Source: Halobacteriales archaeon QH_7_66_36 (lineage in GTDB: Archaea; Halobacteriota; Halobacteria; Halobacteriales; Haloarculaceae). Taken from it: DNA of 60,234 bases. The stretch covers positions 161,524 to 221,757 of the forward strand of contig PXQV01000011.1 of the NCBI GenBank assembly GCA_003021175.1, read 5' to 3'. The notes beneath the pieces are model-generated. The model searched no databases, was not told the DNA's origin, and saw only the letters and a list, made by a program, of their open reading frames with translations. Of this stretch, positions 1 to 60,234 are shown piece by piece. Both the position numbers and the translations under genes were made by a program. How positions within the stretch are numbered: position 1 is the stretch's first letter; each line of letters opens with the position of its first letter.

Positions 1-965
1 TCGAGGGTCACCTCGCTCTTGGCCGTGAACTCGGCTGACGCGGCCGCGTCGGGGTGGAAGCCGCGCGTGAGGTTGCGAACCGCGTAGACGACCGACCGCG
101 GAGCCGGCTGATTCAGATAGTTCACGTCGACCGAGGCGGTCTGGTTGCTCTGCGCGGCGGCCGTCGACGCGTACGGCTCTTGGGCGAGCAGATACCGGTT
201 CGCGTTCGTGACGATCAGCATCTCGGGATCGAGTTCGAGAATCACCTCGTCGTTCACCTGCGGATACGCCAGCGTGTAGTTCGCCTCGCTCACGACGTTC
301 TGACCGCCGCTGGCGGTTATCATCGCCGAGATGAACGTATTCGTGTTCGCGACGTAGCCGCCGCCGAGCGGATACATGACTCGCGGCTCTTCGGCGTCGG
401 CAGTCGCCTGCCGGGCGGTCTCGACGTTCGCGTTCATCCACGCGTTCGTCCTGGCGGCCCCCTCGCAGTTGCCGGTCAATCGGCCGATTGTCGTCGTCTT
501 GGCGGCCACGTCGTCGATGTCCTCCGCGAGCTCGAACTGATAGACGGTGAGTCCAGCGTCACGCAGCGCGCTCACCGTGTCGGCCTCCGTGGTGTTGGGC
601 GCGAGCACGAGATCCGGATCCGTGCCGATGACCTTCTCGACGCTCACACTGACGCCGCCGGCCGCGGAGATGTTGGTCCGCGACTCGGTGCCGTCCAGAT
701 AGGCGGCGAACGCCGTCCGGCCGACGACCTGTGACTTGCCGCCAATTTCCCACATCGTCTGTGCCGCAGAGGGATTGAGCGTCGTCACGCGCTCGGGCGT
801 CTCCTCGATACTGACCTCGGTTCCGCTCGCGTCCGTGATCGTGACGGGGAACGAGCAGTCCGCCTGTGTCGTCGCTGCAGTCCCCGACGCGCCGGCGACA
901 CTCGCGGGAGCGAGCGCCGCGGCGACGACGAGAAGCGCACAGACGACGGCGAATCTACGCAGCAT
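1..965 (-). CDS. btuF: Vitamin B12 ABC transporter substrate-binding protein, 3' end outside the window
   Basis: This reads leftward from ATG at 965 and is still open at base 1, so about 321 residues are visible. Residues 1-26 form a secretion signal (LRR then a hydrophobic stretch ending ASVAGA). The rest matches the BtuF/TroA solute-binding fold: a region near residue 60 with ERVTTLNPSAAQTMWEIG, then DPDLVLAPN, and a later lobe containing GGGYVANTNTF. It would capture cobalamin outside the cell and pass it to BtuCD, encoded divergently. Haloarchaeal homologues usually end in a Thr/Pro-rich linker and a PGF-CTERM anchor processed by ArtA (family knowledge); that part is not in the window. 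A TATA-like element 25 nt upstream predicts a leaderless mRNA. A corrinoid versus haem or siderophore ligand is inferred from the neighbours. Confidence 0.85.
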   Translation of the reverse strand, partial: MLRRFAVVCALLVVAAALAPASVAGASGTAATTQADCSFPVTITDASGTEVSIEETPERVTTLNPSAAQTMWEIGGKSQVVGRTAFAAYLDGTESRTNISAAGGVSVSVEKVIGTDPDLVLAPNTTEADTVSALRDAGLTVYQFELAEDIDDVAAKTTTIGRLTGNCEGAARTNAWMNANVETARQATADAEEPRVMYPLGGGYVANTNTFISAMITASGGQNVVSEANYTLAYPQVNDEVILELDPEMLIVTNANRYLLAQEPYASTAAAQSNQTASVDVNYLNQPAPRSVVYAVRNLTRGFHPDAAASAEFTAKSEVTL

Positions 966-987
966 CGTCTCGACCGGCGATGGGAGT

Positions 988-998
988 CAATAAATATG
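988..998. promoter_or_regulatory. Shared TATA element for divergent btuF and btuC
   Basis: The 60 bp between the btuF ATG (965) and the likely btuC GTG (1025) contain one AT-rich block, AATAAATATG. It lies about 25 nt upstream of btuF on the minus strand and about 28 nt upstream of the btuC GTG on the plus strand, the normal archaeal TATA distance for leaderless transcripts in both directions. One TBP site may therefore serve both genes. This is read from spacing and has not been tested. Confidence 0.55.
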
Positions 999-1024
999 TG
1001 GCTAACTACACCCGGTTTGTACTC

Positions 1025-2110
1025 GTGGAGCCGAACGGACGTGCGACAGCGTACTCGCTGGGCCTGATAGCGCTGCTCGGCGTAGTCACGACTGTCGCGA
1101 CGGCTGTCGGCCCGGTCGGAGTCACGCCCGCGACCGTGCTGAAGGTGTTGGCAAACGGTATCGCCGTTCCGACCGGGATGACGGTCGCGCGAACCGGCGG
1201 CGCGGTGTTGCAGCTCCCCGCGCTCACCGTCGAGTGGGCACCGGTGTTCGCGTTCCCGGTCGAGCAGACCCACGCGGCGATCGTGATGACGGTGCGGCTA
1301 CCGCGGATCGCACTCGGCGCGACGGTCGGCTTCGCCCTCGCGGCCGCGGGCGTGGTGATGCAGGGGTTCTTCCGGAATCCGATGGCCGACCCGTCGATCA
1401 TCGGCGTCTCGTCCGGAGCGGCCGTCGGCGCGGTGGGCGCGCTCGTCGTCGGCGTCCCGCTTCTCGGGCTCAGGACCGCGGCGTTCGTCGGCGCGCTCGT
1501 GACTGCCGGCGTCGTCTACGCCATCGCGACGGAGGGCGGCCGCACGCCGGTCGCGACGCTGTTGCTCGCCGGCGTCGCGGTCCAGACGCTGCTCGGCGCG
1601 GTCACCTCGTATCTGCTGCTCCGGAGCGGCGACTCCATGCGCCGCGTCGTCTACTGGCTGATGGGCCATCTCGACGCGTCCACGCTCGACGAAGCAGCCG
1701 TGACGGGGGCGCTCGGTCTCGCGCTCGTCGGCGTGATGTATCTGTACGCCGAGGACCTGAACGCGATGTTGCTCGGCGAGACGGACGCGCGGGCGGTCGG
1801 CATCGAGGTGGAGCGGACGAAACGGATCCTCCTCGCCGCGGCGAGCATCGTCACCGGAGCGGCAGTCGCCGTCGCGGGCGTCATCGGCTTCGTCGGCCTG
1901 ATCGTTCCACACGCGGTGCGACTGCTGGTCGGTCCCGACCACCGCGTGCTGCTGCCCACGAGTGCGCTCGCCGGCGCGTCGTTCCTCGTCGCGGCCGACA
2001 CCGTGGCGCGGGCCGGGCCCGTCGAACTGCCGGTCGGCATCGTCACCGCGGCGCTCGGAGCCCCGTTCTTCCTGTATCTCCTCCGCCGGCGAGAGGTGAG
2101 CGAGCTGTGA
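1025..2110 (+). CDS. btuC: Vitamin B12 ABC transporter permease
   Basis: A FecCD/BtuC-type permease with about ten membrane helices. It would form the channel through which BtuF-bound corrinoid enters the cytoplasm. The family signatures are visible: [47 protein letters not shown], and the C-terminal [20 protein letters not shown] loop that contacts the ATPase. The frame is open upstream to 866 with an ATG at 980, but that ATG lies before the only TATA block; GTG at 1025 gives 361 residues, close to family length, and a leaderless start. The stop codon overlaps the btuD start (GTGA), so the two are translationally coupled. Confidence 0.88.
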
Positions 2111-2886
2111 TCGCTGTCGAGGACATCACGGTCGAACGCGGTGACGTTCGCGTCCTCTCGGACGTGTCGCTGACCGTCGAGGCGGGCGAGTTCCTCGCGC
2201 TCGTCGGGCCGAACGGCGCGGGGAAGTCGACCCTGCTGAACACCGTCGGCGGCATCCTCTCGCCGGCCGCCGGCCGAGTGGTCGCCGCCGGACGCGAGAT
2301 CGAGGCGCTGTCGGCTCGTGAGACGGCACGGTTGGTCGCGTCCGTGCCACAGGAGACGTCGTTCGGGTTCGACTTTACCGTGCGCGAGGTGGTCGAGATG
2401 GGACGGACGCCGTACCGGGCGCGACTGCGCCGCCGTCCCGACCCGGAAGGACGTGACCAGATCGACCGCGCGCTGGCGCGAACCGAGACCGACGAACTGG
2501 CCGACCGGTCGGTGACGACGCTCTCGGGCGGCGAGAAGCAGCGCGTCCTGCTGGCCCGGGCGCTCGCACAGGACGCGCCATATCTCCTGTTGGACGAACC
2601 GACGGCGAGTCTCGACATCAACCATCAGGTGCGAACGCTCGGCCTCGTCGCCGACCTCGACGAGACGGTGGTCGCGGCGATTCACGACCTGAACCTCGCG
2701 GCACGCTTCTGTGATCGGATCGCGCTGCTCGCGGACGGGAGACTCCGGGCAGTCGGCCCGCCAGCGGACGTGCTGACGGCAGAGCGACTGGAACAGGCGT
2801 TCGGCACGCCGGTGACCGTCGGAGAGCATCCAGTGACCGGAACCCCGGTCGTGACTGCATTTCGCCAGCGGGGCCAAAAAATATAG
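2107..2886 (+). CDS. btuD: Vitamin B12 ABC transporter ATP-binding protein
   Basis: A 259-residue ATPase of the FecE/BtuD group that powers corrinoid import with BtuC. The Walker A motif GPNGAGKST is near residue 36, the Q-loop VPQET near 80, the signature LSGGEKQR near 139, Walker [12 protein letters not shown] near 160 and the H-loop AIHDLN near 192. The GTG start at 2107 overlaps the btuC stop. The C-terminal tail ([16 protein letters not shown]) is typical of haloarchaeal BtuD. Specificity is inferred from the operon and could also be haem or siderophore. The last 10 bp contain a TATA-like run that may serve the next gene. Confidence 0.88.
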
Positions 2887-2911
2887 GCGGAGGGGCTGTC
2901 GTCGTCTGCGT

Positions 2912-3555
2912 ATTGTAAACAAGGTCGCACTCGGGGTCCTGTTGGCGGTCGCCGGCGGGGCCATCGCGGCCGGCACGTACATCGGGTTCCAGTACGTCGG
3001 GTCGGCGGACCGGTCGATCGGATCGACCGCTGCTGGCCCGACTGCGACGGCAACGCCGACTCCCACGGCCACCCCGACTGCGACGCCGATGTCGTCTCAG
3101 TCGGTCGACCGCGCTGCCGTCGAAGCCGCGGTGGTCGACCGGATCAACGCGGAGCGGCGCAGCCGCGGGCAGAGCGAGCTCTACCGGTCGACACTCTCCC
3201 CGAGATGACGCGGTTCCACAGCGAGAACACGGCAACACAGGGGTATCCGAGCCACGCGGCGGGCGGCTACAACACCGGAGACCGCTACGAGCGGTTCGAC
3301 CTCGCCGACCGCTGTCGGTTCCCCGACGACACCGGAACCGGCACCCGCGGAGACGAAGCCATCGAGGTGTACGGGCGCGTGACCGTCGGCTCGGACGGCA
3401 CGACGGCCGACGAGCTGGCCGCTACCATCGTCTCCGAGTGGTTCGACGACAGCGAGAGCGAAACCATCCTGACCCACGAGAACGCCGGCCAACTCGGCGT
3501 CGGCACCGTCGTCACCGACGAGGGCCGCGTCTACGTCACCGTCGACCTCTGTTAG
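2912..3555 (+). pseudogene. Secreted CAP-domain protein, frameshifted and without a normal start
   Basis: Two overlapping frames together make one protein. Part 1 (from 2912) reads as a hydrophobic signal or anchor, a Thr/Pro linker rich in TPTPTATPT, then VDRINAERRSRGQSELYRS, the first helix of a CAP/SCP domain. Part 2 (3205-3555) continues with MTRFHSENTATQGYPSHA and GYNTGDRYERF, the core of the same domain, ending TVDLC. One base is missing in the CCCC run at 3198-3201; adding a C restores a single frame. The expected start position holds ATT (2912) followed by VNKVALG, about 27 nt after a TATA-like AAATATA (2878-2885), as if ATG had been lost. The alternative TTG at 2942 lies inside the hydrophobic segment. 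CAP proteins are extracellular; their function in archaea is unknown. A sequencing error at the C run remains possible. Confidence 0.7.
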
Positions 3556-3642
3556 CGCCGCCGGGGTCGGGCTTTGACCCATGTTAACAGCACTCACGAA
3601 TTTGAGATGTATGGAGATGCATGTACGTACAGAAGTCCACGT

Positions 3643-3906
3643 ATGAGCGCCGACCGTCTCCGCCCCTCCGACGGACGCATCCTGCGGTATCTCGACGAGC
3701 ACGCGCCGGAGTACGTGCCGCCCATCGCGACACGGCTCGGACTTCCGCTCGGTCACGCGACCGGCCGCGTGGAGTCGCTCGTCGAGCGCGGCTACCTCGC
3801 GGCGGTGACAAAGGAGTGTATCTACGGGATTACGGAGGCCGGCGAGCGGGCGCTCGCGGAGACACGGCAGGACGCAGGCACCGCCGTGGGCGTCACCGGG
3901 GATTAG
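3643..3906 (+). CDS. Winged-helix DNA-binding protein, phage PhiH1-repressor-like
   Basis: An 87-residue single-domain regulator. RLRPSDGRILRYLDEH, then IATRLGLPLGHATGRVESLVERGYL, gives helix-turn-helix plus recognition helix, and YGITEAGERAL is the wing and last helix. This pattern is typical of small haloarchaeal winged-helix proteins related to the PhiH1 repressor. The frame is open upstream to 3574, but ATG at 3643 is the start that matches the family N-terminus; the upstream part is AT-rich promoter-like DNA. It converges with the zinc-ribbon gene on the other strand with a 4-bp overlap. Its target is unknown. Confidence 0.75.
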   Translation: MSADRLRPSDGRILRYLDEHAPEYVPPIATRLGLPLGHATGRVESLVERGYLAAVTKECIYGITEAGERALAETRQDAGTAVGVTGD

Positions 3907-4061
3907 CTTCCGCGCGTGGACCGAGCCTCACGAACCTCCGCGCCGTCTCGAAGCTTGTCCTCACAGTTCGGACAGACCCGAACCGCGTCCATGCCGTTCG
4001 GCGCGAACACGCGGACGTAGGCGTCGGTGACGAAAGCGTCACAGTTGCGACACTGTGGCAT
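3903..4061 (-). CDS. Small zinc-ribbon protein (DUF7563-like)
   Basis: A 52-residue protein starting MPQCRNCDAFVT, with a second Cys pair at VCPNCEDKL. The two CxxC knuckles separated by about 26 residues form a rubredoxin-like zinc ribbon, and the tail is charged (RDGAEVREARS). Similar tiny proteins are widespread in haloarchaea and carry a DUF7563 name as I recall. ATG at 4061 was preferred over an upstream in-frame start at 4085 because the family begins MP.C..C. Function unknown; RNA, DNA or protein binding is only a guess. Confidence 0.7.
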   Translation of the reverse strand: MPQCRNCDAFVTDAYVRVFAPNGMDAVRVCPNCEDKLRDGAEVREARSTRGS

Positions 4062-4175
4062 ACTCACACGGCTATGTGGAGCCACTTGTAGCTTCTCCCC
4101 AGTTGGCCCGTATCAGTGGTGGTTTCGTCTCCGATAGGCCGGCTGTTCGGTAGAGATGCTGGTCAACTGCTATGA

Positions 4176-4239
4176 CTGTTTCAGATATTGGCATTCATGA
4201 GCGCCGAGCTGGTCGGTGTCGCGCCCCCTATCTGAACAG
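4176..4239. repeat. Short non-coding segment with inverted ends
   Basis: The left end reads CTGTTTCAGATA (4176-4187) and the right end TATCTGAACAG (4229-4239), whose reverse complement is CTGTTCAGATA, a match apart from one extra T. The 64-bp unit lies in the gene-free stretch between the zinc-ribbon gene and tRNA-Thr (4062-4314). Its ends resemble the GTGTTCAGAT end of the larger element at 42331. It may be a small relic of the same kind of element or a chance stem-loop. I see no gene in the rest of this stretch. Confidence 0.4.
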
Positions 4240-4314
4240 GTGGTATTGTTCTTTCAGGGGACGAAATGAGGAGCAGTTGAGAGCCGCCGCTCGTAGTTCG
4301 AGCCTCAAACGAAG

Positions 4315-4387
4315 AGCCGGAGGGGGGATTTGAACCCCCGGCCTATTCCTTACGAAGGAATCGCTCTGCCAGCTGAGCTACTCCGGC
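4315..4387 (-). tRNA. tRNA-Thr (anticodon CGU)
   Basis: The 73-nt gene folds as a cloverleaf. The acceptor stem is GCCGGAG paired with CTCCGGC, the D-arm reads TAGCTCAGCTGGCAGAGC, and the anticodon arm ATTCC-TTCGTAA-GGAAT places CGT at positions 34-36, reading ACG. The T-arm is CGGGGGTTCAAATCCCCC. The discriminator is U, as is usual for archaeal tRNA-Thr. No intron is seen and CCA is not encoded. Confidence 0.95.
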
Positions 4388-4484
4388 ACGGCTACCGTAT
4401 CGTGGTGGAGAGTCGAGTATAAGGGTTGCGAAGCGGAGCGGGCGCGGGCATGACACCGACGACGGCCGCCCGCCGACGGCTCGC

Positions 4485-5516
4485 TCACGCCCGCTCTAAC
4501 CGCACGTCGAGTCGGACGTTCAGTTCGTGGGGAGCGTACGAGCGAACCACCTGTTCGGTGTCGATGGTCACGTCGTACGCGTCGCCGGCCGCACGCCGGA
4601 CTGCTCGCTTTCCGGGACCGAACGGGTCGTCGTCGGGCTGGATGTCGTAGTAGTGGAGCAGGCACGCCTCGCCCGCGAGACGGACGGCGGTGTCGAGGAA
4701 CGCGTCGGCGGAGTGGGGGAGATTCATCAGCACGCGGTCGGCCCACCCCTCGTAGTCGGCGGCGACCTCGCGCACGCCGTCGGAGGCTGACGCGTCCGAC
4801 GAGCCCGGGACGACGTCTCTGACGTCGCCCTCGACTGCCGTGACGCGGTCGGCGACGCCGTTGCGGCGGGCGTTCTCGCGGAGATACTCGACGGCGGCGG
4901 GGTTCAGGTCACAGCCGACACACTCCGCGCCGCGTTTCGCCATCGGCACGACGAACGGCCCCACGCCGGCGAACATGTCGAACACCCGCTCGTCGGCCGT
5001 GACCCGTTCGACGACGCGGTGGCGTTCGGTCGCGAGCCGCGGAGAGAAGAACACCTCCGCGATGTCGAGGCGGAAGTCGGTGCCGTACTCGGTGTGGACC
5101 GTCTCGGTGTCGTCGCCGGCGAGCACGTCCCAGTCGCGCACGCGGTAGTCGCCCTGCACCTTCGAGGCGCGGTTCACCACCGTGTCGACAGGGAGGTCGG
5201 AGGCCATCACGGCGTCGGCGATGCGGCGCGCGCGGTCGGCGCTGTCCTCGTCGAGGATGGCGATGCGGCCGAGGCGCTCGACGCTCGGCTCGAAGCCGAG
5301 GATGTCGGCGGGCAGGGTCTGCGTCTCGCGTCGGGGTGCGTCGAAGTCGACGACATCGTACTCGTCGGACACGGCGTCCGGGTCCGCGACCGGGACGTAG
5401 AGCCACCCGCCCTCGACCGTGATGTCGTACGCGTCGTCGAGGAGGTCACGCGCCGCGAGCGCCTGTCTGGTCGTCTCGCCCGCGTCCGGGCGGACGCGAA
5501 CGCACGGGACGGTCAT
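4485..5516 (-). CDS. trm5: tRNA (guanine-37-N1)-methyltransferase Trm5
   Basis: A 343-residue class I methyltransferase that makes m1G37 next to the anticodon and so prevents frameshifting. The N-terminal D1-like region (PCVRVRPDAGETTRQAL) is followed by a D2 linker with VVNRASKVQGDYRVRDW, then EYGTDFRLDIAEVFFSPRLATER. The SAM-binding core has DMFAGVGPFVVPMAKRG near residue 195, GCDLNPAAVEYLRENARRN, and the catalytic motif NLPHSADAFLD near 265. The C-terminus carries the expected DVTIDTEQVVRSYAPHELNVRLDV. It is divergent from dph5. Confidence 0.92.
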   Translation of the reverse strand: MTVPCVRVRPDAGETTRQALAARDLLDDAYDITVEGGWLYVPVADPDAVSDEYDVVDFDAPRRETQTLPADILGFEPSVERLGRIAILDEDSADRARRIADAVMASDLPVDTVVNRASKVQGDYRVRDWDVLAGDDTETVHTEYGTDFRLDIAEVFFSPRLATERHRVVERVTADERVFDMFAGVGPFVVPMAKRGAECVGCDLNPAAVEYLRENARRNGVADRVTAVEGDVRDVVPGSSDASASDGVREVAADYEGWADRVLMNLPHSADAFLDTAVRLAGEACLLHYYDIQPDDDPFGPGKRAVRRAAGDAYDVTIDTEQVVRSYAPHELNVRLDVRLERA

Positions 5517-5623
5517 CGTCGGCCATGGGCGACCGCGAGCGGTAAGCGTGACGGAACGCCCCGCCGCGAAGGGAGCCGCCCACCGAACACCGCGCTTATT
5601 CCCCTCCGTCGCCAGCCTCGGGT

Positions 5624-6397
5624 ATGCTTTCGTTCGTCGGACTCGGCCTGTGGGACGAGCGCTCCGTCACGGTCGAGGGGCGAGAGATCCTCCGGAACGC
5701 AGACCGCGTCTTCGCGGAGTTCTACACCTCGCGGCTGATGGGGACGGACGCGGCGTCGCTCGCCGCCCACCACGGCGTCGAGATCGAGGTGCGTGACCGC
5801 GCCGGCGTCGAGCAGAACCCCGATCCGGTACTCGCCGCCGCCGAAGACGGACACGCCGTCTTCCTCACCGCCGGCGACACGATGATATCGACGACGCACG
5901 TCGACCTCCGCCTGCGCGCCCACGAGCGCGACATCGACACTCGCGTGGTCCACGGCACGACCGCGTCGGCCGCGGCGGCGTCGCTCACCGGCCTCCAGAA
6001 CTACCGGTTTGGCAAGGCGACAACGCTCCCATTCCCGTACGCTCACGGCGGCGAGGGCGTCCCCGCGTCCGTCTCTGACGCCATCGATACCAACCGCGAC
6101 CGCGGCCTCCACACGCTCGTGTATCTCGACATCAAGCAGACGCGAGCGGAGTACATGCGCGCCGACATGGCCGCCGGCCTGCTGGTCGACGGCTACGAGG
6201 ACGCGCTCGGCGTCGCAGTGTGTCGGGCCGGCTCTCCCGATCCCCGCGTCGAGGCCGACCGACTGAGCGCGCTCGCGGAGGGGTCGTTCGGCGACCCGCT
6301 CCACCTGCTGGTGATTCCGGGCGACCTCCATCACGTCGAGGCAGACGCCCTTCGGACGCTGGCGGGCGCGCCCGACGACATCACGGAGCCGCGCTGA
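5624..6397 (+). CDS. dph5: Diphthine synthase
   Basis: A 257-residue SAM-dependent methyltransferase (DphB/Dph5) that methylates the modified histidine of elongation factor 2 during diphthamide formation. The tetrapyrrole-methylase fold is clear: MLSFVGLGLWDERSVT at the N-terminus, AEFYTSRLMG, the GDTMISTTHVDLRLRA loop near residue 85, and the family block GLQNYRFGKATTLPFP near 120. YLDIKQTRAEYM and the C-terminal LLVIPGDLHHVEADAL complete it. Its TGA is directly followed by the stop of the convergent artA gene. Other diphthamide genes are not in the window. Confidence 0.93.
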   Translation: MLSFVGLGLWDERSVTVEGREILRNADRVFAEFYTSRLMGTDAASLAAHHGVEIEVRDRAGVEQNPDPVLAAAEDGHAVFLTAGDTMISTTHVDLRLRAHERDIDTRVVHGTTASAAAASLTGLQNYRFGKATTLPFPYAHGGEGVPASVSDAIDTNRDRGLHTLVYLDIKQTRAEYMRADMAAGLLVDGYEDALGVAVCRAGSPDPRVEADRLSALAEGSFGDPLHLLVIPGDLHHVEADALRTLAGAPDDITEPR

Positions 6398-7327
6398 TCA
6401 GTCGCCGGTCCGCTCGCCGCCGTCCGCGCGGACGCCGCCGCGACCGGGCGGATCGCCGAATCTGAGGTCGTACTCGTCGCCGGTGAGGAGATACAGCACG
6501 TCGTTGACCACCGTCTCCAGCTCCGGAAGCAATCGGAGGACGGCGAGCATGATAGCGACGAGCGCGACGACCGACGCCGACTGGCTGATCACCTTGTCGG
6601 CGATGAGAAACGAGACGAGCTCCGGCTCGGTCTTGCCGAACGCACCCATCACCTGCGGGACGAACACCTGGAACCACTGTCCGCCGAACGCCGCCGCGAT
6701 GAACACGTTGCGGACGAGGTTCAACACCCAGATGACGGGAAGCGAGACGGCGAGCGCCTTCACCTTCCGGTCGAGAGAGGCACGCACGGCGACGACGAGG
6801 CCGGCGAAGATCGCCATGCTCCCGAGACCGGTGCAGGCGAGCAGTATCTCCGTCGCCCGGGCCGTCTCGGTGCCGCCGTTGAACAGTAGAACGCTGCGGA
6901 CGCCCGCCTCGTTTTCCGCGAGCGCCGGTTCGTACCCCAGCAGTTCGATGCCCCACTTCGACTGCTTCGCGACGATCTCGACCAGCGGCTCAGAGAGCGC
7001 CGACACCGTCGACGCGGGGAGATAGATCGCGCCCATCACCGCGACGGCACGCGAGAGCACGAACAGCGAGTCGCGGCCGTGATACAGGCGATACCCCGTG
7101 TAGAGACACGCCGGCACGGCGACCGCCGCGAGGGTGGCCTCGATGAAACTCGACTGCGCGTACCAGAAGTGCGGGACGAGCGTGCCCCAGAAGACGCCGA
7201 ACACGGCCCACGCGGCCGCGGTCGTCAGCCGTCCGACGCGCCGGTAGCGTCGCTCCGCGAGCACCCCCGTCAGGAATGCGCCGACCGAGAGCCACGCCAG
7301 CACGGTCGTCAGCAGCGATGTCGCCAT
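6398..7327 (-). CDS. artA: Archaeosortase A
   Basis: A 309-residue polytopic membrane protein of the exosortase/archaeosortase family. It cleaves PGF-CTERM tripartite tails and links the proteins to archaeal lipid. Seven or eight hydrophobic segments are seen. The nucleophile lies in ILLACTGLGS (Cys165), and Arg206 in VLNLVRNVFI is 41 residues later, the same spacing as Cys173 to Arg214 in Haloferax volcanii ArtA. The third catalytic residue there (Arg253) corresponds to position 245, which is Lys here (LIADKVISQS). The tail after the last helix is hydrophilic. Probable substrates in the window are the S-layer glycoprotein and perhaps BtuF. It converges with dph5 with no gap. Confidence 0.93.
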   Translation of the reverse strand: MATSLLTTVLAWLSVGAFLTGVLAERRYRRVGRLTTAAAWAVFGVFWGTLVPHFWYAQSSFIEATLAAVAVPACLYTGYRLYHGRDSLFVLSRAVAVMGAIYLPASTVSALSEPLVEIVAKQSKWGIELLGYEPALAENEAGVRSVLLFNGGTETARATEILLACTGLGSMAIFAGLVVAVRASLDRKVKALAVSLPVIWVLNLVRNVFIAAAFGGQWFQVFVPQVMGAFGKTEPELVSFLIADKVISQSASVVALVAIMLAVLRLLPELETVVNDVLYLLTGDEYDLRFGDPPGRGGVRADGGERTGD

Positions 7328-7372
7328 CTTACCTGACGTGCGTCCGTGAGGGATAAATCTCTGCTGGTAGGC

Positions 7373-8383
7373 TCACGAACTCGGCGTCGCGACCTGCGCC
7401 CACCACACGGTGTCCGCGCGGTGGCGACGGTTGTACGCCTCCCATCCCTCCCCGAGTAGACCCGTGAGCCGTAGGTCGTCGTACAGCGTGCTGTGGGTGT
7501 AGTCGAGAAACGTCGCCGGAACGACGAGACCGTCCTCCCCGGCCAACACGCTCGCGACCACGGTGAACACGTGCCGGTGACGGTCGTCGATGACGACGCC
7601 GGCCATCACCGGCGGTGACTGCTCGCCGGCAGGTGCCGCGTGCAGCGCCTCCGCGGCGCGAGCCGCGAAGTCGGTGCAGAACATCCCGACGCCACCGTCG
7701 CGCAGCGACGCGAAGCTCGTGTCGTCTCGGAAGCCGGCACGCAGGTCGACAGCATTGAACGCGACGTTGAACTGCACCGCGCCGGCCACGTACCGCGGCA
7801 GGTCGTAGTGTGCGTGTTCACGGAAGCCGTCGACGAGTCCCCTCGCGACCGCCTCCGGGTCGGCGGGGTCGGCGTCAGTCACCGAACGCACCGCGTCGGT
7901 CGGAGCCGGTCGATGGCCGCGAAGCAGTTCGACGGCCGACCGTTTCGGGTCGCCCGTGCGCACGCGCTCGAAGAATCCCTCGGGGTCGGAGAAGGCGAAC
8001 GTCACGGCCCCGCGGTGGAGCGCAGTCACCGTCGGGAGTCCCTCGGTCAACAGCCCGCCGAGCCCGTGCTGGTCGTCGAGTTCCCGGCGCTCCGAGGCGT
8101 CGAGGTCGGGGTAGTCGTGGTTCGCGAGCACGCTTCCGTCGGGACCGTCGAGCAGACGGAGGTTGTCGTCCCACAGGAGTACGCGAACGCCGTTGCGGTC
8201 GGTCACTCGCAGCCCGTCCGTCGCCGTCTCGGCGAACTTCCCGGCGAGGTCCTGCTTCCGCAGATTCGTGCCGAGCTGCTCGTAGCCGAGGAGGACGTTG
8301 TCGACGGCGACGCCGCTGCCGAGCGTGCCGAGCCCACCGAGTGCGCCCAACACCCGACGCCGACTCACCTTCTCGCCGTCCAT
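7373..8383 (-). CDS. Tat-exported protein with a transglutaminase-like catalytic triad (unnamed family)
   Basis: 336 residues with SRRRVLGALGGLG at positions 7-19, a twin-arginine signal followed by a short hydrophobic stretch. I do not recognise a named family. The C-terminal third has the order and spacing of a transglutaminase/papain-like core: Cys236 at a helix start (GVGMFCTDFAARAAEAL), His271 in DDRHRHVFTVV, and Asp294 in TFLDYTHSTLYDDL. Gaps of 35 and 23 residues fit that fold. The N-terminal part (residues 55-150) is a separate acidic domain. It lies between artA and the S-layer gene on the same strand, so a role at the cell surface (peptide cleavage, cross-linking or amide chemistry) is plausible but inferred. 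ATG at 8383 sets the Tat motif correctly. Confidence 0.65.
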   Translation of the reverse strand: MDGEKVSRRRVLGALGGLGTLGSGVAVDNVLLGYEQLGTNLRKQDLAGKFAETATDGLRVTDRNGVRVLLWDDNLRLLDGPDGSVLANHDYPDLDASERRELDDQHGLGGLLTEGLPTVTALHRGAVTFAFSDPEGFFERVRTGDPKRSAVELLRGHRPAPTDAVRSVTDADPADPEAVARGLVDGFREHAHYDLPRYVAGAVQFNVAFNAVDLRAGFRDDTSFASLRDGGVGMFCTDFAARAAEALHAAPAGEQSPPVMAGVVIDDRHRHVFTVVASVLAGEDGLVVPATFLDYTHSTLYDDLRLTGLLGEGWEAYNRRHRADTVWWAQVATPSS

Positions 8384-8524
8384 AGTATCGTGCGGTGCCC
8401 GAAGGGGCTAATACGTGTCGGCAGCGCGACCGCTCGGCGGCGAGCGTCGAAAGAAAGACCGCACCACATCGCATCCCGGGGATGACCGGCCCGGGAGCCG
8501 GCTATTGGGCGTCGGAGGGGGTCG

Positions 8525-11500
8525 TTACTCGCGGCGCAGTGCCAGCAGAGCCGCCCCTGCCAGCGCCACGATTGCGAGCGCCGCACCGAAGCCGGGCTGA
8601 CCGCCCGTCTCAGTCGACGTCGGCGTGTCCTCCGTCGACGTCGGCGTCGACGTCGGCGTCGGCGTCTCCTCCGTCGGCGTCGGCGTCGGCGTCGGCGTCG
8701 CGCTCGCGTCAACGGTGAGCGACGCGTCGTCCGTCACCGCTGCGCCGTCAGCCGTGTACGGGCCGTCGTCCGCCCCGTCCGAGCTAACGAAGTCGTACGC
8801 CTCGTTGCCGTTCGTGTCCTGGTGCGGCATCGCGATGACCGTGCCGTCCGACTCGTAGGGCGCATCCAGACTCACTTCGATGTCCGAATGCGAACCCGCT
8901 TCGAGGTACGCGGACGTTCCGCGCACCGAGTCGAACGCACTGTCAGTCAGCGAGCCGTCGTGGATGGTGACGAAGCCACCGTTCGACAGGCTCGCCGAGT
9001 CGACCGTCACGGTCGTTCCGTCGGTCGTCTGGTTGCTGATGCTCACCGAAGCGGTCGGGGCCGGGGCGACGCGTCCGTCCGTCTCAGCGTCGTCCTCGAA
9101 GCCCTGGTTCGGGACGGTCAGCGTGAAGTTCGTTCCACTGCTGACATCGGAGAAGTCCAGATTGGCGTGGAACACCGCTCCGTCGCCGTGGTCGTGGACT
9201 TCGACCTCCTGCGTCTTGAGGAACGGATTGTCACCGGTCGCGCGAGCGCGCACGGTGACGTTCGTTCCGGGTGCGACCGAAGTCGTCCCCGAAATCGTCT
9301 GATTACTCGCGTTCTGGACCGTCACGAGCGGGTCACCGTCGGCGGTCTCCGCGCTGGTGTCGAAGCTGGCCGTTCGCTCGACGACCGTGTATGTCGCCGA
9401 GACGGATTCGTCATCGTCGGCGAGGTTGGATTCTTCACCGATGAAGAACGTGACCTCGAACTCGTCGTCATCGGCAGCACTCACTTCCGAGCTGCCGAAG
9501 CCAGTGTTGTCGTACTCGCCGTTTCCGTCGCCGTCAGCAGCGTAGTCCTGCTGACCGCTGTCATCGCCGAAGTCGTTGTCATCGATATCGACACGCTTGA
9601 ACACCGCTTCGCTGGTGTCCACGCTGACGTACAGCGTACCGTTGTCGTTGTCCGTAACGACGTTCAGCGCGTCAGTCGAGGTCGCTTCGAGGTCCAGGAC
9701 CTTCGGATCCTCATTAGCCTGCGGGTTCGTCTGGACCATCGTCAGGTCAACCGCATCAGTGCCAACGATGTTGGCGAGCGCCTCCTCAGCGGAGTCGACA
9801 TTACTCTTCGCGAGCTCGTCCTGCACGAGCCCGTAGATACCGGTCACCTTGATCTGGTGGACCAGCGTGTCACCCGCAGCGACGGTGCTGTCCTGCGTCA
9901 GGTTGCCCTGAGCAGCGAATGTAGCAACGTCGCCACCGGAGTTGATGTCGCCGAAGTCGTCGTCGGCCGTCGTCCACAGCACCATCTCGTCGGTGCCGCG
10001 GTCAGTCACGACGACCGTCGAGACGCCCTGCTCTTCGGAGCTGACCGAGACGTTCGCATTGTAATCGGCCGCGCCGAGGACGACACTGTCTGCACCCCGC
10101 TCGCTAACGGACACGGAGTCAGAGTCCTCACCGGACGGCGTGTCGACAACGGAGTACTTGGATTCGTACGTGTTGAGCTGCAGCACGACTTCACCGTCTT
10201 CGTTGCCGTCAGTGACCGTCAGGTCGGCGTAGTAGTTCACGTCCTCGAGGTCACCGATCTGGACTCGGGCCGTCTCGGTGTTGTCGAGGCTGAGGGTGAT
10301 GTTCGCAACGCCACCGCGTGGCGTCTCGATGATGGAGCTGTCGAAGCTCGCGTCGCCGGTCACTTCCGAGACGACGATGCTGTCGGTCTCGGAAGTGACG
10401 CCGGACTGCACGTCTTGTGCTTCGACGGTGTAGTTGCCGGAGTCGGAGACGTCGAAGCTGGCGGTGACCTCACGGTCTCCGTCAATCATGACGTCCTGAC
10501 TCTGCACGACATCATCGTCCTCGTCGACCAGATCGACCTCAACCGGCCGGTTACCGAAGTTGGCCGTGATGTTCGCTTCGACCGTCGCGGAGCCACCTTC
10601 GTTGAAGTCGACGGACGTCTCATTCGTAGAGACGTTGAAGCCTAGACCCCGAATCTGGAGCTGAGACGCCGAGGTCGTACTGTCGACCTCGACGTTGTAC
10701 ACTTCGCCGGACGAGAGCTGACTGTTGTCCGAGTCAACGACGGCGACGTAGCTGCTGGATCCGGTCGATCCACCGAACAGCGGCGAGCTTTCGCTCTGGT
10801 AGATAGTGTCGTCGTCGTCGGTTCGAGTCTCGAAGACCTCGTAACCGGCGTCAGTTGCTGGGCTTCCGCTATCGTCGGCGACGACTGCCACATCACCACC
10901 CTGGAAGACCACACTGTCCACATCATCAGAGGCACTGCTAGAGGAGGGGGAATTACCGCTTGTCCCCTCCTGCACCGTGGCAGAAGTGGAAGTGACGGTG
11001 ACGTTCGTGTCGAAGTCGCTGTTCGGATCGTTAATGTTCAGCGTGAGGTCCTTCGAGATGTCGGACCCGAGATCGAGCACAATTCGATCGCCACTACTGG
11101 TGTATGCACCGACGTCTGTTTGTAGGGTCGATGTAGATCCGTCATCTCGGTACAGTGTGTACTCGTAGCCGCTAGCGTCAACCGTCCGGTTGACGATTAG
11201 TTCGATGGCGTTCGTGTTATCACTAGTGGGATCCGTGTCAAACTCAACAGGATCCTGTTCGGCGCTTATTGCCGGAGTAGCGCCACCAGAGGAGTCCGTC
11301 ACCGTCACCGTCGCGAAGTTGCCTGTGACGTCAGCACCGCCGGACGAACCATCAGATCCGTCTTGATACTCGGCACTGATGTCGTAGTCCGTATCGGAAC
11401 CGACGGCCGGCCAGCTGGTGTCGATGTCGAGTTTAGCTTCCACGCCCTTAGTCTCCTCCGGCGATAGCGTGGCCTTGACGGTATCGTCAACTCCGTCGTT

Positions 11501-11881
11501 GTCTGTCCCGTCGACTAAGATCGCACTGTCATCGACTTGGACATCGTTTCCGTCAGCGTACTCGAAGTCGATGCTGTTGAGCGAGAGGCCTTCTTGCGCA
11601 ACAGCATCGGGGAACTCGATATACACCGTATCGGTGTTACCGTTCCCATCTTGCGAGCCAACACTGAATCGGAATAGGTGGTTGTTTTGCGAGCTACCTT
11701 CTGATACACTGCTGGGTTCAGCAGCAGCGCTTCCTGTGATAGAGCCTTGATCGTCGGCTCCACCGGATAGATTTCCGGCCGCGGCTGCACTCCCGGCGAA
11801 CGCGACAGTCGCTCCGAATACGGAGACGACCATCAGCGCCGTCAGGAACAGCGCGCGGATCTTTTCGCTTGTGTCTGTCAT
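8525..11881 (-). CDS. S-layer-type surface glycoprotein with PGF-CTERM anchor
   Basis: 1118 very acidic residues. The N-terminus MTDTSEKIRALFLTALMV has the haloarchaeal surface-glycoprotein signal with cleavage near residue 34. The body is a chain of beta-rich segments with many N-x-S/T sequons (NLSG, NVTV, NYTV, NQTI). Residues roughly 960-1050 resemble the haloarchaeal DUF7282 domain (FVTIHDGSL, GTSAYLEAGSHS, AMPHQDTNGNEAYDF). A Thr/Pro linker rich in TPTPTPTE (about 1055-1090) would be O-glycosylated. PGF at 1096-1098, a hydrophobic helix and LRRE follow. ArtA (6.4-7.3 kb) should remove this tail and add lipid. It is longer than the roughly 830-850 residue S-layer proteins of Haloferax and Halobacterium. 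It is either the main S-layer protein or a paralogue; expression would decide. Confidence 0.85.
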   Translation of the reverse strand: MTDTSEKIRALFLTALMVVSVFGATVAFAGSAAAAGNLSGGADDQGSITGSAAAEPSSVSEGSSQNNHLFRFSVGSQDGNGNTDTVYIEFPDAVAQEGLSLNSIDFEYADGNDVQVDDSAILVDGTDNDGVDDTVKATLSPEETKGVEAKLDIDTSWPAVGSDTDYDISAEYQDGSDGSSGGADVTGNFATVTVTDSSGGATPAISAEQDPVEFDTDPTSDNTNAIELIVNRTVDASGYEYTLYRDDGSTSTLQTDVGAYTSSGDRIVLDLGSDISKDLTLNINDPNSDFDTNVTVTSTSATVQEGTSGNSPSSSSASDDVDSVVFQGGDVAVVADDSGSPATDAGYEVFETRTDDDDTIYQSESSPLFGGSTGSSSYVAVVDSDNSQLSSGEVYNVEVDSTTSASQLQIRGLGFNVSTNETSVDFNEGGSATVEANITANFGNRPVEVDLVDEDDDVVQSQDVMIDGDREVTASFDVSDSGNYTVEAQDVQSGVTSETDSIVVSEVTGDASFDSSIIETPRGGVANITLSLDNTETARVQIGDLEDVNYYADLTVTDGNEDGEVVLQLNTYESKYSVVDTPSGEDSDSVSVSERGADSVVLGAADYNANVSVSSEEQGVSTVVVTDRGTDEMVLWTTADDDFGDINSGGDVATFAAQGNLTQDSTVAAGDTLVHQIKVTGIYGLVQDELAKSNVDSAEEALANIVGTDAVDLTMVQTNPQANEDPKVLDLEATSTDALNVVTDNDNGTLYVSVDTSEAVFKRVDIDDNDFGDDSGQQDYAADGDGNGEYDNTGFGSSEVSAADDDEFEVTFFIGEESNLADDDESVSATYTVVERTASFDTSAETADGDPLVTVQNASNQTISGTTSVAPGTNVTVRARATGDNPFLKTQEVEVHDHGDGAVFHANLDFSDVSSGTNFTLTVPNQGFEDDAETDGRVAPAPTASVSISNQTTDGTTVTVDSASLSNGGFVTIHDGSLTDSAFDSVRGTSAYLEAGSHSDIEVSLDAPYESDGTVIAMPHQDTNGNEAYDFVSSDGADDGPYTADGAAVTDDASLTVDASATPTPTPTPTEETPTPTSTPTSTEDTPTSTETGGQPGFGAALAIVALAGAALLALRRE

Positions 11882-12017
11882 AGTTGGTTTGTCTGTCGTA
11901 CCGCGTGGCGACGTACCGTTTCACGATTCGGGCGCGTACGCCGCGTACGCTCGAACCCGAGGTCGGTACTTCGTGCTGTCACCATGGGTAGGGGTACGCT
12001 CTGAACGAGCATCGGAC

Positions 12018-12026
12018 AGTATAAAG
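12018..12026 (-). promoter_or_regulatory. TATA box for the surface glycoprotein gene
   Basis: On the minus strand the sequence reads CTTTATACT, close to the haloarchaeal TTTATA box. Initiation about 25 nt downstream would fall near 11993, giving a leader of about 110 nt before the ATG at 11881. A long leader is unusual here, where most genes look leaderless. The plus strand of the same site reads TATAAAGG, but no gene follows in that direction. Confidence 0.55.
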
Positions 12027-12242
12027 GCTTTGTGGGGTTGTAGACGGTGTGAGAACCGCTCGCACGGTCGAAAACGCGGGGTAGAGGCGGTTCCAGCGCC
12101 CGCGTGACGCGCGTCCGACGCAGGCGTGACGGCGTGGTCGCACGCCTGACAGTTCGGGATCGCGGCGTCGCGTGGCTCGGACGCCGTCTGGGATACCCGC
12201 GGACGGAGGCGGGTCCGACCCGCGTCGGGATGCGATCTTGAC
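12027..12242. other. Gene-free stretch between S-layer promoter and vapC
   Basis: About 216 bp of high-GC DNA upstream of the S-layer promoter and downstream of vapC. It holds scattered short GC inverted repeats (for example around GCGGACGGAGGCGGGTCCG) but no reading frame with haloarchaeal codon preference, no tRNA and no clear TATA box. Distal regulatory sites for the S-layer gene could lie here, but none can be identified. Confidence 0.5.
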
Positions 12243-12668
12243 CTACGTGTAGAGTTCCACGCGGAGGTCGCTGTACCCGAGGGTATCCTGAATCCGATTG
12301 ACGAAGTCCCGCCTGTCGTCGGTCACCACCGGCTCGTCCGTCTCAAGTGCCGTCGCCGCAGCGATGGCGTCCGCTGCGCCGATGCCAGACCCGTTCGGGT
12401 CAGTGGCCTGCGCCTCGCCCTCGATCTTCCCCGCTCGCTTCGCGATTGCCGCGGTGAGGGTCACCCTCGGAAGCCCATTCAGCAGTTGCTCGTACTTCTG
12501 TCGTCTGTGCGCCGTCCGCGTCTCCTTGCCGACGGCCACCCACAGCTCGTAGACCACGATTTCCGGAACGCGTCGGGGATAGCCCCGCCGCTCGATCTCG
12601 CGTGCCTTCTCCGTCGCACTCGGCATACCCTCGTCGAGAGCGATCAGGAAGTCGGTATCGAGGATCAC
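12243..12668 (-). CDS. vapC: PIN-domain ribonuclease toxin, VapC family
   Basis: 141 residues starting VILDTDFLIALDEG from GTG at 12668. The PIN acidic residues are present: Asp near 4 (LDTDF), Glu in EIVVYELWVAV, Asp in GIGAADAIAAATAL near 105 and Asp in VVTDDRRDF near 122. VapC toxins are Mg-dependent RNases that often cut tRNA or rRNA. The start lies at the expected place for an antitoxin/toxin overlap (GTGA). The reading frame is intact even though the adjacent antitoxin looks damaged, so the toxin may be inactive, unexpressed, or held by another antitoxin. Confidence 0.8.
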   Translation of the reverse strand: MILDTDFLIALDEGMPSATEKAREIERRGYPRRVPEIVVYELWVAVGKETRTAHRRQKYEQLLNGLPRVTLTAAIAKRAGKIEGEAQATDPNGSGIGAADAIAAATALETDEPVVTDDRRDFVNRIQDTLGYSDLRVELYT

Positions 12669-12891
12669 GCTCCTCCTCCAGTTCCCGCAGGTCGCGCTCG
12701 TCCGCTTCCGCTGCCCGGTCGAGCGTCTCCAGTCGCTCCTCGTATGCTTCCTCGTCGTACTCCTCGCCGTCCGCGAGGTCGAGCAGCGACACCCCACGGC
12801 CGCCGATGAGCCGCTCGATAGCCTCGGAGAACGTCTCGTCGTCGCGTTTCCGCGCTTTCACCCGGTCGTACACGTCGGAATCCAGCTTCAC
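12669..12891 (-). CDS. vapB: VapB-type antitoxin, probably decayed
   Basis: The frame reads VKLDSDVYDRVKARKRDD then ETFSEAIERLIGG, a ribbon-helix-helix antitoxin N-terminus, followed by an acidic LLDLADGEEYDEEAYEERLETLDRA tail. Two things are odd. In this family the start is usually MSTK before TVKLD; here the matching codon at 12909-12907 is ACG (ACG AGC ACG AAG), leaving only GTG at 12891. Also the frame does not stop at the TGA overlapping the vapC start but runs on to 12400 inside vapC as non-coding-like sequence. A one-base deletion just upstream would explain that. I give only the part that looks like antitoxin. A working GTG-started antitoxin with an odd tail is possible. Confidence 0.5.
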
Positions 12892-12951
12892 CGTCCGCTT
12901 CGTGCTCGTGCGTGTAGCTACGTGTACGTCGACCTATCAGCGTTCCCCCGT

Positions 12952-12969
12952 GTATCTCTGGAGAGATAC
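12952..12969. promoter_or_regulatory. Palindrome upstream of vapBC, candidate operator
   Basis: A perfect 7-bp inverted repeat, GTATCTC-TGGA-GAGATAC, about 60 bp upstream of the vapB frame. Toxin-antitoxin operons are usually autorepressed through such palindromes bound by the antitoxin. A weak TATA-like TGATAGG lies between it and the gene on the minus strand (about 12933-12939). Confidence 0.45.
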
Positions 12970-13027
12970 CGTTCGATCGTGAGTCGCATCTCCGGTGGGT
13001 GGAGCGGCTGAAGGAAACCCCCGGGTG

Positions 13028-13192
13028 TCAGCTGTTCGTGACGTGCTCTTCGAGCAGTTCGATCTCGTGGGCCTCGCGGTCGGCGGTGAACGCGTACAGG
13101 TCGTCACACTCCGCCGGCGAGCGGTCACTCGGTGCTTCGCGGGTCATCAGCTGGTCCCACGCGTCCTGCAAGTCATCGACCCGGACCGCGAG
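13028..13192 (-). pseudogene. Truncated duplicate of the 3' end of the VOC gene at 14143
   Basis: These 165 bp align without gaps to 14143-14307 with about 15 differences, and encode LAVRVDDLQDAWDQLMTREA and EIELLEEHVTNS, the last 54 residues of the VOC protein. The match ends abruptly at 13192; further upstream the frame continues to 13285 with unrelated residues and no proper start. Most differences are third-position or conservative, so the fragment was copied some time ago or came from a related gene. It is not expected to fold alone. Confidence 0.8.
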
Positions 13193-13309
13193 ACTGCAGG
13201 GGCGTTCCTCGGCGATATCTACTGTCCGTCTCCGTCGTTCGCCCGTGGAGAGGACTACCGGACACGTAGAAGATCGAACGGCCACGTTCTGCGAGAAACC
13301 GAACGGCTC

Positions 13310-13465
13310 TCACTCGTCGTCCGAGTTCACGTCGAACTCGTCGGTCTCGCGGTCGGTCTCTTCCGCGAGCGCGTCCACGAGCCGTTCACCGAGTTCGTCG
13401 GCGGCCTCCGCCACCGCCTCTATCTCTTCGTCCGTCATCGGTCGGTCGCGTTCACGTCGTGCCAT
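13310..13465 (-). CDS. Small acidic protein of unknown function in the toxin-antitoxin island
   Basis: 51 residues, ATG at 13465: MARRERDRPMTDEEIEAVAE, then a helical segment (AADELGERLVDALAEE) and an acidic end. Codon use and acidity look haloarchaeal, so I think it is real. It follows the broken relE by 50 bp on the same strand and may be the last gene of that unit, or an antitoxin whose toxin has been lost. No family recognised. Confidence 0.5.
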   Translation of the reverse strand: MARRERDRPMTDEEIEAVAEAADELGERLVDALAEETDRETDEFDVNSDDE

Positions 13466-13515
13466 GCTTCGAACCTCCTGATGAGCAGCTTCGTTCCGTC
13501 CTGAAGCGTGGCCGG

Positions 13516-13773
13516 TTACAGATATCGGTCGTACACGTTTCGCCTGTGCCCGACGGCGATCACGACCAACACGTCGTCATTTCGGTGCCAGTCGATAATC
13601 GCGCGGTAGTCGCCCGCGCGGAGGCTGTAGAACTCCGAGCCGGACAACGACTTCAACCTGTGCTCCGTCCACTCGGTGGCTTCTTCGGCCTTGTCGACGA
13701 TTCGTTCCTGAACCGGCGGGTCGAGGTCCGCCAGTTGGTCGACCGCCTAGTCCGAGAACGCGACCTCAGCCAT
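13516..13773 (-). pseudogene. relE: RelE-type toxin gene interrupted by an in-frame amber codon
   Basis: Translation from ATG 13773 gives MAEVAFSD, then TAG at 13749-13747, then AVDQLADLDPPVQERIVDK and onward to GDYRAIIDWHRND and VGHRRNVYDRYL, ending in TAA. The part after the stop is a complete RelE/ParE-fold RNase toxin with the usual LRAGDYRAII strand and a C-terminal HRRNVYDR. Related haloarchaeal proteins have an ordinary residue such as Lys at the stop position, so one base change (AAG to TAG) would silence the toxin. No good internal start exists near the stop. The start overlaps the antitoxin end by 8 bp. Confidence 0.85.
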
Positions 13774-14032
13774 CGATGCCGAGGCGACGCTTCACGTCGG
13801 CGGCGGACTGCGTCTCGCCGTGGGCCGCCTGCTCGTGACCCGTCTCCATGTCCGCAGCGAACGAGTCGCTGTATTCGAGCTCACCCTCTTCGAGGGCGAC
13901 CAGCTCGTCGAGGTGTTCCAGCGCCTCGGCACGCGTCTCGCCGTGGCCCGTCGTCTCGCGGGCCTCGTCCGTCGCGAACCACTCCCCGCCCTCGAGCGTG
14001 AGGGTGATTCGGGCCTCCGCGTCGATGCTCAT
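13766..14032 (-). CDS. RelB/HicB-like antitoxin
   Basis: 88 residues, MSIDAEARITLTLEGGEWFA then TDEARETTGHGETRAEALEHLDELVALEEGEL. This is a HicB-like partial RNase H fold followed by a charged helix and ADVKRRLGIDG. In haloarchaea this antitoxin type is found directly before relE-like toxins, as here (8-bp overlap). The frame is open to 14146 but the ATG at 14032 gives the family N-terminus. It is intact although its toxin carries a stop codon. Confidence 0.75.
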   Translation of the reverse strand: MSIDAEARITLTLEGGEWFATDEARETTGHGETRAEALEHLDELVALEEGELEYSDSFAADMETGHEQAAHGETQSAADVKRRLGIDG

Positions 14033-14142
14033 ACCGTACGTAGGCTGTCGGCGTGGCAAAACTCTTCGGGCGTCACGACGCTTCGTCTCGGCGACGCGCT
14101 CCCGATACGGACGGAGAGCGCCGAGTCGTCCCCGTCTCGGTA

Positions 14143-14919
14143 TCACCCGTTCGTGACGTGCTCCTCGAGCAGTTCGATCTCGTGGGCCTCGTGGTCGGCG
14201 GTGAACGCGTACATGTCGTCACACTCCGCCGGCGAGCGGTCGCCCGGTGCCTCGCGGGTCATCAGCTGGTCCCACGCGTCCTGTAGGTCGTCCACACGCA
14301 CGGCGAGGTGGCCCCACGCGTCGCCCATCGTGTAGGAGCGCCCGTCGTAGTTGTAGGTCAACTCGACGGACATCGCCTCCCGGGGCGCGTCGGCGGGAGC
14401 CATGAAGTAGTTCGCGAAGCTGTCGGCCTCCCACCGGCCCGCGTGCTCGTACTCGAACTTCCGGGTCCAGAAGCCGAGCGCCTCGTCGGCGTCCTCGACG
14501 CGGATCATGGTGTGATCCAGCGAGTAGAGCGGGCCGTAGTCCCGCTTGACGATCTCGATCTCGTGGCCGTCGGGGTCCTTGATGAACGCGTAGCGGTTGC
14601 CGCAGGACTCGGGGTCGCGGTAGTCCCCGACGCCCTCGGCCATCAGTTGGTCGTAGCGCTCTTGGAGTTCGTCCTCGGGCACGCGGACGGCGATGTGCCC
14701 CCACGCGTCGCCCATCTCGTCGGGTTCGGAGTCGTGATTCGAGGTGAGTTCGAGCACCGCGCCCGCGTCGTGGGCGTCCTCGGGACCGAGATACACGTTC
14801 GTGAACGTGTCCGCCTCCCAGCGGCCCTTCTCCTCGTAGCCGAGATGGGTCGTGTACCAGTCGAGCGACGCGTCCAGATCCGCGACGCGCATCATCACGT
14901 GGTCGAGCGGAGCGTACAT
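14143..14919 (-). CDS. Two-domain VOC (glyoxalase/bleomycin-resistance) family protein
   Basis: 258 residues made of two tandem vicinal-oxygen-chelate modules. Module 1 has LDHVMMRVADLDASLDWYTT, then GHIAVRVPEDELQERYDQLM and IKDPDGHEIEIVKR. Module 2 repeats the plan (LDHTMIRVEDADEALGFWTR, GHLAVRVDDLQDAWDQLM, EAHEIELLEEH). Each keeps an early His and a late Glu as metal ligands. The layout resembles lactoylglutathione lyase (GloA); haloarchaea generally lack glutathione, so the true substrate is uncertain. ATG at 14919 is preferred to the adjacent GTG at 14922. A diverged copy of the 3' end lies at 13028. Confidence 0.8.
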   Translation of the reverse strand: MYAPLDHVMMRVADLDASLDWYTTHLGYEEKGRWEADTFTNVYLGPEDAHDAGAVLELTSNHDSEPDEMGDAWGHIAVRVPEDELQERYDQLMAEGVGDYRDPESCGNRYAFIKDPDGHEIEIVKRDYGPLYSLDHTMIRVEDADEALGFWTRKFEYEHAGRWEADSFANYFMAPADAPREAMSVELTYNYDGRSYTMGDAWGHLAVRVDDLQDAWDQLMTREAPGDRSPAECDDMYAFTADHEAHEIELLEEHVTNG

Positions 14920-15022
14920 CACTCGGAGGAACGGACGCCCGGCATGAAAGCTTACCCGTCACGGTCGTGGAACGAGCTACCCGCCGCGTAGCCGGACCGT
15001 CGACCCCGCCGGGCCTCCGGCG

Positions 15023-15229
15023 TCAGTCGTCGTCCACCGGCGCGTCCCGAGCCCACTGTGGCGTGGTTCCCAGAAACAACACGAGGACTGCACCCACCGC
15101 CGCGGCGATGATCGACGCCGCGACGGTCGCACCGTCGGTGACACCGTACCCAGCGGCCGCAGTGGCCCCAGCGATGACCGCCAGCAGTACGAGTCCGAGA
15201 TCGAGACGGAGTCGGAGGTCCGAGTCCAT
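15023..15229 (-). CDS. Small two-helix membrane protein
   Basis: 68 residues from ATG 15229: MDSDLRLRLDLGLVLLAVIA, then a second hydrophobic helix (ASIIAAAVGAVLVLFLG) and a short tail TPQWARDAPVDDD. It looks like a haloarchaeal two-helix protein without a known family. It stands alone between the VOC gene and the TIGR04206-like gene, with 124 bp of plain sequence before the latter's end. Confidence 0.6.
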   Translation of the reverse strand: MDSDLRLRLDLGLVLLAVIAGATAAAGYGVTDGATVAASIIAAAVGAVLVLFLGTTPQWARDAPVDDD

Positions 15230-15353
15230 GGCGGAGTCAGGGCGTCCCGTCACAATGTGTCTTCGGGCCGCATGTACCGTGGATCACCCGCCGTAGACGC
15301 GCACCGGGACGCGTCGTCGGCCGTGCGTTCCGAGTAGTCGCGCCGCGCGGCGT

Positions 15354-15827
15354 TTATCGCTCGAACATCCGTCGAAACGCCGGTATATAGTACCACCACG
15401 CGAGCGCGCACGCGAGCAGCGCACCGACAGGGACGGGCGTGTACCGCAGCCGGTGGGTGAACGCGAACGCCACGCCCAGCCCGGCGATGCCGGCGAGCGC
15501 GAGCGCGCCGCCCGTCACCCGGGGGTCCTCGCGGCCGAACAGCGCGCCCGCGGCGGCGCTGGCGAGCGCGACGAGATGCAGCAGGATGCTCGCGGGCCAC
15601 AGCTCTGGATTGCGGGGAATGGCACCGCCGGCAGTGAAGAACCGCCACACGGGGATCAGCCGGACGGCCGGGTCGACGCCGGGGTTGTAATCGAGGACGA
15701 ACAGCGGGAACAGCCCGTTGACGACCGTCGTCCCGCTGTAGTCGATGAGCAGGGCGGTCCACGGGAGCGCGAGCAGCAGGCCGACGGCGGCGAGCCGGCG
15801 GCGCGGGGGGGCGTGGGGTCCCGTCAC
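15354..15827 (-). CDS. TIGR04206-like integral membrane protein
   Basis: 157 residues from GTG 15827, which overlaps the stop of the DRG GTPase gene (GTGA), so the two form one unit. Four hydrophobic helices are seen, with the opening RRLAAVGLLLALPWTALLID, then RFFTAGGAIPRN, an internal GREDPRVTGGALALAGIAGLG and ALAWWYYIP. The last motifs fit the haloarchaeal TIGR04206 membrane family as I recall it. Function unknown. Coupling to a ribosome-associated GTPase is typical position, not proof of shared work. Confidence 0.65.
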   Translation of the reverse strand: MTGPHAPPRRRLAAVGLLLALPWTALLIDYSGTTVVNGLFPLFVLDYNPGVDPAVRLIPVWRFFTAGGAIPRNPELWPASILLHLVALASAAAGALFGREDPRVTGGALALAGIAGLGVAFAFTHRLRYTPVPVGALLACALAWWYYIPAFRRMFER

Positions 15828-16939
15828 TTGCGGACGATGAGCCGGAGTACGTCCTCGTCGGCGAGTTCGTGGTCGCGGCCGACCTGCTGGTCGTCGTGTT
15901 TCGCGCTGTCGCCCGTCACCCGTGCGAACCGGAAGCGGTCGTCGAAGTCGCCGCCGAGCTTGTGGAGCACGTCCTCGACGGTGTTCTCCTCCTCGGTGAC
16001 GACCAGCGGCTCGTCGTAGTCGACGCCGCGACCGGGCTTGTCCATGTAGACGCGGAGCAGTCCCAGCTCGTCGTAGATCGTCTCCGTCAGCGCGTCGAGT
16101 CCCTTCTCCTCGGCGGCGGAGATGAACACCGCCTCCTCGGGGTCGATGTCGTGGTCGCGGAGCTGTTCGTTCACCGTGTCGAGATACGGCTCCTCGATGA
16201 GGTCCGCCTTGTTGACGGCGACGGCGGAGGGGAGATACACGCGGTTGTCCATCAGCGCGTCGACCAGCCGGTCGATGTCGAGGTTCTCGCGGATGGTCAC
16301 GTCGGCGTTGACGTAGCCGTACTCGCGACACACCTGCATGATGGTCTCCTCGTCGAGGTCCACCCCGTCGGCGGTCGTCACCTTCATCCCCCCCGTGTGG
16401 CGCTTGGTGACGGAGATGCTGGGCGGCTCCTGATCGAGGCGGACCTTGTTGGCGTACAGTTCGTCGTAGAGCCGCTGGTACTGGTCGATCTCGAAGACGG
16501 GGAGGACGAACAGGACGAGGTCGGCCGTCCGAACGACCGACAGCACCTCCTGACCGCCGCCGCGCCCGCTCGCGGCCCCCTCGATCAGCCCGGGTACGTC
16601 GAGCAGCTGGATGTTCGCACCCTTGTACTTGAGCATTCCCGGGTTCACGTCGAGGGTGGTGAACTCGTAGGAGCCGACCTCGCTGTCGGCGTTCGTGAGC
16701 GCGTTGAGGAGCGTCGACTTGCCGACCGAGGGGAAGCCGACGAGCGCGACCGTCGCGTCGCCGGTCTTCTCGACGGCGTAGCCGCCACCGCCGCCGGAGC
16801 CGGACTGCTGGCGTTCGAGCTTCTCCTTCTTCTCCGCGAGCTTCGCCTTCAGCCGGCCGATGTGCGCCTCTGTCGACTTGTTGTAGGGCGTCTCCGCGAT
16901 CTCGGTTTCCAGCTCCTCGATCTCCTCTTCGAGCCCCAT
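15824..16939 (-). CDS. DRG/Obg-family GTP-binding protein with TGS domain
   Basis: 371 residues. An N-terminal helical hairpin (MGLEEEIEELETEIAETPYN...) is followed by the GTPase core: G1 GFPSVGKST at 68-76, G3 DVPGLIEGA near 114, and G4 AVNKADL near 242, with an inserted S5D2L-like segment in between. The C-terminal 75 residues form a TGS domain ending VLRLIVRK. Archaeal DRG proteins act on ribosomes with a partner factor. The Ser-Gly-rich stretch around residue 47-53 is a flexible linker. The stop overlaps the start of the downstream membrane gene. Confidence 0.92.
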   Translation of the reverse strand: MGLEEEIEELETEIAETPYNKSTEAHIGRLKAKLAEKKEKLERQQSGSGGGGGYAVEKTGDATVALVGFPSVGKSTLLNALTNADSEVGSYEFTTLDVNPGMLKYKGANIQLLDVPGLIEGAASGRGGGQEVLSVVRTADLVLFVLPVFEIDQYQRLYDELYANKVRLDQEPPSISVTKRHTGGMKVTTADGVDLDEETIMQVCREYGYVNADVTIRENLDIDRLVDALMDNRVYLPSAVAVNKADLIEEPYLDTVNEQLRDHDIDPEEAVFISAAEEKGLDALTETIYDELGLLRVYMDKPGRGVDYDEPLVVTEEENTVEDVLHKLGGDFDDRFRFARVTGDSAKHDDQQVGRDHELADEDVLRLIVRK

Positions 16940-17092
16940 TCGTCGATCGGTCCGGCGCTGTCGGTCAAAAGGTTGTCCGTGTGCACTCGTGCGACGCGTC
17001 CCGGCGCGGGCGCTCGCCTCGGCCGACGGTCACGCTCGCGTCCCCGCTGCCGAAATGCGGGACGTTTTGTCCGTCACACCCGAGCGGGTCGT

Positions 17093-17257
17093 ATGGAAAA
17101 ACGCAGGCTCGCCGCGAACCTGCTGCTCGGGGCACTGCTGTTCGTCGCCGTTCTCCACACGGTCCTCGCGGCCTTCGTCTTCGACACTGGGCTCGTGGAC
17201 GTGGGCGGGCTGTTCGTCGGCGTCGCGCTCGTCGGGCTGTTCGTCGTCAACCTTTGA
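17093..17257 (+). CDS. Very small two-helix membrane protein
   Basis: 54 residues: MEKRRLAANLLLGALLFVAV, then HTVLAAFVFDTGLVD and a second helix GGLFVGVALVGLFVVNL. Start at ATG 17093 just after a GTCGT spacer; no other frame here looks coding. Similar tiny membrane proteins are common beside ribosomal genes in haloarchaea. No family name recognised. Confidence 0.55.
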   Translation: MEKRRLAANLLLGALLFVAVLHTVLAAFVFDTGLVDVGGLFVGVALVGLFVVNL

Positions 17258-17313
17258 GCGGGAGTTCGCCAACTTAATGCGGGCGAATTTCCAACCCGAG
17301 TGTACGGAACAAA

Positions 17314-17514
17314 ATGCCGGACCCCGAACGCTTCCGGGACAGCACCCAGATCCGCCTCCCGTGGGACGTCTTCGAGGGGGTCCGCGACGACGTGGAGGCG
17401 GAGTTCACCGTCACCGTCGTCGACGAGGGGTGTCGTGCCCGCATCATCGGGAGTCCGGTCGAGATCAAACGCGTCAGCGAGTTTCTCACCCGTCACGGTA
17501 TCTCGGTCGACTGA
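17314..17514 (+). CDS. VNG_1110C-like conserved small protein
   Basis: 66 residues, MPDPERFRDSTQIRLPWDVF, then VTVVDEGCRARIIGSPVEIKRV and SEFLTRHGISVD. The fold looks like one small alpha-beta domain. It precedes rpl11 by about 50 bp on the same strand, as its relatives (the VNG_1110C family) do in other haloarchaea in my recollection. Function unknown. A role tied to translation is only suggested by the position. Confidence 0.75.
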   Translation: MPDPERFRDSTQIRLPWDVFEGVRDDVEAEFTVTVVDEGCRARIIGSPVEIKRVSEFLTRHGISVD

Positions 17515-17565
17515 CCCCGGTGGAGAAAAACAACGCTTAAACTCCCGCATGCGGTTCTCGTAAAT

Positions 17566-18054
17566 ATGGCTGGAACTATCGAAGTGCTCGTTCCCGGTGG
17601 GGAGGCCGATCCCGGGCCGCCGCTGGGGCCCGAACTCGGTCCGACGCCGGTCGACGTGCAGGCAGTCGTCGGCGAGATCAACGACCAGACCGCCGCGTTC
17701 GACGGGACGGAGGTCCCGGTGACCGTCTCCTACGACGACGACGGCTCGTTCGACATCGACGTGGGCGTCCCGCCGACGGCCGCGCTCGTCAAGGACGAAC
17801 TCGGCTTCGAGACGGGGTCGGGCAAGCCCAACGAGGAGTTCGTCGAGGACATGAGCCTCGACCAGCTCAAGACGGTCGCGGAGCAGAAACTCCCCGACCT
17901 GCTCGCGTACGACACGAAGAGCGCCGCGAAGGAAGTCGCCGGCACCTGCGTCTCGCTCGGCGTCACCATCGAGGGACAGGACGCCCGCGAGTTCAAGGAG
18001 CGCATCGACGAGGGCGAGTACGACGACGTGTTCGCCGAGGAAGCGGCAGCGTAG
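17566..18054 (+). CDS. rpl11: 50S ribosomal protein L11
   Basis: 162 residues. The N-terminal domain MAGTIEVLVPGGEADPGPPL with GPTPVDVQAVVGEIN binds the ribosome stalk base. The C-terminal RNA-binding domain has SLDQLKTVAEQKLPDLLAYD and AAKEVAGTCVSLGVTIEG, followed by an acidic end. It helps form the GTPase-associated centre with 23S rRNA and L10. In other haloarchaea rpl11 is directly followed by rpl1; here 1.65 kb separates them. The last 23 bases before the final G of the stop codon are repeated at 18174-18196. Confidence 0.97.
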   Translation: MAGTIEVLVPGGEADPGPPLGPELGPTPVDVQAVVGEINDQTAAFDGTEVPVTVSYDDDGSFDIDVGVPPTAALVKDELGFETGSGKPNEEFVEDMSLDQLKTVAEQKLPDLLAYDTKSAAKEVAGTCVSLGVTIEGQDAREFKERIDEGEYDDVFAEEAAA

Positions 18055-18196
18055 GCCGCTGACGAGGCGAATGCTCGTGGCGCGAGTCCGCGAGCGCCAC
18101 GGCGTGTTTGCGAGCGAAGCGGCAGCGTAGCGAGCAAACAGTCGAAAGCCGAGCGAAGCGAGGTTTTCGGTATTTCGCCGAGGAAGCGGCAGCGTA
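18031..18196. repeat. Duplicated rpl11 3' end flanking a short palindrome-rich insert
   Basis: Bases 18031-18053 (TTCGCCGAGGAAGCGG and on to GTA, the end of rpl11) recur exactly at 18174-18196. A shorter copy, AAGCGGCAGCGTAG, sits at 18117-18130 in between. The 120 bp between the long repeats hold several stem-loops: GTGGCGC...GCGCCAC, GTTTGC...GCAAAC, and CGAAAGCC...GGTTTTCG. This looks like an insertion with a copied flank, or slippage that amplified the gene end. No reading frame is present. The remaining sequence to the next start (18197-18348) holds only a possible TATA at 18302-18309 or 18322-18327. Confidence 0.65.
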
Positions 18197-18348
18197 AGGC
18201 TCAACACGCCTGTAACGGGCAAGCGATCTTCTCTGGTTTATCGTCGAACCGACGGCGTCGCGGCCGACGTGACGCGAATCGGCGCGGTGACTCGAGCGCG
18301 CGTTTTAGATTCCACAAGGACCATATCCCGTTCGGAACACCCCGGCGT

Positions 18349-19581
18349 GTGGTCGCTATCGACACCCTCCGCGAACTGCGCGAGGAGCGTCCGGGCTTTC
18401 TCGCGCTCGCCGCGCTGTTGGTCGCCTTCCATCTCGCCTACCCCGCCGTCGACTGGTGGCTTCGGGCGGCGGACATCGCTCCCGAGTTCCGGTTTTGGGA
18501 CTTCGGCGCGTACAGCGGCGCGGTCGAGCGCTGGCAGGCTGGCGAGAGTCTGTACGTCCGCAGCGACGGCGGCTACCACGGCTCGTATCTGTATCCGCCG
18601 GTCGTGGTCCTGCTGTTCGTGCCGTTCGTCGCGTTCGTCCCGACAGAGTGGGCGGCCGTCGCGTGGGCGCTCGTCTCGCTCGCCCTGCTCTGGGCCGGGG
18701 TCGTCGCCGTCGTGGAGGCGCTCGTCGGCCGGCGGTCGTGGCCCGAACGCGTCGGCCTGCTGTGGCTCCTGCTCGGATTCCAGCCGCTGCTGTTCGGGCT
18801 GAAGATGGGACAGACGGCGGCGTTCATGACCGGAATGCTGTGTATCGCCTTCGTCGCACTCGACCGCGGCGACCGCGCCGGCTACCTCAGCGGCGCGGCG
18901 ACGGCCGTCGTCGGCGTCGTGAAATTCGCCTACGCGCCGGTCGGCGCACACCTGTTGGCCGACCGGCGGCGGTTCCTCGGTGCCGTCGCGGTCGGCACGG
19001 GACTCCTCGCGGCGTCGCTCGCGCTGTTCGGTGTCGCGAGCCACCGGGAGTATCTCGACGTGCTGGCGTGGGGTGTCACACAGGGCGGCGTCGCCCGGTC
19101 GCCGGCGCTGTGGCTGCCGGCGTACTACCGGCCGCTGGGACTCGTCGACGGCGCGCTGTGGCTCCGCGTCGCGGCGAGTCTCGCGGTGGCCGGCTACGCC
19201 CTCTGTGCCCGCGACGCCGACCGAGAGGTGTTCGCGCTCGGCGTCGCCGCGTTCCCGCTGGTGACGCCGCTGGCGTACACCTACTACTTCGTCGCACTGG
19301 TGCCGGCGGCGGCGATACTGATCGCCGGCGAACTGGCACGCGACGGCTATCCGGCGGTGCCGACGCTCGGTCTCGGTCTCGTGAGCGTCCACGCGTACGG
19401 ACTGCTGGGCCTCGTGACGCTGCTCTCCTCGACGCCCGTCGCCGCGTACCCGAACGCGTACTTTCTCGCGCAACCGGGGCTGTGGGGGGATCTGTTGCTC
19501 GCCGGGACGGCGGCGGTCCGGGTCGGCGAGACGGTGGAGCGACCGACTGGATTCCCGCTCCTGAGCCGCGAGGAGGGCTGA
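18349..19581 (+). CDS. Membrane glycosyltransferase, GT87/DUF2029 type
   Basis: 410 residues with about ten hydrophobic helices. The short N-terminal helix is followed by an extracytoplasmic loop FWDFGAYSGAVERWQAGESL, whose Asp-containing motif matches the DUF2029/GT87 family of polyprenyl-phosphosugar mannosyltransferases, then YHGSYLYPPVVVLLFVPF. Later blocks are PLLFGLKMGQTAAFMTGML and LVTPLAYTYYFVALVPA. It would transfer a sugar from a lipid carrier on the outer face of the membrane, for example to a surface glycan. The start is GTG at 18349. It lies between rpl11 and rpl1 on the same strand, an unusual place, and is followed by the rpl1 promoter 30-40 bp after its stop. Confidence 0.8.
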   Translation: MVAIDTLRELREERPGFLALAALLVAFHLAYPAVDWWLRAADIAPEFRFWDFGAYSGAVERWQAGESLYVRSDGGYHGSYLYPPVVVLLFVPFVAFVPTEWAAVAWALVSLALLWAGVVAVVEALVGRRSWPERVGLLWLLLGFQPLLFGLKMGQTAAFMTGMLCIAFVALDRGDRAGYLSGAATAVVGVVKFAYAPVGAHLLADRRRFLGAVAVGTGLLAASLALFGVASHREYLDVLAWGVTQGGVARSPALWLPAYYRPLGLVDGALWLRVAASLAVAGYALCARDADREVFALGVAAFPLVTPLAYTYYFVALVPAAAILIAGELARDGYPAVPTLGLGLVSVHAYGLLGLVTLLSSTPVAAYPNAYFLAQPGLWGDLLLAGTAAVRVGETVERPTGFPLLSREEG

Positions 19582-19612
19582 ACGGCAGATCGAGGATTGA
19601 GCGCCCTTCGAC

Positions 19613-19707
19613 GGACTTAACTGTCCCATCGGCCTCGTTCTGGACGAGACAGGCGTAGCCTGTTTCACACCGTAGTAGCCCTACGGCTTCGACTACGGAG
19701 GTGAAAA
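19613..19707 (+). promoter_or_regulatory. Promoter and structured leader of the L1-L10-L12 operon (L1 autoregulation)
   Basis: A TATA-like GGACTTAAC (19613-19621) predicts a start near 19644 and a leader of about 64 nt. The leader has a hairpin ACAGGC-GTA-GCCTGT, then CCGTAG at 19670-19675 that can pair with CTACGG at 19681-19686 or at 19693-19698. The second pairing reaches into a full Shine-Dalgarno, GGAGGTGA (19697-19704), four nt from the ATG. Halobacterium L1 operon leaders mimic the L1 site on 23S rRNA and are repressed by L1 (known); this leader fits that role. Such a strong Shine-Dalgarno is rare in haloarchaea. Confidence 0.65.
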
Positions 19708-20346
19708 ATGGCAGATACGATAGAAGAAGCAGTCAACAGCGCACTCGACGAGGCACCTGAGCGGAACTTCCGCGAGACGGTCGACCTCGCCGTGAATCTG
19801 CGCGACGTAGACTTAGACGATCCCAACAACCGCGTGGACGAGTCCATCGTCCTTCCGCAGGGAACGGGACAGGAGACACGCATCGTCGTGTTCGCCGAAG
19901 GCGAAACCGCCCTTCGCGCACAAGACGTCGCCGACGAGGTGCTCGACGGAGACGACCTCGAGGACCTCGGTGACGACGACGACGCCGCGAAGGATCTGGC
20001 CGACGAGACGGAGTTCTTCGTCGCCGAGGCGAGCATGATGCAGAATATCGGCCGCTATCTCGGGACCGTCCTCGGTCCCCGCGGGAAGATGCCGACGCCG
20101 CTCCAGCCGGACGACGACGTCGTCGAGACCGTCGAACGGATGAAAAACACCGTACAGGTGCGGAGCCGCGACCGGCGGACGTTCCACACCCGCGTGGGTG
20201 CCGAGGACATGGACGCCGACGAGATCGCCGACAACATCGACGTCATCGTTCGCCGGCTGACGGCGGACCTGGAGAAGGGGCCGCAGAACATCGACGGCCT
20301 CTACGTGAAGACGACGATGGGTCCGGCCGAGGAGGTGCCAGTATGA
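19708..20346 (+). CDS. rpl1: 50S ribosomal protein L1
   Basis: 212 residues, the usual archaeal length. Domain I begins [31 protein letters not shown] and resumes at the end ([12 protein letters not shown]); domain II (about residues 65-155) holds [16 protein letters not shown] and [20 protein letters not shown]. It forms the mobile L1 stalk that guides tRNA exit and is the expected repressor of its own operon through the leader. It is first in the rpl1-rpl10-rpl12 operon; its TGA overlaps the rpl10 start (ATGA). Confidence 0.97.
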
Positions 20347-21389
20347 GCGCCGAGCGACAGACGGAGACCATCCCGGAGTGGAAGCGCGAGGAGGTCGACG
20401 AGATCGTCGACGTACTCGAGTCCTACGAGTCCGTCGGTATCGTCGACATCACCGGGATCCCGTCCCGCCAGCTACAGGACATGCGCCGCGAGCTGTACGG
20501 CACGGCACAGCTCCGGGTGTCCCGTAACACGCTGTTGGAGCGTGCGCTCGACGAGACCGGCGAAGGGCTCGGTGAACTCACCGAGCACGTCGCCGGGCAG
20601 GTCGGCATCATCGGCACGAACGACAACCCGTTCGGGCTGTACAAACAGCTTGAGGAGTCGAAGACGCCCGCGCCCATCAGTGCCGGCGAGGTCGCGCCGA
20701 ACGACATCGTCATCCCCGAGGGTGACACCGGCGTCGATCCCGGCCCGTTCGTCGGCGACCTCCAGCAGGTCGGCGCGTCGGCCCGCATCATGGACGGCTC
20801 AATCCAAGTCACCGAGGACTCGACCGTCCTCGAAGAGGGCGAGGAGGTCAGCGCCGACCTCGAGAACGTGCTCGGCGAACTCGGCATCGAGCCGAAGGAG
20901 GTCGGTCTCGACCTGCGCGGCGTCGTCTCCGAGGGCGTCACCTTCGCCCCGGAGGAACTCGACATCGACGTGGACGAGTACCGCGCCGACATCGAGGCCG
21001 CCGCGGCCCGCGGGCGCAACCTCTCCGTCAACGCCGTCTACCCGACGGCGCAGACGGCGGGTGCGCTGCTCGGCAAGGGCTCCGGCGAGGCGAAGAGCCT
21101 CGGCGTCCACGCGGCCATCGAGTCGCCGGACCTCGCGGACGACCTCGTCGCGAAGGCGGACGCGCAGGTTCGCGCGCTCGCCGTCGCGGTCGACGACGAC
21201 GAGGCGCTCCCCGAGGAACTCCGCGACGTCGACGTCGCGGGCGACGAGACGGCGGCGGAGTCTGCAGAGGACACGGACGACGCGGAAGACGAACAGAGCG
21301 ACGACCAAGCGGACGCCGAGGAGGCCGACGACGCCGACTCCGACGAGGAGGGCGACGGCGGCGACGCGCTCGGCGACATGTTCGGGTGA
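20343..21389 (+). CDS. rpl10: 50S ribosomal protein L10 (P0)
   Basis: 348 residues. [20 protein letters not shown] and [20 protein letters not shown] form the rRNA-binding domain; a P0-specific insertion follows (residues about 110-180), then helices that hold L12 dimers ([20 protein letters not shown]). The end is a long acidic tail finishing GDALGDMFG, shared in style with L12. It anchors the stalk that recruits translation factors. Its start overlaps the rpl1 stop, indicating coupling that keeps L1, L10 and L12 in proportion. Confidence 0.97.
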
Positions 21390-21395
21390 ACACCA

Positions 21396-21746
21396 ATGGA
21401 ATACGTTTACGCAGCGCTGCTGCTGCACGAGACCGACGAAGAGATCAACGAGGACAATCTGACCGACGTACTCGACGCCACTGGCGTCGACGTCGAGGAG
21501 TCGCGCGTGAAGGCGCTCGTCGCGGCCCTCGAAGACGTCGAGATCGAGGAGGCCGTCGAGCAGGCGGCCGCCGTCCCCGCGGGCGGTGCCGGCGGTGGCG
21601 CGGCCGCGGCCGGCGGTGCCGAGGCCGAGGAGGCCGAGGAAGAGGAAGCGGCCGAAGAAGAGGCCGAGGAAGAAGCCGAGGCCGACGAGGGCGACGACGA
21701 GGACGACGGCGGCGACGGCGAAGGGCTCGGCGAGCTCTTCGGCTGA
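21396..21746 (+). CDS. rpl12: 50S ribosomal protein L12 (P1)
   Basis: 116 residues. [20 protein letters not shown] and [24 protein letters not shown] form the helical dimerisation domain; a Gly/Ala hinge (AGGAGGGAAAAGG) leads to a very acidic tail ending GEGLGELFG, the factor-binding motif shared with L10. It starts 7 bp after the L10 stop. A T-rich tract CTTCTCCGTTTTA (21764-21776) about 20 bp after its stop could terminate the operon. Confidence 0.97.
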
Positions 21747-21819
21747 GCGCTCTCGACGACACACTTCTCCGTTTTATGATCCCGCCAGCGACAGCACCCG
21801 ACCGGCGCGGCCGTGGGTA

Positions 21820-21919
21820 GTGTTTAGACACGAGATGGCTGGCCGAACAAATGCGGGCGGGCGGGACTAGAAGCCCCTCGCCGCTCCGGTCACCGCAACT
21901 CCACGACTTCACTAGACAG
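21820..21919. mobile_element. Dispersed non-coding element, degenerate copy A
   Basis: About 100 bp after the L12 terminator. The left end AGTGTTTAGACACG resembles the AGTGTTCAGACGAA end of copy B (33829). The core GGCGGGACTAGAAGCCCC corresponds to GGTGGGACTGAAAGGGGC in B and to AACAGCTGAAAGCCCTCG in copy C. A weak inverted match TGTTTAG (21821-21827) / CTAGACA (21912-21918) may mark its limits. No coding frame. The 50 bp up to the next gene are also empty of recognisable signals. Confidence 0.45.
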
Positions 21920-21971
21920 CACCACGTGACGCAAGCGGAGATTCAAATAGGAAGCCGAGACCAACCACGGG

Positions 21972-23204
21972 GTGTTCGGCGTCACGGCCGCGCTCGACCC
22001 AGAGACGACGGTGGTTACCCTCGCGTTCGTCGGGACGGGCGTCGCGCTCGGCACGATATCGGGACTCATCCCCGGACTGCACGCCAACAACATGGCGCTG
22101 CTGTTGGCCGGTGTCGCCGCCGAGCTCCCGGGGCCGCCGCGTCTCGTCGCCGCGGCGATGCTGGCGGCAGGCGTCGTCCACACGTTTCTGGACGTGGTGC
22201 CGATGCTCGCGCTCGGGGTGCCCGACGCCGCGATGGCCGCAGGCACGCTCCCCGGGCACCGACTCGTCCTGCAGGGTCGGGGCCACGAGGCGCTCCGGCT
22301 GTCGGCGCTCGGGTCCGGGCTGGCCGTCGCGCTCGCCGTGCCGCTGGCTGTGCCGGTCACGCGGCTGATGACGGCGCTGTACCCCCACATCGCGGCGTCG
22401 CTGCCGGTCGTCCTGCTCGGGACGGCAGCACTGCTCGTCCTCACCGAGTCCACGCCGACCGCCGCGCTCGCAGGCGCGGGCTGTTTCTGTGCGAGCGCGG
22501 CACTCGGTGTCCTGACGCTCGACATCGACCCGGCGGCGCCGCTGGCGGCGGGCGGGATGCTCGCACCGCTGTTCGCAGGCCTGTTCGGTGCGCCGGTGCT
22601 CGTCGAGGCGGCCAACGGCAGCGGCATTCCCACGCAGGACGACCCGACGGTCGCACTCTCGAAGCCGGCGACGAGTCTCGTCGCGGGCGTCGGGACGCTC
22701 GCGGGCGCGGTCGTCGGTTACGTCCCGGGTATTTCCGCGGCCGTGGCGGCGACCGTGGCACTGCTCGCGCTTCCGGGGCGGACGGGCGCTCGCGGCTTCG
22801 TCGTCGCCATCTCGGGCGTCAACACGGCAAACACCGTCTTCGCACTGTTCGCGCTCGTCGCACTCGGCGCGCCGCGAACGGGCGTCCTCGTCGCCGTCGA
22901 CCGGGTCGGAGCCCCGGTCGCGCTCGGGCTGTGGCTTCCCGCCGTCGGGGTCGCCGCCTGCGTCGGCGCGCTCGCGGTGCCGGTGATCGGTGACCGGTAT
23001 CTCCGCCTCGTGGATCGGCTCGATTACACGCGGCTCTCGGTTGCGACGCTGGCGCTGCTGGTCGTCGTCGCGTTCCTGTTCGGTGGGGTCGTCGGCGTCG
23101 GCGCGTTCGCCGCGGCGACGGCGCTCGGGTTAGTGCCACCCCAATTTCGGGCGCGCCGCGTCCACCTGATGGGCGTGCTCGTCGGGCCGCTCGCGCTGTT
23201 GTGA
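21972..23204 (+). CDS. TctA-like integral membrane permease (tripartite tricarboxylate transporter / DUF112 family)
   Basis: 410 residues with about ten to twelve helices and an internal two-fold repeat. The signature pair is GTISGLIPGLHANNMALLL near residue 30 and GAVVGYVPGISAAVAATVAL near 255, with the Gly-Pro-Gly loops typical of TctA. AVVHTFLDVVPM-like and VVAISGVNTANTVFALF segments lie between. Bacterial relatives import citrate or other carboxylates with a binding protein and a small subunit; no such partners are near, and archaeal members are uncharacterised. The start is GTG 21972. Confidence 0.8.
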   Translation: MFGVTAALDPETTVVTLAFVGTGVALGTISGLIPGLHANNMALLLAGVAAELPGPPRLVAAAMLAAGVVHTFLDVVPMLALGVPDAAMAAGTLPGHRLVLQGRGHEALRLSALGSGLAVALAVPLAVPVTRLMTALYPHIAASLPVVLLGTAALLVLTESTPTAALAGAGCFCASAALGVLTLDIDPAAPLAAGGMLAPLFAGLFGAPVLVEAANGSGIPTQDDPTVALSKPATSLVAGVGTLAGAVVGYVPGISAAVAATVALLALPGRTGARGFVVAISGVNTANTVFALFALVALGAPRTGVLVAVDRVGAPVALGLWLPAVGVAACVGALAVPVIGDRYLRLVDRLDYTRLSVATLALLVVVAFLFGGVVGVGAFAAATALGLVPPQFRARRVHLMGVLVGPLALL

Positions 23205-23260
23205 GGTGCTAACCGCTACCCGTGCGTCTCGTGGTGCGTTCGCAAAAGGAGCCGTCGAGG

Positions 23261-23923
23261 TTAGGATTCGGCCGGTTCCGTGGGGTGGTCGATCTCTTCG
23301 AAGAGCGTGTTCACGTTCTCCTGTTCGTCAAGTTCTGTTGGGTGGACGGCGACGCCGATGACGAAGTCACCCTCGTGTTTCACCTTCGTGATGTGGATGA
23401 ACACCTCGACCTCTTGGCCGCCCTCGAGCGTCGCGTCGGCGCGGAACTTCGACACTGTCGTCTCGTTGCCGAGCACGGTCAGCGTCCGGTTCCCCTCGGC
23501 GCGGATGTTGTCGATGGAGCCGTACTGCTCCTGCAGTCGCAGGACGAGTTCGCGGTTCGAGAAGTCGTCGACGGGGTTGAACGGGCCTTGTCCGGCGATC
23601 TTCACCTGTGGCGTCGAGAGCACGGTGAAGCGTGCGACCTCCTGATCGCCGAACAGCGTGTCCGCCGACCGGGCGTACTCCGAGAGATGGTTCGTCACGA
23701 CCACGTCTCGTTCCTGTCCGGCGACCGAGTACGTCCGGTTAATCTGCTTGGTCGTGCGCCGTTTCTCCTCGTAGCCGGTCTGCTCCTGTGCGTCGCTCGT
23801 CACCTTCAGCGGTTCCGATTCGAAGGAGAGCGAATCGCTACCCGTGAGGAAGCCGACGCATCCACTCGTCACCAGTAACGCGGCTACCGCCACCGCCGCA
23901 ATCGTTCGCCGTCGTGTATCCAT
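23261..23923 (-). CDS. DUF6517-like lipoprotein
   Basis: 220 residues. A signal with lipobox (AVAALLVTSGCVGFL, Cys22) shows lipid attachment outside the membrane. The mature part has DSLSFESEPLKVTSDAQEQT, GYEEKRRTTKQINRTYSVAG and VVVTNHLSEYARSADTLFG, the pattern of the haloarchaeal DUF6517 lipoproteins. Later there is IHITKVKHEGDFVIGVAVHP, so a compact beta-rich domain is likely. Function unknown. It is upstream of and in line with cysS but separated from it by 45 bp, so co-transcription is possible only as a cysS-lipoprotein order with cysS ahead. Confidence 0.7.
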   Translation of the reverse strand: MDTRRRTIAAVAVAALLVTSGCVGFLTGSDSLSFESEPLKVTSDAQEQTGYEEKRRTTKQINRTYSVAGQERDVVVTNHLSEYARSADTLFGDQEVARFTVLSTPQVKIAGQGPFNPVDDFSNRELVLRLQEQYGSIDNIRAEGNRTLTVLGNETTVSKFRADATLEGGQEVEVFIHITKVKHEGDFVIGVAVHPTELDEQENVNTLFEEIDHPTEPAES

Positions 23924-23968
23924 TGCTGTCGCGCCCTACTCGTGAGGGGAGTATAAGTCTCGTGGCTT

Positions 23969-25456
23969 TCAGCCGAGCCGATACGTCGGCCCGTCGTCGG
24001 TGTCCTGTATCTCGACCCCGAGTTCCGTCAGGTCGTCGCGGAGCGCGTCCGCCCGCTCGTAGTTGCCGGCCTCGCGTTCCGCCTCGCGCACGTCCAGCAC
24101 CAGCTCGACGAGTTCGTCCGCCAGCGACGCGTCGCCGGCCTCGTCGCCGGCGAAATCCAGTCCCAGCACCTCGCCGCCCAGCTCGTCGAACGTCTCGACG
24201 GCCCGGCGCAGTCCGCGGTAATCGTACCGGTCGGCCGCGTCGACGTGGCTGTTGACCGCCGACGACAGATCGAGGAGTGCCGCGAGCGCCTCGCGCGTGT
24301 TGAAGTCGTCGTTCATCGCGGCGGCGAATGTCTCGCGCGTGTCGTCGACGGCCGTCCGGAGGTCGCGAGCCTCGGCTGTCGTCCGTGCGGCGGGCGAATC
24401 GGCCGTCTCGGCGGCGCGCCGGTAGGCGTTTTCGAGTCGGTCCCACCGCTCCTCGGCCTCGTGGATCGCCGCCTCGGAGTAGGTCTGGGTCGAGTTGTAC
24501 GACGCCGAGAGGAAGAACGTCCGGAGCGCGTTCACGCCGAAGCGCGGCACCGCCTCCTCGACCGGGACGAAGTTGCCGAGCGACGAGGACATCTTCTCCT
24601 CGTCCATCTCGAAGAGGTCCGCGTGGAGCCAGTAGCGGGCGAACTGCTCGCCGGTGGCGGCCTCGCTCTGTGCGATCTCGTTTTCGTGGTGGGGAAAGAC
24701 GAGGTCGCGACCGCCCATGTGGATATCGAGCGTCGAGTCGAGATGTGTCATGCTCATCGCGGAGCACTCGATGTGCCAGCCGGGGCGGCCCTCGCCCCAC
24801 GGGGAGTCCCACGTCTCGCCGGTCGGGTCGTCGACGGCGTACTCGCGGTCGTCGTGGCGGTGGTCCGCGACCGCACTCCGGTCGACGCCGCCCGCCTTCC
24901 ACAGCGCGAAGTCGGCCGGGTTGCGCTTCTCGGCGCGCTCCGCGTCGGGCCCCTGCGCCTCCAGTTCGTCGAGTCGCTGATTGGAGAGTTTGCCGTAGTC
25001 GTCGAACGTGGTCACGTCGAAGTAAACCGACCCGTTCGACTCGTAGGCGTGCCCCTGTTCGACGAGCGTCTCCACGAGGTCGATGATCTCGGGGACGTGC
25101 TCCGTCACGCGGGGGTACACCTCGGCGCGCTTCAGATTGAGCGCGCGCATGTCCGCGAGCAGTTGGTCGATGAAGCCGGCGGCCACCTCGCGCTCGGAGT
25201 CGCCGAGTTCGCCCTCGCCAACCCGGGCGACGATCTTCTCGTTCACGTCGGTGATATTCTCGACGTGGCGCACGTCGTAGCCGAGATGCGCCAGCCACCG
25301 ATGGATGGTGTCGACGTGTACCCACGTCCGCGCGTGCCCGAGGTGAGCGAAGTCCGAGACCGTGAGCCCACAGTAGTAGACAAGCACGTCGTCGGGGTCC
25401 TGTGGCTCAAACGGCTCCTTCTCGCCCGAAAGCGTGTTCAGCACGCGCAGCGTCAT
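23969..25456 (-). CDS. cysS: Cysteine-tRNA ligase
   Basis: 495 residues, class Ia synthetase that charges tRNA-Cys. Visible parts are MTLRVLNTLSGEKEPFEPQD, the zinc cysteine YYCGLTVSD, the HIGH-like HLGHARTWV near residue 38, GWHIECSAM, PHHENEIAQSEA and EKMSSSLGN near 270. The C-terminal helical DALR domain ends with the cysteinyl-type RADALRDDLTELGVEIQDT. A TATA-like CTTACTAATC lies 24-33 nt upstream of the ATG, giving a leaderless mRNA. No zinc ligand or active-site residue seems to be missing. Confidence 0.96.
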   Translation of the reverse strand: MTLRVLNTLSGEKEPFEPQDPDDVLVYYCGLTVSDFAHLGHARTWVHVDTIHRWLAHLGYDVRHVENITDVNEKIVARVGEGELGDSEREVAAGFIDQLLADMRALNLKRAEVYPRVTEHVPEIIDLVETLVEQGHAYESNGSVYFDVTTFDDYGKLSNQRLDELEAQGPDAERAEKRNPADFALWKAGGVDRSAVADHRHDDREYAVDDPTGETWDSPWGEGRPGWHIECSAMSMTHLDSTLDIHMGGRDLVFPHHENEIAQSEAATGEQFARYWLHADLFEMDEEKMSSSLGNFVPVEEAVPRFGVNALRTFFLSASYNSTQTYSEAAIHEAEERWDRLENAYRRAAETADSPAARTTAEARDLRTAVDDTRETFAAAMNDDFNTREALAALLDLSSAVNSHVDAADRYDYRGLRRAVETFDELGGEVLGLDFAGDEAGDASLADELVELVLDVREAEREAGNYERADALRDDLTELGVEIQDTDDGPTYRLG

Positions 25457-25524
25457 GCCGGGAGGTTGCCGAGGGAGCGATTAGTAAGCGTCGGAGTGAT
25501 CCGAAGCGTCTTCTCGCCGGGGGC

Positions 25525-25992
25525 TTACGCTTCCAGCGTCTCCTCGACGTAGCGGAGCGCGTCGACGCCCGCCGTCCGGTCGACGAGGCAGACGAGATAC
25601 CCCTCCGCGCCCGCCGTCGCCTCGACCGCGATACCTTCGATGTCGAGGCGGGCCAGCACGCGCCCGAGGGCCGACGGCCCCACCTCGCCTGTCGCGATGA
25701 TCGCGGTGAGATTCCCCTGATTCGGGCCGAACGCGGCGTCGCCGACGGTCACCAGCGCGTCGGCCGGGTCGACGGGACCGACCCCGCTCTGCATATTGAC
25801 TCGTGCGTCGACCGCGTGGGCGGGGTCCGGAAGGTCCTCGGCGTACCGGCGGAGCGCCGCGGCGACCGGTTCCTCGTCGCCGAGGTCGAGATAGCGGGCC
25901 GCGGCGGTGTAGTTGACGACGCCGGCGGCCAGCGCGGCGTGTAAGAACGGCTCCCGGCGGACGGCATCGCGGGTGTCGCTCGCGAGACTCAT
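25525..25992 (-). CDS. DUF7523-like haloarchaeal protein
   Basis: 155 residues from ATG 25992 (an earlier ATG at 26001 is also possible). MSLASDTRDAVRREPFLHAALAAGVVNYTAAARYL is a helical opening; ALVTVGDAAFGPNQGNLTAIIATG and VGPSALGRVLARLDIEGIAVEA follow, ending YLVCLVDRTAGVDALRYVEETL. The second half looks like an ACT-like ligand-binding fold. The protein is conserved in haloarchaea (DUF7523 as I recall) with no known role. It is divergent from cbiX. Confidence 0.7.
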   Translation of the reverse strand: MSLASDTRDAVRREPFLHAALAAGVVNYTAAARYLDLGDEEPVAAALRRYAEDLPDPAHAVDARVNMQSGVGPVDPADALVTVGDAAFGPNQGNLTAIIATGEVGPSALGRVLARLDIEGIAVEATAGAEGYLVCLVDRTAGVDALRYVEETLEA

Positions 25993-26070
25993 ACTGAGCA
26001 TTGGCCGAACGGAACCGAAAGCCTACCGGGTTGCGAAGCCCCTAAGCGCGCGCCACTCTTTCGTACGGGT

Positions 26071-26937
26071 ATGCCAGCACTCGTCATCGTCGCCCACGGG
26101 TCGCATCTGAACCCCGACTCGTCGACGCCGACGTACGACCACGCCGACACGCTCCGCGCGGCCGGCGGCTTCGACGAGGTCGCGACCGGCTTCTGGAAGG
26201 AGGAGCCACACTTCAGGGAGGTGCTCCGCACCGTCGACAGCGAGGAGGCCTACGTCGTCCCGCTGTTCATCTCGGAGGGATACTTCACCGAGCAGGTGAT
26301 CCCCCGCGAACTCCGACTCGACTTCGAGGTCGAGCAGTGGGACTCGGACGGCACCAGCGCCGACTACACCACCCTGACGCCGGCCGACCTCGACAAGACC
26401 GTCCACTACTGCGGGCCGGTTGGCACCCACGACGCGATGACGGACGTGATCGTCCGGCGGGCCGAGTCCGTCACCGGCGACTCGGACGTGGGCGACGGCT
26501 TCGGGTTGGCCGTCGTCGGACACGGCACCAAGCGAAACGAGAACTCCGCGAAGGCCATTCGCTACCATACGGAGCGCATCCGCGAGCGCGACCGCTTCGA
26601 CGAGGTGCAGAACCTCTACATGGACGAGGACCCGGAGGTGGACGACGTGACCGACTTCTTCGAGAGCGACGACGTGGTGGTCGTGCCGCTGTTCGTCGCC
26701 GACGGCTACCACACGCAGGAGGACATCCCCGAGGACATGGGTCTCACCGACGACTACCGCACCGGCTGGGAGACGCCGACAGAGGTGGACGACACGCGGG
26801 TCTGGTACGCCGGCGCGGTCGGGACGGAGCCGCTGATGGCCGACGTGGTGCTGGAGCGAGCGGTCGACGCGGGGGCCGATGCCGATGACGCCGTCAAGCG
26901 CGTCCGCGAGGAGACGCGAGCCGCGAACGCCGATTAG
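26071..26937 (+). CDS. cbiX: CbiX-type sirohydrochlorin chelatase, two-domain
   Basis: 288 residues formed from two tandem chelatase modules. Module 1 has IVAHGSHLNPDSSTP (His9) and YVVPLFISEGYFTEQVIP; module 2 has VVGHGTKRNENSAKAIRYH (His151) and VVVPLFVADGYHTQEDIP. These paired His residues bind the metal in CbiX/CbiK enzymes, which insert cobalt (or iron/nickel) into sirohydrochlorin in the anaerobic cobalamin or sirohaem route. No other cobalamin gene is next to it, but btuFCD (1-2.9 kb) and a B12-dependent mutase (29.5 kb) are near. Which metal it uses cannot be read from the sequence. Confidence 0.88.
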   Translation: MPALVIVAHGSHLNPDSSTPTYDHADTLRAAGGFDEVATGFWKEEPHFREVLRTVDSEEAYVVPLFISEGYFTEQVIPRELRLDFEVEQWDSDGTSADYTTLTPADLDKTVHYCGPVGTHDAMTDVIVRRAESVTGDSDVGDGFGLAVVGHGTKRNENSAKAIRYHTERIRERDRFDEVQNLYMDEDPEVDDVTDFFESDDVVVVPLFVADGYHTQEDIPEDMGLTDDYRTGWETPTEVDDTRVWYAGAVGTEPLMADVVLERAVDAGADADDAVKRVREETRAANAD

Positions 26938-27101
26938 CCGCCCGCACTCGCCACACAGCCGAGGCAACGACCCTGAGACACCCGAACTCGATTCGAGTCC
27001 GAGACGAGTATTCTTCGGACGATTCAGTCGATCTTGCTCTCGCGCACGCGCGACCGAGACTGAACGGTGGGTTTTAGCGCATCGCGGGCAGACCGCCGGG
27101 T

Positions 27102-28577
27102 ATGCCATCTCGGCTCGTGTTGGGGTGTGGCTCCGTCGGCCGTCACCTCGCAGTCGACGGCGGCTCCGCCCACGTCGTCACGGCAGACGAACACCGGGTC
27201 GAGACGCTCCGCGCGGAGGGCGTCTCGGCGACCCGGGACGACCCGGCCGACCCCGACGCGCTCGCGGACATCGACTTCGAGCCGGCGACTGTCGTCGTCG
27301 GCAGCGACGACCCGGCACAGAATCGGGCCGTCGCGGGCCTCGCGCGCGAGGAGTTTCCCGATGCGCATCTCTTCGCCTTCGCCGGACGAGCGCCGACCGA
27401 GGCCGACGTGACCGCGCTCGAAGCCGTCGCCGACACCGTCGCCGATCCCCGAGAGGCGGTGCGGTCGTTCCTGATGGAGCGGGCCGGCGACTCGGGCCTC
27501 CGGATACGGCGGCTGAAGCGCGTCCTCCGGAACGCGAAGCCGCCGCTGGCCGTCTTCGCGCACGACAACCCGGACCCGGACGCCATCGCGAGCGCCATGG
27601 CGCTGAAACAGATCGCCGAGCGGGCAGACACGCCGGCGACGGCCTGCTACTTCGGCGACATCAACCACCGCGAGAACCGCGCGCTGGTGAATCTGCTGGA
27701 CATCGAACTCGACGCGCGCGCTGGCGACCCGGATCTCTCCGAGTTCGGCTCTATCGCGCTCGTCGACCACTCCAGACCGGGCGTCAACGACCAGCTCCCG
27801 CCCGACACCGACGTGGATATCGTCATCGACCACCACCCGCCCAGAGCGCCCGTCGAGGCGCGGTTCGTCGACCTCCGGTCGGACGTGGGCGCCACCTCGA
27901 CGCTGCTCACCGAATATCTCCGCAAACTGGGCACGGAGCCGACGCCGGAGCTCGCCACCGCCCTCCTCTTCGGCATCGCGGTCGATACGGACGACTTCTC
28001 GCGGGAAGTGGTCACGGAAGATTTCGAGGCGGCAGCACATCTCGTGAAACACGCCGACATGGCGACGCTGGAGCGGATCGAATCGCCGAGCGTGGACGTC
28101 GAGACGTTCGAGATACTCGCCCGCGCCATCGCCGAACGCGACGTGCGCGAGGGCATTCTGACGACGTACGTGCGCGAGATCCGCGACCGGGATGCGCTCG
28201 CGCAGGCCGCCGACCAGCTGCTCGGGATGGAGGACGTGTTGACGACGCTCGTGCTCGGCCGCATGGACGGAACGGTGTTCGCCTCCGCGCGCGCCCGCGG
28301 CTCGGATCTCGACCTCGGCGAGGCGCTGCGTGAGGCGTTCGACCAGATCGGCTCGGCCGGCGGCCACGCCGACATGGCCGGCGCACAGATTCCAATCGGT
28401 GCGCTCGTCGAGGAAGACGAAGCGTCGCCGGACACGGCGGTCCGCGAGGCGCTCACCGACCGCTTCTACGAGACGCTGGGCGTCGGGTCGGACCGCTCGG
28501 CCGCCCCCGTGTACGAGGAGGACACCTACATCGGACTAGCGGAGGCGCTGCGCCGAGAGACGGGCGACGGCGACTGA
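27102..28577 (+). CDS. TrkA_N-DHH-DHHA1 phosphoesterase
   Basis: 491 residues in three parts. Residues 1-115 are a Rossmann domain like RCK/TrkA_N (LVLGCGSVGRHLAVDGG, then VVGSDDPAQNRAVAGLA). Residues 145-340 are the DHH domain with HDNPDPDAIASAMALKQ at 154-170, ALVDHSRPG and IDHHPPRAP for Mn ions. The DHHA1 part near residue 425 has GSAGGHADMAGAQIP, the substrate-binding GG-H motif. The family includes oligoribonucleases, RecJ-like nucleases and c-di-AMP phosphodiesterases. The Rossmann domain, normally a nucleotide sensor in potassium channels, suggests a regulated cyclic or short nucleotide hydrolase. It precedes the CBS protein by 42 bp on the same strand. Confidence 0.85.
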   Translation: MPSRLVLGCGSVGRHLAVDGGSAHVVTADEHRVETLRAEGVSATRDDPADPDALADIDFEPATVVVGSDDPAQNRAVAGLAREEFPDAHLFAFAGRAPTEADVTALEAVADTVADPREAVRSFLMERAGDSGLRIRRLKRVLRNAKPPLAVFAHDNPDPDAIASAMALKQIAERADTPATACYFGDINHRENRALVNLLDIELDARAGDPDLSEFGSIALVDHSRPGVNDQLPPDTDVDIVIDHHPPRAPVEARFVDLRSDVGATSTLLTEYLRKLGTEPTPELATALLFGIAVDTDDFSREVVTEDFEAAAHLVKHADMATLERIESPSVDVETFEILARAIAERDVREGILTTYVREIRDRDALAQAADQLLGMEDVLTTLVLGRMDGTVFASARARGSDLDLGEALREAFDQIGSAGGHADMAGAQIPIGALVEEDEASPDTAVREALTDRFYETLGVGSDRSAAPVYEEDTYIGLAEALRRETGDGD

Positions 28578-28619
28578 CGACCGGGTAGCCTTTTGCCCGG
28601 CGAGACACAGCCTGTCGGT

Positions 28620-29429
28620 ATGGCACAGGGGACGCTCGACGAGAAGCCGCGTGTCCGCGACTACATGACCCGCGACGTGGCGACGGTCGCCCCCGGCGAC
28701 ACCGTCGCGGACGTGGCACGTCGGATCGACGAGAGCGACGAGCCACACTCCGGCTTTCCGGTCACGAGCGGCCGTCGCGTCGAGGGGTTCGTCACCGCGC
28801 GTGACCTGCTGCTCGCCGACGACGAGGCACCCATCTTCACGATAATGGCCGACGACATCATCGTCGCTCACCCGGAGATGAAGATCACCGAGGCCGCGCG
28901 GGTCATCCTCCGGTCGGGAATCCAGCGACTCCCCGTCGTCGACGACCCCGGCAAGCTCGTGGGCATCATCTCGAACGCCGACGTGGTGCGGTCACAGATA
29001 GAGCGGGCCACCCCGAGCAAGGTCCGAAAGCTGATGGAGACGCTGACGAACATCCACGGCGTCGACACCGCCGAGGAGCGCCGCACCGTCGCCCTGTCGG
29101 AGCTCACGCCGACCCAGAGCCGCGTCTACACCGACGAACTGGAGGGACGGAGCTACGAGCTGGAGAACGGCCTCGCGGAGCCGTTGGTCGTCATCGACAG
29201 CGGCGGCGAACTGCTGTTGGCCGACGGCCACCATCGCGTGAAGGCGGCCCATCGTCTCGGCATCGAGGAGATGGACGCGTACGTCATCGTCCTCGCCGAA
29301 CGGGTCGAGTTGGGAATGGCCGAGACGGCGAACAAACAGGATCTGGCGGACATCGCCGACATCGAGGAGGTCGACTACGCTCACCACCCGCTCGTGGAGA
29401 CCACCGAGCGGCTACAGGAGAACAGATAG
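28620..29429 (+). CDS. CBS-domain protein with ParB/SerK-like domain
   Basis: 269 residues. Two CBS motifs (RVRDYMTRDVATVAPGDTVA at 11-30 and IMADDIIVAHPEMKITEA at 75-92) form a nucleotide-sensing module. After a linker, residues 155-269 are a ParB/Srx-like domain with PLVVIDSGGELLLADGHHRV; the ADGHHR motif (201-206) is the phosphate/nucleotide site seen in the Thermococcus free-serine kinase SerK. It may therefore be a CBS-controlled amino-acid or small-molecule kinase rather than a chromosome-partition protein. ATG 28620 is preferred to the upstream in-frame start at 28593, which would lie close to the preceding gene's stop. Confidence 0.8.
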   Translation: MAQGTLDEKPRVRDYMTRDVATVAPGDTVADVARRIDESDEPHSGFPVTSGRRVEGFVTARDLLLADDEAPIFTIMADDIIVAHPEMKITEAARVILRSGIQRLPVVDDPGKLVGIISNADVVRSQIERATPSKVRKLMETLTNIHGVDTAEERRTVALSELTPTQSRVYTDELEGRSYELENGLAEPLVVIDSGGELLLADGHHRVKAAHRLGIEEMDAYVIVLAERVELGMAETANKQDLADIADIEEVDYAHHPLVETTERLQENR

Positions 29430-29490
29430 CCGTCGATCCTCGGTGCGGTCTGACTAAACCTTCTTTACACGCCCTCCCGTACGGTGGATC

Positions 29491-31188
<1,698 letters not shown>

Positions 31189-31194
31189 CGCTCC

Positions 31195-31428
31195 TCAGAT
31201 AACCAGTTGCGCCAGCACCAACACGGTGACTGCGGCACCCAAGACGACGAACAGCGCGTTTTCGAGCGAGATGTCGCCAGGCGTGAGCGGCTCTCGCTCC
31301 CGAACCTCGATGAACGACTCCCCTTCCGTCGCCACGTCGAGTGCCCCCTTCTCGTCGTCGGACTCCTCGATGTCGACGCCGGGCGGGTCGTTCCACTCGC
31401 GGTCGTCGCCGGACTGCGTGTCGCTCAT
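31195..31428 (-). CDS. Single-helix membrane protein (DUF7312-like)
   Basis: 77 residues. A disordered acidic part (DTQSGDDREWNDPPGVDIEE) precedes PLTPGDISLENALFVVLGAAV and one C-terminal helix (TVLVLAQLVI). The LTPGDISLENALFV stretch fits a conserved haloarchaeal tail-anchored family (DUF7312 as I recall). It converges with the mutase gene, 6 bp apart. Function unknown. Confidence 0.65.
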   Translation of the reverse strand: MSDTQSGDDREWNDPPGVDIEESDDEKGALDVATEGESFIEVREREPLTPGDISLENALFVVLGAAVTVLVLAQLVI

Positions 31429-31469
31429 GGTCGTACTACCGGCGTCTAAAGGAAAAGCCCCGCGGCCGG

Positions 31470-33572
31470 TTACCGGACCTTCGTGCCCGGAACGGCGTCG
31501 TCGTGCGTGGTGAGCAGGTCGGCCTGTTCGCCGGCCGCGAGCACCATCCCGTTCGATTCGATGCCGAACAGCTCCGTCTTTTCGAGGTTGGCGACGACGA
31601 CGACCCGCGAGCCGGGGAGCGCGTCGAGGTCGTGCAACTGCTTGATGCCCGCCACGATCTGGCGCGTCTCGTGGCCGATGTCGACCTCCAAGCGCGCGAG
31701 GTCGTCGGCTCCCTCGATACCTTCCGCAGTCTGAATCTCGCCGACTCGGAGGTCGAGGTCTTGGAACTCGTCGAAACTAATTCGGTCGTCAGCGAGTGGT
31801 TCGAGATCGGTCACGGTCGACTCCTCGTCTGCCTCGCTTTCATGTGTGTCGGTCGCGGCCTCGACTCGCGCTTCGAGCTGCGCGGTCAGCTCCTCGACGG
31901 TCTCGTCTTCGATCTCGTCGAACAGTTCCGTCGGCTCGTCGAAGGTTGCGGGCGGCGCGACGAGCGCGTCGTCGAGGGCCGTCCCGTGGACGGAGCCATC
32001 CTCGCCGAGTTGCTCCCACAGCCGCTCGGCCTTGCCTGGGAGGACGGGCTGCATCAGGACGGCACACGCCTTGGCGAGTTGGACGCAGTCGCGGATGACC
32101 TGTGCGGCCCGCTCCGGGTCATCGTCCGTGAGCTTCCACGGCTCGTTGCGCTGGATGTACTCGTTGCCGAACCGGGCGAGGTCGACCGGCGCTTCGCCGA
32201 GCCCGCGGACGGAGTAGTCGTTGACCGCGGCGCGAACCGCGTCGGTCGCCTCGGCTATCTCCCCGCGCACCTCGTCGCTTACGTCGGCGTCCGGCGTCCC
32301 GTCGAAGTTGCGGTGAGCGAACAGCAGCGAGCGATAGAGGAAGTTGCCGAGAACGCCCACGAGGTCGTTGTTCGTCCGCTCCTGTAGCGTCTCCCACGAG
32401 AAGTTCACGTCGGCGGTGAACTCCGAGCCGGTGACGATCTGATACCGAAACAGGTCGGGGTGGAAGCCGGCGTCGAGATAGTCGTCGGCCCACACCGCCC
32501 GGTTCCGACTCGTCGAGAAGGCGTCGCCGGCGAGGTTGACGAAGCCGCAGGCCATCACCGCGCGCGGCTCGTTGTAGCCGGCTCCCCGGAGCATCGCGGG
32601 CCAGAACACGGTGTGGTGTTGGATGATGTCTTGTCCGATGACGTGAATGAGCTCGCCGCCGTCGTCGGTCCAGTCGTCCTCCCACTGCGTCCCGGGGCGG
32701 GTCTCGCCGTCGAACTGCCACGCCCGCTCCCAGTCGAACGCCGACTGCTCACTGTACTGCTTTGTCGCGGCGACGTACTCGATTGGCGCGTCGACCCAGA
32801 CGTAGAGGACGAGATCCTCCTCGCCGTCTCCGGGGTAGTCGATCCCCCAGTCCATGTCGCGGGTGATACAGAGGTCATCCAGCTCGCCCTCGACCCACTC
32901 GCGGGGCTGGTTCCGGGCGTTGTCGGTCCCGTCGAGCCGGTCGAGGAAGCCGGAGAGATACTCCTGGAACTCGGACAGCCGGAGGAACTCGTGTTCGCGA
33001 GTGCGGTACTCCGCCGGGTTACCGGTGAGCGTCGAGACCGGATCCTCGATCTCGCCGGGTTCGAGATGGCGCTGACAGCCGTCGTCACACTCGTCGCCGC
33101 GGGCCGTCTCCCCGCAGTAGGGACAGGTCCCCTCGACGTAGCGGTCCGGCAGGGGTTGGTCCTCGTTAGCGTCCCACGCGACCTGTATCTCCCGCTCGAA
33201 GACGTACTCCTCGTCGAGCCACGACCGGACGAACGACTGCGTGAGATCGACGTTCGTCTCGTCGTGGGTCGTGCCGTAGTGATCGAAATCGACGTTGAAC
33301 TGCGGGAACGTCTCCGCGAACTGCTCGTGGTACGCGCTCGCGTACGATTCGGGATCGGTGTCGGCGTCGGCGGCGTTGAGCGCGACCGGCGTCCCGTGCA
33401 TGTCGGTTCCGCAGACGAACGCCGTCTCCTGGCCGAGACTGCCGAGTGCGCGCGCGAACGCATCGCCGCTCACGATCGAGCGGAGATGCCCGACGTGGAG
33501 GTCACCGTTCGCGTACGGCAACCCACAGGTCACCACCGCCGGCTCGTCGGTCGGGAACTCGTCGTGTGTCAT
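31470..33572 (-). CDS. metS: Methionine-tRNA ligase
   Basis: 700 residues, class Ia. ANGDLHVGHLRSIVSGDAFAR holds the HIGH motif near residue 22. The zinc knuckles are CPYCGETARGDECDDGC near 152. The KMSKS loop is replaced by GDAFSTSRNRAVWADDY, a variant found in archaeal MetRS. A helical anticodon-binding domain follows, then a C-terminal EMAP/tRNA-binding domain (DLRVGEIQTAEGIEGADDLA to AAGEQADLL) joined by an acidic linker. It charges initiator and elongator tRNA-Met. Its promoter region has a perfect hairpin at 33590-33607. Confidence 0.96.
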   Translation of the reverse strand: MTHDEFPTDEPAVVTCGLPYANGDLHVGHLRSIVSGDAFARALGSLGQETAFVCGTDMHGTPVALNAADADTDPESYASAYHEQFAETFPQFNVDFDHYGTTHDETNVDLTQSFVRSWLDEEYVFEREIQVAWDANEDQPLPDRYVEGTCPYCGETARGDECDDGCQRHLEPGEIEDPVSTLTGNPAEYRTREHEFLRLSEFQEYLSGFLDRLDGTDNARNQPREWVEGELDDLCITRDMDWGIDYPGDGEEDLVLYVWVDAPIEYVAATKQYSEQSAFDWERAWQFDGETRPGTQWEDDWTDDGGELIHVIGQDIIQHHTVFWPAMLRGAGYNEPRAVMACGFVNLAGDAFSTSRNRAVWADDYLDAGFHPDLFRYQIVTGSEFTADVNFSWETLQERTNNDLVGVLGNFLYRSLLFAHRNFDGTPDADVSDEVRGEIAEATDAVRAAVNDYSVRGLGEAPVDLARFGNEYIQRNEPWKLTDDDPERAAQVIRDCVQLAKACAVLMQPVLPGKAERLWEQLGEDGSVHGTALDDALVAPPATFDEPTELFDEIEDETVEELTAQLEARVEAATDTHESEADEESTVTDLEPLADDRISFDEFQDLDLRVGEIQTAEGIEGADDLARLEVDIGHETRQIVAGIKQLHDLDALPGSRVVVVANLEKTELFGIESNGMVLAAGEQADLLTTHDDAVPGTKVR

Positions 33573-33828
33573 ACGCCTCTCTCCTCGTCGCGGGGCCTAA
33601 ACCCCGCTGATTCTGCTGGCATGATCTGTCGATAGTGGACGGTCGACTGCCGGTACAAGCGGTGCGAACGGTTTCGCGGCCGGCCGACGGCCGTATGAGG
33701 CCCGGGTGCCGGACCGGTCCACCGAGCGCGGCGGCTATCGCATGAGAAGCGCGTCGTGGGCCGCCGTGTGCGTCACGGCTGGGCCGTGTGCCGGATCGAG
33801 CAAAAGCATTGTCCTGAGCAGTCCAATA
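33573..33828. other. Gene-free region upstream of metS with an 18-bp inverted repeat
   Basis: GCGGGG-CCTAAA-CCCCGC at 33590-33607 is a perfect 6-bp stem whose loop holds the only TATA-like sequence upstream of metS (TTTAGG on the minus strand, about 25 nt before the ATG). It could be an operator or a leader hairpin. The rest is GC-rich; a 24-codon frame on the minus strand (33806-33735, MLLLDPAHGPAVTHT...) has plausible codon use but is too short to call. Confidence 0.4.
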
Positions 33829-34050
33829 GTGTTCAGACGAACGGGTCGTCGCCCGGCTGCGAAACTGCGTTGGGTGGGACTGAAAGGGGCCGTCATCGGC
33901 GGCTTCGCCGCCGATTGCTCGGGAGAGCGCTGCTCTCTCGGTGGGCGCTCGATCCGGCCCCGACGACGCAAGCCGCGAGGCGACGCAGTCGCCTCGGCCC
34001 GCTCCACCTCGTTACTCTCATCATCTCCAAAATCATCCTTATTTGAACAC
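33829..34050. mobile_element. Dispersed non-coding element, copy B (MITE-like)
   Basis: The 222-bp unit starts GTGTTCAGACGAAC (33829) and ends TTGAACAC (34043-34050), whose complement is GTGTTCAA, so the ends are inverted repeats with one mismatch. The core GGTGGGACTGAAAGGGGCCG (33874-33893) is shared with other copies, followed by hairpins such as GGCGGCTTCGCCGCC and CGAGGCGACGCAGTCGCCTCG. No coding frame is convincing. It abuts the 3' end of the gene on the right by 15 bp. It is probably a non-autonomous transposable unit or a structured RNA gene repeated in the genome. Confidence 0.6.
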
Positions 34051-34065
34051 GCCCGTCTCTGCGTC

Positions 34066-34611
34066 TCACACGACGGCGACGCCGACACCGAACAGCGCGA
34101 TGGTGATGACCAGCCGCCCGACGCTGCCGGCGAACGTCGCGGCCGCGAAGTTGACGTAATCCTCCTCCAACACGGAGAAGGCGTAAATCGAGAGCGTGTC
34201 GGGGAAGAAGGGGACGGACAGCGCCAGCGCCAGCCCGATGTAGCCGTAGTCGCGGGCGAGCGAGACGGTCTTTCGTTCGGACCACTGCACGATGTCGACT
34301 GGCGAGCGACGGAGCGCGCGCACGACCGGGCCGGCCTCCTTCACCCCGTGCCCGAGTGCGAACGCGAGGACGGACCCTGCCGCCTTCCCGAGGCCGGACA
34401 CGATGACGATGAGCGCCAGCTCCAGCGCGTACGGGATGCCCAGATCCAGATTCGCGACGAGAACGATTTCGCTCGGGAGCGGCAGGACGAACGCGATGAG
34501 AAACGAGTAGACCGCGATGATGACGAGGCCCAGCGGGCCGGTGGCGGCACGGACGGCTTCTTCGAGGAAGCTGAGATCGAGCGCCCCGACCACCGCGACG
34601 GCGAGAGACAC
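34066..34611 (-). CDS. VTT/SNARE-associated (DedA/YqaA-like) membrane protein
   Basis: 181 residues with five hydrophobic segments. The N-terminal helix pair includes GPLGLVIIAVYSFLIAFVLP, followed by PLPSEIVLVANLDLG, the conserved re-entrant loop of the VTT family, and VSGLGKAAGSVLAFALGHGV. The second loop PFFPDTLSIYAFSVL and the last helix GSVGRLVITIALFG complete the plan. DedA-like proteins move lipid carriers or lipids across membranes in bacteria (family knowledge); the archaeal role is not known. It is monocistronic, with copy B of the repeat just after its stop. Confidence 0.8.
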   Translation of the reverse strand: MSLAVAVVGALDLSFLEEAVRAATGPLGLVIIAVYSFLIAFVLPLPSEIVLVANLDLGIPYALELALIVIVSGLGKAAGSVLAFALGHGVKEAGPVVRALRRSPVDIVQWSERKTVSLARDYGYIGLALALSVPFFPDTLSIYAFSVLEEDYVNFAAATFAGSVGRLVITIALFGVGVAVV

Positions 34612-34667
34612 TACTGGTTCGGACGGCGGCCGGTGGTGTAAGCGTACCGTTCCGGCGTCACGCCGGG

Positions 34668-35423
34668 CTACGACCCGCTCGACGCGACGGCCTCGGCGAC
34701 CCAGTCGGGGCGGTCGACCGCGACGCCGCTCGTCGACCTGAGATCGAGCGTCCGCGAGAACGAGGCGTCCTCGCCCTCGATGGTGTAGTCGGCCGTCACA
34801 TCGAAGGAGTGGATGCGCCCCTCGGTGTCGACGACGACGACCGCTTCGTAGTTGCGCACGTCGGACGCGCCCTGCGGCACCGCCGTCGAGGCGTTCGGGA
34901 CCGCCGTCGAGCGGAGCGTGACGAGCTGCGTACCGTCTTCCGTCCGAACGTCCGAGACCGACCAGTTACCGGCCGTCAGATACTGGGCGAGAAACTGCGT
35001 CCCCGACAGTGCGACCGCCGACTGTGCCTGGCCGAGTTGGTAGCGGGTGCGGTTGTTGGCCTGCGCTCGGACGGCCTGTGTCGTCTCGTTGCCCCACGCG
35101 TCGAACCGAGATCGGGGGTTTCGGACGGTGTAGTTGTACTCGGTCACGTCCGCCTCGGCACGGATGACCTGCTGGCGGGTCACGCGGCGCGTCTCGCCGT
35201 TCCGGGCCACCGTCGCGTCGGAGCCGAGTTCGACCACGAAGCCGGAGTCGGACAGCGTCTCGGTGTGTGCGACGAGGAGTTCGGTCGCGTTCGTCAGCTC
35301 CTGCGTCTCGGTGGAGACGCCCGGCGGGGCGTTGTCGGCCTGTAGCGACGGCGACGTGCCGCCGAGCGAACAGCCGGCGAGGAGAACACAGACACAGAGC
35401 AGAACGACCTGCGCGTTTCGCAT
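34668..35423 (-). CDS. DUF7537-like lipoprotein
   Basis: 251 residues from ATG 35423. The lipobox is VCVLLAGCSLGG (Cys18). The mature protein has PPGVSTETQELTNATELLVA, HTETLSDSGFVVELGSDATV and RVTRQQVIRAEADVTEYNY, then TRYQLGQAQSAVALSGTQFL and VVVDTEGRIHSFDVTADYT. This is the layout of haloarchaeal DUF7537 lipoproteins, which resemble LolA/LppX-like beta cradles. It is anchored outside the membrane; ligand unknown. It diverges from the enoyl-CoA hydratase gene with 90 bp between. Confidence 0.7.
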   Translation of the reverse strand: MRNAQVVLLCVCVLLAGCSLGGTSPSLQADNAPPGVSTETQELTNATELLVAHTETLSDSGFVVELGSDATVARNGETRRVTRQQVIRAEADVTEYNYTVRNPRSRFDAWGNETTQAVRAQANNRTRYQLGQAQSAVALSGTQFLAQYLTAGNWSVSDVRTEDGTQLVTLRSTAVPNASTAVPQGASDVRNYEAVVVVDTEGRIHSFDVTADYTIEGEDASFSRTLDLRSTSGVAVDRPDWVAEAVASSGS

Positions 35424-35482
35424 ACCCGCACTGTGACGGCGGCCGGGAAAAGCCTCGTGGCTCGTCCCGCTTCCGTGGGTGG

Positions 35483-35490
35483 ACTTATAC
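35483..35490 (+). promoter_or_regulatory. TATA box of the enoyl-CoA hydratase gene
   Basis: The sequence GGACTTATACG has the TATA core about 25-30 nt upstream of the GTG at 35514, the standard distance for a leaderless transcript. This supports GTG 35514 over the in-frame upstream start at 35433, which would add residues unlike the family. Confidence 0.6.
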
Positions 35491-35513
35491 GTCGGCGGCC
35501 GCACCCGCCGGAC

Positions 35514-36281
35514 GTGAGCGAGACAGTCGATCTCACCTTCGACGGCGACGTTGCGACGCTGACTATCGACCGGCCGGACCGGATGAACGCCCTGAACGGC
35601 GCGACGCTCGACGACTTCGCCGACGCGCTCGACGAGGCGCGCGGCGATGCCCGTGCGCTGATCGTCACGGGGGCCGGCGAGCAGGCGTTCGCCGCCGGGG
35701 CCGACATCGCGCGGATGTCGGAGATGGGCGTCGAGGCGGCGGAGGCGTACTGCCGGCAGGGTCACGCCGTCATGAACGCCGTCGAGTCGTTTCCCGCGCC
35801 CGTCATCGCAGCGATAAACGGCTACGCGTTCGGCGGCGGCTGTGAACTCGCGCTCGCCTGCGACTTCCGGGTCGCGAGCGACCGGGCCGTCATCGGGCAG
35901 ACGGAGATCGACCTCGGCATCGTCCCCGGCTGGGGCGGCACGCAGCGACTCGTCCGACTGGTCGGCGACGAGACCGCACGGCGACTCGTCATGTTCGGCG
36001 AGCGCATCGACGCGACCGACGCCTACGAGGAGGGGCTGGTCGGCGAACTCGTCGCCCACGACGCGTTGGACGACCGCGTCGCCGAGATGGCCGCCGACCT
36101 CGCCGAGAAGCCGCAGTTCGCGATGGCGGCCGCGAAGGAGTCGCTCAATCAGGCACACGAGATGGGCCAACGCGAGGGGCTGGACTTCGAGCGACGCACG
36201 TGGGCGTCGCTGTTCGGCACCGACGACCAGACGGAAGGGATGAACGCGTTCCTCGACGACAGAGAACCGGAGTTCGAGTAG
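35514..36281 (+). CDS. Enoyl-CoA hydratase/isomerase family protein
   Basis: 255 residues of the crotonase fold. TLTIDRPDRMNALNGATLDD and FAAGADIARMSEMG form the first oxyanion-hole region; PVIAAINGYAFGGGCELALA forms the second. The catalytic Glu pair positions are kept in IGQTEIDLGIVPGWGGTQRL. Beyond that, FGERIDATDAYEEGLVGELV and AAKESLNQAHEMGQREGLDF are usual. It hydrates 2-enoyl-CoA in beta-oxidation or amino-acid breakdown; substrate length cannot be told. It stands alone, with a leaderless GTG start. Confidence 0.88.
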   Translation: MSETVDLTFDGDVATLTIDRPDRMNALNGATLDDFADALDEARGDARALIVTGAGEQAFAAGADIARMSEMGVEAAEAYCRQGHAVMNAVESFPAPVIAAINGYAFGGGCELALACDFRVASDRAVIGQTEIDLGIVPGWGGTQRLVRLVGDETARRLVMFGERIDATDAYEEGLVGELVAHDALDDRVAEMAADLAEKPQFAMAAAKESLNQAHEMGQREGLDFERRTWASLFGTDDQTEGMNAFLDDREPEFE

Positions 36282-36568
36282 GGTACACTCCCTGGCCCTA
36301 CGAGCGTGGCGGCGTCGGCTGTCCCCTCAGCGTCGCGCGCCTGTTCGGCCGCTCGCTCCCGATACAGCGGTCGCTGCCGTATCGGAGACCTGCAGTTCGA
36401 GCGGCGATTCCAGAGACGGATATTACGGGCACCCCATCCTGCTGTTCGTCTTTGGTCACGTCACTCGGGGGCTCCTTCCCCCTCCCCCACGGCATCTCTG
36501 GATCGGTGGCGTCGGTCACTTATACCCATTCGGTGAGAAATTGTGTCAGGGTGTGAAACAGCCGCCCG
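36282..36568. other. Gene-free stretch between convergent hydratase and MFS genes
   Basis: About 287 bp. A TATA-like CACTTATACCC (36517-36527) is present, but no convincing gene follows on either strand; the minus-strand frame 36519-36298 has poor haloarchaeal composition. It could give a short untranslated RNA reading right into the MFS gene's 3' end. Otherwise I see nothing. Confidence 0.35.
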
Positions 36569-37888
36569 TCAGTCGTCGCTCGGGACCACGGGAGCGGCGT
36601 TCGGCACGGTTTCGTCCACCTGCGAGTAGGTCAAGACGAGAGCGAGCGCCGCGAGCAGGGCGACGGCCGCGAACGGCCAGACGAAGCCGAAGCCGATGAG
36701 CACGCCCGACAGCAGTGGCCCGGCCGCGACGCCGAAGCCGAAGGCCGTCGTCAACACGGAGAGGGTCGTGCCGGACTCCCCCTGTCCAGCGAGGTCACCC
36801 GCGAGCGCGAGGCCGGGGGCGAACACCATCGCCACCGAGACGCCCTGTATCAGCCGGAAGCCGAGCATCAGCGCCGACCCGGTGCCGACGCCGAACAGCG
36901 TCGGCGAGAGACCGGCGGCCAGCTCCGGGACGACCCCCTGTAGGAGGAGCGCGGGCACGAGCAGTGCGAAGCCGCCGACGAGAAACGGCCGACGGCCGAG
37001 GCGGTCGGACGCGCGGCCGATCGGTGCCTGTAGCGCGACGTTGGCGATGACCACCGCGGCGAACTGGATCGAGAAGAGGAACGGTCCCTGCCCGAGTTTC
37101 GCGTTCACCGGCTCCTGAATCGTCGCGAAGACGGCGATACCGGTCGCCATGAAGAACGTCCCGAGGCCGACGACGAACACCGGGTCGAGCAGGCGGTCGT
37201 CGCCGAGCACGCGGATCGAGAGGTCGTCGCTCGCCGTTCCGCCCGTCTGTTCCGGGTCGAAGACGAGCAGCGTCACGAGACCGAACGCGACGACGGCACC
37301 GGCCACGGCCGCGGCGAAGGCGGCGTCGAAGCCGGAGACGGTGACGCCGGCCACGTCGTAGCTGGTGACCGTCTCTGAGTCGAAGCCCCCGGTGACGAGC
37401 AGGCCCGCGAGCATCGGCCCGAAGCCGAAGCCGATCAGTCTGAAGGTGTTGAAGATGCCGAAGTTCCCGCCTCGGCCCTCGTCGCTGGCGTACTCGTTCA
37501 CGAGCGCGAGGGTGACGGGAACCGTGAGCGCGGCACCGATCCCTTGGAAAGCCCGCGCGGCCAACACCAGCCAGTAGGAGGTGACGAACGGGTAGATCGC
37601 GCTCCCGACGCCGAAGACGACGAGCCCGGCGAGGATGAACCGCTTTCGCTTCCCGGCGCGGTCGGAGGCCCGACCGGTGAACGGCTGGAGCGAACTGTTC
37701 AGCAGGCCGAACAGCGACAGCACGACGCCGATCAGGAGCTCCGTCGAGAAGCCGGTGAGACCGGTGAGCGACACCTCTCCCGAGGCGATGTACAGCGGCA
37801 ACACGATGACGAGAAAGGAGTTGCCGAGCGAATCCGCCATCCGCGCGAACGCCAGCGCGAGGACGCGCTTGTCCGTCCCGAGCACCAT
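36569..37888 (-). CDS. Major facilitator superfamily transporter
   Basis: 439 residues with twelve predicted helices. Motif A occurs in both halves: FTGRASDRAGKRKRFILAG (near residue 70) and PIGRASDRLGRRPFLVGGF (near 300), the latter being the best conserved copy. LVLAARAFQGIGAALTVPVT is a drug/proton-antiporter-like helix 4, and RLIQGVSVAMVFAPGLALAG its repeat. Small-molecule efflux is most likely, but sugar or metabolite export cannot be excluded. No regulator is adjacent. ATG 37888 sits directly before the first helix. Confidence 0.85.
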   Translation of the reverse strand: MVLGTDKRVLALAFARMADSLGNSFLVIVLPLYIASGEVSLTGLTGFSTELLIGVVLSLFGLLNSSLQPFTGRASDRAGKRKRFILAGLVVFGVGSAIYPFVTSYWLVLAARAFQGIGAALTVPVTLALVNEYASDEGRGGNFGIFNTFRLIGFGFGPMLAGLLVTGGFDSETVTSYDVAGVTVSGFDAAFAAAVAGAVVAFGLVTLLVFDPEQTGGTASDDLSIRVLGDDRLLDPVFVVGLGTFFMATGIAVFATIQEPVNAKLGQGPFLFSIQFAAVVIANVALQAPIGRASDRLGRRPFLVGGFALLVPALLLQGVVPELAAGLSPTLFGVGTGSALMLGFRLIQGVSVAMVFAPGLALAGDLAGQGESGTTLSVLTTAFGFGVAAGPLLSGVLIGFGFVWPFAAVALLAALALVLTYSQVDETVPNAAPVVPSDD

Positions 37889-37987
37889 CTACCCCTGTCG
37901 ACACGCCCCCGACGCTTGAAAGGACCGAAGGACGGCGAACGCCCCGAAGTGACAGTTGCTATCCGATGAGAAAAAAGTGGGCGCAGA

Positions 37988-39001
37988 TTATGCGTGTTCG
38001 ATGATCGTGCCGCTCGCGCCGACAGCAACGTCGGGCGTGTCGTCCACGGCCGGGTCGAAGTCCAGCGCGTCGGGGTCGTCGCGGACGACGCCCTTTACAT
38101 TCTCCTCCGTCGGGGTGTTCGCCTCCACCCAGTCGCCGCTCCGCCTGAAGACGCGCCCGCCGGAGCCGACGGTGAGCCCGCTCGTCCGGTCGGCCGTGAC
38201 CTGGATGTCGCGCAGCGTCACGTTGCCGAGCGACTCGGCCGACCACGAGCCGTCGTACTCTAAGACGAGACCCTCGTTGCCACAGACCCAGACGTTGTCG
38301 TCGGCGTTCGAGTCCAGTCCGTAGAAGTTCTCGTCGCGGTCGTCGACGCCGATCTTCGACCAGTTCTCGCCGTCGTCGGCGAACACGGACTGGTTCGTGT
38401 CCGAACAGTGGCCGTCGGTGTCGCTGTGCATGCCGATAGCGGGGATGGTCGACCCGCTTCCGGGCGTGGTGTAGCTCCACGTCTCGCCGTTGTCAAAGGA
38501 GTAGGTGACGTAGCCGGAGTCGTCGGTGACGTACACGTTCGCGTCGCCGGCCAGACCGGTCACGGCCACGTCACGGAGGTTGTCCGTGTAGTCGTCGGGT
38601 CCGGAGAGGTCGCTGTCGTCACCGATAGAGACGACGCCGAGGAACGACTCGGAGGCCACGTCGTACTCGCCGATTTCGCCGCTCGCGCCGACGACCCACA
38701 GTCGCTGGCCGTCGTCGGTCGCGTCGGAGCCGCTGAGGTCGTTACCGTTGCCGGACGGGCCGTCGTCGGTCACCGTGGTCCACGTGCCGCCCTCTCGCTC
38801 CAGCACGTAGCCGCCGTGGCCGACGGCGTACGCGCCGTCCAGCGCGTAGCTCACGGCCGAGAGCTGCGTCGAGGTCGGCGTCGACCGCTCGACCCAGCCG
38901 CTGGTGGCGCCGGCCGACCCGGCCGCGGCCGTCAGTGCGCCGCCACTGATCGCGATTCCAGTCGCCTTGATGAAACTTCGTCGGGGGGTTTCGTTGGTCA
39001 T
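37988..39001 (-). CDS. Tat-exported beta-propeller protein (YCF48/BNR-like repeats)
   Basis: 337 residues from ATG 39001. TPRRSFIKATGIAISGGAL is a twin-arginine signal (RRSFIK). After it, repeated short blades alternate: YAVGHGGYVLEREGGTWTTV, LWVVGASGEIGEYD, VYVTDDSGYVTYSFDNGETW, VWVCGNEGLVLEYDGSWS, and LTVGSGGRVFRRSGDWVEAN. These fit a propeller of the photosynthesis-assembly YCF48 or sialidase-repeat type; relatives bind partners rather than catalyse. It would act outside the cell. An ATG at 39022 is possible, but a GGAG lies just before 39001. AT-rich DNA upstream (TTTTTTAATC, 39032-39041) is the promoter. Confidence 0.75.
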   Translation of the reverse strand: MTNETPRRSFIKATGIAISGGALTAAAGSAGATSGWVERSTPTSTQLSAVSYALDGAYAVGHGGYVLEREGGTWTTVTDDGPSGNGNDLSGSDATDDGQRLWVVGASGEIGEYDVASESFLGVVSIGDDSDLSGPDDYTDNLRDVAVTGLAGDANVYVTDDSGYVTYSFDNGETWSYTTPGSGSTIPAIGMHSDTDGHCSDTNQSVFADDGENWSKIGVDDRDENFYGLDSNADDNVWVCGNEGLVLEYDGSWSAESLGNVTLRDIQVTADRTSGLTVGSGGRVFRRSGDWVEANTPTEENVKGVVRDDPDALDFDPAVDDTPDVAVGASGTIIEHA

Positions 39002-39193
39002 CTCCAATGTATATTTCTCCATGTTTCGATTAAAAAATACATGGCAAACATTGGGGTTTGGGCCGGTCTAGCACGCTGCAGCGCCGGCAAACTGCGCGGT
39101 TCAGGGTCGGACGTGGCGCGGGGACGGACCCACGACGGGAGATCGGTCGTATCCTCGTGTTTAACTACTGTCTCGACGCAGTTCGGCGTACGA

Positions 39194-39508
39194 GTGCAGT
39201 TTTGCGACGAGTGCGGGTCGATGATGCTCGTCGAGGACGCGGTCTGGCGGTGTCAGTCCTGTGAGAGCGGGCGGCCGCGCGACCCCGAGGCGGACCCCAA
39301 GATGACGCTCAGGGACCGCCAGCAGGGCGACGATCCCACGCCGGTAGTGGAAGAGGACGACGACTCCGACAAAACGGTCGAAGAGGACTGTCCAGCGGCG
39401 GGTTGTGACAGCGAGCGCGCCCGCTACGAGATGATGCCCGAACCGAGGGGATCGTACGAGGTTCGGCTGTTCACCTGTGTCGAGTGTGGCCGCAAGTGGC
39501 GCGGGTGA
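39194..39508 (+). CDS. TFS-like zinc-ribbon protein lacking the cleavage-stimulating acidic pair
   Basis: 104 residues from GTG 39194, 28 nt after a TATA-like GTGTTTAACT. The N-ribbon Cys are 4, 7, 20 and 23 (FCDECGS, WRCQSC); the C-ribbon Cys are 66, 71, 95 and 98 (CPAAGC, FTCVECGRKWRG). A long acidic linker joins them. The layout equals transcription factor S, the archaeal TFIIS. However the DE pair at the ribbon tip, which activates RNA cleavage by RNA polymerase, is Gly-Ser here (PEPRGSYEVRLFTC). It should still bind polymerase but not rescue stalled complexes. It lies 66 bp before an ordinary TFS paralogue. Confidence 0.85.
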   Translation: MQFCDECGSMMLVEDAVWRCQSCESGRPRDPEADPKMTLRDRQQGDDPTPVVEEDDDSDKTVEEDCPAAGCDSERARYEMMPEPRGSYEVRLFTCVECGRKWRG

Positions 39509-39574
39509 CGGCGAACGTCCAGCGGTCGAAAAGCGGGAGGCTTACACCGCCCCGCACAAAAGGGGAACAATCAG

Positions 39575-39904
39575 ATGCAATTCTGCGACGAATGCGGCTC
39601 CATGATGCACACCGAGGAAGACAGTTGGATCTGTCGCTCCTGCGGCCACGAGGAGCGGCGCGACGCGGCGACCGAGGCGGCGATGACGACGACGGAGGGT
39701 CAAAGCGACGACGGCCCGGTCGACATGTCCGAGGTCGAGGACGCGGAGATCGGACCGACGACGGACGCACGGTGTCCGAACCCGGACTGTGACGGCGAGC
39801 GCGCGCGCTACGAGATGAAGCAGATCCGCGCGGCCGACGAGTCGGAGACGCGCTTCTTCACCTGCGTCGAGTGTGGGAAGAAGTGGCGAGAAGACGACAA
39901 CTGA
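39575..39904 (+). CDS. tfs: Transcription factor S (TFS)
   Basis: 109 residues. N-ribbon FCDECGSMMHTEEDSWICRS (Cys 4, 7, 20, 23) and C-ribbon Cys 67, 72, 97, 100. The tip loop reads IRAADESETRFFTCVECGKK, with Asp88-Glu89 intact. TFS enters the RNA polymerase pore and triggers cleavage of backtracked RNA. The first eleven residues are identical to those of the gene before it (MQFCDECGSMM), so the pair arose by tandem duplication or both are under strong constraint. A TATA-like CTTACACC (39541-39548) about 30 nt upstream may let it be transcribed separately. Confidence 0.93.
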   Translation: MQFCDECGSMMHTEEDSWICRSCGHEERRDAATEAAMTTTEGQSDDGPVDMSEVEDAEIGPTTDARCPNPDCDGERARYEMKQIRAADESETRFFTCVECGKKWREDDN

Positions 39905-39940
39905 GCGCGGCTTTTTGACGCCGGAGGGCGTACCGACCGC

Positions 39941-40489
39941 ATGGATGAGGGATGGCCGTCGGTGCCCGACGCCGACCTCACGGCCGACGGGTGGGAGCGG
40001 GTCGACCGGTCGGCCGACGCCGTGTTCCAGCTGCCGACGGCCGAGGTCACGGCCCGGACCGTCGTGTACGAGGACGCCGACCTGCGTGAGCGACTCGACG
40101 ACGACGTGACGCGGTTCGTCTTCGCGACGGCGCTCAGTTTCCAGCCCCCGCTAATGGCGGGCGTCGGGCCGATGATCGAGTCGACAGTGACCCGACAGGC
40201 GAAGCGGCGATTCGCCGACGACCTGCGCGAGCGCGGCTTCGAGGATCTGACCGGTCGCGATCAGGGCGAGATTCGGGTCGGCGGGACGAAGGCGTCGCTC
40301 TCGAACGTCCGGGCGACGTACGAGTTGTCGACGGCGAGTTTCGACGTGACCGGCTGGCTCGCGGTGTGGCGCGACGACGGGTTCCGCCTCGCCGGGGGCG
40401 CGTATCCGGCGGCCGGCCCCGGGATCGAGGGCGGCGCGGCCGAACGCTACCGCGCGGAACTGCTGGATCTCGTCCGCGCGGTCAACTGA
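39941..40489 (+). CDS. Uncharacterised conserved haloarchaeal protein
   Basis: 182 residues, soluble and acidic. DGWERVDRSADAVFQLPTAE is followed by VTARTVVYEDADLRERLDDD, RFVFATALSFQPPLMAGVGP, KASLSNVRATYELSTASFDV and TGWLAVWRDDGFRLAGGAYP. The last block, ending in GGAYP, recurs in a group of haloarchaeal proteins without known function. No signal, helix or catalytic motif is seen. It converges with the next gene, overlapping by 8 bp. Confidence 0.65.
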   Translation: MDEGWPSVPDADLTADGWERVDRSADAVFQLPTAEVTARTVVYEDADLRERLDDDVTRFVFATALSFQPPLMAGVGPMIESTVTRQAKRRFADDLRERGFEDLTGRDQGEIRVGGTKASLSNVRATYELSTASFDVTGWLAVWRDDGFRLAGGAYPAAGPGIEGGAAERYRAELLDLVRAVN

Positions 40490-40859
40490 ACGCGGCGCGG
40501 AGCCCACCGACGACCGCGCCGACGACGCCGCTCGGCCGGAGTTCGACCCCGTAGCGGCGGCCGAGCAGGCCCGGCGTGGCGTCGCGGCCGGCGCGTGCGA
40601 CCGTCCGCCCGTGGACCGTCACGTCGGCGGTGAGTCCGGCCGCTGTCGCGAGGGTCGTGAGCGAGCGAACCTGCTCGGAGTCGCCGACCCCGCGGGCGAT
40701 ACCGACCGCTCGACCGAACGACGACACGGCGACGGTGAGCCGGTCGCCCTCTCCGGAGACGGACAGCGGACGGCCGTCGACGGCCACGTCCAGATCCGCG
40801 TCGACGCGGAGCGGCGGCCGGCCGGCCACCGTGGCGGCCAAGTCAGTCGTCCTGCTCAC
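40482..40859 (-). CDS. Uncharacterised haloarchaeal protein
   Basis: 125 residues: LAATVAGRPPLRVDADLDVA, GRPLSVSGEGDRLTVAVSSF, RGVGDSEQVRSLTTLATAAG, LTADVTVHGRTVARAGRDAT and a hydrophobic end GVVGAVVGGLRAAFS. It looks like a small beta-rich domain with a possible membrane-associating tail. Its start overlaps the end of the upstream gene by 17 bp, so the two are a unit. No family recognised. Confidence 0.6.
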   Translation of the reverse strand: MSRTTDLAATVAGRPPLRVDADLDVAVDGRPLSVSGEGDRLTVAVSSFGRAVGIARGVGDSEQVRSLTTLATAAGLTADVTVHGRTVARAGRDATPGLLGRRYGVELRPSGVVGAVVGGLRAAFS

Positions 40860-41085
40860 GGGTCGCGATCGTAATGGTTCCGTCGACCCGCCACGTGGCG
40901 TGGTCGGCGTCCGAACCCGCGCGACTCGGCACGTCGACCTCCATCTCCTCGAAGTCGTACGTTATCTCCGCGTTCCGACCGGTGAGCCGGTCGTAGAGGC
41001 TGATCGCCAGATCGGGCCACGTTCGGGTCTCGGCGATACGGTCTTCCGGTGCTTCTCCGTCGCCGCTCTGTTGGTCGCTGCTCAT
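40843..41085 (-). CDS. Uncharacterised small acidic haloarchaeal protein
   Basis: 80 residues. A disordered start (MSSDQQSGDGEAPEDRIAET) precedes TWPDLAISLYDRLTGRNAEI and TYDFEEMEVDVPSRAGSDAD, then TWRVDGTITIATREQDD. The second half is a short beta sheet. It is first in a two-gene unit with the 125-residue protein. Function unknown. Confidence 0.6.
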   Translation of the reverse strand: MSSDQQSGDGEAPEDRIAETRTWPDLAISLYDRLTGRNAEITYDFEEMEVDVPSRAGSDADHATWRVDGTITIATREQDD

Positions 41086-41139
41086 GTTACACGCTCACAA
41101 TTGAGGGGCGGGTCCAAATAACCATCGCGCGGCCACGGC

Positions 41140-41877
41140 TTACTCGCGGAGCGGCGTCCGTGCGAAGGTGAGATAGCCGGTGTGGCCGACGCCCCGCGTC
41201 GAGGGGCGAGCGCCGCGGTCGTCGAACTCCATCTCTCGCTGAATCGTCTCGACGCACTCCACGCCGACGAGACCGGCCTGGCGAGCCGTCTCGACGCACT
41301 CGCGTGCGGATTCGACGAACGGCGAGTAGACGGCCAGCGGCGCGCCGGCCGCGAGCAGGTCAGAGACTTCCGCGACGACGGTCGCCGCGTCCGCCGTGTC
41401 GAGCGTCAGTCCGTCGAACCCCGCGCCGGCGAGCGCATCGAACTCCTCGGTCACGTCGCCGTCGCGCACCTCGACTCGGTCGGCGACGCCGGCCGTCGCC
41501 ATGTTCTCGCGGGCGACTGCCGCGAACTCGGCGTCCTGCTCGTACGTCGTGACCTCGACGCCGAGTCGGGCGAGGTACACCGCGAGGATACCCGTTCCGG
41601 TGCCGGCGTCGAGCACGCGGTCACCGGCCGCGAGGCCGAGTCGGCCGACGACGAGGCCGATATCGCGCGGCAACATCGGCGCGCCGGTGCGTTCGAGATG
41701 GTCGAACAGGTCCGGGCCGCGCGGCTCGCGGACGACGAACTCCTCGCCGATGTGCGTCTCCAGAACGTCGCCCGGCGCCACGTCCTCGGGCACGTTGAGG
41801 ATGCCGAGGTCGGATTCGAGGGTGTCGCCGGGTTCGAGCAGGTGCTCGCGGTCCTCACGGACGAGGAGATAGCTCAC
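41140..41877 (-). CDS. trmI: tRNA (adenine-N1)-methyltransferase TrmI
   Basis: 245 residues from GTG 41877, which overlaps the nac stop (GTGA). The N-terminal domain [20 protein letters not shown] leads to the core [20 protein letters not shown] with the SAM loop [25 protein letters not shown], and the catalytic-side [40 protein letters not shown] is the tetramer contact. Archaeal TrmI makes m1A57/58 in the T-loop. Coupling to nac is common in archaea. Confidence 0.92.
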
Positions 41878-42272
41878 TCCAGTCGCTCGACGGCCGCGGC
41901 GAGGTCGCCGTCCACGGCCTCCAGCGCCTCGTGGGCCTCCTCCGCCGACGCGCCGGTTCGCCCGGCCACGATCTCGATGTCGGAGTCGGGGATGCCGCCA
42001 GCGTCGCCGGACTCGTCGCCGTCGCCGCCGTCCGCTTCGTCGGCCGCCTCCTCGCCCTCGCCGCGCGGGCGTACGTCCGGTTCGCCGACGATCTGGTAGG
42101 TGGACTGGCCCTGTGCGTCCATCTGCTGGACGTCCGCCTCGTGGAACACCATCTCCTCGTCGGCGGTCCGGATGATCACCTCCTCGGCGTCGATCTCCGT
42201 GAGGTCGATCCCCATCTGGTTCATCATCTGTTTCATCTTCTGCGGGTTCATGCCGCCGCCTCCACCGAACAT
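41874..42272 (-). CDS. nac: Nascent polypeptide-associated complex protein
   Basis: 132 residues. [20 protein letters not shown] gives the ribosome-binding start, [20 protein letters not shown] and STYQIVGEP the NAC barrel, then an acidic linker (residues about 70-95), and the C-terminal UBA domain [20 protein letters not shown] with [14 protein letters not shown]. Archaeal NAC acts as a homodimer at the tunnel exit. The linker is longer and more acidic than in non-halophiles. It is first in the nac-trmI unit and has repeat copy C about 58 bp upstream. Confidence 0.93.
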
Positions 42273-42330
42273 ACGTAGTCAGTCGCCCGCAGGAGTCATA
42301 AGCCCTCCCTTCGCGTCGCTCCGCGCAGTA

Positions 42331-42604
42331 GTGTTCAGATACGCAGTTTGCAGCGGTAGGGCTGGTGGGAACAGCTGAAAGCCCTCGACTGTCTCGGCTT
42401 CTGCTCACGGGCTGGAGGCCCGTTCGCACGGCCCGAGGGACCCGTCCCTCGCTGCCCGCGGCTCGCTGCGCGCGTTCGCTCGCGATGCTCGCTCTCGTGC
42501 TTGCGTCGCCGGGGTTCGCCGAGCCACCTCGCCCTTTCAATCCACCAGGATTGCTGGTTGTCGCGCCGAGCGCGAGTAGCCAGTTCCTCTCCTTAGCTGA
42601 ACAC
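42331..42604. mobile_element. Dispersed non-coding element, copy C (MITE-like, best preserved ends)
   Basis: The ends are perfect 8-bp inverted repeats: GTGTTCAG (42331-42338) and CTGAACAC (42597-42604). Inside, the plus strand has GGTGGGAACAGCTGAAAGCC and further on CGGCCCGAGGGACCCGTCCC; the minus strand from the right end has GGTGGATTGAAAGGGCGAGG. Both half-motifs match copies B and D, so the element carries its core twice in opposite orientation. No true protein is encoded; a frame at 42365-42640 is rich in Arg, Pro and Ser and unlike the neighbours. No target duplication is obvious. A TATTTAAG box 23-30 bp beyond the right end could start a transcript exactly at the inverted repeat. Confidence 0.6.
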
Positions 42605-42724
42605 CGTCCTCCGAGTCGGACGAACCTATTTAAGAGATGACGCGGCCACCCGGCGTGTGACCTGAGTTCGACCCTGCAGGGACGGGCGTGCCGGGCACCC
42701 CTGCAGGCGCCGTCGCCCGGCCTG
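42605..42724. other. TATA box and paired CCTGCAGG palindromes between repeat C and the PUA gene
   Basis: TATTTAAG (42627-42634) is a good TATA on either strand. Two copies of CCTGCAGG lie at 42673-42680 and 42700-42707; they are palindromes and can also pair with one another as CCTGCAGGG/CCCTGCAGG, enclosing a GC loop. This lies just after the stop of the PUA gene (minus strand), so the hairpin may end that transcript, or the region may produce a short RNA to the right. Confidence 0.4.
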
Positions 42725-43231
42725 TCAGCCCTCGGCTCCGGACCGCACCTGCACGGCCATGCCGCTCTCGAAGTCCAGCATCGCCGTCGCCGGCAGTTCC
42801 GCGCGCCCGACGGCGAGCACTCGCCCGTCGGTGTGGACGACCGCCACCTCGTCGCCCGGTCGTATCTCCTCGCCGGCCGCTCGGACGAACTTCGCGAAGA
42901 CGTTCTTCTCGTCGCGGACGAACGGCTCCGACTCGTCGCCGACGACCACGCGCAGGGCCGGCGCGTCGAAGGCATCAACGAGTCGCCGGCCGCCCGCGAT
43001 ACCAAGACGGAAGCGTCCGTCCTCGCCGTAGGAGACGAGGCGGTCGCCGCCCGGTCGCCCCTCGTCGTCGTGGGTGCCCGCCGCCGCGCCGACGTGAATC
43101 TGCGCCGGGCGTCCGGAACTCGTCCGCCGGACCACCGGCTCCTCGTCGGGCGGGAACAACACTTCGCCCGCGCCGCGCCCGAACTGGTAGTCGGCGACGG
43201 CCGCGAGCTGGCGGCGCTCGTCCGCGTCCAT
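42725..43231 (-). CDS. PUA-domain RNA-binding protein
   Basis: 168 residues. The N-terminal half MDADERRQLAAVADYQFGRG, AGEVLFPPDEEPVVRRTSSG and RFRLGIAGGRRLVDAF matches the region before the PUA domain in archaeal tRNA-guanine transglycosylase-like proteins. The PUA domain follows: LRVVVGDESEPFVRDEKNVF, FVRAAGEEIRPGDEVAVVHT and GRAELPATAMLDFESGMAVQ. It likely binds tRNA or rRNA; a modification partner is not in the unit. Often found near nac/trmI in haloarchaea (recollection). Confidence 0.85.
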   Translation of the reverse strand: MDADERRQLAAVADYQFGRGAGEVLFPPDEEPVVRRTSSGRPAQIHVGAAAGTHDDEGRPGGDRLVSYGEDGRFRLGIAGGRRLVDAFDAPALRVVVGDESEPFVRDEKNVFAKFVRAAGEEIRPGDEVAVVHTDGRVLAVGRAELPATAMLDFESGMAVQVRSGAEG

Positions 43232-43279
43232 ACTCGCCGGTCGACGCGGCCGGGCATACGGCTTTCCGTTCGCCGCGAT

Positions 43280-44362
43280 CTACAGGAGCGTCGCGAGCGT
43301 CTCGCGGAGTGCTGCAGCCGCACGCTCGATCTCCGGCCGCCGGACGTACTCCCGCTCGGCGTGCGCGACGGCTCCCTCGTCGTCCGCGAGGACGCCCGGC
43401 CCGAACACGACGGTCGGCGCGTCGGCCGCGAAGTAGGAGGCTTCGGTCGCGGCGGTAAACGGGCGTGTCTCGCCGTCCGCCGCCGATACGAGCGTCGTCG
43501 CGAGCGCACCGTCCGCAGGCGTGGCGAACGCTTCGAGGAACGGCGTCGGTCGCTCCGTCAGCGCGAATGTCACGTCGACACGCTCGGGCGTTGCCTCGTG
43601 CAGGTGCGTCGCCAGCGCGTCACGGAAGCCGTCGGCCGTCTCCGGTGGAACGCTCCGCCGGTCGACGGTGACCGACACCTCGGCAGGGAGTTGATTCGTC
43701 GCCTCTCCGCCCTCGACGGTCGTCGCCTGTAGCGTCGGCGCGCCGAGCGCGTCGTGTGCCCCCGGTCCGTGCGCGTCGTCGAAGTCACGGATCGCATCGA
43801 GCGCCGGGGCGAGCGCGTGCAGCGCGTTCACACCCGACTCCGGCTCCGCGGCATGAGCGGCCAGCCCGTGAAGCGTGACCGTCCCCTCGAATCGACCCTT
43901 CGCCGCCGTACAGACATCGAGATCGGTCGGCTCGCCGACGACGTAGCCGTCGGCGTCGAGCGCATCCGGTTCTCTGGTTAGCGTCGCCGCGCCCGTCGAG
44001 TACGTCTCTTCGTCGGGCGTCACCGCGAGCGTCAGCCGACCGTCCGGGTCGTGCGCGAGGAAGGCGTCGACCAGCGCCGCGAGCGGCCCCTTTGCGTCGC
44101 AGGCACCGCGACCACGGATCACGTCATCGTCACGCGCGAACGGTACGTGTGGCGGCACCGTGTCGATGTGCGTGTTGAAGACGAGATGTGGCTCGCCGCT
44201 CCCCTTCGTCGCGATGGTGTTGCCGGCGTCGTCGACGCGAGGGTCCGCGCCCGCGTCGGCGAGCGTGTCGACGAGCAGGCCGCGCATCGCCGTCACGTCC
44301 TCGTGTGACGCGGTGCGGACGGCCTCGGCGTGGAACGCGAGCGGATCGAAGCCGTCAGTCAT
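43280..44362 (-). CDS. dapE: Succinyl-diaminopimelate desuccinylase (M20 metallohydrolase)
   Basis: 360 residues. Zinc ligands are visible in VFNTHIDTVPP (His), GRGACDAKGPLAALV (Asp), TPDEETYSTGAA (catalytic Glu and ligand Glu) and YVVGEPTDLDVCTAAKGRFE. The lid/dimer domain spans about residues 165-270 with AHAAEPESGVNALHALAP. It removes succinate from N-succinyl-LL-diaminopimelate. It is last in the dap operon and its start overlaps the dapF stop. M20 relatives act on many amides; the position supports DapE. Confidence 0.9.
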   Translation of the reverse strand: MTDGFDPLAFHAEAVRTASHEDVTAMRGLLVDTLADAGADPRVDDAGNTIATKGSGEPHLVFNTHIDTVPPHVPFARDDDVIRGRGACDAKGPLAALVDAFLAHDPDGRLTLAVTPDEETYSTGAATLTREPDALDADGYVVGEPTDLDVCTAAKGRFEGTVTLHGLAAHAAEPESGVNALHALAPALDAIRDFDDAHGPGAHDALGAPTLQATTVEGGEATNQLPAEVSVTVDRRSVPPETADGFRDALATHLHEATPERVDVTFALTERPTPFLEAFATPADGALATTLVSAADGETRPFTAATEASYFAADAPTVVFGPGVLADDEGAVAHAEREYVRRPEIERAAAALRETLATLL

Positions 44363-45221
44363 CGGCGACCGGCCGCTCCACGCCGACCCCGGTCGAGAAC
44401 TCGCGAGCCACCGGCCCGCGGAGCGTCGCAGTGTGGTCGGCGATCGTCACGTCGAGGTCGCCGCCGGGCGGCGACACCTGCACCGTCTCGCCCGTCTCGA
44501 CGTGACCGAGTCGGTGCGCGACCGCACCGACCGCAACTGCGCCGGTGCCACAGGAGTCGGTCTCGCCCTCCACGCCGCGCTCGAAGGTGCGCTGGCGGTA
44601 GCCCTCGCCTGTTCGAGCGGCGAGCGTCACGTTCGCGCCACGGGGGAAGGTGTCCGCGTGACGAACTGACGGCGCGATCTCTTCGAGATCGACCGCGTCA
44701 ACGTCATCGACCATCGCGACGGCGTGCGGGACGCCGGTGTTGACAGCGGTGACCGTGAGCGGGCCGACGTCGCGCTCGATCAACGGTTCGTCGGCCTCGA
44801 TCGGCACGTCGGCCGGCGCGAACGCCGGGTCGCCCATCTCGATAGTGATGGCGTCGTCACCGACGGTGGCGCGGCGAGTGCCGCTCTGGGTGTCGATCAT
44901 CACCTCGCCGTCGAACTCGGTGCGGTGACGCAGACGCCGCGCGGCCCACTCCGCGGCACAGCGCGCGCCGTTGCCGCACATCGCCGCGACGCTCCCGTCC
45001 GGCTGGACGAGCGTCATCACGGCCCGGGACGGCGTGAACTCAGGTTCCAGCGCGAGGAATAACACGCCGTCGGCCCCCCGTTGCATCGCGTCCGCGTGTT
45101 CGATACCCGTAGCGCGGTCACAGAGCCGTCGAGCGAACGCCCGTCTGTCGGGGATACCCGCGTCGGCGTCTACGATCACGAAGTCGTTGCCCGTCCCGTG
45201 GTACTTCTCGATCTGAATCAT
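44355..45221 (-). CDS. dapF: Diaminopimelate epimerase
   Basis: 288 residues from ATG 45221, which overlaps the lysA stop (ATGA). MIQIEKYHGTGNDFVIVDAD opens the first half; the two catalytic cysteines are in VAAMCGNGARCAAEWAARRL and TDSCGTGAVAVGAVAHRLG. PAFAPADVPIEADEPLIERD and NTGVPHAVAMVDDVDAVDL are usual. It converts LL- to meso-diaminopimelate. The 17 residues before ATG 45221 in the open frame are not family-like and are excluded. Confidence 0.94.
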   Translation of the reverse strand: MIQIEKYHGTGNDFVIVDADAGIPDRRAFARRLCDRATGIEHADAMQRGADGVLFLALEPEFTPSRAVMTLVQPDGSVAAMCGNGARCAAEWAARRLRHRTEFDGEVMIDTQSGTRRATVGDDAITIEMGDPAFAPADVPIEADEPLIERDVGPLTVTAVNTGVPHAVAMVDDVDAVDLEEIAPSVRHADTFPRGANVTLAARTGEGYRQRTFERGVEGETDSCGTGAVAVGAVAHRLGHVETGETVQVSPPGGDLDVTIADHTATLRGPVAREFSTGVGVERPVADD

Positions 45222-46444
45222 GGTTCCAACCTCGTCACGTCGGCGAGCGTCTCCCGGCGCGTCGCGAGCCACGCGTCGCCATTCGCGACCGCGACGACCG
45301 CCGGCCGCGGCCGCGAGTTGTAGTTCGACGCCATCTCGTAGCCGTACGCGCCGGCGTTGCCGACCGCGAGCAGGTCGCCCCGCGTCGGCGCCGGCAGTCG
45401 GCGGCCGCGGCCGAGCACGTCCGCGGTTTCACAGACCGGTCCCGCGAGTTCGACGCGCGTCGGCTTCTTCTCTGGGCGGTCCGGCTCCAGCGACCGCACC
45501 GCGTGGTACGCGTCGTACAGCGCCGGCCGCGCCAGCGTCGTCATCCCCGCGTCGATGCCGACGACGGTCGTCTCCGGCGTCGGCTTCACCGTGTTCACCG
45601 TCGTCAACAGCACGCCGGCGTCGGCGACGAAGTACCGTCCCGGTTCGATAGCCAACTGCGCGTTCACGTCCCCGAACGCATCGCGGGTCGACCGCGCGAC
45701 GGCGTCGAGATCCAGCGGCGGCTCCGACTCCCGGTACGGAACACCGAAACCGCCGCCGACGGCGACGAAGGACAGGTCGCCGACCTCGCGGGCCAGCTCT
45801 CCCATTCGGCCCACCATCTCGCGGTGTGCCGCGAGGTCGTCGCCCGAAACCCCGGAGCCGACGTGTGCGTGGATACCGACGAGATCACCGACCTCGCGGG
45901 CCTGCTCACAGACGGCGGCAGCACGCTCGTAGGGGACGCCGAACTTCGGTTCGCCACCGGTGGACACCTTCGCGTGGTGGCCGGCACCGACGCCGGGGTT
46001 GACGCGGACGCAGAGCCGGCCGTCGAAGCCGCGTTCCGCGACCCGGTTGAGCGTGTCTTCGGCACCGACCGTCACGGTCAGGTCGGCGGCCGCGTCGGTC
46101 CCGAGCACGGAGTCCAGATCCCGTGCAGGGGGGTTGACCGCAGTGTAGCGGACCCGCTCGGCGGGGAAGCCGGCGGCGAGCGCGCGCTTCACCTCGCCCG
46201 CCGCGGCACACTCCGCGTCGACGCCCGCGGCCGCCAGCCGTTCGAGCACCGCTCGCGAGGTGTTCGCCTTCACCGCGTAGGCGATATCGGCACCCGGAAA
46301 CGCCTCGCGGAGCCGGCGTGCGTTCGCCTCGACTCGGTCGAGGTCGACCACGTACGTCGGGGTTCCGTGCCCGTCGGCGATGTCGCGCAGCGGCTCCGAG
46401 TTCCAGTCGCCGAGCCGACGCACGAGCGGATTCGCGTCGGTCAC
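45218..46444 (-). CDS. lysA: Diaminopimelate decarboxylase
   Basis: 408 residues, PLP-dependent, fold type III. TPTYVVDLDRVEANARRLRE leads to the PLP Lys in DIAYAVKANTSRAVLERLAA; GIHAHVGSGVSGDDLAAHRE and VAVGGGFGVPYRESEPPLDL bind phosphate and substrate; AIEPGRYFVADAGVLLTTVN and GPVCETADVLGRGRRLP hold the partner-subunit Cys-Glu. It forms L-lysine from meso-diaminopimelate. The start is GTG 46444. About 97 bp separate it from dapD, the largest gap in the operon, with no clear promoter. Confidence 0.94.
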   Translation of the reverse strand: MTDANPLVRRLGDWNSEPLRDIADGHGTPTYVVDLDRVEANARRLREAFPGADIAYAVKANTSRAVLERLAAAGVDAECAAAGEVKRALAAGFPAERVRYTAVNPPARDLDSVLGTDAAADLTVTVGAEDTLNRVAERGFDGRLCVRVNPGVGAGHHAKVSTGGEPKFGVPYERAAAVCEQAREVGDLVGIHAHVGSGVSGDDLAAHREMVGRMGELAREVGDLSFVAVGGGFGVPYRESEPPLDLDAVARSTRDAFGDVNAQLAIEPGRYFVADAGVLLTTVNTVKPTPETTVVGIDAGMTTLARPALYDAYHAVRSLEPDRPEKKPTRVELAGPVCETADVLGRGRRLPAPTRGDLLAVGNAGAYGYEMASNYNSRPRPAVVAVANGDAWLATRRETLADVTRLEP

Positions 46445-46541
46445 GGCCGCCCACCTCCCGATGATTCGCCCGGCCGTCTGCTCGTCCTGTCGGACTGGAC
46501 GGGCGAGCGGCCGGGGGTCTGTTCGGTGGCCTGCATCGGTC

Positions 46542-47378
46542 TTACTCCCGGAGCGCCTCCTCGCGCTGGGTGGCTTCGAGCGTCTCCTCCTCGACGTGGG
46601 TCGCCACGACAGCCGGCTTGTACGCGCCGCCGTCGAAGATGTCGTGGTCGCCGACGCTCGACTCGACGTAGCGGATGAACGCCCGCCGTTCGGGCGGCAG
46701 TTCGCCGTAGACGATTTCGTCCTCGACGAGGTCGTACACCGGGATACGGGGCGTGAGCAGGGTGTTCTCGCCGACGACCGAGTTCTCGCCGACGACGAAG
46801 CCGCTGGTAACTCGACAGCCAGCGCCCAGCGAGACGCCGTCTTCGACGACGACCGGCGCGCTCTCGACGGGTTCGAGCACGCCGCCGATGAGCGTGTTCG
46901 CACCCAGCTTCACGTCCGCGCCGATCTGCGCACAGGAGCCGACGGTGTCACAGGAGTCAACGAGCGTGCCGTCGCCGACGTGTGCGCCGACGTTGACGAA
47001 GCTCGGCGACATCATGATGGCGTCGCTACCGATGTGTGCCCCCCTGCGGATGACCGTCCCATCGGGCGTGTTGCGCGTGCCGCGACCCGGCAGGTCGTCC
47101 GTGTCGCGCAGCGGGAGTACGTCGTGGTAGGCGACGCCGCCGTGTTCCACCGCGCGGATGGCGCGCAGGCCGAAGTTGAGCAGGATGCCCTGCTTCACCC
47201 AGTCGTTGGCGACCCACTTGCCGTCGGTTTTCTCGGCCGCGCGCACCTCGCCCGCCTCCAGCGCGTCGAGGAAGGCGTCGAGGGTCGCGTACTCGTCGGT
47301 GCCGGCGTCGCCGGCGGTCAGGTCAGTCTGATAGCGGTCCCACAGGTCCCGTACGTCGGATTCCAGCGTTCGTGTCAT
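46542..47378 (-). CDS. dapD: Tetrahydrodipicolinate N-succinyltransferase
   Basis: 278 residues. A helical N-terminal domain (ESDVRDLWDRYQTDLTAGDA) precedes a left-handed hexapeptide beta helix: GTVIRRGAHIGSDAIMMSPS, FVNVGAHVGDGTLVDSCDTV, GSCAQIGADVKLGANTLIGG and VVEDGVSLGAGCRVTSGFVV. It succinylates tetrahydrodipicolinate, showing that the succinylase branch is used. The amino-transfer step (DapC/ArgD) is not in this cluster. Overlaps dapB at its start by four bases. Confidence 0.93.
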   Translation of the reverse strand: MTRTLESDVRDLWDRYQTDLTAGDAGTDEYATLDAFLDALEAGEVRAAEKTDGKWVANDWVKQGILLNFGLRAIRAVEHGGVAYHDVLPLRDTDDLPGRGTRNTPDGTVIRRGAHIGSDAIMMSPSFVNVGAHVGDGTLVDSCDTVGSCAQIGADVKLGANTLIGGVLEPVESAPVVVEDGVSLGAGCRVTSGFVVGENSVVGENTLLTPRIPVYDLVEDEIVYGELPPERRAFIRYVESSVGDHDIFDGGAYKPAVVATHVEEETLEATQREEALRE

Positions 47379-48103
47379 ACTACGTCGGAAAAGTCGTAGA
47401 AGCCGGGGTCGCGCCCGGCGAGTCGTTCGGCCGCGTCGACCGCGCCGGCGGCGAACACCCGGCGCGATTCGGCACGGTGCGTGAGCGTCAGTGTCTCGTC
47501 GTCGCCCGCGAGCAGTACCTCGTGTTCGCCGCGCACGTTGCCCGCCCGGCGGACGTGGACGCCGACCTCGTCGGACGCGCGGTCGTGCTCTCCCTCGCGG
47601 CCGTACGTGCGGTCGAGTTCCTCGTCGCGAGCCTCGTCGATGTCTTCTAACAGCGTCAGCGCGGTGCCAGAGGGGGCGTCGCGCTTGCCGTTGTGGTGCG
47701 TGTCGATCAGTTCCACGTCGTACTCGGGGAGCGCCGCGACGCCGGCGCGGACGACCCGGCGGAGCGCCTGCACGCCCTTCGCGAAGTTCGAGGCCTTCAG
47801 GACGGGCACCGCGTCGGCGGCGTCCACGAGCGTGCCGAACTGGTCGTCGTCGAAACCGGTCGTCCCGACGACGAGCGGAACGCCCGACTCGGCGGCGACG
47901 TGGGCGTGTTCGACCGTCGCCTCGGGGACGGTGAAGTCAACGAGTGCGTCGGCGTCGGCGAGGACGGCCGGGAGGTCGGCCACGTCGCGCTGGTCACCCT
48001 CCGGCGTGCGCGACAGCGGGACGACCTCGTGGCCCCGGTCGCTCGCCTCGTTCGCGACCTCGCTGCCCGTGCGGCCAGTCGCGCCGACGACGGCGACCCT
48101 CAC
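47375..48103 (-). CDS. dapB: 4-hydroxy-tetrahydrodipicolinate reductase
   Basis: 242 residues. The Rossmann part begins RVAVVGATGRTGSEVANEAS; ADALVDFTVPEATVEHAHVA and PLVVGTTGFDDDQFGTLVDA carry the nicotinamide region, and VELIDTHHNGKRDAPSGTAL is the DapB signature with catalytic His and Lys. GVHVRRAGNVRGEHEVLLAG follows in the substrate domain. Start and stop each overlap their neighbours by four bases (dapA upstream, dapD downstream). Confidence 0.94.
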   Translation of the reverse strand: MRVAVVGATGRTGSEVANEASDRGHEVVPLSRTPEGDQRDVADLPAVLADADALVDFTVPEATVEHAHVAAESGVPLVVGTTGFDDDQFGTLVDAADAVPVLKASNFAKGVQALRRVVRAGVAALPEYDVELIDTHHNGKRDAPSGTALTLLEDIDEARDEELDRTYGREGEHDRASDEVGVHVRRAGNVRGEHEVLLAGDDETLTLTHRAESRRVFAAGAVDAAERLAGRDPGFYDFSDVV

Positions 48104-48999
48104 GCCTCGGCGACCTCCTCGTCGAGCGCCGCCAGCGCGTCCCGAAGCCGGTCGAGGTTCTCGTCGCTCATCCGCGAGAGCGGCGAGCGCATCGTCGCCG
48201 GCATGTGGCCGCGGATAGCAAGCGCCTCCTTCACCGGGATCGGGTTCGATTCGATGAACAGCGTGCGGAACAGCGGCCCGAGTTCGTGGTGGAGTTCGCG
48301 GGCCGACTCGTAGACCCCATCGAGCGCGTACTCGACCATCCGGCTGGTGCGCGCCGGCTCGACGTTGGCCGCGACGGAGATACAGCCCTGCCCGCCCATC
48401 GACATGATCGGGAGCGTGAGTTGGTCGTCGCCCGAGAGGACGGCGAAGCTCTCCTCGCGGGTCCGCTCGATGACCTCGGCAACCCGGTTGAGATCACCGG
48501 AGGCGGCCTTGTAGCCGACGATGTTCTCGTGGGCGGCGAGCGCCTCGGCCGTCTCGACCGCGATGTTGCGGCCCGTCCGTCCCGGCACGTTGTAGATGAT
48601 CTGTGGGAGGTCCACCGCGTCGGCTATCCGCCGGAAGTGCTCCTCCATTCCGGCCGGTTCCGGTCGGTTGTAGTACGGCGAGATGAGGAGGAGGCCGTCG
48701 GCACCGGCGTCGGCCGCCCGCCGCGACAGCTCCAGCGCCTCGCGGGTGTTGTTGGAGCCGGAGCCGGCGACGACCGGCACGTCCTCGACGGCCTCGACGG
48801 TCGCCTCGATGACCTCGACGTGTTCGTCGTGGCTCATCGTGGCCGACTCGCCGGTGGTGCCGACGGGGACGACCCCGTGGACCCCCCCGCGTTCGACCCG
48901 GCGGACGTTGTCGCGGTGCGTTTCGAAGTCGATGCTTCCGTCTTCGTGGAACGGCGTCGTGAGCGCCGGGAGCGCCCCGGCGAACGGTTCGTGTGTCAT
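48100..48999 (-). CDS. dapA: 4-hydroxy-tetrahydrodipicolinate synthase
   Basis: 299 residues, (beta/alpha)8 barrel. THEPFAGALPALTTPFHEDG opens; VVPVGTTGESATMSHDEHVE is the pyruvate carboxylate site; LLLISPYYNRPEPAGMEEHF and IIYNVPGRTGRNIAVETAEA hold the Tyr pair and the Arg; the Schiff-base Lys is in NIVGYKAASGDLNRVAEVIE. It condenses pyruvate with aspartate semialdehyde. It is first in the operon; a TATA-like TTACAA about 25 nt upstream suggests a leaderless mRNA. Feedback by lysine cannot be judged from sequence. Confidence 0.94.
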   Translation of the reverse strand: MTHEPFAGALPALTTPFHEDGSIDFETHRDNVRRVERGGVHGVVPVGTTGESATMSHDEHVEVIEATVEAVEDVPVVAGSGSNNTREALELSRRAADAGADGLLLISPYYNRPEPAGMEEHFRRIADAVDLPQIIYNVPGRTGRNIAVETAEALAAHENIVGYKAASGDLNRVAEVIERTREESFAVLSGDDQLTLPIMSMGGQGCISVAANVEPARTSRMVEYALDGVYESARELHHELGPLFRTLFIESNPIPVKEALAIRGHMPATMRSPLSRMSDENLDRLRDALAALDEEVAEA

Positions 49000-49259
49000 G
49001 TGCTGTGTGAGTGTGTCGTTGTAAGGCGATGCCCGAACCGGCCCGCGACGGGGTCGTCACTCCCGCCGAGAGCCGTTCACGGGCGTTTGCCTTTCGAGAA
49101 GCTACCGCCACACCGGCCGCGCAGCCGCCGTGTGCCGAGTGTGGTCGTTCGCATATCTCTCACCGCGAGGTCCGCAGACTTATGTGTTGTGTCCCGGGCG
49201 GAGTGTTGCCGCGCGGCCCGAGCGATGCCCTTTCGTCCAACGGCGAAGGACAAACGAGT

Positions 49260-49757
49260 ATGCCACCGCTCCACGGGAGCCAGCGGGTCGCCGTGCTCGC
49301 CGACTCGCAGAACCTCTATCACTCGGCGCACAGCCTCTACTCGCGCAACATCGACTACACCGCGCTGCTCGACAGCGCGGTCCGCGAGCGCGAACTCGTC
49401 CGAGCCATCGCGTACGTCATCCGCGCCGACTCCCCCAACGAGGAGGACTTCTTCGAGGCTATCGAGAACATCGGCTTCGAGACGAAGATCAAGGACATCA
49501 AGACGTTCGCCGACGGCTCGAAGAAGGCCGACTGGGACGTGGGTATCTCGCTCGACGCGGTCACGCTCGGCGAACACGTCGACGTGGTGGCGCTCTGCTC
49601 GGGCGACGGCGACTTCTCGCGGCTCTGCTCGCATCTCCGCCATCAGGGCGTCCGCGTCGAGGTGTTCGGCTTCGGCGGGTCGACCGCCGAGGAGTTGATC
49701 GACGCCGCCGACTCCTTCATCGACATGAGCGAGGAACAGGAGACGTTCCTACTCTAG
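49260..49757 (+). CDS. NYN-domain (LabA/PIN-like) ribonuclease
   Basis: 165 residues from ATG 49260. RVAVLADSQNLYHSAHSLYS gives the first Asp with the Asn of NYN proteins; FFEAIENIGFETKIKDIKTF follows, then KADWDVGISLDAVTLGEHVD (second Asp) and VVALCSGDGDFSRLCSHLRH (third acidic site). The end VEVFGFGGSTAEELIDAADS is usual. It is a predicted Mg-dependent RNase with unknown target. The 260 bp before it hold a TATA-like ACTTATG (about 49177-49183). Its 3' end overlaps that of purB by 9 bp. Confidence 0.85.
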   Translation: MPPLHGSQRVAVLADSQNLYHSAHSLYSRNIDYTALLDSAVRERELVRAIAYVIRADSPNEEDFFEAIENIGFETKIKDIKTFADGSKKADWDVGISLDAVTLGEHVDVVALCSGDGDFSRLCSHLRHQGVRVEVFGFGGSTAEELIDAADSFIDMSEEQETFLL

Positions 49758-51122
49758 CTCGTCGACCAGTTCGCTTGCCAGCCCGGTGTAGCCGCCGGGC
49801 GTCAGCGCGTGAAGTTCCTCGCGCACCGACTCGTTCACGTCCAGCTCGTCGAACAGCTCGCGGAAGTCGTCGAGCGTGACGCGCTCGCCGCGGGTCAGTT
49901 CCTTCACGCGCTCGTAGGCGTCGCCGTGGCCCTCCCGGCGAAGGATAGTCTGGACGGCCTCGCCGATGACCTCGGGGTTCGATTCCAGCTCCTCGCGCAT
50001 GACCTGCTCGTTGGGAGTCACCTTCCCGAGTCCGGTGGCGGTCTTCTCGTAGCCGATGAGACAGTGGGCCAGCGCCGCGCCGATATTTCGTTTGACGGTC
50101 GAGTCTGAGAGGTCCCGCTGGAGCCGCGAGGTGGTGACGTAGTCGCCGAGGAGGACGAGATCCGAGTTGGCCTTCGAGAGGTTCCCCTCGCTGTTCTCGA
50201 AGTCGATGGGGTTCACCTTGTGGGGCATCGTCGAGGAGCCGGTCTCCCCCTCGACGGCCTCCTGTCCGAGGTAGCGTTGGGAGACGTAGAGCCACACGTC
50301 GCGGTCCAAGTCGAGGAGGACGTTGTTGGCGTCGCGGAGGGCGTCGAACAGCGACTGGAGGTCGTCACAGGGGTTCACCTGCGTCGAGAGCGGCTGGTGG
50401 TCGAGACCGAGCGACGCGACGAACTCCCGCGAGAAGGCGGGCCAGTCGACGTCCGGGTAGGCGGCGTGGTGGGCGGCGTAGGTGCCCGACGCGCCTGCGA
50501 GCTTGCCGGCGAGGTCGTCTGCGGCGCGTTCGACCGCGCCGACCGCGCGACCGAGTCGTGCCGCGTAGACGGCCATCTCCTTGCCGAACGTCGTGGGGGT
50601 CGCGGGCTGTCCGTGCGTGCGCGCGAGCATCGCCACGTCGCGGTGGTCGCGGGCCATCCCGGCGAGCGTGTCGCGCAGGTCACGCAGTCGGGGGACGAGC
50701 ACCGCCTCGACGGCGGGCTTGACGAGCAGTCGCTGGGCGAGGTTGTTCACGTCCTCGCTGGTGAGACCGAAGTGGACGAGCGGTTGTGCGTCCTCGGGGA
50801 CGGCCTCGCGCACGAAGTACTCGACTGCCTTCACGTCGTGGCTGGTCGCGGCGTGGCCCCGCCACCCCTCCGTCTCTATCTGCTTGACGACGGCCGCGTC
50901 GTCGGCGTCGAACGACTCGTAGTGGTCGCGCAGTCGCTCGCGCGTCTCCCCATCGAGATCGAGCGTGTCTCCGAGGTCCGCGAGCGCGAGCAGATACTCG
51001 GCCTCGACGCGGACGCGAGCACGCATCAACGCGGCCTCGCTCGCGTACTCGACGAGCGGCTCCGTGTAGCGGGCGTACCGGCCGTCCAGCGGCGAGACGG
51101 CCTCCACGGCGGGTCTCTCCAT
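49749..51122 (-). CDS. purB: Adenylosuccinate lyase
   Basis: 457 residues of the fumarase/aspartase superfamily. AVSPLDGRYARYTEPLVEYA opens; GHAATSHDVKAVEYFVREAV and HFGLTSEDVNNLAQRLLVKP hold active-site His and Ser/Thr-type residues; MLARTHGQPATPTTFGKEMA follows, and the flexible signature loop is GSSTMPHKVNPIDFENSEGN. It splits SAICAR and adenylosuccinate in purine synthesis. It is divergent from the fused purN-purH gene, with a symmetric site between. Confidence 0.95.
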   Translation of the reverse strand: MERPAVEAVSPLDGRYARYTEPLVEYASEAALMRARVRVEAEYLLALADLGDTLDLDGETRERLRDHYESFDADDAAVVKQIETEGWRGHAATSHDVKAVEYFVREAVPEDAQPLVHFGLTSEDVNNLAQRLLVKPAVEAVLVPRLRDLRDTLAGMARDHRDVAMLARTHGQPATPTTFGKEMAVYAARLGRAVGAVERAADDLAGKLAGASGTYAAHHAAYPDVDWPAFSREFVASLGLDHQPLSTQVNPCDDLQSLFDALRDANNVLLDLDRDVWLYVSQRYLGQEAVEGETGSSTMPHKVNPIDFENSEGNLSKANSDLVLLGDYVTTSRLQRDLSDSTVKRNIGAALAHCLIGYEKTATGLGKVTPNEQVMREELESNPEVIGEAVQTILRREGHGDAYERVKELTRGERVTLDDFRELFDELDVNESVREELHALTPGGYTGLASELVDELE

Positions 51123-51216
51123 ACCTCACCTGTAGCCAGTGGCGGCAAAGGCGTATCGGTCTGAGACGCACAGCCGTGCATACTCTCACGGGCGCAGCCG
51201 GGCGAGCAGCGCGTAT

Positions 51217-51236
51217 CTATACACGAATACGTATAG
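51217..51236. promoter_or_regulatory. Inverted repeat between divergent purB and purN-purH
   Basis: CTATAC (51217-51222) and GTATAG (51231-51236) are perfect inverted arms around an 8-bp spacer. Each arm is also a TATA-like box facing outward: the left arm would place a purNH start near 51245 (leader about 44 nt) and the right arm a purB start near 51208 (leader about 86 nt). One site could thus co-regulate both purine genes. No known regulator motif was recognised. Confidence 0.5.
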
Positions 51237-51288
51237 TCGTCGGCGCGGGACCGCAACTACTTTGCGCGACCGGCGTCGGATGTCGCGT

Positions 51289-52875
51289 ATGCGAGTCGCC
51301 GGAATGGCTTCGAACCGCGGGCGGAACCTCCTCCGCATCGCCGATGTCGTCGAGGAGGTGGAGTTCGCGGTCGTGGTGTCGAACGAAGAGGGTGCGCCCG
51401 TGCTGGAGGATGCCGCCGAGCGCAACATTCCGACCGAGGTGGCCGTCCGCGAGGCCGACGAACCTCGCGAGGTCCACGAGGAGCGCGTGCTCGACGGACT
51501 CGAGGGCTACGAATTCGACCTGCTGCTGCTCGACGGGTACATGCGGGTGTTGACCGAGGAGTTCCTCGACCGCGTCCCGACGACGCTGAACGTCCACCCC
51601 TCGCTGTTGCCGTCGTTTCCCGGCATCGACGCTCACGAGCAGGTGCTCGACGCGGGCGTCAGCGTCACCGGCTGTACGGTCCACGTCGTCGACGAGACGG
51701 TCGACGGCGGGCCAATCGTCACCCAAGAGCCGATTCCGGTGTTTGAGGACGACGACGAGGCGACGCTCAAGGGGCGCGTCCTCCGCGAGGGGGAGTTCAC
51801 GGCGTATCCGCGCGCGGTGCGCTGGTTCGTCGACGGTCGCGTCACCGTCACCGACAACGGGGTGACGGTCGACGGCGACACCGGAGGCGCGTTCCCGACC
51901 CGACGATTCACGGGCGAGGAGTTCGCGGCCGACCTTCGGTACGGCGAGAACCCGCATCAGGACGCGGCGCTGTACGCCGACCCCACCTGCGAGGAGGCGA
52001 ACGTCGTCACCGCGCCGCAGCTGAACGCGGGCGCGAAGGCCCTCTCGTACAACAACTACAACGACGCCGACGCCGCGCTGGATCTGGTGAAGGAGTTCGA
52101 CGAGCCGGCCGCCGCGGTCATCAAGCACACCAACCCGGCCGGCTGTGCGACGGCCGACACGCTGGCCGACGCGTACGCCGACGCGCTCGCGACGGACGCG
52201 ATGAGCGCCTTCGGCGGCATCGTCGCGCTCAACCACGAGTGCGACGCTGCGACCGCCGAGCGGGTCGTCGACTCGTTCAAGGAAGTCGTCGTCGCGCCCG
52301 GCTACACGGACGCGGCGCTGGACGTGCTCACCGGCGAGGACGACCTCCGCGTGCTCGCTGTCGGGGACAGCGGCTTCGGCGACGACACCGATAATGCCGA
52401 GCGACTGACCGAAAAGCCGCTCGTCGGCGGGCGTCTCGTGCAGGAGCGCGACCGGTGGGCACCCGACGCAGGTGATCTCGATGTCGTCACGGAGCGCGAG
52501 CCGACCGACGACGAGCGCGAGACCATGCTGTTCGCGTGGCGCGTGCTCAAGCACGTCAAGTCGAACGCCATCCTGTTTGCCGACGGCACCGAGACGGTCG
52601 GGATCGGCATGGGACAGGTGTCCCGGGTCGACGCCGTCCGACTCGCGGCGATGAAAGCCGACGAACACGCCGAAGGGAAGGGCGCCGACGGCGCCGTGAT
52701 GGCGTCGGATGCCTTCTTCCCGTTTCCGGATGGCGTCGAGGAGGCCGCCGACGCGGGGATCGAGGCGGTCGTCCAGCCCGGCGGCTCGGTCAACGACGAG
52801 GACGTGATCGCCGCCGCCGACGAACACGACATGGCGATGGCGTTCACCGGCACCCGGACCTTCCGGCACGACTGA
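51289..52875 (+). CDS. purH: Fused GAR transformylase-like / AICAR transformylase
   Basis: 528 residues from ATG 51289 ([15 protein letters not shown]), chosen over ATG 51280 and longer frames. Residues 1-195 are PurN-like: [20 protein letters not shown] with the catalytic Asn-His, and [20 protein letters not shown]. Residues 205-528 are the AICAR transformylase half of Pur[37 protein letters not shown], the catalytic Lys-His in [15 protein letters not shown], and [20 protein letters not shown]. The IMP cyclohydrolase domain of bacterial PurH is absent; haloarchaea use a separate PurO. One protein would thus carry both formyl transfers. Confidence 0.92.
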
Positions 52876-52920
52876 GTTCAGAAAGCTCGGCCTGCTACGG
52901 CGCTACGCCGCCGGGTCGTG

Positions 52921-53421
52921 TTACAGCGGCGTACCGCCGGCACCGTCATCCAGACTCCCCGCAGAGAGCATCGAGTCGACGGGCTCCCGATAGTCGAAGC
53001 CCGGCACGATCCCTTCCATGTACGTCCCTTCGACGTATTCGGCCAGCGCCTTCGCGATGTCGGGCGCGCGGTCGGCGTTGCCCCACTCGAAGCCGAAGGT
53101 GACGACGGCATCCGACCCGTCCTGTTGGAGGTCGAACGCGGCGAGCTCGACGCGGTCGCGGACCGCGCCGGGCGCGTCTTCCAGTCGGCGCTCGAAGGTG
53201 TCGAACCAGCCGGATTCGAGATCCGGCCCGACCTCTTCAACGGTCACCGCCGAGAGCATCGGGGCGCGTACCGTCACCGTGTAGCGGTTCGCCCAGTCGG
53301 AGGCCTCGCTGGCGGTCACCCGACCGTCGAAGGCCGTCGTCGTCACCACGAACGCGTCGCCGTCGCGCTCGAACGCATCGTGTACGCCGAAGGCTCGCTC
53401 GGCGCTGTCGGGAACACTCAT
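52921..53421 (-). CDS. DUF5813-like haloarchaeal protein
   Basis: 166 residues from ATG 53421. SVPDSAERAFGVHDAFERDG, DAFVVTTTAFDGRVTASEAS and WANRYTVTVRAPMLSAVTVE are followed by GWFDTFERRLEDAPGAVRDR, AVVTFGFEWGNADRAPDIAK and YVEGTYMEGIVPGFDYREPV. It is a soluble alpha-beta protein conserved in haloarchaea (DUF5813 as I recall). Function unknown. It starts 52 bp after the tRNA-Leu gene on the same strand. Confidence 0.75.
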   Translation of the reverse strand: MSVPDSAERAFGVHDAFERDGDAFVVTTTAFDGRVTASEASDWANRYTVTVRAPMLSAVTVEEVGPDLESGWFDTFERRLEDAPGAVRDRVELAAFDLQQDGSDAVVTFGFEWGNADRAPDIAKALAEYVEGTYMEGIVPGFDYREPVDSMLSAGSLDDGAGGTPL

Positions 53422-53472
53422 TATCACTGGAAGGGACCGCGAGCGGAAAAGCCGCTCGTAACGGTAAGAACG

Positions 53473-53557
53473 TGCGGGGAGAGGGATTCGAACCCACGAA
53501 CTCCTACGAGAGCGGATCTTAAGTCCGCCGCCTTTGGCCAGACTCGGCCATCCCCGC
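53473..53557 (-). tRNA. tRNA-Leu (anticodon UAA)
   Basis: An 85-nt class II tRNA. Acceptor stem GCGGGGA/TCCCCGC with discriminator A, D-arm TGGCCGAGTCTGGCCAAAGGC, and anticodon arm GCGGA-CTTAAGA-TCCGC giving TAA at 34-36. The long variable arm (TCTCGTAGGAGTTC) marks leucine. T-arm GTGGGTTCGAATCCCTC. No intron; CCA not encoded. Confidence 0.95.
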
Positions 53558-53716
53558 GCGGTCCAACGTCGTCGCCGGTCCCGAAAAGCCGTTACGGTCC
53601 GAAGGTTCAAGTGGGAAGTCGCGGCCAGACGCCCCGATGCGATAGCGTATTGTCCCGGTTCGCCGAGGCGGGAGCGCGGTTCACGGACCGGGGAGCGGAG
53701 CCGAACCGCCTGTTCG

Positions 53717-54052
53717 CTACCAGTCGACGGAGAGGGTTCCATCGCCGGCGGGGTCAGGAGCGATCTCCTCGTTCGTCCGGCGGTCGACAACGTGGATGAC
53801 GCCGGCATCCTTCTTCGCCGGACACACCTCGGCCGCCCGGAGGTTGTGCTCCAGTTCGGCGTCGTCGAAGAAGTACGTCTGCGGCTCGGCGATACCCGTC
53901 GAGATGTCCATCTCCCAGTTGTCTGACACCTCGGCGCACTTCCCGGCCGCGATGCACTTGTTGGCCTCGAAGATGATCTTGTACGGTGCCTCCTCCACGG
54001 GCGGTGCGTCACGCTCGCCGATCTCGCTCGGATTGACGGCTTCCTCGGCCAT
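53717..54052 (-). CDS. Ferredoxin (3Fe-4S/4Fe-4S type)
   Basis: 111 residues from ATG 54052. MAEEAVNPSEIGERDAPPVE is an acidic lead, then YKIIFEANKCIAAGKCAEVS, a C-x5-C pair, and NLRAAEVCPAKKDAGVIHVV with the CP cluster cysteine. Only three cluster-type cysteines are plain, so a single 3Fe-4S cluster is likeliest. It is a one-electron carrier; the partner enzyme is not adjacent. An earlier in-frame start at 54115 adds unrelated residues. Confidence 0.85.
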   Translation of the reverse strand: MAEEAVNPSEIGERDAPPVEEAPYKIIFEANKCIAAGKCAEVSDNWEMDISTGIAEPQTYFFDDAELEHNLRAAEVCPAKKDAGVIHVVDRRTNEEIAPDPAGDGTLSVDW

Positions 54053-54360
54053 TACAGTCGCAATAGCAGCGACGGGATTAGTCGCTGTCGCCTCCGACCG
54101 ACGTGGCCGCGGCATCGAGACTGGGGTGCCGTGGTCGATACACGGCCACCGGACGGTTTATGTTCGCCGCCGGAGTCGACTCCCGGTATGAGCGATAGGG
54201 GTTGGAATCGACGGCCAGAGTGCGCTGGCTGCCGAGACCGCCACCGCCATCCCGCCGAGCGTCATCGGCGGCCACCTGCTCGTGTAGAGCGAGACGGGAA
54301 CCGACGACGGGGAGTCGGCAGCAGGCCTCGCCGTAAAGAGACCCGAGGAGAGACGACTCG
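54053..54360. other. Gene-free stretch between ferredoxin and a small membrane gene
   Basis: About 308 bp. A TATA-like GGTTTATG (54157-54164) precedes an ATG at 54188, but that frame is Arg-rich and unlike haloarchaeal genes. A neighbouring frame (54201-54284, VGIDGQSALAAETATAIPPS) has good composition but no start, and could be a remnant. Nothing else is recognised. Confidence 0.4.
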
Positions 54361-54708
54361 ATGAGTGAGGAAACCGTTCGCGTCGGCGACGAGCGAATCG
54401 AGGTAGCCGCAGTGACGGCCGCCCGTATCGTGCCGGGCCAGCGCGACACTCGACCGCTCGTCGGTGCGCTCGCGGCGCTGCTGCTCGCGGTGCTCGTGCC
54501 GACGTTCGCAGTCGGTGTCGGCGTCGACTTCTTCGCCGTTGCGCCGGTCGGTGCCGTGCTGTTCCTCGCCGCGCCGGTCGGACTGGCGCTGTGGCTCCGG
54601 TCGGACGAGCGGGTGTTGGTCGTGGAGACGGCGGAGGCAACCTACCGCGAGCCGCTCGACGCGGACGCCGAGGCGCGCGCCGGGCGCATTGTCGAGGAGT
54701 ACGGCTGA
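54361..54708 (+). CDS. Small two-helix membrane protein
   Basis: 115 residues. MSEETVRVGDERIEVAAVTA and ARIVPGQRDTRPLVG precede two hydrophobic helices (ALAALLLAVLVPTFAVGVGV; APVGAVLFLAAPVGLALWL), and an acidic cytoplasmic-type tail (VLVVETAEATYREPLDADAE) ends the protein. It resembles small bacterial proteins that carry an antiporter-like or PH-like fold beside two helices, but no named family can be assigned. It converges with phoU, 3 bp apart. Confidence 0.6.
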   Translation: MSEETVRVGDERIEVAAVTAARIVPGQRDTRPLVGALAALLLAVLVPTFAVGVGVDFFAVAPVGAVLFLAAPVGLALWLRSDERVLVVETAEATYREPLDADAEARAGRIVEEYG

Positions 54709-54711
54709 CGG

Positions 54712-55392
54712 TCAGTAGATGAGTTCGTCGTCCGACTCGACCATGTAGAACGTGCGGCCGGCGATGTTGGCGGCGTGGTCGCCGACGCGTTCGAGGTCGC
54801 GGACGGTGAGCAGGAACCGAGACACGTCGGCCATCAGCCGCTCGATCTCTGCTTCGGTCGTCTCCTCGTCGAACTCCCTCTCGATGAGGTCGCGGACGAC
54901 GGTGGTAGACGCCTCCTCACACAGTTCGTCGATGCCCTCGTCGCGTTCGGCGATGTCGAAGCAGGCGTCGGCGTCGTGTGTCGCGTACGCCGTCATCGCG
55001 TCCTCGACCATCCCGATGATGGCGTCGCCGATGGCCTGAATGTCCACGTCCGGATAGCGGTCGCGCTCGGCGTCGATCGTGTAATCGCCCAAGTTCGTCG
55101 CGAGGTCACCGATGCGTTCGAGATCAGTGATGATCTTGAACGAGGCGGCGATGAATCGGAGGTCACCGGCGACCGGCTGCTGGAGGCTGAGCAGGTCGAT
55201 ACAGTCGGCTTCGAGATCCAGATACAGCTCGTTCACCTCGTCGTCGCCCTCGATGACCTCCCACGCGAGTTCTTCGTCTTTCTCCTCCAGCGCCGAGAGC
55301 CCGGTGCGGAGACGGTCGAGCACGACCTCGCTCATGTAGAGCACGTTCTCCTGTAACGCATCTAGCTTCTGCTGATACCCCGTGCGCGCCAT
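54712..55392 (-). CDS. phoU: Phosphate signalling protein PhoU
   Basis: 226 residues folding as two three-helix bundles. GYQQKLDALQENVLYMSEVV starts bundle one with EGDDEVNELYLDLEADCIDL; DLERIGDLATNLGDY and DLERVGDHAANIAGRTF are the two metal-binding E/DxxxD helices typical of PhoU. It represses high-affinity phosphate uptake by contacting the Pst transporter, whose genes are not in the window. It diverges from an AbrB-PhoU gene. Confidence 0.93.
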   Translation of the reverse strand: MARTGYQQKLDALQENVLYMSEVVLDRLRTGLSALEEKDEELAWEVIEGDDEVNELYLDLEADCIDLLSLQQPVAGDLRFIAASFKIITDLERIGDLATNLGDYTIDAERDRYPDVDIQAIGDAIIGMVEDAMTAYATHDADACFDIAERDEGIDELCEEASTTVVRDLIEREFDEETTEAEIERLMADVSRFLLTVRDLERVGDHAANIAGRTFYMVESDDELIY

Positions 55393-55675
55393 TATTACAT
55401 AGGGGAGACAGGAAGACGAAAATAGCTTTGGGTATGGCTACGTTACTCACGATATAGATATAGCTATCTTCGGCCGCTCCGGGGGAACCGACCACGCCGA
55501 GCGGCTGCCTGCTGTGTGTACCCGACCGACAAGCGAGAGGTCGATTCTACTCGAAAATAAGTATTTTCTGCCGAGACGTGGGTAGTAACCCCAAGGACTC
55601 GGTTCCGATATGCATTCTTCTATTAGATATATACTAATCGAAGTCTATATTTAACTCGCGTGCTGATTCCGTGCC
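55393..55675. promoter_or_regulatory. AT-rich divergent control region of phoU and the AbrB-PhoU gene
   Basis: Unlike the rest of the window this 283-bp gap is AT-rich at both ends. On the right, CTATATTTAA (55644-55653) lies about 27 nt from the ATG at 55676, and just before it TTAGATATATACTAA (55622-55636) is nearly palindromic. On the left, GATATAGATATAGCTATC (55451-55468) includes the perfect palindrome ATAGCTAT, and CTATTTTC (minus strand, about 55420) is the probable phoU TATA. These symmetric sites are candidates for binding by the AbrB domain of the divergent product or by another phosphate regulator. Confidence 0.55.
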
Positions 55676-56671
55676 ATGGAGACGCGCAAGGTGCAGGTGA
55701 CGGGGGGGTCGACGTACACGGTGAGTCTACCGAAAGACTGGGCGACGGAAAACGGCGTGAGCGGCGGCAGCATTGTGGAGTTTCACCCGGAGGAGGACGC
55801 GCTCCTTCTGACGCCGCGCCGCGACGAGGAGAAGGTCGAAGGCACCCTCGATATCACCGGCTTGGAAGAGGACGCGCTCACGCGTGCGGTGATGACGATG
55901 TACGTCAGCGGCTTCGATATCATCACGCTCGAAACGCCGCGGATCACCGCCGACCAGCGACAGGATATTCGCGACGCCGCCGGGGGACTCGTCGGCTTAG
56001 AGGTCATAAGCGAGACGAGCGAACATCTCAAGCTACAGGACTTACTCGACTCCTCGGAGCTGTCGGTCCACAGCGCCGTCACGCGGATGCGCCTCGTCGC
56101 GACCACGATGCTCGCGGACGCCGTCGCCGCACTGGTCGAGGACGACGCCGACCTCGCGGCCGATGTCATCCAGCGCGACGACGACGTGAACCGACTCTAC
56201 TACATGGTGTCGCGGGTGTTCCGCTCGGTGCTCCGCGACCCGTCGACGGCCGCAGAGGTCGCACTCGACCGCGAGACGGCCTTCGATTACCACTCCTGTG
56301 CCCGCCAGCTTGAACGCGTCGCCGACCACGCCTCGAAGATAGCCCACAACGCACAGGAGCTGTCGGCCCCCCCGGATGTCGTGGCCGACGACATCCGCGC
56401 GCTGCACGACGCTGCCGTCGCCGTCATCGAACGGGCGATGGACGCGTTACTCGCCGACGGTCCCGACGAAGCGACCCGGCTCGCCAACGACGCCCGCACC
56501 GCCGTCGACGCCGTCGACGAGCACGTCCGCGAGACGGACGCTCACCTGCTCGAACTCGACTCCCAGCAGGCACAGCTGCTCGGCCTCGTCGTCGACTCGC
56601 TGTCGCGGGCCGGCGACTACGGCGGCAACATCGCCGAGGCCGCCCTCCAGAAGGCCGCACCGAACCCGTAG
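55676..56671 (+). CDS. AbrB-PhoU phosphate uptake regulator
   Basis: 331 residues. The N-terminus METRKVQVTGGSTYTVSLPK, DWATENGVSGGSIVEFHPEE is a SpoVT/AbrB DNA-binding fold (residues 1-48). From about 115 on are two PhoU helical bundles: RMRLVATTMLADAVAALVED, CARQLERVADHASKIAHNAQ with the ExxxD-type metal helix, and LVVDSLSRAGDYGGNIAEAA. Archaea use this fusion to tie phosphate sensing directly to transcription. The leaderless start fits the TATA box 27 nt upstream. It probably controls the pst operon and its own divergent region. Confidence 0.9.
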   Translation: METRKVQVTGGSTYTVSLPKDWATENGVSGGSIVEFHPEEDALLLTPRRDEEKVEGTLDITGLEEDALTRAVMTMYVSGFDIITLETPRITADQRQDIRDAAGGLVGLEVISETSEHLKLQDLLDSSELSVHSAVTRMRLVATTMLADAVAALVEDDADLAADVIQRDDDVNRLYYMVSRVFRSVLRDPSTAAEVALDRETAFDYHSCARQLERVADHASKIAHNAQELSAPPDVVADDIRALHDAAVAVIERAMDALLADGPDEATRLANDARTAVDAVDEHVRETDAHLLELDSQQAQLLGLVVDSLSRAGDYGGNIAEAALQKAAPNP

Positions 56672-56709
56672 CTGTGGCTGTGTATCGGTGAGAGCGGAGA
56701 AACGCCGGG

Positions 56710-57087
56710 TTACTCCTCGAGGAGGACGGCGTTGATCTGACCGTCCTGTCCGGGCCGCGAGGTGACGCGGGCGCGTCCCTCGTCCGTCTCGATGACGGCG
56801 CCCTTGGTGACGATGTTCCGGCGGACGTAGTTCGGGTTCGACTCGTTTTCCGCGACGTTCTCGATTTCGGCACTAATGGTCTCGCCGTCCGGCGTGGCGA
56901 CGCTGGCCGTGTCGTCGCGGATGGCCCGGACCTTCGTGTTGCCGCCTCGCGCCTCGACGAACTTCAGCTTCCGGTCGCCGACGCGCGTCTCGGTCGGCGA
57001 GGAGCCGAGTTCGTGTTTTCGCTTCTTGTGATTCGAGCGGCGGCGGCCGCCGGTTCGCTTCGTCGTGGAGCGTCCGTGGTCTTTCAT
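56710..57087 (-). CDS. rps8e: 30S ribosomal protein S8e
   Basis: 125 residues. MKDHGRSTTKRTGGRRRSNH, KKRKHELGSSPTETRVGDRK is the basic start; KVRAIRDDTASVATPDGETI and ENESNPNYVRRNIVTKGAVI form the barrel, ending RPGQDGQINAVLLEE. Length equals other archaeal S8e. It is alone here, divergent from the cation efflux gene. Confidence 0.96.
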   Translation of the reverse strand: MKDHGRSTTKRTGGRRRSNHKKRKHELGSSPTETRVGDRKLKFVEARGGNTKVRAIRDDTASVATPDGETISAEIENVAENESNPNYVRRNIVTKGAVIETDEGRARVTSRPGQDGQINAVLLEE

Positions 57088-57189
57088 ACACGAAACTCGC
57101 CGTTGCCAGACTTGAATGGTTCGACTCGGCGGGAGAGCGAGGCCCGACCCGGGCGATACGTCTATCTAAGGGAGCGTGCAAGCGTCGAT

Positions 57190-58104
57190 GTGACACGGAG
57201 GCAGGCCCTCCGCCGGATCGGGCTGGTCGTGCTCGCGGTCAATCTCGGCCTGTTCGCGGCCAAGGCGGTCGTGTGGCGCGCGACCGGGAGCCTCGCCGTC
57301 GGCTCCGAGGCGGCCAACAGCCTCGCGGACGCGGCCTACTCTGCAATCGTCCTCGCCGGACTCTACCTGACGACACAACCCCCCGATCCCGACCACCCAC
57401 ACGGCCACGAGCGGATCGAACCGTTCGTCGCGCTCGGGGTCGCACTCGGTATCTTCCTCGCCGGCGGCGCAGTCGCGTACAACGCCGGCACGGCGTTACT
57501 GTCCGGCGACGTGACGGTCGCACGCGGCCCGGTCGCGGCGGCCGTGCTCGCGGCCGGCGCGGCCGTCAAGTTCGGCCTGTACCGGACCGTGTTGCGGGTC
57601 GCAGAAGAGCAGGAATCGCCAGCCCTGCGCGCGACGGCACTCGACAATCGAAACGACATCCTCGCGGCCGGCGCGGCCCTGTTCGGCGTCCTCGGCGCAC
57701 AGGCCGGCGTGCCGCTGTTGGACCCAGTCGCCGCGCTCGTCGTCTCGGGGGCAATCGTGTACACCGGGGTCGAGGTGGTCCGCGACAATCTGGCGTATCT
57801 CGTCGGCGGCGCACCCCCGGAAGAACTGCGCGCCGCGATCCTCCGCCGCGCGCTTGCCCACCCCGACGTGGAGGGTGCCCACGACGTGGTCGCACACTAC
57901 GTCGGCCCGGAGATCGACGTGTCGCTCCACATCGAGATCGAGGGGACGAAGAGCCTCGCGGAGGCGCACGCCATCGAGACGGCGGTCGTGGATTCGATCC
58001 GAGCGCTCCCGGAGGTGGACGACGTGTTCGTCCACGTCGATCCGAAGGAACTCGGCGAGTGGAAGGAGGACGACGAGGTGGAGCGGCTGGCAAAAGAGGG
58101 CTGA
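57190..58104 (+). CDS. Cation diffusion facilitator family transporter
   Basis: 304 residues from GTG 57190, 25 nt after a TATA-like TCTATCTAA. Helices 1-2 carry SLAVGSEAANSLADAAYSAI, whose Asn/Asp pair contributes the metal site; PPDPDHPHGHERIEPFVALG is the cytoplasmic histidine loop; ALRATALDNRNDILAAGAAL is helix 5 with its Asn/Asp site. The C-terminal domain HPDVEGAHDVVAHYVGPEID is the regulatory metal-binding fold. CDF proteins export Zn, Mn, Fe or Co in exchange for protons; the metal is not evident, though the helix 5 site has Asn and Asp rather than His-Asp. Confidence 0.88.
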   Translation: MTRRQALRRIGLVVLAVNLGLFAAKAVVWRATGSLAVGSEAANSLADAAYSAIVLAGLYLTTQPPDPDHPHGHERIEPFVALGVALGIFLAGGAVAYNAGTALLSGDVTVARGPVAAAVLAAGAAVKFGLYRTVLRVAEEQESPALRATALDNRNDILAAGAALFGVLGAQAGVPLLDPVAALVVSGAIVYTGVEVVRDNLAYLVGGAPPEELRAAILRRALAHPDVEGAHDVVAHYVGPEIDVSLHIEIEGTKSLAEAHAIETAVVDSIRALPEVDDVFVHVDPKELGEWKEDDEVERLAKEG

Positions 58105-58122
58105 CGGGACGCGACCGCGCCG

Positions 58123-59077
58123 TTACTCCGGGAAGATGCTCTCCGGGAGGTACGCCGACACGGTCCAGTTGGGCGCGTCGACCACCTCGTTGATCTTCAG
58201 GTCGACGACCGCCGAACAGAGGATGTACGCCTCGCCGCGGGTGAGCCCGCGCTCCTCGTGGCAGTGTTCTATCATGTGCCGGACGGCCTTCTTCGTCGCC
58301 TCGATCAGGTCCGAGTCGATGCCGGTCGTGGCGTACATCCGCTCGTCGCGGCCGGTCGGCGTGAACGGGCCGTCCGTCTCGAACTGCGGCTGGTCGATAC
58401 CCATGTCCGAGCGCACGTCGAAGCGCGCGGTGACGGACATCTCCGCCTCGATGCCGGTGACACACACCTCGCCGTCCCCCTGTCCGGCGTGGCAGTCACC
58501 CGTCGAGAACAGCGCGCCCTCTTCGCTCACGGGGAGATACAGCGTCGACCTCGCGGTGAGGTGTTTCACGTCCATGTTCCCACCCGTCGAGCGCGGCGGG
58601 AGCGTGTCGAGCGCGCCGTCGTCCTCGGGGGCGACGCCGATGACGCCCGGGAACGGGTCGAGGGGCACCTCGATGCCGTTCACGAAGTGGCCCACGTCGT
58701 CTTCGAGGTCCCACACGTGGATGCCCGCGTCGGGGAACTCCTCGGGGAGCAGCCCGAGTCCCATCTCCCCGGGCATGAAGACGTTGTACCTCCACCCTTG
58801 TGCTGGAGGTCGAGCAGCTCGACTTCGAGCACGTCACCCGGAGTCGCCCCCTCGACGGCGATCGGTCCCGTGAGCGGGTGGACCGGGTCGAAGCTCACGT
58901 CGGTCACGTCCGCGGCCGTCGATTCGAGGTCGAGCTGGCCGTCGACGGCGTCGCGACACTCGAACCGACCACCTCGCCCGGCTCGATCGTCAGGACGGGG
59001 TCGAGGCTGTTGTCGAAGCTGCGGTGGATGTTCGATTCGTCGTCGCTCAGGTGGTGGTCGACGGCGTGGCCCGCCAT
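58123..59077 (-). pseudogene. Acetamidase/formamidase family gene with two frameshifts
   Basis: Three frames make one protein. Part 1 (59077 to about 58976) reads MAGHAVDHHLSDDESNIHRS to TIEPGEVV; part 2 continues FECRDAVDGQLDLESTAADV to LLDLQHKG; part 3 (58776-58123) reads MPGEMGLGLLPEEFPDAGIH to the end AYLPESIFPE. One base is missing near 58974-58978 (GTCGGTTC for GTCCGGTTC) and one near 58786-58792 (GGAGGTAC for GGAGGGTAC). Otherwise it matches the intact paralogue that follows it. Both losses are in short C or G runs. It would be an amide hydrolase if the frames were restored. Confidence 0.85.
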
Positions 59078-59125
59078 ACGGTTACACACGCCAAGGCCTC
59101 CCAATGGCTTCGCAGGCCGGCAACC

Positions 59126-60043
59126 TCACACCGCGGCGTACGCGGTCACGACGACGGTGTCGTTGACGACCTCGCTCACCTTCAGGTCGACCGCGGCCGA
59201 ACAGAGCATGTACGCCTCCGTCCGCGAGAGGTCGTGTTCCGACGCGAGTTCGGCGATCATCGCGCGGACGGCCTCGCGGGACGCCTCGTTCACGTCGCCG
59301 CCGAGGCCCGCGACGGCGGTGACGGGGCCGTCACCGAGCGGTGCGTACGGACCCGCCGGGTCGAGCGCGGGCCCGTCGGCGTCGCGGTCGGCCAGTCGCA
59401 GACGGAGGCGTATCTGACCGGGAATCTCGATGGCGGTGATACACACCTCGCCGTCGCCCTGTGCAGCGTGCAGGTCGCCGACGGAGAACAGCCCGCCCGC
59501 GACCGCCACGGGAAGATACAGCGTCGACCCGGCGGTCAGATGTTTGATGTCGAGGTTGCCGCCGACGCGGCGCGGCGGTATCGTGGAGTGTGGTCCCGGT
59601 TCCGCGGGCACGACGCCGAGATTCTCCGGAAACGGCGCGAGCGGCACCTCGATACCCTGCCGGAAATGAGCCACGTCGTCGTCCAGATCCCACGTGTGGA
59701 CCGCGCCGTCCGGGAACTCCGCGGGGAGAAAGCCAGCCTCGGTCTCGCTCGGATACACGTACGTCCAGCCGATACCCTCGTGTTCGAGGCCGAGCACGTC
59801 CACCGCGAGCGTGTCACCCGGCTCCGCACCCTCGATGTAGATCGGGCCGGTCATCGGGTGGCCGGGCGCGTCAACCGCCTCCACGTCCGCGACGGTCGCG
59901 TCCTCGGGGAGTTGGCCGTCGGCCGCGTCGTGACACTCGACCGTCACCGTGTCGCCCGGGTCGACGGACAACACGGCGTCGCGGTCGCGGTCCCAGTCGT
60001 AGTGGACGTGGTCGGACTCGCGAGAGAGGTGGTGAGTAGCCAT
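59126..60043 (-). CDS. Acetamidase/formamidase family protein
   Basis: 305 residues. HPMTGPIYIEGAEPGDTLAV and PDGAVHTWDLDDDVAHFRQG are family blocks; GNLDIKHLTAGSTLYLPVAV and FSVGDLHAAQGDGEVCITAI hold the metal-binding and active-site residues, and AYMLCSAAVDLKVSEVVNDT ends the core. It hydrolyses short amides (formamide or acetamide type) to release ammonia. A TATA-like ACTATACC 22-32 nt before ATG 60043 gives a leaderless mRNA. The next gene on the strand is a frameshifted tandem copy, 48 bp away. Confidence 0.88.
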   Translation of the reverse strand: MATHHLSRESDHVHYDWDRDRDAVLSVDPGDTVTVECHDAADGQLPEDATVADVEAVDAPGHPMTGPIYIEGAEPGDTLAVDVLGLEHEGIGWTYVYPSETEAGFLPAEFPDGAVHTWDLDDDVAHFRQGIEVPLAPFPENLGVVPAEPGPHSTIPPRRVGGNLDIKHLTAGSTLYLPVAVAGGLFSVGDLHAAQGDGEVCITAIEIPGQIRLRLRLADRDADGPALDPAGPYAPLGDGPVTAVAGLGGDVNEASREAVRAMIAELASEHDLSRTEAYMLCSAAVDLKVSEVVNDTVVVTAYAAV

Positions 60044-60094
60044 GGCGGAGGTCGGACGCCGGGCGGTATAGTTCCTCGTCGTGAATCGCTGGTA

Positions 60095-60234
60095 ATGTCC
60101 AGCTAAGAGTGACTATAGAGACTGGACAGACAACGAGGTGTAGAAAGCCCCCGGACGCTCGACCGTCTGCTCGCGGCCGGTGGCCGTCTGTTCGCGGCTT
60201 CGCCGCTCACACGGCCCGAGGGACCGATAGTCCC
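60095..60234. mobile_element. Dispersed non-coding element, copy D, cut by the window end
   Basis: After a possible end ATGTCCAG (60096-60103) the sequence reads GAGGTGTAGAAAGCCCCCGG, then CTCGACCGTCTGCTCGCGG and later ACGGCCCGAGGGACC. Copy C has the same order: GCTGAAAGCCCTCGAC, CTTCTGCTCACGGGC, then ACGGCCCGAGGGACC. The block is therefore another member of the family. Its right end is outside the window and no gene is seen in it. Confidence 0.5.

Follow-up and report, generated by a model that had tools for sequence, protein, structure and literature searches.

A probable family of IS6-type miniature transposons with a conserved folded core in a haloarchaeal genome

A block near the 42-kb position of the window (the whole 60,234-nt stretch analysed, G000:C8:161524-221757) raises the question of what kind of sequence lies there. 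An earlier note had grouped this block (copy C) with three others (copies A, B and D) as one dispersed family of structured, non-coding elements with inverted ends, present in scores per genome, and had offered two readings, namely miniature transposons mobilised by a resident transposase or a multi-copy RNA family. The host genome (G000; 2.6 Mb in 18 contigs) was searched with copy C as a BLASTN query, with a left-arm sequence profile built from 27 copies (R1) and with a covariance model of the core (R2). Copy C gave 61 matches, the left-arm profile gave at least 150 copies, which exceeds the predicted scores, and 112 paired elements were counted in 1.61 Mb of the genome. It is likely that copy C belongs to a family of non-autonomous, IS6-type mini-transposons of this size, with a folded core as their cargo.

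Table 1. Element copies and their parts in the window (positions in the window; E, E-value).
Feature	Position	Strand	Description
Copy A	21816..21923	+	Degenerate; left arm GGTAGTGTTTAG..., core lost, right end ...CTAGACAGCACC; R1 E=5.4e-7
Copy B	33825..34054	+	Subfamily A; left arm 33829-33893, GGTGGGACTGAAAGGGGCC at 33873-33891; R1 E=1.8e-19
Copy C, left 8-bp flank	42319..42326	.	Candidate target duplication, CTCCGCGC; 6/8 vs right flank
Copy C	42327..42608	-	Complete element; ends AGTAGTGTTCAG / CTGAACACCGTC, exact inverted; core model match
Copy C, folded core	42429..42550	-	R2 42.2 bits, E=1.5e-6
Copy C, right 8-bp flank	42609..42616	.	CTCCGAGT
Copy D	60091..60234	-	Right arm and part of interior; signature GGTAATGTCCAGCTAAGAGTGAC...TGTAGAAAGCCCCC

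The four copies do form one dispersed family (Table 1): model matches place A, B and C in it, and D is recognised by the right arm that it keeps where the contig ends. The description of the family as structured and bounded by inverted ends was borne out by copy C, whose ends are exact and whose core is matched by the covariance model. The 8-bp flanks of copy A (CGGCCGTG / ACGTGACG) agree at only 2 of 8 positions; copy B has a truncated interior, the right end TTTGAACACGCCC, a core model match of E = 0.0025 and decayed flanks (3/8 identity); and copy D is cut off by the end of the contig, where the window also ends (C8:221757). Copy C had been said to carry its core in both orientations, and both words are indeed present, but they are not two cores. 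The word GAAAGCCC, read on the + strand at 42377-42384, is the 3' side of the closing stem and the complement of GGGCTTTC (the 3' stem strand, the 5' strand being GAAAGGGC), so that what had been taken for two cores are opposite sides of a single hairpin. The window also holds two tandem gene-scale duplications (58447-59725 and 13024-14307; 300 nt of 73% and 169 nt of 91% identity), which are unrelated to the elements.

The likeness of these GC-rich spacers might be due to chance or base composition, and bare words in the window are in keeping with this, as GTGTTCAG with one mismatch was matched 41 times against 32 expected and GTGGGACTGAAAG with up to three mismatches 7 times against 11 expected, so that neither the 8-base nor the 13-base word is significant alone. 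The significance of the family comes from whole-element matches and not from such short words. Left-arm matches in the host genome with E-values down to 2e-20, together with the target duplications, covariation and haloarchaea-only distribution described below, refute an origin of the likeness by chance.

A typical element has about 200 bases, with a range of about 120-500 bp in the host genome, and no transposase gene lies within it. On the strand that reads GGTGGGACTGAAAGGGGCC, the left arm starts with GTGTTCAG and measures 44 nt, or 40 nt in another subfamily, and the right arm, whose length is fixed, terminates in CTGAACAC; the extended ends, as established from 88 paired elements of two sister genomes, are GGYRGTGTTCAG / CTGAACACTACC. 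The core starts with GGTGGGACTGAAAGGGGC and terminates in GGGGCTTTC, and its interior of about 100 to 400 nt holds extra nested hairpin modules in many copies, the whole interior being precisely missing in some. Palindromic modules with 3-base spacers (GAGGGACC-NNN-GGTCCCTC, GGCGGC-TTC-GCCGCC) recur in varied, nested combinations across the elements of the host genome, as if the modules were themselves insertable units.

The elements are placed almost entirely between genes (105 of 112 intergenic, 3 within genes and 4 at gene edges). There is a mild excess in gaps between divergent genes (38 of 105 elements against 234 of 925 gaps) and no strong preference in orientation relative to the neighbouring genes (33 to 23), a pattern that does not fit a role as transcription terminators. 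In trpA (tryptophan synthase alpha; L002:1170-1660, G000:C10 at ~58.5 kb), an interior module of the element is inserted in frame, adding about 55 Ser/Gly-rich residues between the two halves of the Pfam domain. Rickettsia palindromic elements are likewise tolerated in frame within protein genes; they differ in that the copies described here are almost all intergenic and are unrelated to them in sequence.

Evidence of past mobility was obtained by comparing the host genome with its sister G001. Among the 88 paired elements from both, the 8-bp flanks had a mean identity of 0.494, against 0.280 for 2000 shuffled pairings (maximum 0.337), and flanks matching at six or more of eight positions were found in 32 elements where 0.8 would be expected, several elements having perfect 8/8 target duplications. 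When 1.61 Mb of G000 was compared with 0.62 Mb of G001, alignment of both flanks was possible for 42 of the G001 element sites, of which 13 were precisely empty in G000, and two empty sites were found in the reverse direction. Empty sites in sister strains had been proposed as a check by the earlier note, and between these sister species they were found in both directions. They could also represent precise losses instead of gains, and for the one site that was compared with an outgroup, genomes G002-G005 were too distant to polarise the change. Arm identity between sampled copies of G000 and G001 never exceeds 88%, which gives no hint of recent movement in the host genome, and its copies are probably immobile relics.

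A further 25 sites are filled in both sister genomes, with flanks about 94% identical and fourfold sites 12.3% diverged. Pairs in the same orientation at these sites have arm identities of 0.82 and 0.76, against 0.79 and 0.69 for random pairs; the orthologue is the best match at only 3 of the 25, and at four the orientation is opposite. Wholesale exchange of elements, as the low identity of orthologues might imply, is weakened as an explanation by the fourfold-site divergence, and old age may account for part of the low identity. The flipped sites hint that some elements were replaced, or that paired elements were lost differentially. At shared sites such as G000:C14 ~207.07 kb and G000:C17 ~136.16 kb the element is in the opposite orientation or of another subfamily relative to G001, within flanks that are 93-98% identical.

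A search for the element ends in other haloarchaea identified an autonomous partner, an insertion sequence of 697-698 bp with the ends GGYRGTGTTCAGATAAG, flanked by perfect 8-bp duplications at five of the loci inspected. It encodes a transposase ORF of about 212 aa that belongs to the IS6 family (NCBIfam transpos_IS6 NF033587, 194 bits against a cut-off of 125; Pfam PF13610). The 8-bp duplications had also suggested ISH6 as partner, which was rejected as the transposase scored 15 bits for ISH6 against 194 bits for IS6. Intermediate-sized elements (215-592 bp) with identical 17-bp ends, several of them with perfect 8/8 duplications and most with variants of the core, were found in Halorhabdus tiamatea (G025) and in G006, which we take to be Halorhabdus utahensis. 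The miniature-transposon reading is thus upheld by the duplications, the empty sites and an autonomous element with identical ends, and the full-length transposase sought was found, although not where it had been predicted. The transposase had been supposed to be resident, but neither the host genome nor its closest relative G001 gave a match to an IS6 transposase (E <= 1e-5), and no Pfam IS6 domain was found in G000, G001 or G003. The copies therefore look orphaned, the moving enzyme being deduced from the ends. An IS6-family transposase, either formerly resident or acting from outside, would have moved the elements in trans, and would have recognised their ends alone.

Two candidate structures in the host genome were also considered. 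A pair of inverted ends 1486 bp apart (C18:9163-10649) encloses ordinary genes and two of the miniature elements, and was rejected as an autonomous element. At L111:10953-11860 (G000:C14 ~161-162 kb), degenerate element ends 907 bp apart with flanks matching at 6/8 enclose a small ORF, which by eye looks like a DUF433-type antitoxin.

Miniature IS6 elements (MITEs) are known in haloarchaea, namely MITEHarch3 of ISfinder (PMC6807381) and two IS6 MITEs of 227 and 336 bp (PMC7986276). The present elements are like them in being short and geneless, with IS6-type ends starting GG, 8-bp target duplications and a haloarchaeal host, the comparison with MITEHarch3 and the two IS6 MITEs covering names and sizes. 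As in archaeal IS6 MITEs, the inverted ends (TIRs) are held in common with an autonomous IS, the target duplications (TSDs) are of 8 bp and no transposase lies inside, and the elements of the host genome look like orphaned IS6-type MITEs, a known kind. Neither a conserved folded core nor a haloarchaea-wide distribution was found described in those two papers, and a search for the element sequence in the text of papers matched only unrelated primers. Abundant transposase-free palindromic repeats, the PATEs and SMRs, have also been reported from Haloquadratum walsbyi, along with 'SwitchRepeats', in which distinct repeats occupy one position (PMC3119063). The latter resemble the swapped elements at the sites shared by G000 and G001. 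PATEs have neither TIR nor TSD and SMRs have inverted ends without TSD, whereas the present family has both; a PATE or IS605-type origin (no TIR, no TSD, subterminal palindromes) was rejected on the same grounds.

The core is distributed far more widely than the elements of the host genome. Its covariance model (E <= 1e-6, at most 12 copies scored per genome) was run on 295 genomes of the phylum and matched 39, all of them Halobacteriales and together most of the haloarchaea tested. A covariance-model search, as the earlier note had advised, thus bore out its expectation of relatives in many haloarchaea; no match was obtained in 14 further Halobacteriales genomes or in 242 genomes outside the order. 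An exact 21-mer was found in at least 108 stretches, every record among the matches listed being haloarchaeal, and the 21-mer was present in 39 plasmid records, of which those named are haloarchaeal. The earlier note had such blocks often misread as Arg/Pro-rich proteins; in annotated plasmids, only 3 of 39 matches lay under a 'hypothetical protein', and the exact core pattern was not found among IMG/VR viral contigs. Halobacterium sp. DL1 (G084) has 38 cores, about half of them in head-to-head pairs without IS6 ends, and G290 has single cores with a different 5' domain; no IS6 ends were found at the cores of either genome. In other genera an IS6-like right end (at least 10 of 12 bases) accompanies 15 of 83 cores, against about 1.6 expected. 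As cores are widespread without IS6 ends, the core is older and broader than its IS6 association, and far older than this genus, and in other haloarchaea it would spread or persist without such ends, often as head-to-head pairs. In some lineages another conserved domain rich in G, ...GTCGGCTGGGGAGG..GTGTGGGCTGTG..., precedes the core (L158 and L538-L559 of G290, Natronorubrum L226 and Halopiger L241).

The core of ~110 nt folds as one long hairpin. Alignment of 43 cores with MAFFT, in which structure was not used, yielded 29 pairs, and 95.0% of cells were paired, compared with 71.8% when shuffled and at most 51.7% with slid partners. Double changes numbered 262 against 79, the covariation score was 0.552 against 0.145, and none of 500 shuffles reached any of five fold measures. 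The stem begins with GAAAG/CTTTC, followed by an unpairable GGG/GGG internal loop, 13 hypervariable pairs and then short helices separated by the conserved unpaired motifs GACGCAAGCAC and GCGCAGCGAG. Across genera the 13-bp main stem has been almost wholly rewritten by compensatory changes, while hardly any variation is seen in the GGG/GGG loop or in a 5' GGGNGGG. G-U pairs of the main stem outnumber A-C (135 to 29), far above the ratio of 1.2-1.4 predicted from composition, a figure that is indicative as the copies are related, and this excess marks one strand as the folded one. The same asymmetry excludes a purely double-stranded cruciform role and is compatible with single-stranded DNA. These patterns in the aligned copies suggest that the hairpin is under strong, strand-specific constraint, and point to a job for it. 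The core would act as a folded single strand, either as RNA transcribed through the element or as single-stranded DNA that replication or transposition exposes, and the part recognised would be the G-rich stem tip.

It is improbable that the paired stems are a functionless by-product of template switching (quasi-palindrome correction). Such a process would suit elements that are rich in palindromes and whose interiors are precisely lost in some copies. It would, however, erase mismatched loops, yet GGG stands opposite GGG in 246 of 260 stems and the loop is pairable in 4, in a search that did not require it; 55 further pair types and the strand-asymmetric G-U excess also speak against correction.

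Whether the folded strand is RNA or DNA was weighed on the same features. The core is possibly, though doubtfully, a multi-copy structured RNA or processed RNA motif, for which the IS6 ends would be one lineage's means of spread. Its covariation-supported, conserved fold is of the kind that defines structured RNAs, and the depth of compensatory change, the strand-specific G-U excess, the fixed internal loops, the occurrence of the core without IS6 ends in many genera and fold energies better than those of shuffles (z -1.4 to -4.0) all agree with it. Against this, no Rfam family was found (under gathering and E-value thresholds only tRNAs were matched in the window, and five core loci gave only sub-threshold miRNA and RNase MRP matches), and the 33 to 23 orientation bias is slight for such an RNA. 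The hairpin spacers also suit DNA over RNA tetraloops. Perfect palindromes in 45.7 kb of elements comprise 156 with 3-base and 7 with 4-base spacers, the latter rarer than in 230 kb of background (145 and 106). DNA mini-hairpins with GNA-type loops favour 3-base spacers, and their near-exclusive use here, in apical and nested hairpins, is as expected of DNA hairpins. Were the RNA reading true, many cores should give a discrete signal from the GGTGGGACTG strand.

Just as tentatively, the core may be a transposon-carried signal in the form of a single-stranded DNA hairpin (for replication, recombination or a host factor), with a logic like that of REP/BIME or attC. Besides the spacer bias, the head-to-head pairs, as in BIMEs, and the near-exclusive intergenic placement with its mild divergent-gene excess are consistent with this. 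REP/BIME sequences with their RAYT are alike in their many intergenic copies, hairpin units and, in some genera, head-to-head pairs; the TIR and 8-bp TSD of the present genus are unlike them. A REP/RAYT system as such was rejected, with one PF01797 protein in G000 and none in the core-rich genomes G001, G124, G041 and G058. Several copy-rich genomes have no Y1 transposase, the type of enzyme that serves REP/RAYT and PATE elements, and this also weighs against the DNA hairpin signal. RNA is therefore not favoured over DNA for the folded core, and of the earlier proposal of a multi-copy RNA family the constrained, strand-specific fold stands, while its assignment to RNA is no more likely than one to single-stranded DNA, which fits equally well.

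The invariant G-tracts of the core permit a further, speculative suggestion. Of 260 cores, 224 keep the four tracts (GGGNGGG and both loop strands) in full; the models or patterns used to retrieve these loci included the upstream tracts. In variant cores with a GG/GG loop, all five have GGNGG upstream, while GGGNGGG accompanies 167 of 190 cores of the GGG/GGG type, although the five variants may be of one shared origin. Tract lengths thus change together, as would be needed for a quadruplex of three or two tetrads. The cytoplasm of haloarchaea has very high K+. Judged from these sequence patterns, the core might be a junction of duplex and G-quadruplex, stabilised by K+ in RNA or single-stranded DNA and carried by a haloarchaea-wide class of mobile elements, although we regard this as unlikely on balance.

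A haloarchaea-wide folded core was not found described in the literature searched, and the core, seemingly undescribed there, ranks among the most abundant structured sequences that haloarchaeal genomes contain. Through it a transposon family is tied to a fold that an entire order has conserved, and it offers a natural system for asking whether multi-molar K+ selects G-quadruplex structures. A functional core would represent a REP-like or RNA-based layer of haloarchaeal genome organisation, which is open to test in cultured Halorhabdus, Halobacterium sp. DL1 and Haloarcula.
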